This document shows positions 1-37,311 of a DNA stretch of 37,311 nt, piece by piece. The number at the start of each line of letters is the position of its first letter. Within the stretch, counting starts at the first letter, position 1. Both the position numbers and the translations under genes were made by a program. Under the pieces are notes generated by a model. That model had not been told where the DNA came from. It saw nothing but the letters and a program-made list of their open reading frames with translations, and did no database searches. This DNA is from Deltaproteobacteria bacterium (GTDB taxonomy: Bacteria; Bdellovibrionota; JACOXK01; 2-02-FULL-40-11): NCBI GenBank assembly GCA_016198185.1, contig JACQJD010000011.1, positions 1-37,311 on the forward strand, given 5' to 3'.

Positions 1-47
1 GCCTAATACCAAATTATTTTCAGCCTTCGTCGAACTCAATTAACTAA

Positions 48-2063
48 TTGAAATTACAAGTATTTTTTAATTTATCTCTTAAGTCAAAATATCTTGTTTT
101 TTTTGGCGGGCTCTTAATTCTCATTGTTCTTTCGGGGGTGGTGGCTTTGCAGGGAATAGAGCGTGTCTATCGAGTGTCATCCCCCATTGCACAGAAAACC
201 TATCCCGTGGCTTCGTCAATGGTTCGCGTATTGCATGCTTTGGCTTATTCTCGTGCTTTGGCGATTCAGTATGCTTTAGAAGCTGATCCCAGCAAACTGT
301 CATTTTTAAAAAGGCAATTTGAATCTGAATTTGATAACACCCAAACGCTGCTTGAAAAGGTCCAAAAATTAGAACTGGTTTCAGCCAAGATGAAACAGGA
401 TCTTCAGACGGTGGCAGCCTCTCAAAAAGAATTTAAAAAGACCAGTGATATTTTAATGGAAGCCCATGGTTCTCAACTCCTATTGGCTCAGAGCCGGCAG
501 GATCAAATCCAAGAAGCCAATCGTAGTCTTGAGCGCGTGATGAATGAACTTACGGAACTTGCAGATACTTATCGCACCCGCATGGATTTTCAATTTTGGG
601 TGATTGCAATCCAAGTGATCTTATTGGAGCAGCGGTATCTTTACCAATCCTCACTTTCAACGCCTTTTTCTTTGACACCTGAAAGAAGCAGAGAAGAAGA
701 AAAAAAGCTTTTGGAGCATAAGGAAAAATTCAAAAATTACAGTGCGGAATTTTTTGAAGCCTATCAAAGGTTACAAAAATTCGTTCCTCCCAAGCATCAA
801 AAAAAATGGCAACTCGCTAAAACGCATTATGAACACTTTCTAGAACGTGTGCATGGTGAAAACGGCGTATTTTTAATCAGCGAAGATGAAATCATCCAAT
901 TGGGAACGGTGGGTTTTTATTTGGAAACGCTTGAAAAGGCCTATCGAGAAGGAGCCAAAGCCAGTTTGGAAATTCAAGAGGCGTTGCAGCAGAGCATGCA
1001 AGCCGCAAACCTATCGATTACAGCACTAAAAACCAAAACCTACCGTCGTATTTTTATGTTTACCGTTATTTTTGCATTTCTGGGCATCTTGTTGGGGTTA
1101 TCGGTTTCCAGGGAGGTTCTAAAGCCGCTGGAAAAGTTTGCATTGGTTGCCAAGCATATTGCAGACGGTCATTTGGATGCAAAAATTGAATTGAATCATC
1201 AAGATGAAATTGGGGCATTGGCAGCGACATTTAATCACATGACCGAACGACTTCAGCAGGATCGCCAAAAAGAAAAAGAACTGTTAGCGTCGTTGGAACA
1301 AAAAGTTTTGGAGCGCACGCATGAACTTGCTCAAAAAAATCTGGAACTTATTCACGCGAATGAGAAGCAAGAAGAATTTTTATCGAACATTACCCATGAT
1401 TTAAAAACGCCCTTGAACGGCATTTTAGGGTATGTGCAGGTGATTTTATCTGACACCAAAGGCGCACTGACCGAACAGCAGAAAAAGAATTTAGAACGGG
1501 TGATGAAAAATGGGCGGGAATTGCTGCAAATGATTAATACGGTACTGGATTTTACCAAAGCCCATGCAGGTCTGTTAGAAATTGCGGTGGAAGAATTTTC
1601 CTTTGAAGGCTTATTGGATGAGTGTTTGGAAGGGATTGAAATTTTAATTAAAGATAAGAATATTAAAGTACTGAAAGAAATTGAGACCAAATTTCCAAAA
1701 TTAAAAACCGATCGTCCCAAAGTAAAACGAATTCTTTTGAATCTTCTATCCAATGCGGTGCGTTATACAGAGCAAGGCAAGATTGAGGTTTCGGTGAAAC
1801 GTTTCGATAACATGGTGGAGTTTTCCGTCGTGGATACAGGGGTTGGAATGCCCAGGACAGAGGTGTTGGGTTTGTTCGATCACAGTAAGCCGCTGCGCGA
1901 AAATAAGGGGGGTACGGGATTGGGGCTGATGGTGACCAAGCAACTCGTCAATGTGCTTCGAGGGACCATCGAAGTTCACAGTGAACCGAAGCAGGGATCT
2001 ACGTTTCAGGTCCGAATTCCCTTGGTCCATGAAGAAACCTCTGTTTTTAGAAAGGCGGCTTAA
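48..2063 (+). CDS. Membrane sensor histidine kinase (HAMP-HisKA-HATPase_c)
   Basis: Sensor kinase expected to autophosphorylate a histidine in response to an envelope signal and pass the phosphate to a receiver domain. The 671-aa protein has a transmembrane helix at about residues 14-36, a mostly helical periplasmic region to about 332, a second helix at about 333-354, a HAMP domain to about 408, a short coiled coil, a HisKA domain with the phosphoacceptor at H450 (SNITHDLKTPLN) and a C-terminal ATPase with N-box NLLSNAVRY, DTGVGM and GTGLGL. The start is a TTG directly after an in-frame stop (45-47) and has no clear Shine-Dalgarno. It is kept because the next ATG would remove the first membrane helix. 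The stop overlaps the next gene by one base (TAATG), so the two are probably translated together. The ligand cannot be inferred. Confidence 0.9.
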   Translation: MKLQVFFNLSLKSKYLVFFGGLLILIVLSGVVALQGIERVYRVSSPIAQKTYPVASSMVRVLHALAYSRALAIQYALEADPSKLSFLKRQFESEFDNTQTLLEKVQKLELVSAKMKQDLQTVAASQKEFKKTSDILMEAHGSQLLLAQSRQDQIQEANRSLERVMNELTELADTYRTRMDFQFWVIAIQVILLEQRYLYQSSLSTPFSLTPERSREEEKKLLEHKEKFKNYSAEFFEAYQRLQKFVPPKHQKKWQLAKTHYEHFLERVHGENGVFLISEDEIIQLGTVGFYLETLEKAYREGAKASLEIQEALQQSMQAANLSITALKTKTYRRIFMFTVIFAFLGILLGLSVSREVLKPLEKFALVAKHIADGHLDAKIELNHQDEIGALAATFNHMTERLQQDRQKEKELLASLEQKVLERTHELAQKNLELIHANEKQEEFLSNITHDLKTPLNGILGYVQVILSDTKGALTEQQKKNLERVMKNGRELLQMINTVLDFTKAHAGLLEIAVEEFSFEGLLDECLEGIEILIKDKNIKVLKEIETKFPKLKTDRPKVKRILLNLLSNAVRYTEQGKIEVSVKRFDNMVEFSVVDTGVGMPRTEVLGLFDHSKPLRENKGGTGLGLMVTKQLVNVLRGTIEVHSEPKQGSTFQVRIPLVHEETSVFRKAA

Positions 2064-3175
2064 TGAAAGCAAAAATTTTAAAAACCATTTTGGTGGTGGA
2101 CGATGTAAAAGACAATGTCGAGATTTTAGAGCAATTTTTTAAAAACAAAGGCTATGCGGTGTTATCCGCCTATGGAGGACGTGAAGCCATTGCCATGGCC
2201 GAAACACATACGCCCGATTTAGTCTTGCTCGATATTATGATGCCCGAGATGGATGGTTTTGAAGTCTGCAGGGTCTTAAAAAAAGAAAGAACGCATTTTA
2301 AGAATATTCCTATTATTATGGTCACTGCCAAAGATGATTCCAAAAGCCTGATTCAGGGATTGGAGTTGGGTGCTGATGATTATGTCTCCAAACCTTATAA
2401 TATCGACGAACTCAATGCGCGTGTGGGTTCCGCGCTGCGTTTGAAACAAGCGCTCGATGAGCTCAAAGAACTCAATGATCTTAAGAACCATTTTTTAGGG
2501 GTGGCAAGTCATGATGTGAAATCACCCATTTTGAGGATTGAAGCTGCCATTGGAAAAATTTTAGAAGAACGAACGCGTTTAACCGCGACCCAAGTGGAGC
2601 AGCTGGAACAGATGAAAAAGGAAGCCCATACCATTTTTATGTTGATTACCGATTTGTTGGACGTCACCAAAATTGAAACTGGCAAAGTGGGATTGGACTT
2701 GCACGATGTTTCGCTCAAAGGCCTCTTAGAAGAAGTATGTAAAATGAATGAAATGACAGCGGCCTCAAAAAAAATATCTCTCCATCTTAAGGTGGATAAA
2801 GGGGTTCACCATGTGGTTGCCGATCCAGATCGATTGTTGGAGGTATTTGATAATTTGATGACGAATGCCATTAAGTTTTCAAACGAAGGGCAAAATGTTT
2901 GGGTTCATGTCCAAGAGACCGATACCCATATGGAGATTTTGTTTGAAGATGAAGGGGTTGGGATTCCCGAAGCAGAGCTTCCACGTGTCTTCGACCGTTT
3001 TTCAAAACTTTCACCCCATCCCACCCAGGGGGAGCACAGCACAGGTCTTGGGCTTTCGATTTGTAAGCAAATTGTCGAGCTCCACCGAGGTAAAATTTCC
3101 TGCAGTAGCCACGTGGGGCGTGGCACCACCTTTAAAATTTCTTTACCCAAAAAGATCCTAGCCAAAGCCGCCTAG
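2063..3175 (+). CDS. Receiver domain-histidine kinase hybrid
   Basis: Cytoplasmic 370-aa protein with an N-terminal response-regulator receiver domain (about 1-125) joined to a HisKA/HATPase_c kinase. Receiver residues are all visible: acidic pair D13/D14, phosphoacceptor D57 in LVLLDIMMPEMDG, and K110 in the YVSKPYN loop. The kinase half has H150 in ASHDVKSPILR, an N-box (NLMTNAIKFS), DEGVGIP and STGLGLSICKQ. There is no membrane segment, so input probably comes through D57 from the overlapping upstream sensor kinase. The order receiver-then-kinase is typical of phosphorelay intermediates. No DNA-binding or other output domain is present, so the final target must be encoded elsewhere. Confidence 0.9.
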   Translation: MKAKILKTILVVDDVKDNVEILEQFFKNKGYAVLSAYGGREAIAMAETHTPDLVLLDIMMPEMDGFEVCRVLKKERTHFKNIPIIMVTAKDDSKSLIQGLELGADDYVSKPYNIDELNARVGSALRLKQALDELKELNDLKNHFLGVASHDVKSPILRIEAAIGKILEERTRLTATQVEQLEQMKKEAHTIFMLITDLLDVTKIETGKVGLDLHDVSLKGLLEEVCKMNEMTAASKKISLHLKVDKGVHHVVADPDRLLEVFDNLMTNAIKFSNEGQNVWVHVQETDTHMEILFEDEGVGIPEAELPRVFDRFSKLSPHPTQGEHSTGLGLSICKQIVELHRGKISCSSHVGRGTTFKISLPKKILAKAA

Positions 3176-3213
3176 AGGATTCAAAAGATGCAGTATAGAT
3201 TTTTCTGATTTTT

Positions 3214-5862
3214 TTAATGGATTTCAGCAACCATTCCAAAATCATTCTTGAGGGTTGGGAGATAACATTCATCGGGTTCCTCAAGAAGTGCAAGCAAGGC
3301 CAGGCCATAGAGTGGGTAAGTATAGGCTGGAGATGCATAATAGAGAGAATGTTCATAATCGGGTCCACCGGGCAAAAGCCCCAAACCCTCTGAATCGATC
3401 AGCTTGGGAAGTTTTTTACGTAAATCTGCTTTCATACGAGAGATTTCTTTTTTCTTTTGCGTGTTGAGGGTGCGATCTCTTTCGAGAACTTTAATGGCTG
3501 AGGTTACATAGGGAAGAGAGCTATAAAAGTAATAAGGTGCAAGCGCATGAGGTCCAGAATGCGTTTGCATTGGCTGTGAAACCTCTGCTGCCAGATTGCC
3601 TGCATATTTATGCCAATTTGAGACTGCTTCGATCAGCTGATCTCCCCTATTTGTATTTACAGTAGAGCGATTCCGATTGAGATATAAAGCCAAATAGACA
3701 GGTACGTTTCTCGCAGCTGAGGCTTGTCGTGAAATAGATAAGGCTTGGGTTGGTTTATAGGGGAGTGCCATGGGATCTGGTGATTTTTCAACCCATGCTT
3801 CAAAACGTTGAAGTGTGCTTGGAGAGGCGTTCTGGCCAAGCGCTACCATGGTGGCACCATAGGCATACGTGTTAAAGGCGGATCCCCCGATGCCTTCTGT
3901 TTTAAAAGCCATGACATCTTTCTCCAGAAAATGACGAAATTGCTTTGCTGCTTCTTCATCACCCCTAAGCTCAAGTAAATTTAGATAAAAAATCTTTGCG
4001 TAAATATCAACACCACTCCAGTAGGGATCGTTGTCCTTTTGGCTTCGTTCCATGAGCGAAAGAAGAGATAAAGAAAATTTTTGAAGCGTTTTTTGAGAGG
4101 GGGCATGACAGGGTGCTTCATCTTCCAACAGGGTTTGTGTTTTTGCATTAAAAAGTTCTTGAAGGGATTCAATGGCCGTATCCCAGGAATCAGCAGGAAA
4201 ATGAAATTCGCTTTTGTAACCAGAAAGTTGTTGCCACACGTCATTTTTTTCGGCGATGAACTGCAGTGCATCGCAGAGATCGTCTTCATCACTTATTTCA
4301 GGCAGGGGCTGGGTGGCGTCTGTCATTTTTTCAAGCGCAAGTTGAGCACTGGATCGGACCCATGGATTACGGTCATAACGTGCATAACCTCTTAGGAGCG
4401 GAATAATCTCTTTTGAGTTTGTTTCTAAATTTCCAAGTGCGGATGCTACTTCAGCGCGTACTCCGGGATGCGAATCGGACAGAGCCATTTTGAGCTCTGG
4501 GAAGGCATCATGGGCATCTTTCCCTAACTTATTTAGAGCAGAGGCAGCATTGATTCGCACGGTGTCATCTGGATCTTGAAGGGCTTTTTTAAGTTCTGAT
4601 GGTGCGTCTTTTGAAAATCCTACTAATTTCGAAAGTGCGATAATGGCATGAAAGCGCACTTTACTATCTGAATCTGAAAGCAGTTTTTTAAGATCAGGGA
4701 CTGAACTTTTTGCATTTTTTCCTATATTGCCCAATGCGAGGGCTGCCATTGAACGGACTTCTTCATCGGAATCGTAAAGGGCTTTCGTAAGAAGAGGGAC
4801 CGTATCACCAGCATATTCCCCTAGGGAATACAGTGCAAAAGCCGCGTTAGAGCGAGTTTCTGCGTTGGGATGAGAGAGCGCTTTTTGAAGAATCGGTATT
4901 GCTGACCGAGTATGAACAGCTAAGGGCCTTAGAGCTGCGGCTGCATTGAAACGAACGCTTGAACTTGGATCAGAAATAGCTCGCTGTGCCAAAGAGGGGA
5001 TGGCATCCGTTGCGTGCTCTCCCAAACTGCCGATGGCCGTTGCAGCGACTGCCCGTACAGTCTCATCTTTATCGAAAACAAGTGCTTTCAGCAGAGGCGC
5101 TAATGCATATTTTGCATGTTTTCCAAGTCGTTCAAGTGTTACGGCTGCCTCAAACCGAATGTCAGCCTTTGGGTCTGAAAGCGCTTTGCTTAGGAGTGGC
5201 ACCGTTTCTTTTGAAAATTCACCCATCTCTCCTAAAGCGTTTGCGCTCTGATAACGAACCTCTGCATCTGAATCATAAAGAGCACTTTTTGCTAGATCTC
5301 CTGCAGCCTCTTTTCCATGTTTTCCTAAATAGACGAACGATTGAGCCGCTCGCTGACGAACGTGTGCATGAGGATGTGCAAGACCAATTTTAAGGAGTGG
5401 GACCGCATCTTTGGCATATATGCCCAAGTTTCCAAGGGCAAGGGCTGCCTCAGAACGCACACCGCCATCTGAGTCCGAAAGAGCAATTTTTGCCATGAGG
5501 GGTACGATGTCTTTTGCCCGTGCGCCAAAATTTTGGAGGGTCTTAATGGCTCTAGATCGAATCTGCCAAGAGCTTGGATCTGAAATTGCTTTTTTAAGCA
5601 AGGGGAGAGCATGTTGGGGTTTTAGAATCCGAAGGGTATCTTCCGCAGCTTCATGGTCAGAACCATCGCTATAAAACATGATCTCAACAAGCTTTTCAAC
5701 TTGAGAATCTGATATTTTTCCAGATTGTCGCAGCATCACCATACCTTCAATCCGAACTTTTCGATCGGCAGAGTGAAGTTTAGAATCAATATCCTCTTCG
5801 GCTCCCATCCCAGAGCTGGGTATCCATAACAAAAAAGAAAAATAAATTATTCGTTTATACAT
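3214..5862 (-). CDS. Secreted HEAT-repeat protein
   Basis: An 882-aa protein with an N-terminal signal peptide (basic MYKR, hydrophobic core, cleavage probably near GMGA). Residues of about 30-520 form about 14 tandem HEAT/PBS-lyase-like repeats of about 37 aa, each with a D-x-x-x-x-V-R followed by A-x-x-A-L-x-x-L-G. Such solenoids bind proteins; no enzyme signature is visible. Residues of about 540-882 are a separate helix-rich region that I do not recognise. A Shine-Dalgarno AAGGGA lies 5 nt before the ATG (5868-5873). The gene converges on the kinase pair with only 38 bp between stops. Export makes it a possible T2SS client or periplasmic scaffold, but that is inference. Confidence 0.8.
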   Translation of the reverse strand: MYKRIIYFSFLLWIPSSGMGAEEDIDSKLHSADRKVRIEGMVMLRQSGKISDSQVEKLVEIMFYSDGSDHEAAEDTLRILKPQHALPLLKKAISDPSSWQIRSRAIKTLQNFGARAKDIVPLMAKIALSDSDGGVRSEAALALGNLGIYAKDAVPLLKIGLAHPHAHVRQRAAQSFVYLGKHGKEAAGDLAKSALYDSDAEVRYQSANALGEMGEFSKETVPLLSKALSDPKADIRFEAAVTLERLGKHAKYALAPLLKALVFDKDETVRAVAATAIGSLGEHATDAIPSLAQRAISDPSSSVRFNAAAALRPLAVHTRSAIPILQKALSHPNAETRSNAAFALYSLGEYAGDTVPLLTKALYDSDEEVRSMAALALGNIGKNAKSSVPDLKKLLSDSDSKVRFHAIIALSKLVGFSKDAPSELKKALQDPDDTVRINAASALNKLGKDAHDAFPELKMALSDSHPGVRAEVASALGNLETNSKEIIPLLRGYARYDRNPWVRSSAQLALEKMTDATQPLPEISDEDDLCDALQFIAEKNDVWQQLSGYKSEFHFPADSWDTAIESLQELFNAKTQTLLEDEAPCHAPSQKTLQKFSLSLLSLMERSQKDNDPYWSGVDIYAKIFYLNLLELRGDEEAAKQFRHFLEKDVMAFKTEGIGGSAFNTYAYGATMVALGQNASPSTLQRFEAWVEKSPDPMALPYKPTQALSISRQASAARNVPVYLALYLNRNRSTVNTNRGDQLIEAVSNWHKYAGNLAAEVSQPMQTHSGPHALAPYYFYSSLPYVTSAIKVLERDRTLNTQKKKEISRMKADLRKKLPKLIDSEGLGLLPGGPDYEHSLYYASPAYTYPLYGLALLALLEEPDECYLPTLKNDFGMVAEIH

Positions 5863-6001
5863 AATCGTCCCTTATTCTTTTCGGATAGTTTTAGTTAAAA
5901 GTTGATGGCGTAAAAGATCTTTCGTTATTTCGTGAGGCCAGCGGGCTTGCAGTCGGCGGGCAAAATATGGCATAGATCTTGCATTATTTCATGGGGAGGG
6001 C

Positions 6002-6090
6002 GTCGAAAAACTGTCATCCTGAGGGCGAAGCCCGAAGGATCTTCCTCTAAGATTCCTCGCACCTTGTGCTCGGAATGACAGCTTTTCGAC
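6002..6090. repeat. 89-bp palindromic repeat, copy A
   Basis: The ends are inverted repeats: 6002-6017 (GTCGAAAAACTGTCAT) against the reverse complement of 6075-6090, matching at 15 of 16 positions. Inside are GTCATCCTGAG at the left and GGAATGACAG at the right. Related sequence occurs at about 12468-12532 and about 30167-30289. It has no coding capacity of its own, so if mobile it would be moved by a transposase in trans. The first codons of the downstream subtilase remnant lie inside it. Confidence 0.75.
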
Positions 6091-6995
6091 AGCCTCTCGT
6101 TAAGAAGGGAATGATGTTGAAAGATTTAGCGGTGGTTGGAATAAAAGGATTGTCTATACGATCAGATATTTTCTTGGAAACATTGCGGTACGCAAAAACC
6201 AAGGGCGTTAAAGTGATCAATATGAGTTTTGGAATGGAACTGGAACCTTCTATCCCCTATTTTTCGGATGTCGATGAAACCAAGGAAGGTTTTTGGATCG
6301 CCCTTGCAGATTGGGACGATAAAAAATTGGGGTTAGCCGTGAATTTATTCCGTAAGGAGTTAGATGATCCCACGTTGTCTTTTTCAACGCTTAAAGACAT
6401 GCTGGATATGATCAGGTCAAAACTCAAATCCAATTACGCAAAGATGATTCAAGGGGCCAATGAAATTAAGACACAAGAAAACGATATTTTAATCGTAACG
6501 GCGGCCGGAAATGATCATTCTCATCTGGAAACGATGCCCCTTATGGTGCCACAAAATTTTTATGCTCTGGGTAATGTGATTGTCGTTGCGGCCGCTACAC
6601 AAGATGGCCACCTTTCTCCCTATTCTAATTGGCATCCTGAGAGGGTTCATGTAGCTGCGATTGCAGATGAGCTTGTGATGTTAGAGCCTCAAAATAAACA
6701 AACCAAACGAATAACCACAGGGGGGACGTCTGCTGCCACTGCTCAAGTTTCTAAATTGGCAGGGGTGATTTACCATTTATTCTCTCAACATGGTTTTGAT
6801 ATCCAAAAGATTAAGCCCATTCTTGTAAAAACACTTATTCTTAGAACAGCTGCACCCAAAGATAGGTTAAAAGGAAAAGTTCAAACGGGTGGGCTCATCG
6901 ATCCAAAACGTGCGATTGAAACAGTTGAAAAAATAATCCAAAGATTTCCTCCAACGAAAGAGTTAAGAGTCGAAGACATCGAATCCTTTTTTTGA
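6066..6995 (+). pseudogene. 5'-truncated subtilisin-like (S8) peptidase remnant
   Basis: The open frame encodes the C-terminal part of a subtilase: the VINMSFG strand, the oxyanion-hole asparagine in VTAAGND, and the catalytic serine at S222 (numbered from the GTG at 6066) in GGTSAATAQ. The catalytic Asp and His, which lie in the N-terminal third of S8 peptidases, are absent. The DNA directly upstream is the palindromic repeat and then the start of the divergent HEAT gene. About 120-200 residues are therefore missing and the product should be inactive. The nominal GTG start is within the repeat; the first plausible native-looking Met is at 6111. The reading frame is otherwise intact for nearly 300 codons, so the truncation looks fairly recent. 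It ends 13 bp before the nuclease gene. Confidence 0.7.
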
Positions 6996-7008
6996 TACAG
7001 TCATTTTC

Positions 7009-8943
7009 ATGACGCCGTCTTACATTTTAACCAAAAGCCTGCAGAGTACGTTCTATATGCGAAGCCTCTATCCGAAAGCCAAAGATCATATTTTAGAGAT
7101 ACAAAGCTTTGCCAGAAAATGGGCAGCTGCACATCGGCGGGTGTTGATGCCTCTGGAAATAGAAGGGTTTTTGCGAAATGAGACGGCAACATTACCTGCC
7201 AATGGGGCTCTCAATCGCGCTTTGCTCTCAGAGGCTGCACAAATGATTTTACAATTGCGGCTGGAAAAAATTTCCACATCGATGTTTCAAGAGGCTTTGG
7301 AAGCAATATTTTCTCATCCAGGGATTAGATCCCCTTTTTTACAATCGATCGCGACACTGTATGCCCGTTATGAATGCGCAAAAAAAACGTATCTGGATAT
7401 GGCGGATATTTATTATTCGGCTGTATGGCCGAAGTCATTATCCATCGAAAAAATTTTATGCATGACCCATACGTTAAGCTCTGCAGAGCAGTATTTTTTT
7501 GAATCCCTCCAAAAACATCACCAGACCCCCATTGAGCTTTTTGAGGAAAAAGCACTCAAAAATTCGCCATCGATTCAGCTTACCGAAGTCAATAGTTCCG
7601 AAGAAGAAGTTTGTTGGATGGTTCAAGACATTCTTCGAACCAAGCCCAAGTATTCAGATGTCTTTATCTATGCCATGTCTCTTTGCGAAAGTCGGCCGTT
7701 ATTGGAAGTGTACTGCGAGCGTCATGGAATTGCTTATCGGTTTTGTGACAGTGACGAAGGGCCCCAGAATGCCATTACCATTTTACAAGCCACGCCTTCT
7801 CAGCTTGAAATTGGGGGAGGGGGAGGGCAAACACTCTATCTCTGCGGCCTGTCGGTGGAGCCTTCTGATGCAACCGATCTACGAGAAGACGAAAAAAGAG
7901 AGCTCAATAACATTTTTGGCAGGTCTGTTTTTCCAACGGTTATCGAGCAAAAAGAGCAATTGAAGCGAGCCCTGCATCTGAGGCTGAGCGGAGGTGGAGA
8001 GCTCAAGGGTGTATATACACATACCCTCGCTCCTATTTTCGAGGAATATTTCAAGGAAAATGGGTTCATTCAAACAGAAAATCTTTCAAAGCTGTCTTTG
8101 AAAACAGGGCCATTCTATTTAGAGTCCCGTCGAAAATCTCGAGAGGTCATTGTTTCCCAGGAGCTTCTTCCTTCCGTTTACTCGGTCAGTGCTTTGAGTC
8201 AATATGAGCAATGTCCGTTTGGTTTTTATCTCAAAGAATGTTTGTCGTTAAAATCCAGAGAACCTATTTCATTGGAGTTGACGGCTGCCCAAGAGGGTGA
8301 GCTCTTACACGATGTCCTCTGGCGTTGTTTTGAGTTTCAGCAATCTCTCCCAGAAGCCTTCGCAGAGGCATATCCTTATTTTACAGAGCGATTTCAGAAA
8401 GAAATTCTGCCGGTGGAACGCGAACGATTGGCAGATACGGTCAACACTTTTTTAGAAACAGAGAAAACGTGGACATGTGATTTTACACCCAAGTTTCATG
8501 AACTAAAGTTTGGCGATCCTCGGCCTTTGCGTGTGAGGGTGAAGGGGAAGGAAATTTTATTTCGAGGTAAAATCGATCGTGTGGATGTGGATGAGGCCTC
8601 CAAAACATTTAAGATCATTGATTATAAAACAGGCTCTCATGTTCCGACAGAAAAAGAAGTGATGGAGGCCGCTCAGTTTCAATTAACCCTCTATGCCATT
8701 GCCGTTCAAGACCTGTGGTTAAAAGAGTATTGGCCGAAAGCAGCCTATTATTATTTGATTAAAGACAGTGAAGCTAAAAAAGGATTTGAATTTGCTACGA
8801 GAGATCAGTGGGAAGTGCTTAAGCAAAAGACTTTAAACAAAATTCATGACAGGGTGTGTGAAATAGAACAGTTGAAGTTTCAGCCGACACCGAGCGATTG
8901 TTTTCAAGGCTGTCCATGGAAATTTCTATGTGAAGAAGTATAG
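7009..8943 (+). CDS. PD-(D/E)XK nuclease, AddB-like
   Basis: A 644-aa protein whose C-terminal third is a RecB/AddB-type nuclease: H434 (GELLHDVLW), D523 (KIDRVD), and D538-Y-K540 (IIDYKTG). Four cysteines, C402 (EQCPFG), C631, C635 and C641, match the layout of the 4Fe-4S staple of AddB nucleases. Upstream it retains helicase-like sequence (EEEVCWMVQDILR, then a GIAYRF segment) but no Walker A motif, as expected of the non-translocating partner. Classical AddB is about 900-1150 aa, so this is short. It lies 9 bp upstream of a UvrD-type helicase, which supports a role in DNA end resection and recombinational repair. The start ATG lacks an obvious Shine-Dalgarno. Confidence 0.75.
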   Translation: MTPSYILTKSLQSTFYMRSLYPKAKDHILEIQSFARKWAAAHRRVLMPLEIEGFLRNETATLPANGALNRALLSEAAQMILQLRLEKISTSMFQEALEAIFSHPGIRSPFLQSIATLYARYECAKKTYLDMADIYYSAVWPKSLSIEKILCMTHTLSSAEQYFFESLQKHHQTPIELFEEKALKNSPSIQLTEVNSSEEEVCWMVQDILRTKPKYSDVFIYAMSLCESRPLLEVYCERHGIAYRFCDSDEGPQNAITILQATPSQLEIGGGGGQTLYLCGLSVEPSDATDLREDEKRELNNIFGRSVFPTVIEQKEQLKRALHLRLSGGGELKGVYTHTLAPIFEEYFKENGFIQTENLSKLSLKTGPFYLESRRKSREVIVSQELLPSVYSVSALSQYEQCPFGFYLKECLSLKSREPISLELTAAQEGELLHDVLWRCFEFQQSLPEAFAEAYPYFTERFQKEILPVERERLADTVNTFLETEKTWTCDFTPKFHELKFGDPRPLRVRVKGKEILFRGKIDRVDVDEASKTFKIIDYKTGSHVPTEKEVMEAAQFQLTLYAIAVQDLWLKEYWPKAAYYYLIKDSEAKKGFEFATRDQWEVLKQKTLNKIHDRVCEIEQLKFQPTPSDCFQGCPWKFLCEEV

Positions 8944-8952
8944 AAAACGCGC

Positions 8953-11016
8953 ATGAATTTAACCGAAGTTCAAAAGAAAATTGTTGAGACCACCGCACGA
9001 AAAGTGGTGGTAGAGGCCCAACCGGGTTCTGGTAAAACGAGAGTTCTCGTTGAAAAAATAAGATATTTAATTGAAAAACAGGGGCTCTTTCCAAGTTCTA
9101 TTGTGGCCATTACATTTACAGAAAAAGCCGCTCGTGAAATTTTGGTTCGGGTGAAAGCATCTCTCAAGAGAGATCTTGCTGATTTGTGGATATCTACCAT
9201 TCATGGTTTTTGTGCAAAAATTTTAAGAGAGCAAGCGTGGCGGTCTGGGACAAGTTCTTCATTTTTAATTTTGCCTCAAGAGCAGACTTTCTATTTAAAG
9301 AGGAAAGCCATGGACCAGATCTTTGGCGAAAAAATTTCACTCAATGAATCTTCTTTTAGAGAGCTCATGAAACAATATGGAACGGCACGGTTATATGAAC
9401 TCTTTGGGTTTTTACTGGATCAGCGGGTTTCAGAAGTGTCTCTGACGCTTTGCAATACGAAAAGTAAGGCATTTCTAAAAGCGCTTTTTGAACTCTACGA
9501 AGAAATTTTTCAAGTCTACCAGGGTTTAAAACAAGGGCATTTGGATTTTGATGATCTGTTACGCCAGTGCCTCGCCCTTTTTAAACAATACCCAGAAGTG
9601 CTTTCGGAGTATCAGAAAAAAATAAAATATATTTTGGTAGATGAATTTCAAGATACCGATGCCTATCAAAGTCAAATCATTGATCTTTTGATTTCAGGTG
9701 ATGGCGTGCGCCCCATGCTCATGGTGGTGGGGGATCCCAAGCAATCCATTTATTTATTTCGGGGAGCACAAGTGGAGCTTTTTCAAAAATTAAAACAAGA
9801 TGTGGTCCAAGGGGAAGGTTTTTGTTTTCACATGGCGCAAAATTTTAGAAGTGAAAAACCGCTGATCGAATTTACCAATCGGTTGTTCGAGCCTTTATTG
9901 GGAGATTTTTTTAAAGCCTCTGAAGTTGGCCAAGATCAATCGAAAGAGGCCACGGTTTCATATTGGACATTAAAAGAGGCCGAAAAGTTTTCTTTGCAAG
10001 CGCGAAGACAGTGTGAAGCCCGTTGGTTGGCCGAAGAGATTTCAAAATACGTGGGTTTGGGCAAAGAGAAAGAGTCTATTGCGATTTTATTTCGGGCGTT
10101 GACCCATGCAGAGCTCTATGAAGAAGCGCTTTCCGAAAAGGGGATTCCTGTTGTCAAATCGTCTCTCGGAAAAATCTTTGAAGATTCTGCGATTCAATCC
10201 CTCATGGCCTTATTCAGGTGGGTTTTGGATCAGAACGATGCTGTTTCGTTTTTTCAAATTCTCATGGCGCCTTGGGGTTTGCTTTCTCAGGGGACCCTCT
10301 TGAAATTATTTCAAGTTCGGAAAAAAGAAAATTTGAACGGTGTTGCGATTTTAAATGCCAGCCATCTGAAAGATTGTTTAACCGGTGAAGAGCTATCGGA
10401 ATGTCGTTATTTATCCGAGTTTTTAAAGCGCGTAAAGTCCAAAAAAGACCGAATGAGTTTAGAGCAGTGGTTTCGGTTGATTCCACTCCCAGCCTCTTAC
10501 AGCAAGGATTATTTTTTTAAGATCATTCGGTCTTTTGAACAATTTTATCCAGACCACCAGTGGAAAGATTTCGTTTCCTATGTGGACTGTATTGGGGAGA
10601 TCCCGTTTCGGATGGAAGAACCTGTGGAAAAAGGAGATTCCGGTGGTGTTCAATTGTTGACCATCCACCAAGCCAAGGGATTGGAGTTTGACCGCGTGTA
10701 TTTACCAGATTTAAGTTACGTCGCCAGATCGCAATATCCCATGCTATTGGTTGACAAGGCTTTTGGCTGTGGGATAAAAATTTTTAAGAATATGCGATTT
10801 GTTGAAGATGATGAAATTTATAGCGTTATTCGAAAGCACCAAAAACAAAAAGAATTGGAAGAATCCAAGCGTTTGTTTTACGTGGCTGTTACGAGAGCCA
10901 AGAAGCATTTGATTTTGTCACACAGTGCCCCAACGCCAAAAACCAATACTTGGGCAAATTGGGTAGAAGCACAACGCTTGACAATGGAAAAGCATGAATT
11001 TAGGGGGGAAGTATGA
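8953..11016 (+). CDS. UvrD/AddA-like superfamily 1 DNA helicase
   Basis: A 687-aa SF1A helicase expected to unwind DNA using ATP. Visible motifs are the Q-motif (LTEVQKKIV), Walker A with K28 (QPGSGKT), motif Ia (ITFTEKAA), STIHGF, Walker B (LVDEFQDTD), motif III (VVGDPKQSIYLFRG), motif IV (AQNFRS), motif V (LLTIHQAKGLEFD) and motif VI (FYVAVTRAK). It ends soon after motif VI and lacks the C-terminal nuclease domain that makes AddA or RecB about 1200 aa. The adjacent upstream gene would supply the only nuclease of the pair. It overlaps the downstream hydrolase by ATGA. UvrD/PcrA is an alternative label, but the TIHGF and HQAKGLEFD motifs and the neighbour favour AddA-like. Confidence 0.85.
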   Translation: MNLTEVQKKIVETTARKVVVEAQPGSGKTRVLVEKIRYLIEKQGLFPSSIVAITFTEKAAREILVRVKASLKRDLADLWISTIHGFCAKILREQAWRSGTSSSFLILPQEQTFYLKRKAMDQIFGEKISLNESSFRELMKQYGTARLYELFGFLLDQRVSEVSLTLCNTKSKAFLKALFELYEEIFQVYQGLKQGHLDFDDLLRQCLALFKQYPEVLSEYQKKIKYILVDEFQDTDAYQSQIIDLLISGDGVRPMLMVVGDPKQSIYLFRGAQVELFQKLKQDVVQGEGFCFHMAQNFRSEKPLIEFTNRLFEPLLGDFFKASEVGQDQSKEATVSYWTLKEAEKFSLQARRQCEARWLAEEISKYVGLGKEKESIAILFRALTHAELYEEALSEKGIPVVKSSLGKIFEDSAIQSLMALFRWVLDQNDAVSFFQILMAPWGLLSQGTLLKLFQVRKKENLNGVAILNASHLKDCLTGEELSECRYLSEFLKRVKSKKDRMSLEQWFRLIPLPASYSKDYFFKIIRSFEQFYPDHQWKDFVSYVDCIGEIPFRMEEPVEKGDSGGVQLLTIHQAKGLEFDRVYLPDLSYVARSQYPMLLVDKAFGCGIKIFKNMRFVEDDEIYSVIRKHQKQKELEESKRLFYVAVTRAKKHLILSHSAPTPKTNTWANWVEAQRLTMEKHEFRGEV

Positions 11017-11912
11017 CAGAGCATTCCAATCAATATTTTGAAGGGTTGTTTGAGGGCTACCAAAAAACGATTTTACCCTATCGTTGTTGGCGACCCACTT
11101 TTTGTGAATATGTCATGGTATATGTCCATGGTCTGGGAGAGCATTCGGGACGTTATGAAAATCTCATCAAAGCTTTTTCGGAAGAAGAGGTTGGTTTTTA
11201 CGGCTACGATCAACGCGGGCATGGAAAAACAAAAGGGCAGCGTGGGTATGTGCCCTCCATGCATCATCTGGTCGAGGATTTAAGGGCTTTTTTAAGACTT
11301 GTTTCCATTCATGAAGGGAGTAAGCCGATCTATCTTTTGGGACACAGTTTTGGTGGGTTGGTGGTCTTAAAATACATGACCGATCTTCATCGGAAATCGG
11401 GGACGATGCCCAAGGGGGTGATTGTTTGCAATCCCCTGCTGGCGTTAAAATTAAAGATTCCACCTTGGAAAACAAAACTCGCAAACTTATTTTCAAAGAT
11501 TCTACCTCGGTTGGCGTTGGGTGGCGGCATCGACCCCAAATGGATATCCCATGACCCCAAGGTGGTGGAGGCCTATGAGAAGGACCCCCTTATTTGTAGA
11601 AAAGTGACGCTGCACCTCTATCAAGAAATGATGAAAACCATGGCCTCGGTGAAGGCTGGGGCAGAATTTTTGAATGCCCCGCTTCTCATACAGCTTGGGA
11701 CTCAGGATGAAATTGTTGAAGCCGAAGTTTCAAAACATTATTATCATCAAGTGTCTTGCGAGTTTAAAGCGTTAAAGATTTATGATGGACTCTATCACGA
11801 GCTCATGAATGAACTTGGAAAAGAAGCCGTTTTCAATGACATGAAGAGGTGGATTTTGGAGCTTGAAAAAATAGAAGTGCCTCAAATTCACCTCAAACAG
11901 CATGTTGTGTGA
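11013..11912 (+). CDS. Serine alpha/beta hydrolase, monoacylglycerol-lipase type
   Basis: A 299-aa alpha/beta hydrolase of the Hydrolase_4 (lysophospholipase/monoglyceride lipase) type. It has the early HGLGEHSGRY oxyanion loop, YDQRGHGKT, a nucleophile elbow GHSFGG with S112, D232 in LGTQDE and H262 in LYHELMNE. These complete the catalytic triad in the usual order. There is no signal peptide or membrane helix, so it is probably cytosolic and acts on monoacylglycerols or lysophospholipids; the true substrate is unknown. A strong purine-rich Shine-Dalgarno (AGGGGGGAAG) precedes the ATG, which overlaps the helicase stop by 4 bp. The gene is followed almost immediately by pyrE, so it belongs to a mixed-function operon. 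Confidence 0.85.
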   Translation: MTEHSNQYFEGLFEGYQKTILPYRCWRPTFCEYVMVYVHGLGEHSGRYENLIKAFSEEEVGFYGYDQRGHGKTKGQRGYVPSMHHLVEDLRAFLRLVSIHEGSKPIYLLGHSFGGLVVLKYMTDLHRKSGTMPKGVIVCNPLLALKLKIPPWKTKLANLFSKILPRLALGGGIDPKWISHDPKVVEAYEKDPLICRKVTLHLYQEMMKTMASVKAGAEFLNAPLLIQLGTQDEIVEAEVSKHYYHQVSCEFKALKIYDGLYHELMNELGKEAVFNDMKRWILELEKIEVPQIHLKQHVV

Positions 11913-11918
11913 GTGTGG

Positions 11919-12464
11919 ATGGGTGATCGATCTAAATTAAAGAAGCTCCTTCTGGAAAAATCTTTGGTCTTTGCACCGGTGACGTTGGCCTCTGGTAAAA
12001 AGTCAAATTATTATATCGATGTTCGGCAAACAGCCCTTCATGCAGAAGGGCTCTATTTTATCGGAAAATTGATTTTTGAAAAGTTAGCAGAAGGCGATGG
12101 TGTGAAGGCCATTGGCGGGCCGACCTTGGGAGCAGATCCTATTTGTGCTGCTGTGGGACTTTATAGCTATTTACAAAAAAAACCGTTGCATGCCTTTATC
12201 GTTCGCAAGGAACCCAAATCCCATGGGTTGAGTCAATGGATCGAAGGGACCAAAAACTTGGAAAGCGGAATGTCTGTGGCTTTGTGTGAAGATGTGGTGA
12301 CCTCTGGGAAATCGTTATGGACAGCCATTGAGAAAGCAAAAGAGTTTGGTCTTTCGGTCAAACGTGTTATCTGCATCATCGATCGCGGGGAGGGGGGCAG
12401 TGAATTTTTAAACCAAAAGGGATATCGCTTGGAATCCCTTTTTAAAGTGCAAGAGTTTTTCTAA
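11919..12464 (+). CDS. pyrE: Orotate phosphoribosyltransferase
   Basis: Makes orotidine 5'-phosphate from orotate and PRPP in de novo pyrimidine synthesis. The protein has the N-terminal substrate hood (LASGKKSNYYIDVR), AIGGPTLGADP, the flexible-loop region with HAFIVRKEPKSHG, and the PRPP-binding signature VALCEDVVTSGKS. Its length, about 181 aa, is normal for a short PyrE. I chose ATG 11919; a GTG at 11913 directly after the hydrolase stop is the alternative. Neither has a clear Shine-Dalgarno, so expression may depend on coupling to the upstream gene. It is the last gene of the nuclease-helicase-hydrolase run, with no functional link to those genes. Confidence 0.93.
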   Translation: MGDRSKLKKLLLEKSLVFAPVTLASGKKSNYYIDVRQTALHAEGLYFIGKLIFEKLAEGDGVKAIGGPTLGADPICAAVGLYSYLQKKPLHAFIVRKEPKSHGLSQWIEGTKNLESGMSVALCEDVVTSGKSLWTAIEKAKEFGLSVKRVICIIDRGEGGSEFLNQKGYRLESLFKVQEFF

Positions 12465-12467
12465 GTG

Positions 12468-12532
12468 TCATTCTGAGGTTCGAAGAACCGAAGAATCAAT
12501 TGAAATTTCTCGTACTGCGTGTACGTAGATGT
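12468..12532. repeat. Degenerate palindromic repeat, copy B
   Basis: This stretch after pyrE begins GTCATTCTGAGG, continues with CGAAG...CCGAAGAATC, and has CTCGTACTGCGTGTACG where copy A at 6002-6090 has CTCGCACCTTGTGCTCG. The outer GTCGAAAA ends are missing, so it looks like a decayed or partial copy. A 5-bp stem (CGTAC 12511-12515 / GTACG 12521-12525) followed by six Ts at 12532-12537 could act as a weak terminator between the convergent genes. Confidence 0.55.
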
Positions 12533-12552
12533 TTTTTAAACAGTTTGGGTGG

Positions 12553-14607
12553 TTATTCCCCAGCGGCGCGTTCTAAGATTTTTTGAATGGCTTCAGCCGC
12601 TTCCTGTCTTACGGAAGCAAGAGGAAAAACGGTCAGAGAGTTTAACCTTGCTAAGTCTTCCGGTGTGCCAAATTTTCCGTAGAGTTTGGCCAAATAAGTA
12701 CAAACTCGCCAATGGCCTAAAAGCTCTTTCTGTTTTATTTGTTCATGAAAGGCCGAAGGTGAGGTTGATCGCAATGCCCACTTCAAAGCAACATCCCCAA
12801 TCTCATGTTCATTTGTAAGAATTAAAAATAAAAAATCAACGTCTTCTGGATCCGTTAAGTCACAGTTTTTGAAATACTGAGAAAAGAGCTTGGATTGAAT
12901 GGTATCGTCCTCTTGCGTTTCAAAGAGGATTCGAATTTGTTTTTTGTTCAGGGTGGTATGGGAATAAGAGCCATCCTCTACGGGATGATAACCCCTTAAG
13001 GTGTATCGAATAACATCTGCAAAATAGTCTGATGCGGTTGGATCGGTTAGCAATATCAGTGCGGCACGATGTCGCGAACTTGGATCTGGATGGAACAACA
13101 TGATTTGAAGAAGTGGGGCGATAAGTTCATCTGATAGATTTTTTTCTGCCACTCTAAAAAGGGTCTCCGTAGAGGTTGTATTGAAGCCAGCAGGCGTGAG
13201 CGTTGCAAATAGTTGTGATTTCATGTCTAGGTTACCTCTCCAATCATAGGTATACTTATCGTAATCGGTGTAACTTGCATATCGATCGACCATGGCTCGG
13301 ACACGTTGGCGAAGCAAATCGAAGGGTGGGATTACATTTTTTACTTGGCGCAAGCGGTCTAAAAATAAAATCAATTCTATATAAATGGTAAAGTGCAGGG
13401 GCGCTGCTGCGATGACATTTAAATGGTTCCAGAATTTTTCTAAATTGTTATCGGTGATTTCATCAGAAAGCCCAACCACATGAGGCTCCAGAACATCAGA
13501 AAGAGGTGTGTTTTCGAGAGATCGTTCGTTGTTGAGTTCATAGCTACGGATGGTAGATTCGATCCAAGGCTCGTTTGAATGAGCCATTCCTTCTGAATAG
13601 GCTTTGATCGTTTCTTCAAATTCTAACCATGATGTTGGATTTGGGGAATCAAGACAGACGAGAACCAGTTGAACATGTACCCAGAATAAACCGCCCAGTG
13701 CTCCTCGACGCCCTTGGTAACGGTGAGAAATGTTTTTTTTAAGAAAAACTAATTTATGGGGAGGCAAAAGATCTTTTGCTTTGGATTCAATTTCTTCGAC
13801 CAATTCTTGATACGAATCTTTGAAAACCCCACGACTGCCTGGTAGTTTTCCTTGTTCCAATTCTTTTGCATAGCTCAGAAACTCATCTTCTGTGTTCACC
13901 TGATAGGTAAAATCAATCACGGCCAAGATTTTCCCGTTGGTGAAAGGTTTATAAGGAAGGTGTTGTTCGGAAGCTGGTGCATCTTGCCTAGCAGATGTGG
14001 TGGTGGGCACAGCCGACAGGGTCTCTGGAATTTTTTTTGCTTCTTTCTCTACAGGGGAAGATTTTGGTTGCGCATCAGAAACTGGGGTTGCGGGAGATGC
14101 CAGAGGAGACAGTGGGTCGACTTCAACCCCATCTTTTGGGTCTGGAGCTTCATTCAGAGCTTTTGTCTGTGCTATTAAATGAGCAACAACCCCTTCTACC
14201 ACGGACGATTTTTGAGCAGGAACTTCTTTTGCGGCTGGAAGTTTTACATCCTTTAACCAAACCTTAAGGTGGCAATCGGAAATAATATCTTCCAGGGAGA
14301 GGGTGCGTTTTAAATCAGGGCGAATCTGATACAGCACATAGTTTTCAATACGAAATTTTACTTTCGAATAGAATTTTTCAATATTTTCTTGGATTTTTTG
14401 TTGAACGTAAGCCCCATTGATGTACACCAAGGCTCTTGAGAGCTCCGCAATTTCATCTGCATTAAACAGAGGTGCTTTGAGGCGTTCAATCATTAAATCG
14501 GTTATTTGCTCAGAGGATAATTCCTCTAAAGGTTTTACGCGATCTGGCGTTTGCGAAAAAGCCGTTGGGGTGGTCATGAATAGAAAAAGGATTAAAAAAT
14601 GTTTCAT
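12553..14607 (-). CDS. Secreted protein of unknown function, HEAT-like C-terminus
   Basis: A 684-aa protein starting MKHFLILFLFMTTPTAFSQ, a clean Sec signal peptide. I chose this ATG because an AAAGGAAG Shine-Dalgarno lies 7 nt upstream; an open frame extends 17 codons further, but that would bury the signal peptide. After a helical N-terminal part comes a Pro/Ala/Ser-rich low-complexity linker (about residues 155-215), then a mixed globular region. Near the end is a HEAT-like stretch (LTVFPLASVRQEAAEAIQKI). No catalytic motif is recognised. It faces another secreted-protein gene across a 291-bp divergent spacer. It could be a T2SS substrate; this is inference. Confidence 0.7.
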   Translation of the reverse strand: MKHFLILFLFMTTPTAFSQTPDRVKPLEELSSEQITDLMIERLKAPLFNADEIAELSRALVYINGAYVQQKIQENIEKFYSKVKFRIENYVLYQIRPDLKRTLSLEDIISDCHLKVWLKDVKLPAAKEVPAQKSSVVEGVVAHLIAQTKALNEAPDPKDGVEVDPLSPLASPATPVSDAQPKSSPVEKEAKKIPETLSAVPTTTSARQDAPASEQHLPYKPFTNGKILAVIDFTYQVNTEDEFLSYAKELEQGKLPGSRGVFKDSYQELVEEIESKAKDLLPPHKLVFLKKNISHRYQGRRGALGGLFWVHVQLVLVCLDSPNPTSWLEFEETIKAYSEGMAHSNEPWIESTIRSYELNNERSLENTPLSDVLEPHVVGLSDEITDNNLEKFWNHLNVIAAAPLHFTIYIELILFLDRLRQVKNVIPPFDLLRQRVRAMVDRYASYTDYDKYTYDWRGNLDMKSQLFATLTPAGFNTTSTETLFRVAEKNLSDELIAPLLQIMLFHPDPSSRHRAALILLTDPTASDYFADVIRYTLRGYHPVEDGSYSHTTLNKKQIRILFETQEDDTIQSKLFSQYFKNCDLTDPEDVDFLFLILTNEHEIGDVALKWALRSTSPSAFHEQIKQKELLGHWRVCTYLAKLYGKFGTPEDLARLNSLTVFPLASVRQEAAEAIQKILERAAGE

Positions 14608-14898
14608 GGGATTCTTCCTTTCTGGTACAGCGGTGAACATGAGAAAGCTTTCTAGCACGGTTTTTCAAAAATGAAAAGAAGGGGAACGAAGCGACACCCA
14701 GGGATGGCACTTGAATCATCATGAAAATTCAATATTTTTAAAGAATTTTTTGCGTATTCAGATTTTTCGACAGGTGAATAAAAAATATACAAGAATTTAC
14801 TTTCACAATTACATATAACTTATTGAATTTACATAATTTTAATTCAATTTTAATGTGGTATTGTTTTTGCATTTCTAAAGAGTAGAGGGTATCGGGTT
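14608..14898. other. Divergent intergenic region
   Basis: This 291-bp spacer separates two outward-facing secreted-protein genes and must hold promoters for both. It becomes very AT-rich from about 14725. The right end has a sigma-54-like -24/-12 element (listed separately). I see no convincing -35/-10 pair for the leftward gene and no coding sequence. Confidence 0.6.
14856..14870 (+). promoter_or_regulatory. Candidate sigma-54 promoter
   Basis: TGGTAT, five bases, TTGC: the invariant GG and GC are separated by 10 nt as in the sigma-54 consensus TGGCAC-N5-TTGC. The predicted transcription start near 14882 leaves a 17-nt leader that just contains the AGAGGG Shine-Dalgarno of the gene at 14899. 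The -24 half is imperfect and no enhancer-binding site was identified. Confidence 0.4.
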
Positions 14899-15732
14899 AT
14901 GAAAAAAGAAGTGTTGTTGAGTTGTATTTTACTATGTTCAGGTCCATGGCTGTCCTATGCACAACAAGTGCCATCTTCTGAGGGATCGAAACAAAAAGCC
15001 GAAGTTGCTACTTCTCAAAAGATTGAAGATAGCATGCGCAAAGTGCGGGAACTCTTAAAGCAATACAATCGTTCATTTTCAAAAGAGCAAAAGGATGAAT
15101 GGCTTTATCACTATGCTAGGGCTATTCAGGAGTTAGGGATTGCCCAACAAGCCAAGAGATTTCAAAAAGAGGAAGAAGAAAGAAAAGCAAACCAAGAGCC
15201 TGAAGAGGTGATTCGAGAAAGAAAAATTATGGAGTATTTGGAAATGGTGATCGGTTTCGATGAACGCGATCGTAGAGCCAGAATGATTCCGGAGTCGAAA
15301 CACGCTAAAATGCCACCTGAAAAAAAGGAAGATATCATTTTTGCAATGCAGGCATCCATTCCCAGGGATAGGGCAGAGGTCAAGCCATTGGCAAAAGAAG
15401 AAAAGGCCGTGCCTGAGAAACTGGTCGAAACCTATGGGCACATGATCCAAGGACTGCAAACGACGCTTACACCCAAGGGGCGTGATGCGTGTGCTACCAC
15501 GATGGATGCCGAATCAAAATCAAGTGGATCCGTATTTCGCAACAACCTAGACGATGAAGAAAAGTTTTTTAATAAAATCATTCAAAAAAGAATAGATCAA
15601 GTGGAGCACTCTGCGGAGTTTCAGAGCGCAAGACAAGAATTAAAACAATCCGTCCTTACGGAACGTGTTGATGAGGATGGGGATGTGATTCAAAAAATGC
15701 AAATTCCTCTAGCTCCAGTTCTTCAGAAATAA
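14899..15732 (+). CDS. Secreted charged, helical protein of unknown function
   Basis: A 277-aa protein with a signal peptide (MKKEVLLSCILLCSGPWLSYA, likely cut before QQVPSS). The mature part is strongly charged, Lys/Glu-rich and probably largely alpha-helical, with KKVRELLKQY-like and QKRIDQVEHS-like amphipathic stretches, and no catalytic or domain signature I recognise. An AGAGGG Shine-Dalgarno is placed about 10 nt before the ATG. It is transcribed divergently from another secreted protein, and its stop is followed within 5 bp by a large palindromic structure. It could be a periplasmic or T2SS-exported protein; function unknown. Confidence 0.7.
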   Translation: MKKEVLLSCILLCSGPWLSYAQQVPSSEGSKQKAEVATSQKIEDSMRKVRELLKQYNRSFSKEQKDEWLYHYARAIQELGIAQQAKRFQKEEEERKANQEPEEVIRERKIMEYLEMVIGFDERDRRARMIPESKHAKMPPEKKEDIIFAMQASIPRDRAEVKPLAKEEKAVPEKLVETYGHMIQGLQTTLTPKGRDACATTMDAESKSSGSVFRNNLDDEEKFFNKIIQKRIDQVEHSAEFQSARQELKQSVLTERVDEDGDVIQKMQIPLAPVLQK

Positions 15733-15770
15733 GCTCTGGACCTAAAGTCAGCCTTCTAAAGTTATTCGAA

Positions 15771-15840
15771 GTCGGGCCGCTGCCCATATCTCTGAGGCTC
15801 GAAATCAATGCCGCCTCAGAGATATGGGCAGCGGCCCGAC
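15771..15840. repeat. Perfect 28-bp inverted repeat with 14-nt loop
   Basis: The left arm 15771-15798 is exactly complementary to the right arm 15813-15840, around a 14-nt loop. Beyond it, TGGACCTAAAG (15737-15747) matches the reverse complement of CTTTAGGGCCA (15850-15860) at 10 of 11 positions. No T-run follows on either side, so it is not a standard intrinsic terminator, though it could block or stabilise the 3' end of the upstream mRNA. A mobile palindromic element or a recombination or protein-binding site are alternatives. Confidence 0.85.
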
Positions 15841-15895
15841 CGCGATTATCTTTAGGGCCAACTTCGAAGGGTATCAAATTTGTATCCCCGATCTC

Positions 15896-15957
15896 AGATC
15901 ACCTCTTCAGGGTTTGGAGAGTTGGAATCCTCATTCCAACTCCCTGTAGAAGAGATC
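15896..15957. repeat. Second palindrome with imperfect outer arms
   Basis: A 10-bp perfect stem GAGTTGGAAT (15919-15928) / ATTCCAACTC (15933-15942) encloses the loop CCTC. Outer arms GATCACCTCTTC and GAAGAGATC pair with one or two interruptions. It is separate from the larger hairpin 56 bp to the left. Confidence 0.65.
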
Positions 15958-16040
15958 TCCAGAGATGGGTGCAGGCTGCGTAACCTATATATCTGAAATA
16001 ATTAAGGTTTTCTTGAATATTATCTGCCATAAACAAGTAC

Positions 16041-16069
16041 TTTACATTCTGTTAAAATAAAACTATACT
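16041..16069 (+). promoter_or_regulatory. Sigma-70-type promoter of the DUF4143 ATPase gene
   Basis: -35 TTTACA (16041-16046), a 17-nt spacer, and -10 TATACT (16064-16069); each hexamer matches 5 of 6 consensus bases. Transcription would start at about 16076, only a few bases before the ATG at 16080. This implies a leaderless or nearly leaderless mRNA, consistent with the absence of a Shine-Dalgarno. Confidence 0.65.
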
Positions 16070-16079
16070 TTATTTAACC

Positions 16080-17246
16080 ATGCAATATAAAAGAATACTT
16101 TCGCTTGATCTATGCGTCACAAATACCTGCTTTCTATGGGGCCCACGACAGTGCGGCAAAAGCACGCTTCTACACACAGCGTTTCCACGAGCAAAACGTT
16201 ATGATTTGCTTTTGGCGAAGGAATTCGTTCGTTTGCAGTCCAACCCAGGCTTGATTCGTGAAGAATGTGATGCCCTGAATCTCACTGGCAAGACACAGAT
16301 TGATCCCATTTTGATTGATGAAGTACAAAAAGTGCCGCTTCTCTTGGACGAAGTCCATTGGATGATTGAAAATCGAGGGCTCAGATTCATTCTTTGTGGT
16401 TCAAGTGCTCGAAAGCTCAAACGTGGCAGTGCCAATCTCTTGGGTGGACGGGCGATTCGCTACGAACTTTTTCCATTGGTTTATCCTGAGATTTCAGATT
16501 TCCAACTTTTGAAAGCACTCAATCGAGGAACCCTTCCAAGTCATTACATTGAAGATCACTATCTGGAATTGATCGAAGCCTATATTGCGGATTACTTAAA
16601 AGAAGAAATTTATGCGGAAGCTTTAACACGCAATTTGCCAGCTTTTGAGAAATTTTTAGAAATGGCCGCCCTTTCCAATGGCGAACTCATCCAATACAAA
16701 AATATTGCGCAAGAATGTGGCGTGAGCCCGCCCACCGTCAAAGAATATTTCCTGATTTTACAAGACACTTTGATTGGAAAATTTATTCAGCCTTATCGAC
16801 GGCGCGCCAAAAGAAGAACCCTTGAATCACCGAAGTTTTATTATTTTGATGTCGGCATCGTCAACCACCTTGCACACCGCGGCGAAATTCAACCAAAATC
16901 TGAACTTTTTGGAAAGGCATTTGAACACTTTATTTTTCTGGAATTAAATGCGTTCATCTCTTATCAAAAACTACACAAGCCGATCACATTTTGGCGGACG
17001 ACCACTGGTTATGAAGTAGACTTCATTTTGGGAGACGCGGAAGTTGCCATTGAAATCAAGTCAACAGATCGGGTTCAATCGCATCATTTGAGAGGGCTCC
17101 ATTCTTTTTTGAAGGATTATAAAGTTCAACAGGCCATTGTCATTTCCTTAGATCCAAATCCTAGAAAAACCGCAGAGGGTATTCAGGTTCTACCTTGGAA
17201 GGTTTTCTTGGATCGACTCTGGAATGGAAAAGTCATTCAGGGTTAA
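16080..17246 (+). CDS. AAA-family ATPase with DUF4143 C-terminal domain
   Basis: A 388-aa member of the COG1373 type (AAA_14 plus DUF4143). The P-loop is GPRQCGKST with K27, Walker B is ILIDEVQKVP, and a sensor-like FILCGSSARKLKR follows. The middle contains a winged-helix-like segment (ALSNGELIQYKNIAQECGVSPPTVKEYF). The C-terminus carries EVDFILGD...AIEIKS, the E/D...ExK pattern of the restriction-endonuclease-like fold seen in this family. The biological role of the family is not established; such genes are patchily distributed and often transferred. It stands alone with its own promoter, between palindromic DNA and the convergent gsp operon. Confidence 0.88.
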   Translation: MQYKRILSLDLCVTNTCFLWGPRQCGKSTLLHTAFPRAKRYDLLLAKEFVRLQSNPGLIREECDALNLTGKTQIDPILIDEVQKVPLLLDEVHWMIENRGLRFILCGSSARKLKRGSANLLGGRAIRYELFPLVYPEISDFQLLKALNRGTLPSHYIEDHYLELIEAYIADYLKEEIYAEALTRNLPAFEKFLEMAALSNGELIQYKNIAQECGVSPPTVKEYFLILQDTLIGKFIQPYRRRAKRRTLESPKFYYFDVGIVNHLAHRGEIQPKSELFGKAFEHFIFLELNAFISYQKLHKPITFWRTTTGYEVDFILGDAEVAIEIKSTDRVQSHHLRGLHSFLKDYKVQQAIVISLDPNPRKTAEGIQVLPWKVFLDRLWNGKVIQG

Positions 17247-17311
17247 AATAGGGACACAGTAACCATACTTCGAAAAAAATTATAAGGTTTGCCTACAGGC
17301 ACGATAGAAAT

Positions 17312-18184
17312 TTATGATCGTTGAGGTAACGCCAGGGGAGCCGTCAGCGGCCCTGTGATTTTTAAATGGTAGTACCCATCTGGCGCCAATGCATTCTGGA
17401 TAAAGGGCAAAAACATTCGAAATTCTTCTTTCAGTTTTTCTGAGAGTTTTAATTTTAACCCAAGATTGAGTTGGCTTCGGGCAATGCTCGAAAAGTTGAG
17501 CAGGGCATCGCCTTGAACCACGGCATAGAGATCGTCGCTCGAACTTCCAAGCTCGCATGTTTGGAACGCAAGTTTTTGTTTTTCCAGAATGGCGTTGACT
17601 TTGAATTTTGAAAATTTTAGTGCAGGGATTTTCATGTTGAAAACCATCCACTCTGCAAGTTCGAGCTTAGTAATTTCAAAATCACTCTTTAGGTGAAGGG
17701 AGCTCTGATCTTGAACATTCCCAAAAAAATGGAATTCTCCTTGGGCAATTCCACCCAGCCCCATGGGCATTTGTTTTTTAAAATTTCTTTTTAAGTCCAC
17801 ATCCTTTAAGGTTAACACCAGATCCATCTGCTGTGGCTTTGGAACGATAGCGGCATACAGATTGCCACTGGTTAAATTCGCATTGAGTTTAAATTTGGGG
17901 TTCAATGTCAGCAGCGAAATAAAAGAAGGCGAAATGGAAACTTGAGGGATGTCCATCATCACTTGCTCAGAATGGGCAAGCCCGAGTGTTACATCCAAAA
18001 GATTCATTTCAAAAAAGAGCGTCGGTTTTAACTCTGATGCGTCTAGGTTTAAGCCTGTCTGAGAGCGAACTTCATCAAAAATTTTATCTTTGAGCTTTCC
18101 ATAAGGAAAATTCAAATAGGTAAAAAAAATGAATATCAAAACACCAAAGGTTGCATAGGCGCCGTATTTTAAAATTTTTGGCAT
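17312..18184 (-). CDS. gspN: Type II secretion system protein GspN
   Basis: Last gene of the gsp operon. The 290-aa protein has one N-terminal membrane helix (about residues 8-25) followed by a periplasmic beta-rich region with LNFPYGKLKD and an AsmA/GspN-like layout (PQVSISPSF...). GspN is an accessory inner-membrane component found in a subset of T2SS; it is not essential in every system. The ATG overlaps the gspM stop by one base, and a further 65 bp separate its stop from the convergent ATPase gene. Assignment rests on weak sequence features plus a decisive position after gspM. Confidence 0.75.
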   Translation of the reverse strand: MPKILKYGAYATFGVLIFIFFTYLNFPYGKLKDKIFDEVRSQTGLNLDASELKPTLFFEMNLLDVTLGLAHSEQVMMDIPQVSISPSFISLLTLNPKFKLNANLTSGNLYAAIVPKPQQMDLVLTLKDVDLKRNFKKQMPMGLGGIAQGEFHFFGNVQDQSSLHLKSDFEITKLELAEWMVFNMKIPALKFSKFKVNAILEKQKLAFQTCELGSSSDDLYAVVQGDALLNFSSIARSQLNLGLKLKLSEKLKEEFRMFLPFIQNALAPDGYYHLKITGPLTAPLALPQRS

Positions 18185-18804
18185 TAGGTATTATCCTTGG
18201 GTTTAAACGAAGAAACAATAAAAGTGACATTTAAAAAATCAGGGTTGTCAAACCGTGGTTTCATATGAGCTTCTTTGAGTTTTAAATGAAAAGGTGAGCT
18301 TTCAATTCTATAAAAATAATCTGTGAGGTGTTTTAAAGGCACTCGCACCAATTGCACGGTGGCTTCGGTCTCAATGAAATAATCACCGCTTGGCAGTTGT
18401 TTGGGGCTAATGGATTCAATGGATTCTCTGCCGATTTGCGAGGCTTGCGCAAATTTTTCCAGAGTGGTGAGTAAGGAAAAATCTTGTTGGATGCGTTTTG
18501 TACTTCGTTCTAATTCCTGAAGTTTAACCAGTTGCTCGGTGAATTGGGCTTCATATTTTGAAAGCTCCCGAAGGGTGGTTTGCTTGGCATCTATTTCTTC
18601 GCGGATAGCCGTAACTTTGCTGTTTCCCAAAAATACAAAGGACAACAAGACCAAGACAAGTCCTGCGATGATGGCAACATTGGCCAATTGTTTCTGATCG
18701 GCCGGAAGGGCTTCATATCGAATGACCCAGGGGGCAAATAATTTGCTCTGCCGTAATTGATCTAGCGACCATTGGTCTTTTAAATTTTGTAAAAAATTTG
18801 GCAT
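18184..18804 (-). CDS. gspM: Type II secretion system protein GspM
   Basis: A 206-aa bitopic inner-membrane protein: a short cytoplasmic N-terminus, one membrane helix at about residues 42-61 (ANVAIIAGLVLVLLSFVFL), a periplasmic coiled coil (about 65-120, KQTTLRELSKYEAQFTEQL) and a C-terminal ferredoxin-like domain. This is the PilO/GspM layout. GspM partners GspL in the assembly platform that couples the GspE ATPase to pseudopilus growth. It starts one base after the gspL stop and overlaps gspN by one base, so translation is probably coupled. Confidence 0.85.
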   Translation of the reverse strand: MPNFLQNLKDQWSLDQLRQSKLFAPWVIRYEALPADQKQLANVAIIAGLVLVLLSFVFLGNSKVTAIREEIDAKQTTLRELSKYEAQFTEQLVKLQELERSTKRIQQDFSLLTTLEKFAQASQIGRESIESISPKQLPSGDYFIETEATVQLVRVPLKHLTDYFYRIESSPFHLKLKEAHMKPRFDNPDFLNVTFIVSSFKPKDNT

Positions 18805-18805
18805 G

Positions 18806-20407
18806 TTAGTGCTTTCTTAAATCAAACGTTACCGTAAAATTTTTATTTTTACCATCGGCTGCCGTTTGAATTTCTCCCTTCACCACATTTGTAAATTCTG
18901 CATGATTCTTTAAGCTTTTTTCAATGTTTTCAACGGAGTTAAATGAATCTGAAATGCCTTTCATTCGAACTTTGCGATCTACAATGGATAATTCCCGAAC
19001 ATCGAATAAAACTTCTTTGGGGACGAGGCCAGAGATTTCTTTAAGCACTTGTAAAACCGTGAGGCTTTCTTGTTTTTGGCCTCCCAGGGCGTTCATTTTT
19101 TCTTCAAATTCACTGGATTTTTTATTTAAAAAGGCTCGCATGCGCGTGGGGCTGGTCAGTAATCCCGAATCAATTTTGACGGGAAATTTTTTAAGAACTG
19201 CCTCAATGTCTCTGTCTAACTTTCGCAGGGTCGATCTTTGAATAAAGTAGTTTCCAAATACATTAAAAATCAAAATAACAATAATGGCGCAGCCAGCGGC
19301 AATCAGGGTTCGGATTTCAGAACTTAAGGTTCCAGCGCGGTATTTTGAAAAAGAATCTTTCCTGAAATTAAATTGACGTTGAAAATTTCGGCCAACGAGT
19401 CCCATGCCGAGAGCTACAGCTGTGGAAGCCGCGGCATTCTGTTCATCGTTGTTGGCGATATTGCAATCCTTCATCTGTTGGATGAAATTCAACATTTCAA
19501 CTTCGATGCTCAGCTCTTGCGCAACATAGGCAGGCAGGTTTCGTAATTGTGCTGATTTTCCCGTGAGATATATTTTCCGAACGGCGGGCAATCCCTTGGA
19601 ACGATGCGCTTGAAAGGTCTGAAGAAGTTCTTCTAAAAGCGGATCCAGTGCTTGGCACAAGCAATCTGAAAATTTCTTTTGATCTGGGGTGATGCCGGCG
19701 GGTTCTCCGGTGAGGACAAACCCATTCTCTCGTTTGGCTTGTTCCGCTTCGTCATAATTTAATTTATAAGTCGATTGAATGCTGTGGGTGAGTGCATCCC
19801 CTGCTATGGGAATGCTGCGAATATTTAAAATCGCTCCTTCTTGGACAATGCACACGTTGGTTTTGGCTCTTCCAATGTTGACAATGGCGTAAGGATCTGG
19901 GGGTTCCGAAATCCACTCTGAAAGATTCACCAATACAACCGAATCAGCAGAAATGACATCTGGAGAAAGTTCCCGTGTGACAAAATAGGTTAAATGTTCT
20001 TCAATGCGATCTTTGGGTGTTACGAGAACCAGTACCTGTGATTTTTCTTTGGTAGAGGCAATAATCTGTTCGGTATAGACACTGTTTTCCAATGAAAAAG
20101 GAATATGTTCCTCCAACTCAAAGGGGAGGGTTTGTTTAATTTTTATTTTTTCTTTAAACGGAAGTTCCAATCGTCTTGAAGAAACATCCAATCCCGAAAG
20201 CGCTGTGACCAGTTTAAAGGGGGGATTTATTTTTTGGTCGATAAAAATTTTGGTAATCGCATTTTGAATTTGTTCTAAAGAGGGAAGGGTTTGAGAAGCT
20301 GGAAATTTTTCTTCAAAAAAATCCATGATTTCAATGGAACGAATGCCCGCTTCCATTTCGATGGCTTTAACGCCGGAACTCCCAATGTCTAATGCAATGA
20401 TGCGCAT
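18806..20407 (-). CDS. gspL: Type II secretion system protein GspL (PilM/PilN-like)
   Basis: A 533-aa platform protein that recruits GspE to the membrane. The N-terminal half is a cytoplasmic actin-like fold resembling PilM (IIALDIGSSGVKAIE at the start, FKLVTALSGLDVSSRR, IVNIGRAKTNV, KIYLTGKSAQLRN). A membrane helix follows at about residues 362-382, then a coiled coil and a PilN-like periplasmic domain (LKEISGLVPKEVLFDV...). It is longer than classical enterobacterial GspL (about 400 aa), because the actin-like part is complete. It lies 6 bp after gspK. Confidence 0.85.
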   Translation of the reverse strand: MRIIALDIGSSGVKAIEMEAGIRSIEIMDFFEEKFPASQTLPSLEQIQNAITKIFIDQKINPPFKLVTALSGLDVSSRRLELPFKEKIKIKQTLPFELEEHIPFSLENSVYTEQIIASTKEKSQVLVLVTPKDRIEEHLTYFVTRELSPDVISADSVVLVNLSEWISEPPDPYAIVNIGRAKTNVCIVQEGAILNIRSIPIAGDALTHSIQSTYKLNYDEAEQAKRENGFVLTGEPAGITPDQKKFSDCLCQALDPLLEELLQTFQAHRSKGLPAVRKIYLTGKSAQLRNLPAYVAQELSIEVEMLNFIQQMKDCNIANNDEQNAAASTAVALGMGLVGRNFQRQFNFRKDSFSKYRAGTLSSEIRTLIAAGCAIIVILIFNVFGNYFIQRSTLRKLDRDIEAVLKKFPVKIDSGLLTSPTRMRAFLNKKSSEFEEKMNALGGQKQESLTVLQVLKEISGLVPKEVLFDVRELSIVDRKVRMKGISDSFNSVENIEKSLKNHAEFTNVVKGEIQTAADGKNKNFTVTFDLRKH

Positions 20408-20413
20408 AGCTTG

Positions 20414-21493
20414 TTAACTCATATTCCAATATACAATTTGGGGCATACCATCTGACCGAATTTTTTTGGTATCGACGACCGCACGAATGGTTTGTAGAGC
20501 CCCGTGAACTTCTGCCGTGGACTCCAAGGAAAAAATTCGGGTCGTGGTGGTAATTGCAATCTTGGGGTCTTGATTAAAGGTGGCGCTTTTGAGCAGCGTC
20601 TTTTTGCAAAAGTCTTCGAATGCTTGAGTGTTTTTAAATGGAACTTTTTGGCGTTGTTCTATAATTTTTGCCACATCTTCATCTGTCAATTCTATGCTCA
20701 TAGATTTTAAGGTCGTGGCATCTGCCGTATTTACATTAATTCCTCCGGTAGAATACACGGTAATAAGTGGAAGAAGCAAGTTAAAGATCGTTGAATCTTG
20801 AAATCCATCGATGAGAGAAAGTTCGCTGGTGGTATCCAGTGGGGCATTTTTGTGTTTATAGGCAGGCTCCAAACGAGAGTAAATACTTTCTTCGCTGCCA
20901 CCGTCGACCCGTTCCGAATCTTTATCGATCCAATCTACAATGTTGTGAATGAGTTCTCGAAATCGCACATCGCGGTAGTTCCTAAAAAAATCTTCATCTG
21001 TACTTTTTCGCTGTTCAAAGAGGGTTTCGAGTTGCTGAGCGGTTGCCTTTTGGAGTTTGGGATCTCCCAAATCGTTGAGGTTAATTTTAGCGCCTTCATC
21101 TTGAATGCGAACGCTGATATTTCCATCAATTTTAGATTTGCTCACGAGTTCGACCGCCGCTTTTTGGGCACCAAAGGTAGCGGATTTTCCTGGCATGGGA
21201 GGGTAGATAAATCCAAATTGCCAAATGAGATCCAGCATCGTGGGTTGGAAGCCTGGGATTTGTTTGAGCATCGGCATGTCTTTTAAGGTTTGGTGGACTT
21301 TCAGTTCCAGCATTCCAAAATAAATGCCGGATCGTGCAAGGGCTCGGGCTTTCAGTGCATTTTGAAAGTTTTTGGTAATTTGCAAATTTACTTGGGTGTT
21401 GAATGTAAAATCGACCATGAGCAGCGAAAGCAAAGAGATCGAACTGATAACGAGAACGAGCGCAATCCCACGTTTGGTTTTAAGCAGGTTCAT
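20414..21493 (-). CDS. gspK: Type II secretion minor pseudopilin GspK
   Basis: A 359-aa minor pseudopilin that caps the pseudopilus tip with GspI and GspJ. The leader MNLLKTKRG precedes a hydrophobic helix IALVLVISSISLLSLL that lacks the usual Glu at +5, as is typical of GspK. The large globular domain has the family segment VDWIDKDSERVDGGSEESIYSRL and the DTTSELSLIDGF stretch, and later helix-hairpin-helix-like sequence (INVNTADATTLKSMS). Its ATG overlaps the gspJ stop by 4 bp. Confidence 0.93.
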   Translation of the reverse strand: MNLLKTKRGIALVLVISSISLLSLLMVDFTFNTQVNLQITKNFQNALKARALARSGIYFGMLELKVHQTLKDMPMLKQIPGFQPTMLDLIWQFGFIYPPMPGKSATFGAQKAAVELVSKSKIDGNISVRIQDEGAKINLNDLGDPKLQKATAQQLETLFEQRKSTDEDFFRNYRDVRFRELIHNIVDWIDKDSERVDGGSEESIYSRLEPAYKHKNAPLDTTSELSLIDGFQDSTIFNLLLPLITVYSTGGINVNTADATTLKSMSIELTDEDVAKIIEQRQKVPFKNTQAFEDFCKKTLLKSATFNQDPKIAITTTTRIFSLESTAEVHGALQTIRAVVDTKKIRSDGMPQIVYWNMS

Positions 21494-22281
21494 TCGAATT
21501 CGTCCTCGGAGTCTTCTTGAGGGGTGGGGCTTGGAAGTGTTGCACCCCCCGGAGGCGCGGGCGTTGAGCCCCCCCCGGGTCCTGGAGAAGTTTCCCCTTG
21601 AACCTTGGGTGCTTCATTATTGGGGTTTTGAACAATGACCGATAGCTTATGTATTTTTTCTTTATCTTGGGGGGGCTCAAGATAGGTGAGCTCGAGCTCG
21701 ACGGCATCTGGAAATAAGTCCTCGGTGTCTCTCGCTTGAGAATTCCAATCCTCGGTCCAGCGATCTTGTTTTTTAGAATAATAACGGAATTGAATTTTTT
21801 TAATATTTTCAAATAATACTAATTTTTCTCCGCCACTTTCTGGTTGTTCATCGACCACGGGCGATTTTCGTCGGGTGAGATTTTGAATTTGGGCGTTGTC
21901 TTTGTCTTGTTCGACCGAATATCCAATTTCACACAGTTCGGATTCATGTGCTGAGCGATACAGTTTCCGGTGGGCGAGGGACGTAAAAGAGAGGCTGGTG
22001 GCTCTCCCCATAAAATAGGTTTTAAAATAAGGATTTTCTTCAAATTGGCCTTTTAAAAAAGTGGTTCCCGCCATTTTTTCTTTGGGCACATGAAAGGCCA
22101 AGGAAAGATCTCTTTGGAGGATGTGAAAAACCGTTCTTAAGCTGTGAATATGCATCCACTCTTTTTCAATTCTTTTTTGGATAAAGGTACTGCGAGAAAC
22201 CGATCCCCCCGTGGCCATGGCAATAAATGAAAAGATGGCCAGCGCAACCATTACTTCAATTAACGTGAATCCTTTCTTCAT
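21490..22281 (-). CDS. gspJ: Type II secretion minor pseudopilin GspJ
   Basis: A 263-aa minor pseudopilin. The prepilin leader MKKG is followed by FTLIEVMVALAIFSFIA with Glu at +5, cut by the prepilin peptidase (not in this window). The globular domain includes LFENIKKIQFRYYS and AVELELTYLEPP, characteristic of GspJ. The last about 32 residues form an unusual Pro/Gly/Ser-rich tail ending in acidic residues (QEDSEDEFE), encoded by GC-rich DNA. It overlaps both gspI and gspK by 4 bp, so translation is coupled through the pseudopilin block. Confidence 0.92.
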   Translation of the reverse strand: MKKGFTLIEVMVALAIFSFIAMATGGSVSRSTFIQKRIEKEWMHIHSLRTVFHILQRDLSLAFHVPKEKMAGTTFLKGQFEENPYFKTYFMGRATSLSFTSLAHRKLYRSAHESELCEIGYSVEQDKDNAQIQNLTRRKSPVVDEQPESGGEKLVLFENIKKIQFRYYSKKQDRWTEDWNSQARDTEDLFPDAVELELTYLEPPQDKEKIHKLSVIVQNPNNEAPKVQGETSPGPGGGSTPAPPGGATLPSPTPQEDSEDEFE

Positions 22282-22796
22282 AGTTTTACCGGGGCTTTGA
22301 AGTTAAATACATGGGTCGTGAGCGACACCTGTTGTTCTGCGCTCCCTTCCTTCCAAAAGATGGTAACGGTGATTTCTTTTGTCGATGATCGAATAAATTG
22401 AGAAATTTTGGGTAAATAGGCAAAGAGGGGAGACTGGGGTGCGTTTTCGGCCGTATCTTCTGTCTGGGCCATATCTGCCAAAAAAGAAAGATCATAATTA
22501 AACTCTTGAGATGTTTTTTCCCATCGATAGCGTTCATGAGGAGCTTCAAAATGACCTTCTTCTTTTTCTGAAATTTCACTGATTTTATCGCCGTCGTATT
22601 TGAGGACCATTTCATTTAATTTTTCTTGGGCTAAGAGGGTAGCCATGGATACGCGTTTGGCTCTGGCCGACGCTCGGACATTCATGTTTTGTGAATCAAT
22701 CAACACCAAAAAAGACATGACAAAAATCGCCATGGCCACCAGCACTTCAATGAGCGTAAAGGCGCGTTGATCAAGAATTTTTTTCGGATACATCAT
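22278..22796 (-). CDS. gspI: Type II secretion minor pseudopilin GspI
   Basis: Minor pseudopilin of about 172 aa in the tip complex. The N-terminus MMYPKKILDQRA is followed by FTLIEVLVAMAIFVMSFLVLI. The residue before the cleavage site is Ala rather than the usual Gly. The early body (NVRASARAKRVSMATLLAQEKLNEM) is typical of GspI. The start is uncertain: ATG at 22796 or 22793 gives a conventional leader, while ATG 22814 would add six residues. No Shine-Dalgarno resolves it, and all options overlap the end of gspH (22771). Confidence 0.85.
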   Translation of the reverse strand: MMYPKKILDQRAFTLIEVLVAMAIFVMSFLVLIDSQNMNVRASARAKRVSMATLLAQEKLNEMVLKYDGDKISEISEKEEGHFEAPHERYRWEKTSQEFNYDLSFLADMAQTEDTAENAPQSPLFAYLPKISQFIRSSTKEITVTIFWKEGSAEQQVSLTTHVFNFKAPVKL

Positions 22797-23355
22797 AAGG
22801 GTAAACTTTGGCATTTCCCGTCAGTGGCGAAATAACAACGGAATAGATCTGGCCGCGTTCACTGGTGATACGGATGGTTGCTTTTTCTGCATATCCAAAT
22901 GAAAAAAAATGGATGTAGGCGTGCCCCGAAGAGGTTCCCAGGGGATTGGATTCGGTTTGAATGTCTTTAAATTTAAGTCCTTTTTCAAGTTTGATCGGTT
23001 TTGGAATGAGCGATGTATCTGACGTAAATTTGGGCTCTGAAACTTCTTCGCTTCTGGCATGGAATGCGGAACGATTTTTTTCAACCGCCGCTTGTAATTC
23101 CACACCGCTCGACGTTTTTTCTACCCAGTACGTTTGTTCATCTAAATTAAAATGCAAACGGTAGGTCGCATTTTTAAAGGCGGCTTGATAATACATATGT
23201 TGTGCTGCTGCGGAAATCATTCGGGCTCTCTTTTTGAGATTTAAATCCATCTGATTCCGAATACGGGGCGTGGCCATGGCGGCAAACAAAGCAAGGAGCC
23301 CCATGACCACCACCACCTCAATCAGTGTAAAACCGTGATTTTTTCTATAGATCAT
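22771..23355 (-). CDS. gspH: Type II secretion minor pseudopilin GspH
   Basis: Minor pseudopilin of 194 aa. The leader MIYRKNHG precedes FTLIEVVVVMGLLALFAAMATPRI. I chose the ATG at 23355, which gives a short leader and overlaps the gspG stop by 11 bp. An open frame reaches 23409 but would give an implausibly long leader inside gspG. The C-terminal part (IHFFSFGYAEKATIRITS...VISPLTGNAKVY) fits the GspH family beta-sandwich. Confidence 0.88.
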   Translation of the reverse strand: MIYRKNHGFTLIEVVVVMGLLALFAAMATPRIRNQMDLNLKKRARMISAAAQHMYYQAAFKNATYRLHFNLDEQTYWVEKTSSGVELQAAVEKNRSAFHARSEEVSEPKFTSDTSLIPKPIKLEKGLKFKDIQTESNPLGTSSGHAYIHFFSFGYAEKATIRITSERGQIYSVVISPLTGNAKVYPYDVSEKNS

Positions 23356-23785
23356 CGCTCGAAATATCTGCGGCTCTTCCCGTTCCCCCTTCTTTTTTAT
23401 CTTTGCCATAAGAGATCAACGTAAAGGCTTCACCATTTTCAGAAAGATACGTGAAAGGGGCTCCCCATCCATCCACCGGAAGTTTTTTCTTATCGATGTA
23501 ACCACCCGTTGGATAATTTTGAGGGACATTTCCCGTTGTGGGGGTTTGGATCAATGCTTCGAGCCCTTGCTCAGTGGTTGGGTAATAGTCATTGTCGGCT
23601 TTATACATTTCAAGCGCTTGTTGAAGGGTCTTCATTTGCGTTTTGGTGGTCGAGATTTTGGCATCTTCCAATCGATTGATGACTTGGGTTCCCGCCAAAG
23701 ATGCAATAATGGCCATGATGGTAATGACCACGATAATTTCAATGAGTGTCATCCCACGTTGGGATGTTAAGATGTGTTTGAGCAT
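23345..23785 (-). CDS. gspG: Type II secretion major pseudopilin GspG
   Basis: The 146-aa main subunit of the pseudopilus. Leader MLKHILTSQRG, then MTLIEIIVVITIMAIIASL with Glu at +5. The canonical GspG body is complete: NDYYPTTEQGLEALIQTP, a GWGAPFTYLSE segment and the C-terminal calcium-site region (SYGKDKKEGGTGRAADI). It has by far the best ribosome-binding site in the operon (AAGGAGG, 23790-23796), fitting the need for many copies. It lies 21 bp after gspF. Confidence 0.97.
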   Translation of the reverse strand: MLKHILTSQRGMTLIEIIVVITIMAIIASLAGTQVINRLEDAKISTTKTQMKTLQQALEMYKADNDYYPTTEQGLEALIQTPTTGNVPQNYPTGGYIDKKKLPVDGWGAPFTYLSENGEAFTLISYGKDKKEGGTGRAADISSDDL

Positions 23786-23789
23786 GTTT

Positions 23790-23796
23790 CCTCCTT
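23790..23796 (-). promoter_or_regulatory. Strong Shine-Dalgarno of gspG
   Basis: AAGGAGG ends 4 nt before the gspG ATG, in the only sizeable spacer (21 bp) of the gspE-to-gspN block. Neighbouring gsp genes have weak or no Shine-Dalgarno and rely on overlap, so this site probably raises translation of the major pseudopilin above the rest. Confidence 0.75.
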
Positions 23797-23806
23797 TTCT
23801 GGATGG

Positions 23807-25027
23807 TTATCCAGCAATGTTATTTAAATCTAAAATCGGCAACAAAATTGCCATGACAATGACCCCCACAATGGCTCCCATGGTGACAATCATGAGAGGC
23901 TCTAAAAGCGTGGTCATTGCCGTTAACGTTGTATTGACTTCATCTTCATAGGTTTGTGCAATGGTGTTTAACATGGATTCTAATTCTCCTGTTTTTTCGC
24001 CAATCGCAATCATGTGGGTCACCATGGGGGGGAACTCACCACTTTCTCGCAATGGGGCTGCCAACGATTCTCCTTCTGAAATGTTTTCTCTGGCTTTGGT
24101 AATGGCTGTTTTTAAAACGTGATTGTCGATGACATTTTTAACAATATCCATGGCCGATAAAAGGGGAACCCCTCCTTGAAGCAAGGTCGAAAGGGTCGAA
24201 GCAAATCGAGAGATGGAAAGAATGCGGACCATTCTTCCGACCAAGGGCACTTTTAAAATAACCATGTCAAACTTTTGTTTTCCCCGAGGGGTGCGCAATA
24301 TTTTTCGGATGACATACAGGATGGCGACAATTCCTCCCAGCACCATGTACCATTGGGAACGCATGATTTCGCTGATTCGAACCACAATTTGGGTAATGAG
24401 CGGTAAGGCGCGTTCCATATCTGAAAAAATGGCTGTGATTTTGGGGATGACAAAAATAAAGAGTCCAGACACAATCAAAGAACCAATGACAATCATTAAA
24501 ATAGGATAGGTCATGGATCCCACCACTTTATTTTTCAGTCGGACAGACGATTCTGTAAAGTCCGCCAATCGTAACAACACCTGATCCAACGTTCCCGATG
24601 CTTCTCCTGCTTTCACCATATTGACAAATAAATTTGAGAAGATGTCTGGATATTTAGAGAGTGCTTGCGCCAAAGAGGCCCCTTCATTCACTTGCTCTCT
24701 GACATCTGTCATGACGAGTTTTAGTCGATCATTTTCGACTTGCTCGGTGATGGCCACCAATGCATCGATCAACGGAACGTGGGCTTTGGCAAGGGTTGCC
24801 ATTTGTCGCGTCATGATGGCGATATCATTGACAGAGATTCTTTTAAAGAGCCCCTTTAAGTTCAAAGCACTCCCGCTTTTTTGAGTGACCAATTGTTCCG
24901 TAATTTGCGTTGGGAAAATGCCTTGTCGTCTTAATTTCGATCGTGCAATTTTTTCGGTATCACCGTCGGTCTTTCCTTTGACGGCTTTGCCGGAGTGATC
25001 TAGCCCTTTGTATTCGAAAACAGGCAT
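23807..25027 (-). CDS. gspF: Type II secretion inner-membrane protein GspF
   Basis: A 406-aa polytopic platform protein at the base of the pseudopilus. It begins MPVFEYKGLDHSGKAVKGK, a typical GspF start, and has two tandem GspF domains with the repeated pattern RQMATLAKAHVPLIDAL and SRFASTLSTLLQGGVPLLSAM. Three membrane helices are visible (about residues 170-190, 220-240 and 375-400), with TLLEPLMIVTMGAIVGVIVMA at the end. It starts 2 bp after the gspE stop. Confidence 0.96.
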   Translation of the reverse strand: MPVFEYKGLDHSGKAVKGKTDGDTEKIARSKLRRQGIFPTQITEQLVTQKSGSALNLKGLFKRISVNDIAIMTRQMATLAKAHVPLIDALVAITEQVENDRLKLVMTDVREQVNEGASLAQALSKYPDIFSNLFVNMVKAGEASGTLDQVLLRLADFTESSVRLKNKVVGSMTYPILMIVIGSLIVSGLFIFVIPKITAIFSDMERALPLITQIVVRISEIMRSQWYMVLGGIVAILYVIRKILRTPRGKQKFDMVILKVPLVGRMVRILSISRFASTLSTLLQGGVPLLSAMDIVKNVIDNHVLKTAITKARENISEGESLAAPLRESGEFPPMVTHMIAIGEKTGELESMLNTIAQTYEDEVNTTLTAMTTLLEPLMIVTMGAIVGVIVMAILLPILDLNNIAG

Positions 25028-25029
25028 GG

Positions 25030-26727
25030 TTAGGCGTCGACCTGTGTGGCTCTTAAAATTTCTTCGATGGTGGTGATGCCTTGAAGGACTTTGTTAATGC
25101 CATCGTCACGAATGGTTTTCATCCCTTTTTCAAGGGCTGCTTTCTTCAGTTTTGTAGAATCGGCTCCCGCAATGATGAGTTGGCGGATATCTTCATCTAC
25201 GACAAACAATTCTTTGATACAGGTTCTGCCTGAATAGCCGGTTTTCATACAGGCATCACAGCCACGGGCCTGGTAGATTTTTTTGTCTTGAATTTCTTGC
25301 CGCAAGAGCCCCAATTGCTTTAATTCTTCGTCGGTGGGGGTATATTCTTTTTTGCATTTTTGACAAATTTGACGGATCAATCTTTGCCCAATGGCACCTA
25401 AAATGGAAGAGGCCACCAAGAAGGGTTCTATCCCCATATCTGCCAAGCGGGAGATAGCCCCAGGGGCGTCATTGGTGTGAAGGGTGGAAAGAACCAAATG
25501 TCCTGTGAGTGAAGCTTGAATGGCAATTTCCGCGGTTTCCAAATCTCGGATTTCCCCAACCATCACAATATCGGGGTCCTGTCGTAAAATGGCACGAAGT
25601 CCCGCAGCAAACGTAAGATTGGTTTTTGGATTGACGGGGATTTGCCCAATCCCTTTGATTTGCATTTCGACGGGATCTTCAATGGTTAAAATATTTCTTT
25701 CGACGGAGTTTAATCGCGAAAGACAAGCATAGAGCGTTGAAGATTTTCCAGACCCCGTGGGTCCCGTGACCAAAATGATGCCGTGGTTTTTGTTAATGAG
25801 GGTAACGATCGTTTGTAGGACCTCTCCATCAAAGCCTAAATCTTCCAAATTGAGAATGACTTTGCTTTTGTCTGCCAGCCGCAACACAATCCGTTCCCCA
25901 AAAGACACTGGAACGGTGGAAACCCGAATATCAATATCTTTGCCTGCGACTTTAATTCGGATCCTACCATCTTGCGGGACGCGTTTTTCAGCAATGTTTA
26001 AATCGGCCATCACTTTAACGCGTGAAATAATACTGTTTTGAAAAGCCTTGGGGGGTTTGTAGACATCGTACATCACCCCATCAATTCGAAACCGAACAAT
26101 GACTTCGCGTTCTTGGGGTTCGATGTGAATATCGCTGGCTCTTTCTTTGACAGCTCGAAACATGAGAGAATTCACCAATCGGATAATGGGTGCTTCGTCA
26201 GAAGCATCCAACAAATCTTCGGGTTCTTCCAATTGATAAGAAAGATCGATGGCCTCTTCTTCGCCAATTTCGGACATCGATTTTTCTTCTTTTTTTTCAT
26301 ACACGCGGTTAATGGCGTCTTGAATTTTGATTTGACTTGCCATGACGGGTTTCACCCGTTGCTTTAAAATAATGCGTAGATCATCCAAGGCATCTTGTTC
26401 CAGAGGATTGGCAATGGCGACCGTGACATCTTCTGGGGTCATTTTGAGAGGGATGCATTCGTTTTCTTTACAAAAGTTAATGGGGACATTTTCTACGAGT
26501 TTAGGATCAATCTCTTCAATGGGCAAATCTTGTAGAAAGGGAATGTTGAGTTGAACGCTGAGTGCCCGTTGGATTTCTTCGGGTTTTAAAAATCCTTTAT
26601 CGATGAGAAGTTCCCCAAGTTTTCCACCTTGATCGCGCTGGATGAGGAGTGCTTGTTCCAGTTGTTCTTCTGTCAGCGTTGTATGCTTTAAGAGAATCTC
26701 TCCTAATTTGTGTTTGGGTAAGGTCAT
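25030..26727 (-). CDS. gspE: Type II secretion ATPase GspE
   Basis: A 565-aa cytoplasmic hexameric ATPase driving pseudopilus assembly. The N-terminal MshEN/N1E region (LGEILLKHTTLTEEQLEQAL) is followed by the N2E and ATPase domains: Walker A GPTGSGKSS with K328, Asp box (TIEDPVE), Walker B (LRQDPDIVMVGEIRD) and the His box (LTGHLVLSTLHTND). The zinc-binding tetracysteine region is present (CQKC and CDAC). Length and domain order are normal for the family. The gene sits 12 bp after gspD. Confidence 0.97.
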   Translation of the reverse strand: MTLPKHKLGEILLKHTTLTEEQLEQALLIQRDQGGKLGELLIDKGFLKPEEIQRALSVQLNIPFLQDLPIEEIDPKLVENVPINFCKENECIPLKMTPEDVTVAIANPLEQDALDDLRIILKQRVKPVMASQIKIQDAINRVYEKKEEKSMSEIGEEEAIDLSYQLEEPEDLLDASDEAPIIRLVNSLMFRAVKERASDIHIEPQEREVIVRFRIDGVMYDVYKPPKAFQNSIISRVKVMADLNIAEKRVPQDGRIRIKVAGKDIDIRVSTVPVSFGERIVLRLADKSKVILNLEDLGFDGEVLQTIVTLINKNHGIILVTGPTGSGKSSTLYACLSRLNSVERNILTIEDPVEMQIKGIGQIPVNPKTNLTFAAGLRAILRQDPDIVMVGEIRDLETAEIAIQASLTGHLVLSTLHTNDAPGAISRLADMGIEPFLVASSILGAIGQRLIRQICQKCKKEYTPTDEELKQLGLLRQEIQDKKIYQARGCDACMKTGYSGRTCIKELFVVDEDIRQLIIAGADSTKLKKAALEKGMKTIRDDGINKVLQGITTIEEILRATQVDA

Positions 26728-26739
26728 AAGCGGTTTGAG

Positions 26740-28896
26740 CTATTCCTCCAGCTTCGGGGGATTGAGCCTATTCAAATAGGTTGTCTTTTTGTCTTCTTCT
26801 GTATAGTTTTCGTCGATAAATTCCTGGCGGTCTTTGAGTTTGGCATCAAACAATTTTCGAAAGTCTCCATATTTTTGAACAATCGTTGGGGTGAGCAACA
26901 ACAGCAAATTGGTTTTAATGGTTTCCGAGCTAGAGCTTTTAAAGAGCCAGCCAATGATGGGAATATCTCCCAAGAGCGGCACTTTGCTGCTCGTTTCATT
27001 CACATTGTCTTTGAGTAAACCTCCAATGACAACGGTGTCTTGGTCGCGCACCAAAACAGTCGATTTCATCGCACGTTTGGTGGAAGCAAAGGTTTGGCCT
27101 TGAATATCACTCGGTGGTTTTCGGTTGGAAATATCTTCAATCACTTGGTCAATTTCTAAACGTACGAGTTTGGAAGTCTCATTAATTTGAGGTTTAATTT
27201 TAAGGGTTAACCCAATGGGTTCTCGTTGAATATTTTGCTGAGAAAGCCCTGTTGAGGTGATCGTGGTTCCGGCCAACGTTGGAATTTTTTCTGAAACTTC
27301 AATTTGAGATTCTTCGTTGTCTAAGGCCAAAATTTGAGGAGCCGATAACAAATTGGAATTGGCGTCTGTTGCCAGTGCTCGAATGAGGGCCGTGGCCGCA
27401 GGAATATCGCGCGTTTGTCCATCTGGAAATTTTACTTCGATGGATTTTTTGGTAATAAATCCAATGACGCCACTGCCCGGCGTAAGGAGTTTGGTAGGAT
27501 CTATAATGGATTCTAAAGAATTAGGGGAAGTTCCTGAAAACCCACCGACCAAGCCATTTTGAAACCCTGCTGCTGGAACGCCTGCCGTGTAGGAAAGGCC
27601 TAAGGCTTTGGTCTTGGCAACAGAAACTTCGAGAATATAGGCTTCCACAAACACTTGTTTTCTGGGGATATCCAACTTTTGAATGACATCTTTTAAGGTA
27701 TTAAAATCTTGAAGAGACGCGGTGACCACAATGGAATTGGTTTCTTTATCATCTGAAATTTTAATATCTCCTTCGAAGTCAATAGGGCCTGCCGGGACTC
27801 CAGGTTGAGCACGTCCTGGGGTGCCTACAATTTTATTGAGCGTGGTTACGATTTTTTCTGCAGAAGAATTTTGAAGATAGTAGACATGAATTTTTCCACC
27901 CCCTCGAACGGGGATATCCAATCGGCTGATGAGGTCTTTGAGTTTTTCGATCCCTTGTTTATTGGCTTTGACAATAATGTGATTGGTGCGGTTATCGGGA
28001 ATGATTTTTGAAATTTGCTCACTGCCTCCTTCTCCGCCTCCAAAAGAAGGTGCAGAAGGTGGTGAAAACCGCGAAGTTCCGCCGGGTCGATACCCGCCGC
28101 TACTTCGAGAATCACTCAGAATGTCATTGAGTTGTTGAGCGACATCTTTGGCAGAGGCATGGCGAATTTTAATGACCTCCAGTTTTTCTTCAAATCCTTT
28201 GATATCGAGATGTTGTAAGATTTCAATCAATCGGTTGATGTTGGCACCGGTATCCGAAATAATTAAACTGTTGGTGGGTTCGTAAGGGACAATGGCTCTG
28301 GGATTGGAAATGAGCTGCAACGAACGCGCGATTTCGCCAGCCGAAATATATTTCAAATGATAAATTTGGGTGATGTAGCCATCGCTCGTGGGAGCGGGTT
28401 CGTTGGCATAGGTGTGGACACTCATTTTGGCAGCCTCGCGATTGTCGACGATTTTTAAGAATTTTCCAACGGGAACGACCGTTAGATTGTTCATATCGAG
28501 AGCCGATAAAAAAGCGCGATAGGCTTCTTCAATCGTGACTTCTTCTTGAGAAATGATGGTAATTTTTTTATTGGCCAGGGGTGTGGTGACCATAAAACTT
28601 TTGCCGGTGAGTTTGCTGATGGTTTTCGCCAAGGCATCCAAACTTTCATCTCGAAAATTAATGCTGGTAATTTTCGGGGCTAATTTTGCTGCATTGGGAT
28701 CAGCTTGGATGATCGTCTGTTTCGTTTCAGAAGAGCGTTCTGGCCAAGCTTCTTTGGCGGGTGTTTCTTTTGCGGGATTTGGAATTTCTTGTGCTTGGCT
28801 TTTGGGCGCTGTTTTTTGACCCGGCGTTTGAGCGAGTAAGGGGGTTATGAAGATCCAAACGATTAAGCTTGCGTAAACTCTGATATCCTTTTTCAT
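26740..28896 (-). CDS. gspD: Type II secretion secretin GspD
   Basis: Outer-membrane secretin that forms the exit channel. I chose the ATG at 28896 (718 aa) because GGGAGAG lies 7 nt upstream and it directly begins a signal peptide (MKKDIRVYASLIVWIFITPLLA); the frame is open 14 codons further. After a Pro/Lys-rich spacer come N0 (ITSINFRDESLDALAKTISK), N1-N3 repeats (IYHLKYISAGEIARSL, VIKIRHASAKDVAQQL, VYYLQNSSAEKIVTTL) and the secretin domain with VFVEAYILEVS, the SAPQILALDNEESQIEV core and TVVIGGLLKDN near the end. N3 contains a Gly/Ser/Arg insert of the usual kind. No obvious S-domain for a pilotin is evident. Confidence 0.96.
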   Translation of the reverse strand: MKKDIRVYASLIVWIFITPLLAQTPGQKTAPKSQAQEIPNPAKETPAKEAWPERSSETKQTIIQADPNAAKLAPKITSINFRDESLDALAKTISKLTGKSFMVTTPLANKKITIISQEEVTIEEAYRAFLSALDMNNLTVVPVGKFLKIVDNREAAKMSVHTYANEPAPTSDGYITQIYHLKYISAGEIARSLQLISNPRAIVPYEPTNSLIISDTGANINRLIEILQHLDIKGFEEKLEVIKIRHASAKDVAQQLNDILSDSRSSGGYRPGGTSRFSPPSAPSFGGGEGGSEQISKIIPDNRTNHIIVKANKQGIEKLKDLISRLDIPVRGGGKIHVYYLQNSSAEKIVTTLNKIVGTPGRAQPGVPAGPIDFEGDIKISDDKETNSIVVTASLQDFNTLKDVIQKLDIPRKQVFVEAYILEVSVAKTKALGLSYTAGVPAAGFQNGLVGGFSGTSPNSLESIIDPTKLLTPGSGVIGFITKKSIEVKFPDGQTRDIPAATALIRALATDANSNLLSAPQILALDNEESQIEVSEKIPTLAGTTITSTGLSQQNIQREPIGLTLKIKPQINETSKLVRLEIDQVIEDISNRKPPSDIQGQTFASTKRAMKSTVLVRDQDTVVIGGLLKDNVNETSSKVPLLGDIPIIGWLFKSSSSETIKTNLLLLLTPTIVQKYGDFRKLFDAKLKDRQEFIDENYTEEDKKTTYLNRLNPPKLEE

Positions 28897-28924
28897 TATT
28901 TTTCTCTCCCTCATCCTCAATTCG

Positions 28925-29899
28925 TTAACGAATTTCATAATTAAAGGTCATTTTCTTTCCAGCGCGTTCCACGTCCAGACTAATTTCTTTGGCTTGGGTG
29001 ATGGCACCATAAAATTCCAATGCTTTGGAAGGACTGTCCATGTCTACCCCATTGACGCGCTCGACGGTGTCGCCATTTTGAATGCCCAGTTTTTCATAGA
29101 GTGAGCCTGGTTTGATCGAAAAAATTTTAAAGCCTTGAATCTTGCCGCCGACAATATTGGGAACGGCGCGGGCCTGCGTCAAAATTTCATTGGGATTGGC
29201 CAAGGTTCCTTCGAGCGCACTGCGATCAATAATAAATCGTCCTTCACCTGCTTGACGAATGCCGCCCGCCAACTCTGGGCTGGAAGCCCCTGCGGAATAA
29301 GGGGGGGTTGTATCGGGAGCGCCTTCTTTTACTTCAATGTATTCGACGGAAGCAGTTTCCTGATTTTCAAAATAAACACGAGCAGGTTCAATTTTAATAA
29401 TTTTGGCCTTTTGGGAAACAATGTCTTGAGCACTGTAAGATTCGGTTTGATTTTGGGATTTATCCATAATGGCAGCTACTGATTTTGTGGGATCGGTTAA
29501 AATAATGGTCCCCACCAATTCCAAGGTGAGTGAGGAGGGAACGGCCGTTTCGATATCCAAGCCAATTTTAGGTCGGCCCGCTTGTGCTAAGGTTGCTTCG
29601 TCTTCTTCTTTGGCGAAAGGGTTAAAAATATTTCGTTTTCGGATGACTTGAAAATCTGTGAACGGGGGATACGACGTTTGTTCGGTTTCTGTGAGTCGAG
29701 GAAGCGCCGTTTTTTTTTCCTGGATAGGGGTTTGGATTTTGTTGTCGATGTAGCTGACAACCAAATTGGAGACACTTTTTGCCAATAAGAAAATAATAAT
29801 CAAATGTAAGACCCAAAAATATCTTTGGAGCGTGGTGGTATCCAAAGAAAGTTGGCTCACGCGGTCTAAAATAACACGAATATCAAAGTTTTTGGCCAT
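28925..29899 (-). CDS. gspC: Type II secretion system protein GspC
   Basis: First gene of the operon, 324 aa. It has a short cytoplasmic N-terminus, one membrane helix (about 28-50, FWVLHLIIIFLLAKSVSNLVV), a homology region with FTDFQVIRKRNIFNPF and LELVGTIIL that contacts the secretin N0 domain, and a C-terminal PDZ domain (about 240-324, FKIFSIKPGSLYEKLGIQNGD). GspC links the inner platform to GspD and helps select substrates. Its ATG has no Shine-Dalgarno. The promoter lies about 50 bp upstream. Confidence 0.95.
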   Translation of the reverse strand: MAKNFDIRVILDRVSQLSLDTTTLQRYFWVLHLIIIFLLAKSVSNLVVSYIDNKIQTPIQEKKTALPRLTETEQTSYPPFTDFQVIRKRNIFNPFAKEEDEATLAQAGRPKIGLDIETAVPSSLTLELVGTIILTDPTKSVAAIMDKSQNQTESYSAQDIVSQKAKIIKIEPARVYFENQETASVEYIEVKEGAPDTTPPYSAGASSPELAGGIRQAGEGRFIIDRSALEGTLANPNEILTQARAVPNIVGGKIQGFKIFSIKPGSLYEKLGIQNGDTVERVNGVDMDSPSKALEFYGAITQAKEISLDVERAGKKMTFNYEIR

Positions 29900-29949
29900 T
29901 GTTAAATTGATTAAATTTTATGCATTTAAAAAATACCTAATTATTAAAA

Positions 29950-29979
29950 ATTATACCTGAGTTAAAAAATGAGAATCAA
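29950..29979 (-). promoter_or_regulatory. Promoter of the gsp operon
   Basis: On the minus strand: -35 TTGATT (29974-29979), an 18-nt spacer, and a perfect -10 TATAAT (29950-29955). Transcription would begin near 29943, giving a leader of about 44 nt before gspC. There is no other strong promoter visible between the gsp genes, so this may drive all twelve. Confidence 0.65.
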
Positions 29980-30382
29980 GCGAAAATCATGAGAATAATT
30001 ACAGTTTTTGAATTTTAAGGCAAGCGCCACATGAACTTTAGCCGCCTCTTTTTGAAAGGGCGTGGAAAACGAGAAAACGCGTAGCTTGGTTATGGGAAAG
30101 AAGATTATTTTCTCAGGCACGGCGTCGCCCAGGCTCCTGCGGCTGGGCGCGCCTCAGCTCTCGGCCTGCCTGTCCGAAAACAGTCATTCTGAAGCCCGAA
30201 GGGCTGAAGAATCTTGTCGTCTCCGACGGTGAGATCCTTCCCCTTCGCTTCGCTCAGGGTCAGGATGACGGCATTTTCGGACAGCCTGGCCTGCGAGATG
30301 GCCTTCAAAAATAATCTTCTTTCCCATGCCCAGCCACAGAGTTTGTTTTCCACACCCTTTCAAAAAGAGGCGGCTTCTATTT
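29980..30382. other. Gene-free region between gspC promoter and NHL lipoprotein gene
   Basis: Apart from the gsp promoter at its edge, this stretch is occupied almost entirely by the nested inverted-repeat element 30041-30374. Open frames across it translate palindromic repeat DNA and have no start signals, so I call no gene here. Confidence 0.7.
30041..30374. repeat. 334-bp nested inverted-repeat element (contains copy C)
   Basis: Outer arms 30041-30070 and 30345-30374 are inverted copies (29 of 30 match). Further in, 30092-30111 and 30308-30327 match perfectly over 20 bp. The centre (about 30167-30289) is flanked by CTGTCCGAAAA and TTTTCGGACAG with GTCATTCTGA/CAGGATGAC just inside, the same end pattern as the repeat at 6002-6090. 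It looks like one palindromic element nested in another. There is no transposase. Its right end is 8 bp from the 3' end of the NHL lipoprotein gene. Confidence 0.8.
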
Positions 30383-31600
30383 TTATTTTGCTGGAAATCG
30401 CAGGACCCGATGATTTTGTGTGTCGGCAATCCAAATGAGGCCCCCATTGGTATAGACCCCTCTGGGGGTGTTGAGGGTATTGCCGTCGATTTTTCCATTA
30501 CGGTTGGCCCCTGCTGAGGTGAAATCTTTTTGTCCAAGAACTCTGGAGGCAGATGCGCCATTGGCGCCTGGCAAAGAATCAAAAACAACCACTCGGTGAT
30601 TTCCAGAATCGGCAATCAGAAATTGTTCACTCCCTTCATCTTGAAAAATATCGACCGGTGAAGAAAGCGTTGTTCGGGAGGTGCCAGAGCCGGCATCTGC
30701 CATCGAAGCTTGCCCCATGACGATATTGGCGCTGGTATTGTCAGAAGTGGGGAGCGAATTAAAAATCAAAATGCGGTTATTACCGGTATCGGCGATGAGG
30801 AGTTTATCAATGCTGAGATTAGACGTTGCAAAGACCCCATTTGGACTTTTAACGGTATTGGCAGCCGCTTGGCGGATATCTGCCTTTTCTGTATCGGGTT
30901 GTCCAACGACGACAGAGGCTTGGCTGCTGGTGAGGCCGACGCTGTTGTAAATGAGCACGCGGTTATTTCCAGTGTCTGCAACAAAGAGTTTATCGCCATT
31001 GTGATACACATCGGAAGGCTCATTGAGGGTATCGTCGCGTACACCTGTTGTACTGTTGTCTAATCGATTGGATTCCGATTCTGTGAAATTGGCATGGCCG
31101 ATGACACGGTCCGCATTGGCATTGTTGGCGGTGGGAATCGAGTCATAGACCAAGACACGGTTATTTCCGGTGTCGGCGATGTAAACCTTCCCCCCTTTTA
31201 CATGAACCGCGCGGGGCAGAAACAGCGTATTGCGATCGGCTTGCGTACCTCCTTGATTGGCGGAAGTGGCGTTCATGTCTGCTTGGCCGATGACAACCGT
31301 TGCAGCGGCTTGAGAAACCGTGGGGGCGGTATTCCAAATTAAAACGCGATTATTTTGAGTGTCTGCAACAAAAAGTTTCGTGCCATCAAAAAAAACGTTT
31401 CGAGGTGAGGAGAGGGAACTTGCGGTGGCATTAGACCCGCTGGCGCCAGAATTATTTTCGGCTTCTTCAAAATGTTTTTGTCCCAAAACCAACGTGGCAA
31501 ATTCTAGATCGGTATCTGGAGAGCTACCCATCATGCAACTGGAGAGAAGGAACACCATAGGAAAAAACAAATACCAGGGTGGGAACCTATAAAGATTCAT
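30383..31600 (-). CDS. NHL-repeat beta-propeller lipoprotein
   Basis: A 405-aa predicted lipoprotein: signal sequence MNLYRFPPWYLFFPMVFLLSSC with lipobox LSSC (Cys22). The mature protein is a set of six NHL repeats, each with a V/I-A-D-T/S-x-N-N/H-R-V core, consistent with a six-bladed propeller. Between blades lies a conserved V-x-G-Q/H motif (VIGQADMNA, VIGHANF, VVGQPD, VMGQAS, VLGQKDF). NHL propellers bind ligands or proteins; no catalytic residues are identified. It is a stand-alone gene downstream of the Memo-like gene and separated from it by a strong terminator. No Shine-Dalgarno precedes the ATG. Confidence 0.88.
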   Translation of the reverse strand: MNLYRFPPWYLFFPMVFLLSSCMMGSSPDTDLEFATLVLGQKHFEEAENNSGASGSNATASSLSSPRNVFFDGTKLFVADTQNNRVLIWNTAPTVSQAAATVVIGQADMNATSANQGGTQADRNTLFLPRAVHVKGGKVYIADTGNNRVLVYDSIPTANNANADRVIGHANFTESESNRLDNSTTGVRDDTLNEPSDVYHNGDKLFVADTGNNRVLIYNSVGLTSSQASVVVGQPDTEKADIRQAAANTVKSPNGVFATSNLSIDKLLIADTGNNRILIFNSLPTSDNTSANIVMGQASMADAGSGTSRTTLSSPVDIFQDEGSEQFLIADSGNHRVVVFDSLPGANGASASRVLGQKDFTSAGANRNGKIDGNTLNTPRGVYTNGGLIWIADTQNHRVLRFPAK

Positions 31601-31626
31601 TTGATGAAAATGCTAATGTTTCTCTC

Positions 31627-31657
31627 AAAAAAAGGCTACCAAAATTCGTTTTGGTAG
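31627..31657 (-). terminator. Intrinsic terminator after the Memo-like gene
   Basis: Perfect 9-bp stem CTACCAAAA / TTTTGGTAG (31636-31644 and 31649-31657) around a 4-nt loop. Reading the minus strand, it is followed by CC and seven Ts. It begins 7 nt past the stop of the gene ending at 31665 and isolates it from the NHL lipoprotein gene. Confidence 0.9.
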
Positions 31658-31664
31658 TTTGACT

Positions 31665-32255
31665 TTAAAGTTTTAGTACCCATTGGAGGCTCGTTAAGCT
31701 TTCTAAACCACAAATGTAGTAAGGACTTTTTTTCCAAGTTTCAAAAAATAATTTGGGGGGGAGGGTGTGAAAATCATGGAGAAGTTTTTGGTTCATGGTT
31801 TTTGCCTGAGAAGGTTTGACAAATTCCACCAAATTGGCCAGTGCCAAAAAGCCCGTTGCCGTGGGTTGTTTTTGGTGGAACCTCTGTAAAGCTTTTCCAA
31901 GCTCAACGCATCGTTCAAATGAAATATCTTGAACCAATATGGGAATGATTGGGGTGTGTTCCAGCTGGGCGTTCCAAAATGAAAATACCCCCCAGAGATC
32001 TTCTGCTTCAAAAGAAAGTGCATCTTTTTTTAAAGGGGGAAAAAGATCCATAAGTTCTGTGAGCCCCTCCTGGTCAATCGTTGGACTTCCATTTTTTAAA
32101 GGGATGACCGTATCTCTCGGAACACTGACCCTTGCGCCTTGTCCAGTGTGGTTGGTCATGAGAATGACGAGGCGTTTGAGATTTTTTTGTTTTTGGATAG
32201 GGTCCCAGACAGAAGCAAGTGCTGTGTCCGAAGTGTGAGGATGAATCCAAACCAT
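31665..32255 (-). CDS. Divergent short Memo-family protein
   Basis: A 196-aa protein that aligns by eye with the Memo family (AmmeMemoRadiSam system protein B). It has WIHPHTSD near the start (family PHAGY; H7), VILMTNHTGQGARVSVP (family VILGPNHTG; H36), a TPLG-like VIPLKNG with IDQEGLTEL, IIPILVQDISFERCVELGKAL (family IVPI...G.A), and a C-terminal ICGLESL (family CG motif; C182). The His, His and Cys that bind metal in human MEMO1 are therefore kept. The family HSxE and SSDFTHY segments are replaced by SFEAE and LANLVEF. The N-terminal about 40-50 residues of Memo are missing. An alternative TTG start lies at 32273. The biochemical role of Memo proteins is unsettled. Confidence 0.5.
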   Translation of the reverse strand: MVWIHPHTSDTALASVWDPIQKQKNLKRLVILMTNHTGQGARVSVPRDTVIPLKNGSPTIDQEGLTELMDLFPPLKKDALSFEAEDLWGVFSFWNAQLEHTPIIPILVQDISFERCVELGKALQRFHQKQPTATGFLALANLVEFVKPSQAKTMNQKLLHDFHTLPPKLFFETWKKSPYYICGLESLTSLQWVLKL

Positions 32256-32264
32256 AGAGGGGTA

Positions 32265-32270
32265 TTTATA
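32265..32270 (-). promoter_or_regulatory. Possible -10 box of the Memo-like gene
   Basis: TATAAA on the minus strand, 9 nt before the ATG at 32255. No good -35 is present at 16-18 nt. The position mirrors the -10 boxes of the ATPase and yceD genes and would give a nearly leaderless transcript. Confidence 0.35.
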
Positions 32271-32286
32271 CAAGAATCCCGCTCAC

Positions 32287-32315
32287 TTGACATCTCAAAA
32301 ATGATTCAGTAGTTT
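32287..32315 (+). promoter_or_regulatory. Promoter of the yceD-fab cluster
   Basis: A perfect -35 TTGACA (32287-32292), a 17-nt spacer and a weak -10 TAGTTT (32310-32315). The start codon at 32325 is 9 nt after the -10, so the transcript would start within about 3 nt of the ATG. No Shine-Dalgarno is present. The -10 is poor, hence moderate confidence. Confidence 0.45.
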
Positions 32316-32324
32316 CAACCGTTT

Positions 32325-32867
32325 ATGATTCTTCATCTCCATGAATTGGAAGCCTTTCAAACGTTTTGGTTTACGGAAAAAGATGACTGGTTTCGAAACA
32401 TTTTTTTAAATCTGGGAATTCCGGTCAAAGGACCCATTCACTTGACGTTAGAGATTTATAAAAATCAAGAAACCATCTCGATGAAAGGACATTTACAAGC
32501 AGCTTGTGCTTGGACCTGCGATCGTTGTGCAGAAGAAGCGTCCTGGAAGGTAGACGAATTTTTTTCACCTACGTTTATTCACGGAAAAGAACCTCGAAAT
32601 TTAGACATCGGGGTTGCCAAATCCGAATTAGATACAACGTATTTTCAGAAAAATCATCTTGAATTAAAATCGATGATGATGGAACAAGTAGAGCTCTTAA
32701 AACCCGTTCAATTCCTTTGCCAAGAACAGTGTCGAGGGCTTTGTCAGCAGTGCGGACACAATTTGAACAAGGGAATCTGTGCTTGTAAAGAAACTTGTAA
32801 AGAAAAAGAAAGTATTTCTTCTTCAGGGTTTCATGTGTTAAAAAACTTTAAACTTAAAAAGTCATAA
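32325..32867 (+). CDS. yceD: YceD/DUF177 family protein
   Basis: A 180-aa cytosolic protein of the DUF177 family, which in other bacteria is linked to 23S rRNA accumulation and is usually encoded just before rpmF, as here. Family marks are HLQAACAWTCDRC in the middle and the C-terminal metal-binding-like segment LCQEQCRGLCQQCGHNLNKGICAC. The Cys-rich end is complete. It is the first gene of the fatty-acid cluster, with rpmF 13 bp downstream. There is no Shine-Dalgarno, and a promoter lies directly upstream. Confidence 0.88.
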   Translation: MILHLHELEAFQTFWFTEKDDWFRNIFLNLGIPVKGPIHLTLEIYKNQETISMKGHLQAACAWTCDRCAEEASWKVDEFFSPTFIHGKEPRNLDIGVAKSELDTTYFQKNHLELKSMMMEQVELLKPVQFLCQEQCRGLCQQCGHNLNKGICACKETCKEKESISSSGFHVLKNFKLKKS

Positions 32868-32880
32868 AAAAGGGGGAAAT

Positions 32881-33063
32881 ATGCCAGTACCAAAGAAAAA
32901 AAGATCCAGACGAAAAGGGCGTTCGAGACGTGCACATCAAAAATTGGATGTGGCACAGTATATAGAGTGTCCCAATTGTAAGAAAGCCATGGCTTCTCAC
33001 TGTGTCTGTGAATTTTGTGGTCATTATAAAGGTAAGGAAATCATTCGTTCTGAGATGTTATGA
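32881..33063 (+). CDS. rpmF: Ribosomal protein bL32
   Basis: A 60-aa large-subunit ribosomal protein. It has the family start MPVPKKKRSRRKGRSRRAH and a zinc ribbon with CPNC and CEFC pairs. The four cysteines are intact, so this is the zinc-binding form. A good Shine-Dalgarno (AAGGGGGAAA) precedes it, in contrast to yceD. Its stop overlaps the plsX start by 4 bp (ATGA). The rpmF-plsX linkage is widespread and couples ribosome and membrane synthesis. Confidence 0.97.
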   Translation: MPVPKKKRSRRKGRSRRAHQKLDVAQYIECPNCKKAMASHCVCEFCGHYKGKEIIRSEML

Positions 33064-34070
33064 AAATTGCATTGGATGCCATGGGGGGAGACTTTGCCCC
33101 TCGTGAAAATGTGGAAGGGGCATTGCTGGCGGCACGTCGCTATGGCATTTCAGTTGTTTTGATCGGGGACGAGCCGACCCTTCGAAAAGAACTTCATAAG
33201 TCCAGATTTACCAGTCAACTCATTGAAATTGTGCATGCGGCAGAGTCTATTGATATGGGCGAAAAATCGGTTCAGGCGGTTCGTGAAAAAAAACAATCTT
33301 CGCTTCATGTGGGGCTCGATCTGCTTAAAAAAAACGAGGTTCAAGCTTTTGTGAGCCCAGGTCACACGGGGGCTTTGATGACGGCTTCGGCGTTGATCCT
33401 CAAACGATTGGATCAGGTGGAGCGTCCTGCCATTGCAGGGCTCATCCCAACGCTTCGAGGAAATACGGTGGTTTTGGATTTGGGGGCCAATGTGGATTGC
33501 AAGCCCCATCACTTGGTTCAATTTGCAACGATGGGCAGTGTCTATGCCCATGTGATTGAAGGAAAAACCAAACCCAAAGTTGGGTTGTTGTGCAATGGCA
33601 CTGAGCCAACGAAGGGGACAGAACTCTTACGTACCACGTATCAGCTGATCGAAAAAACAAATCTCAACTTTGTGGGATTTGTAGAAAGCTTGGATGTGTT
33701 TAAGGGTAAGGTGGATGTCGTGGTGTGTGATGGTTTTGTTGGGAATGTTTTTCTCAAAACCATCGAGGGGATGGTTTCAGCAACGTCCATTTTAATTCGT
33801 CAAGATATTCAACGAAATATGTTTTCAAAAGCGTTATTTGGGCTTTTTTATATGCTCTTTAAAAGCACGCTTAAAAATTTAGGCAAAAAATTTGATTATT
33901 CGGAATATGGCGCAGCCCCGCTGTTGGGGGTCAATGGATTGGTCTTTGTGTGTCACGGGAAATCGTCTCGCAAGGCCATCCAAAATGCGTTGATCAGGGC
34001 GCGTTCTTCGGTGGAAGGGCATTTTTTAGAAACGCTCAACCGAGAAATGTTGAAGGTCCATGTGGTATGA
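33060..34070 (+). CDS. plsX: Phosphate acyltransferase PlsX
   Basis: Converts acyl-ACP to acyl-phosphate, the donor for PlsY in phospholipid synthesis; a peripheral membrane enzyme. The 336-aa protein has the family start MKIALDAMGGDFAP, SPGHTGALMTAS, VLDLGANVDCKP, LLCNGTEPTKGTEL, VCDGFVGNVFLKTIEG and the C-terminal YGAAPLLGVNG. Length is normal. The ATG overlaps the rpmF stop (ATGA), and the stop overlaps the fabH start (ATGA), showing tight translational coupling. Confidence 0.97.
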   Translation: MKIALDAMGGDFAPRENVEGALLAARRYGISVVLIGDEPTLRKELHKSRFTSQLIEIVHAAESIDMGEKSVQAVREKKQSSLHVGLDLLKKNEVQAFVSPGHTGALMTASALILKRLDQVERPAIAGLIPTLRGNTVVLDLGANVDCKPHHLVQFATMGSVYAHVIEGKTKPKVGLLCNGTEPTKGTELLRTTYQLIEKTNLNFVGFVESLDVFKGKVDVVVCDGFVGNVFLKTIEGMVSATSILIRQDIQRNMFSKALFGLFYMLFKSTLKNLGKKFDYSEYGAAPLLGVNGLVFVCHGKSSRKAIQNALIRARSSVEGHFLETLNREMLKVHVV

Positions 34071-35050
34071 GTCTCTATACGCAAATCATTGCCACCGGTT
34101 CTTATGTGCCCCCAACGATTTTGACCAACGACGATATTTCTCAGCGTCTCGATACCGATGATGCTTGGATTTTTTCACGCACTGGCATCCGAGAGCGTCA
34201 TGTGGTGGACAAAGAAACCTGTTCAGATTTGGCTGCCAAGGCCTCTTTTCAAGCATTAGAGCGAGCGAATCTCAAACCAGATCAATTGGACATGATTATT
34301 GTAGCAACGCTGACGCCTGAAAAAAGGTTGCCGGCGACTGCTAATTTTTTACAGCACAAGTTACAAGCCAAACGGGCAGCTTGTTTTGATGTTGATGTTG
34401 CGTGTGCGGGATTTATGTATGGGTTGTCGATTGCGCATCAATATATCCAAAATCGAGAGATGAAAACCATTTTGGTTGTGGGGGCAGAAGTGATGTCCAG
34501 GATTTTAAATTGGAACGATCGTTCGACGTGCGTGTTGTTTGGCGATGGTGCTGGGGCTTGCATTGTCGGGTCCAGTTCTAAAAAAGAACGAGCGGTGATG
34601 GCCACGCGTTTGTACAGCAATGGATCTTTGTCTCATTTATTGGAAATTCCAGGTGGTGGGACCGCGTGTGATTGGACGCCAGAAATGTTGGAACGCCAAG
34701 ATCAGCTTATCAAAATGGATGGAAAGGAAGTTTATAAAGAGGCTGTGAGATGCATGACCGAAGCAGCGCAAGAAATGCTCGAGCGTCATCATTTATCTAT
34801 ACAAGATATTGATCTTTTTATTCCCCATCAGGCCAATTTACGAATTATCGAAGCGGTTGCAAAAAGATTGGATTTTCCACTTGAAAAAATTTTTATGAAT
34901 CTGGATCGTTATGGAAATACCTCGGCGGCCTCGATTCCGATTGCCTTGGACGAAGCCATTCAGTCCCATCGAATTGAACGGGGGCAGCGTATATTAATGA
35001 TATCTTTTGGGGCGGGATTTGCGTGGGCCTCTTCTTTGATTGAGTGGTAA
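34067..35050 (+). CDS. fabH: 3-oxoacyl-ACP synthase III
   Basis: Starts fatty-acid synthesis by condensing acetyl-CoA with malonyl-ACP. The 327-aa protein has catalytic Cys113 (DVACAGFMYGL), His in PHQANLRIIEA and Asn in YGNTSAASIPIAL, plus the terminal SFGAGFAWAS. The frame is open upstream to 33950, but the ATG at 34067 overlaps the plsX stop and gives the normal N-terminus (IIATGSYVPPTILTN). The upstream extension would translate plsX out of frame. Confidence 0.97.
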   Translation: MSLYTQIIATGSYVPPTILTNDDISQRLDTDDAWIFSRTGIRERHVVDKETCSDLAAKASFQALERANLKPDQLDMIIVATLTPEKRLPATANFLQHKLQAKRAACFDVDVACAGFMYGLSIAHQYIQNREMKTILVVGAEVMSRILNWNDRSTCVLFGDGAGACIVGSSSKKERAVMATRLYSNGSLSHLLEIPGGGTACDWTPEMLERQDQLIKMDGKEVYKEAVRCMTEAAQEMLERHHLSIQDIDLFIPHQANLRIIEAVAKRLDFPLEKIFMNLDRYGNTSAASIPIALDEAIQSHRIERGQRILMISFGAGFAWASSLIEW

Positions 35051-35052
35051 CG

Positions 35053-35997
35053 ATGTCTAACGTTTTTCTTTTTCCAGGGCAAGGATCTCAGCATGAGGGC
35101 ATGGGAAAAAATTTGTTCGACAATTTTAAGATCGTTCGAGAAGTGTTTGATGAAGCCAATGACACCCTTCATGTCAATCTTCAAAAGCTGTGTTTTGAAG
35201 GTCCTGAATCCGAATTAAAATTAACGTTCCATGCGCAACCTGCGCTGCTCACGGTAAGTTTTGCAACCTATTGTGTCTTGGTCCAAGAAACCGGGGTGCG
35301 TTCGGCCTTGTTGGCAGGTCATAGCCTAGGAGAATACAGTGCGTTGGTGGTTGCAGGTGTTTTAGAGTTTTCAAAAGCCGTGTGGTTGGTTCGAGAACGG
35401 GGGCTTGCCATGCAAAAAGCTTGTGCTTTCGGAGAAGGGGGAATGGCGGCCTTGATCGGTATTAGCGCTCAAGGTGCGAAAGAATTATGTGAGGCGGCAT
35501 CCAAACTATGTGAGACAAACGCCTGCGTGGTGCCTGCTAATTTTAATGGTGGGGGGCAGGTGGTTGTTTCAGGGCATAAAGACGCTATTGAAAAAGTGAT
35601 GACTTTGGCCAAAGAAGCAGGGGTTCGAAAAGTGGTCTGGTTAGATGTCAGTGCCCCGTTTCACAGTCCCTTGATGAAACCGGCTGCCGAACACATGGCA
35701 CGCTTGTTGAATCCAATGAAGATGAAGCCTCCTAAAATTCCGTATATTGCAAATGTAGATGCTCAGTTGGTCCGAGACGAAGCTTTGATTAAGGATAAAT
35801 TGATTCAACAAATTCCAAGTCCTGTGGCTTGGGAAGCATCGATGATGCGGCTAGGGCCAGAGGGAATTACGCAAGCCTATGAGATTGGGGCGGGGAAAGT
35901 GTTGACAGGTCTGTTGCGCCGCATTAATAAGGGCATCGTTTCGTATCCCGTGGAAACGACGGATGACATTAAAGTTTTGGCAGGTCACAAAGAATGA
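35053..35997 (+). CDS. fabD: Malonyl-CoA:ACP transacylase
   Basis: Loads malonyl groups onto ACP. The 314-aa protein begins MSNVFLFPGQGSQ, has the nucleophile S91 in AGHSLGEYSALV, and H204 in DVSAPFHSPLMKP. The QVVVSG and EIGAGKVLTGLL segments also fit. I chose the ATG at 35053 rather than a GTG three codons earlier, which would overlap fabH. It lies 2 bp after fabH and overlaps fabG by 4 bp. Confidence 0.97.
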   Translation: MSNVFLFPGQGSQHEGMGKNLFDNFKIVREVFDEANDTLHVNLQKLCFEGPESELKLTFHAQPALLTVSFATYCVLVQETGVRSALLAGHSLGEYSALVVAGVLEFSKAVWLVRERGLAMQKACAFGEGGMAALIGISAQGAKELCEAASKLCETNACVVPANFNGGGQVVVSGHKDAIEKVMTLAKEAGVRKVVWLDVSAPFHSPLMKPAAEHMARLLNPMKMKPPKIPYIANVDAQLVRDEALIKDKLIQQIPSPVAWEASMMRLGPEGITQAYEIGAGKVLTGLLRRINKGIVSYPVETTDDIKVLAGHKE

Positions 35998-36740
35998 AAT
36001 TCTCTCATAAAATTATGTTGGTTACGGGCGGTTCTCGAGGCATTGGTAGATCCATTGCCCTGGAATTTGCGAGGGCAGGTGCAACGGTGTGTTTTACCTA
36101 TTGCTCTCATGTTGAAGAGGCCGATCGGGTGCTTACGGAATTAAATCAAATTTCAAACAAGTCCCATGTAAAACTTCAATTGGATGTCGGGCAATGCGAA
36201 CAGGTTGAAGCCAAGCTTACGCAACTCGGTGAAAAAATGGGGAGGATCGATATTTTGGTGAACAATGCAGGAATTACCAAAGACAATTTGGTGTTACGTA
36301 TGAAAACGTCTGAATGGGAAGACGTCATTCGGACCAATTTGAATGGGGTGTTTTATACGACCAAAGTGCTGGCCAAGCGGATGCTCAAGCAGCGATATGG
36401 ACGAATCATTAATATTGCTTCTGTATCGGGATTGATGGGGAATCCCGGCCAAAGTAATTATGCGGCGTCTAAAGCTGGCCTGATTGGATTTACCAAAAGT
36501 CTTGCAAAAGAACTGGCAAGTCGCAATATTACGTTAAACGTTGTAGCACCAGGATTTATTGAAACGGAAATGACTTCTTATTTATCTCAAGAACAAAAAA
36601 ATGAAATTTTAAAAAGTATTCCACTCGGGCGCTTTGGAACTTGCGAAGATGTAGCCAATTTGGTAGTTTTCTTAGCTTCAGATCGATGTGATTATGTAAC
36701 AGGGCAGGTATTCTCAGTAAATGGGGGTTTGTATATATAA
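35994..36740 (+). CDS. fabG: 3-oxoacyl-ACP reductase
   Basis: NADPH-dependent reduction of 3-oxoacyl-ACP. A classical 248-aa short-chain dehydrogenase: TGGSRGIG nucleotide motif, NNAGITKDNL, catalytic Ser in NIASVSGLMG, Y-x3-K in YAASKAG, then VAPGFIETEMT and the C-terminal VTGQVFSVNGG. The ITKDNLVLRM segment and the position between fabD and acpP identify it as FabG rather than a generic reductase. It overlaps fabD by 4 bp. Confidence 0.97.
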   Translation: MKFSHKIMLVTGGSRGIGRSIALEFARAGATVCFTYCSHVEEADRVLTELNQISNKSHVKLQLDVGQCEQVEAKLTQLGEKMGRIDILVNNAGITKDNLVLRMKTSEWEDVIRTNLNGVFYTTKVLAKRMLKQRYGRIINIASVSGLMGNPGQSNYAASKAGLIGFTKSLAKELASRNITLNVVAPGFIETEMTSYLSQEQKNEILKSIPLGRFGTCEDVANLVVFLASDRCDYVTGQVFSVNGGLYI

Positions 36741-36742
36741 AG

Positions 36743-36749
36743 AAGGAGA
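36743..36749 (+). promoter_or_regulatory. Strong Shine-Dalgarno of acpP
   Basis: AAGGAGA lies 9 nt before the acpP ATG at 36759. It fixes the start at this ATG rather than the ATG four codons in, and fits the high expression expected of acyl carrier protein. Confidence 0.7.
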
Positions 36750-36758
36750 TGGAAACTT

Positions 36759-36998
36759 ATGACAGCAACCATGGAAGAAAAAGTAAAAGGAATTATTTCG
36801 GATCAATTGGGCGTGGACATGGCCCAAGTGAAATCTTCCAGCTCTCTGATCGATGATTTGGGAGCGGATTCATTGGATATTGTGGAATTGGTGATGGCGA
36901 TGGAAGAAGAATTTGGTCTGGAAATTCCCGATGAAGAAGCAGAAAAAATTAAGACCGTGAATGATGTTGTGAAATACATCAACGAAAAATCAAAATAA
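36759..36998 (+). CDS. acpP: Acyl carrier protein
   Basis: A 79-aa acidic helical carrier that holds growing acyl chains on phosphopantetheine. The attachment site is S38 in [15 protein letters not shown]. Flanking helices ([30 protein letters not shown]) are typical. It follows fabG by 18 bp and precedes fabF by 16 bp, the standard order. A strong ribosome-binding site precedes it. Confidence 0.98.
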
Positions 36999-37014
36999 CG
37001 GGCTTTTTAGCCTC

Positions 37015-37311
37015 ATGATAAAGTCTAGAAGAGTTGCCATTACGGGCATTGGCCTTATCACTCCTTTGGGCATTGGAAAAGAACAAAACTTTGATGCCTT
37101 GTTTGAAGGGCGGTCTGGTATTTCGCGTATTACCAAGTTTGATCCCTCCGCACTGAACAGTCAAATTGCTGGCGAAGTCAAAAATTTTAATCCACAAGGG
37201 TATTTGTCCATCAAAGAATGTAAACGCATGGATTTATTTTGTCAGTATGCGGTTTGTGCAGCAAAAATGGCGTTACAAGATTCAGGTTTTGAAATCAAAG
37301 AAAACAATGCC
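37015..37311 (+). CDS. fabF: 3-oxoacyl-ACP synthase II (partial, cut by window end)
   Basis: The first 99 codons of a beta-ketoacyl-ACP synthase, which elongates acyl-ACP chains. It begins MIKSRRVAITGIGLITPLG, followed by LFEGRSGISRITKFDPS and MDLFCQYAVCAAKMAL, all typical of the FabF N-terminus. The catalytic Cys-His-His residues lie beyond the window. Only 16 bp separate it from acpP. A small GGCT-TTTT-AGCC palindrome in that gap is too weak to call a terminator. Confidence 0.95.
   Translation, partial: MIKSRRVAITGIGLITPLGIGKEQNFDALFEGRSGISRITKFDPSALNSQIAGEVKNFNPQGYLSIKECKRMDLFCQYAVCAAKMALQDSGFEIKENNA

Follow-up and report, generated by a model that had tools for sequence, protein, structure and literature searches.

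The 37,311-nucleotide stretch of DNA analysed here (the window; contig JACQJD010000011.1 of the Deltaproteobacteria bacterium assembly GCA_016198185.1) encodes a Memo-family protein of unusually small size, and we favor, with some reservation, the reading that this is a lineage-specific, fast-evolving and compacted Memo that has no radical SAM partner, is kept under protein-level constraint and probably still binds metal. In the scenario we propose, Memo (AmmeMemoRadiSam protein B) would have been inherited vertically in one bacterial family in which the radical SAM partner was lost, and, freed from that partner, would have been cut back towards its metal-site core, differently in two genera. 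In the genus of the compact protein this would have removed about 42 N-terminal and about 38 C-terminal residues and swapped most of the other conserved residues. The remainder most likely forms a small core of the Memo/LigB type that holds one Fe(II) or Cu(I) on H7, H36 and C182; its ancestral reaction is probably gone, and its present role is probably that of a small protein for metal binding or redox chemistry.

The sequence-only reading placed an open reading frame with H7, H36 and C182 at this site; the frame stands as described, lies on the minus strand (Table 1) and is a coding gene. Its codon score is 0.226 bits per codon in frame and negative in all five other frames, with control values, from four genes outside the training set, of 0.273 for yceD, 0.029 for rpmF and 0.403 and 0.367 for the other two. 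GC at codon positions 1, 2 and 3 (0.53, 0.36 and 0.41) is the same as in the window's 18 training genes, and 196 open codons would arise at this base composition with a chance of about 8e-6. Upstream, a candidate promoter, read by eye and absent from the list of a consensus scan, can be aligned with comparable elements from three genomes belonging to a sister genus; the ATG follows its -10-like element by only 9 bases, so that the mRNA is perhaps nearly leaderless. Downstream lies a hairpin resembling an intrinsic terminator, one of two such sites found in the region with 1.0 expected, so that its place and not the number of sites is the evidence. From these two elements the gene looks like a transcription unit of its own. 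We rejected an alternative start, a TTG at 32273 that would give 202 aa, as it would overlap the -10-like element. Frameshifting was likewise rejected as the origin of the short ends, there being no room for longer ones: 69 bp separate the ATG from that of yceD, where 42 extra residues would need 126 bp, and the hairpin begins 7 bp past the stop. A plasmid search gave no match. Farther downstream, between the T2SS and NHL genes (30105-30353 of the window), there are frames whose peptides resemble, by eye, those of an interspersed intergenic repeat, and similar DNA seems, again by eye, to be present in L045 near 2500.

Table 1. Positions in the window of the compact Memo gene, its metal-site codons, the candidate regulatory elements and the neighboring genes
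Feature	Position	Strand	Remark
Compact Memo (AmmeMemoSam_B-like) CDS	31665..32255	-	196 aa; ATG start at 32255, stop ends at 31665; called from profiles and codon use
H7 codon	32235..32237	-	aligned with MEMO1 metal ligand H49
H36 codon	32148..32150	-	aligned with MEMO1 metal ligand H81
C182 codon	31710..31712	-	aligned with MEMO1 metal ligand C244
D86 codon	31998..32000	-	place of MEMO1 H131 (near metal, non-ligand)
N141 codon	31833..31835	-	place of MEMO1 D189 (non-ligand); N also in three sister-genus copies
E144 codon	31824..31826	-	place of MEMO1 H192 (non-ligand)
Candidate promoter	32265..32293	-	-35 ATGTCA (32293-32288), 17-base spacer, -10 TATAAA (32270-32265)
Intrinsic-terminator-like hairpin	31636..31657	-	9-bp stem, 4-base loop, T run; 7 bases past stop
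yceD	32325..32867	+	divergent neighbor anchoring the shared locus; Pfam YceD 73.2 bits
rpmF (ribosomal protein L32)	32881..33063	+	
plsX	33060..34070	+	followed by fabH, fabD, fabG
NHL-repeat protein	30383..31600	-	downstream neighbor of compact Memo

Membership in the Memo family, first proposed from motifs seen by eye, was borne out by HMM search in two profile libraries: the protein scores 28.0 bits against Pfam Memo PF01875 (cut-off 27, E 1.6e-6, profile positions 46-227 of 269) and 56.3 bits against NCBIfam TIGR04336, AmmeMemoSam_B (cut-off 26, E 2.8e-15, positions 53-235 of 270). An AlphaFold2 model built on a 40-sequence alignment reaches a mean pLDDT of 89.3 and a pTM of 0.88, and both Foldseek and VIA-align rank human MEMO1 (PDB 7kq8, 7l5c, 3bcz) first for it. 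In the VIA superposition on 7kq8, 192 of the 196 residues of the model lie over MEMO1 43-259 (Z 20.2, 2.2 Å rmsd), the MEMO1-like fold that had been suggested for checking. By the two profile libraries and the superposition of this confident model, the protein is a divergent homologue of Memo, or AmmeMemoRadiSam protein B, and neither of the outcomes named beforehand as refuting this was encountered. One could still suppose that it is no Memo at all and that an open frame resembles one by chance, since the Pfam score is 1 bit over its cut-off and a single-sequence PDB search gave no match up to E 10 (MEMO1 is reached from sequence only via the Memo family profile); against a TIGR04336 score 30 bits over cut-off, a confident predicted fold with MEMO1 ranked first, a coding signal and a sister-genus Memo in the equivalent position, we regard this as hardly credible.

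Next after MEMO1 the model finds proteins of the LigB type (Z 12.8-15.8), extradiol dioxygenases such as DesB and aminophenol dioxygenase with relatives such as TK2203, which share its overall fold at 7-13% identity. The dioxygenase superfamily is reportedly the subject of the 2019 JBC study by Burroughs et al. Whereas the third metal ligand of the LigB-type dioxygenases is Glu, as the available text of PMC11081632 has it, alignment to MEMO1 puts Cys at that place in the compact protein, which differs in this from the two-His-one-Glu ligand set.

Within the Memo family the compact protein appears to be a variant, atypical member, with several motifs replaced or missing. Complete, unfused Memo frames usually measure about 265-300 aa, and at 196 aa the compact protein is about 70 residues shorter than AmmeMemoSam_B; we treat length as typical of Memo rather than as defining it, and see in it no ground for exclusion. 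The superposition leaves MEMO1 1-42 and 260-297 without predicted counterparts. The sequence-only reading had listed the N-terminal segment and the HSxE and SSDFxHY segments as lost: some 42 N-terminal residues are indeed gone, but the two inner segments are not deleted and instead have their key residues replaced (H131 by D86, D189 by N141, H192 by E144), and the loss of the C-terminus, the last ~38 residues of MEMO1, comes in addition. More broadly, the His of EH(A/S), SSDxxH(Y/F), NSGxxxGD and VVxYA are replaced or missing, and of the 38 columns that at least 90% of a set of 38 canonical Memos share, the compact protein keeps 10.

The proposed equivalence of H7, H36 and C182 to H49, H81 and C244 of MEMO1 holds by superposition and by sequence alignment, the latter drawn from a profile of the Memo rows against the MEMO1 chain and from two sequence alignments, with MEMO1 numbers counted by hand at an offset of 4. 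Across 40 aligned rows only P6, H7, H36, G56, V90, F93, C182 and G183 are invariant. All three ligands are among the 10 columns kept by the compact protein, which has a probability of 0.014 if the kept columns are random; for the eight columns kept in both it and the Memo of one sister-genus genome, G005, the chance is 0.007. With columns conserved at 95% (28) the corresponding chances are 0.026 and 0.017, and at 100% (18) they are 0.10 and 0.07. Judged from these alignments, ligand retention is only modestly beyond chance, suggestive rather than strong, the more so as the aligner may lean on the ligand motifs. In MEMO1, H49, H81 and C244 bind both iron and copper, H131 and H192 lie near the metal without being ligands, iron binding is abolished by H49A and C244S, and D189N and H192A do not significantly change it (all from the available text of PMC11081632). 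By alignment, then, the compact Memo keeps the residues that MEMO1 needs for iron, with the neighbors tested in MEMO1 changed. We infer that it probably still binds metal, a single ion held by two His and one Cys. Because the histidines beside the metal, at the H131 and H192 positions, are changed, the ancestral Memo reaction has probably been lost.

Six genomes of the family were compared: the source genome (G000, 92% complete), three of a sister genus (G001, G004 and G005, 90%, 71% and 61% complete) and two of other genera (G002, and G003, 83% complete). All three sister-genus genomes carry a Memo at the corresponding site, where it is transcribed away from yceD-rpmF; plsX comes next in G001 and G005, and the G004 contig has a fragment of it alone. 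These Memos resemble the compact one in their place by yceD-rpmF, in the promoter-like element, in the ligand motifs PH, NH and CG and the N at the D189 position (3/3), and in a genome without a radical SAM match over cut-off. They differ in how they are shortened, keeping the N-terminus and lacking a helical stretch that runs from the SSDFxHY region to CG. The G005 protein, identical to that of JAHFEZ010000025.1 (Deltaproteobacteria bacterium isolate nzgw280), gives a model with a pLDDT of 95.5 that superposes on MEMO1 4-259 (Z 24.1, 2.2 Å, 203 residues) and thus has the same predicted end, MEMO1 259, as the compact Memo. The suggestion that the compact Memo forms a separate subfamily was therefore half right: a second Memo, shortened differently, under purifying selection and in G005 with the same MEMO1 end, occupies this position in the sister genus. 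A separate function for the compact protein is possible.

The compact Memo is 20-28% identical to the sister-genus Memos, depending on the alignment; counted over the aligned part the value is 27-28%, where the same pair of genera shows 58-60% identity for plsX and 44-48% for yceD. Its end branch in the Memo tree measures 9.5 (median 0.54). G000 and the sister genus are not grouped in the tree, where the three come together in 4% of the 200 bootstrap replicates, and a single clade of G000 and the sister genus is not rejected (p-AU 0.267). We discarded the tree as the sole argument for orthology, the branch of the compact Memo being too long; orthology is suggested instead by the shared place and the shared features. 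In the wider phylum, probably Bdellovibrionota although NCBI lists the G005 record under Myxococcota, Memo matches occur in 30 of 368 genomes, and among these 30 G000 alone has every match starting beyond model position 40; partial or split matches occur in G001, G004, G005, G129, G141 and G350 as well. A contig scan with the compact protein alone returned 11 pattern matches, none of them confirmed, and so no second genome with the exact compact form; the literature matches listed contain no description of a shortened bacterial Memo, although one may well have been published.

Elsewhere in the family the neighbor of yceD varies by genus (L043, L044), being Memo, fxsA or a D-Ala-D-Ala-ligase-like frame, while yceD, plsX, fabH and fabD stay together. 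G002 has a frame resembling D-Ala-D-Ala ligase by eye at the place of Memo near yceD; in G003, fxsA lies upstream of yceD, and the frames after it resemble the NHL and gspC genes of the window by eye. A profile that included the Memos of the family found no Memo in either genome up to E 1. This absence bears on the main rival to our reading, slow gene loss, in which Memo is on its way out under relaxed selection after the loss of radical SAM, the parts that disappear differ from genus to genus, the metal residues persist owing to their position in the core of the fold, and the compact Memo has little or no function. The missing gene in two genera, the very long branch of the compact Memo and the broken copy of G001 (disrupted by an out-of-frame deletion on a contig of 3,291 bases, possibly an assembly error) fit gene loss equally well, and the AMMECR1 genes of the family are degenerate too.

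Selection and gene structure speak against such decay. Between the intact sister-genus copies, G004 and G005, dN/dS of Memo is 0.19 (bootstrap 0.14-0.34; 0.13 for yceD), or 0.19 and 0.26 on the two Memo parts alone, and the two fragments of the broken copy in G001 stand at 0.13-0.18 relative to the intact ones, so that this copy seems to have been constrained until recently and broken only since. Synonymous sites between the two genera are saturated. When neutral evolution of the G005 frame was simulated with substitutions alone, none of 2000 frames was still open after 0.9 changes per site (2/2000 after 0.5). The compact gene, moreover, has gene-like codon use and promoter-like and terminator-like elements. 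Constraint at the protein level is thus direct in the sister genus and indirect for the compact Memo, its genus being represented by one genome. Weighing both sides, we consider gene loss a real contender, though clearly the less probable account, and continue to prefer a compacted Memo that is still maintained.

The sequence-only reading also described the gene as standing alone, without radical SAM or AMMECR1 partners. This holds at the locus, and the genome has no radical SAM match over cut-off: its best TIGR04337 match scores 21.2 bits with a cut-off of 220, below what the radical SAM member of the AmmeMemoRadiSam system would reach, and none of the six family genomes has a match over that cut-off, a weak absence in G003, G004 and G005 at 83%, 71% and 61% completeness. 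It does not hold for AMMECR1, of which a degenerate copy lies on another contig of G000, scoring 63 bits (Pfam cut-off 25), staying below the NCBIfam cut-offs of 91 and 99 and lacking LRGCIG. That motif is lost in all three AMMECR1 proteins of the family, from G000, G002 and G003, and present in six other aligned rows; no AMMECR1 was found in the sister genus (G001, G004, G005), weakly so in G004 and G005 at 71% and 61% completeness. The G000 gene (L048:5574-6116) adjoins, by eye, comEC-like and outer-membrane-like frames, away from Memo.

Memo-Ammecr1 systems are mentioned in the available text of PMC7159879, which cites Burroughs et al. 2019 (JBC), as does that of PMC7694686. Two other genomes of the phylum, G142 and G143, have Memo and AMMECR1 fused in one protein (L062:1333-3027 and L065:1372-2952; Pfam Memo 194 and 182 bits, AMMECR1 165 and 158 bits), with an N-terminus that looks hydrophobic by eye and could be an export signal. 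Could the compact Memo and the diverged AMMECR1 still do the job of Memo in full, the lost enzyme being replaced by a different radical SAM protein? G000 does keep both proteins, both diverged. They are encoded on different contigs, however; the sister genus has Memo with no AMMECR1 match (in genomes 90%, 71% and 61% complete), and G002 and G003 have AMMECR1 with no Memo match; the best radical SAM match in G000 is far below cut-off, as given above, and the residues near the metal are replaced in the compact Memo. We think such full replacement unlikely. In the same class, G006 (L036) has a TIGR04337 match of 255.9 bits and no Memo or AMMECR1 match, and the three genes therefore seem to have been lost in different orders.

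Taken together, this one family documents a stepwise dismantling of the AmmeMemoRadiSam set. We know of no established primary function for bacterial Memo proteins. For human MEMO1, too, the primary function is stated to be unknown in the available text of PMC11081632. A bolder and more tentative idea, which we put forward as a possibility short of an even chance, is that the family harbors a natural minimal Memo, which shed its partner, its end or ends, the inner helical stretch and metal-side residues differently in two genera, kept two His and one Cys in all four copies, and would work on its own as a small carrier of metal or a redox protein. If this were true, the primary conserved job of Memo would be to hold a metal, separable from AmmeMemoRadiSam chemistry. 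With its metal triad present and the neighboring residues gone, the compact Memo is nature's parallel to the mutants made of MEMO1, and offers a small, testable protein for asking whether selection keeps metal binding alone. It may thereby help to show which parts of the poorly understood Memo family are needed.
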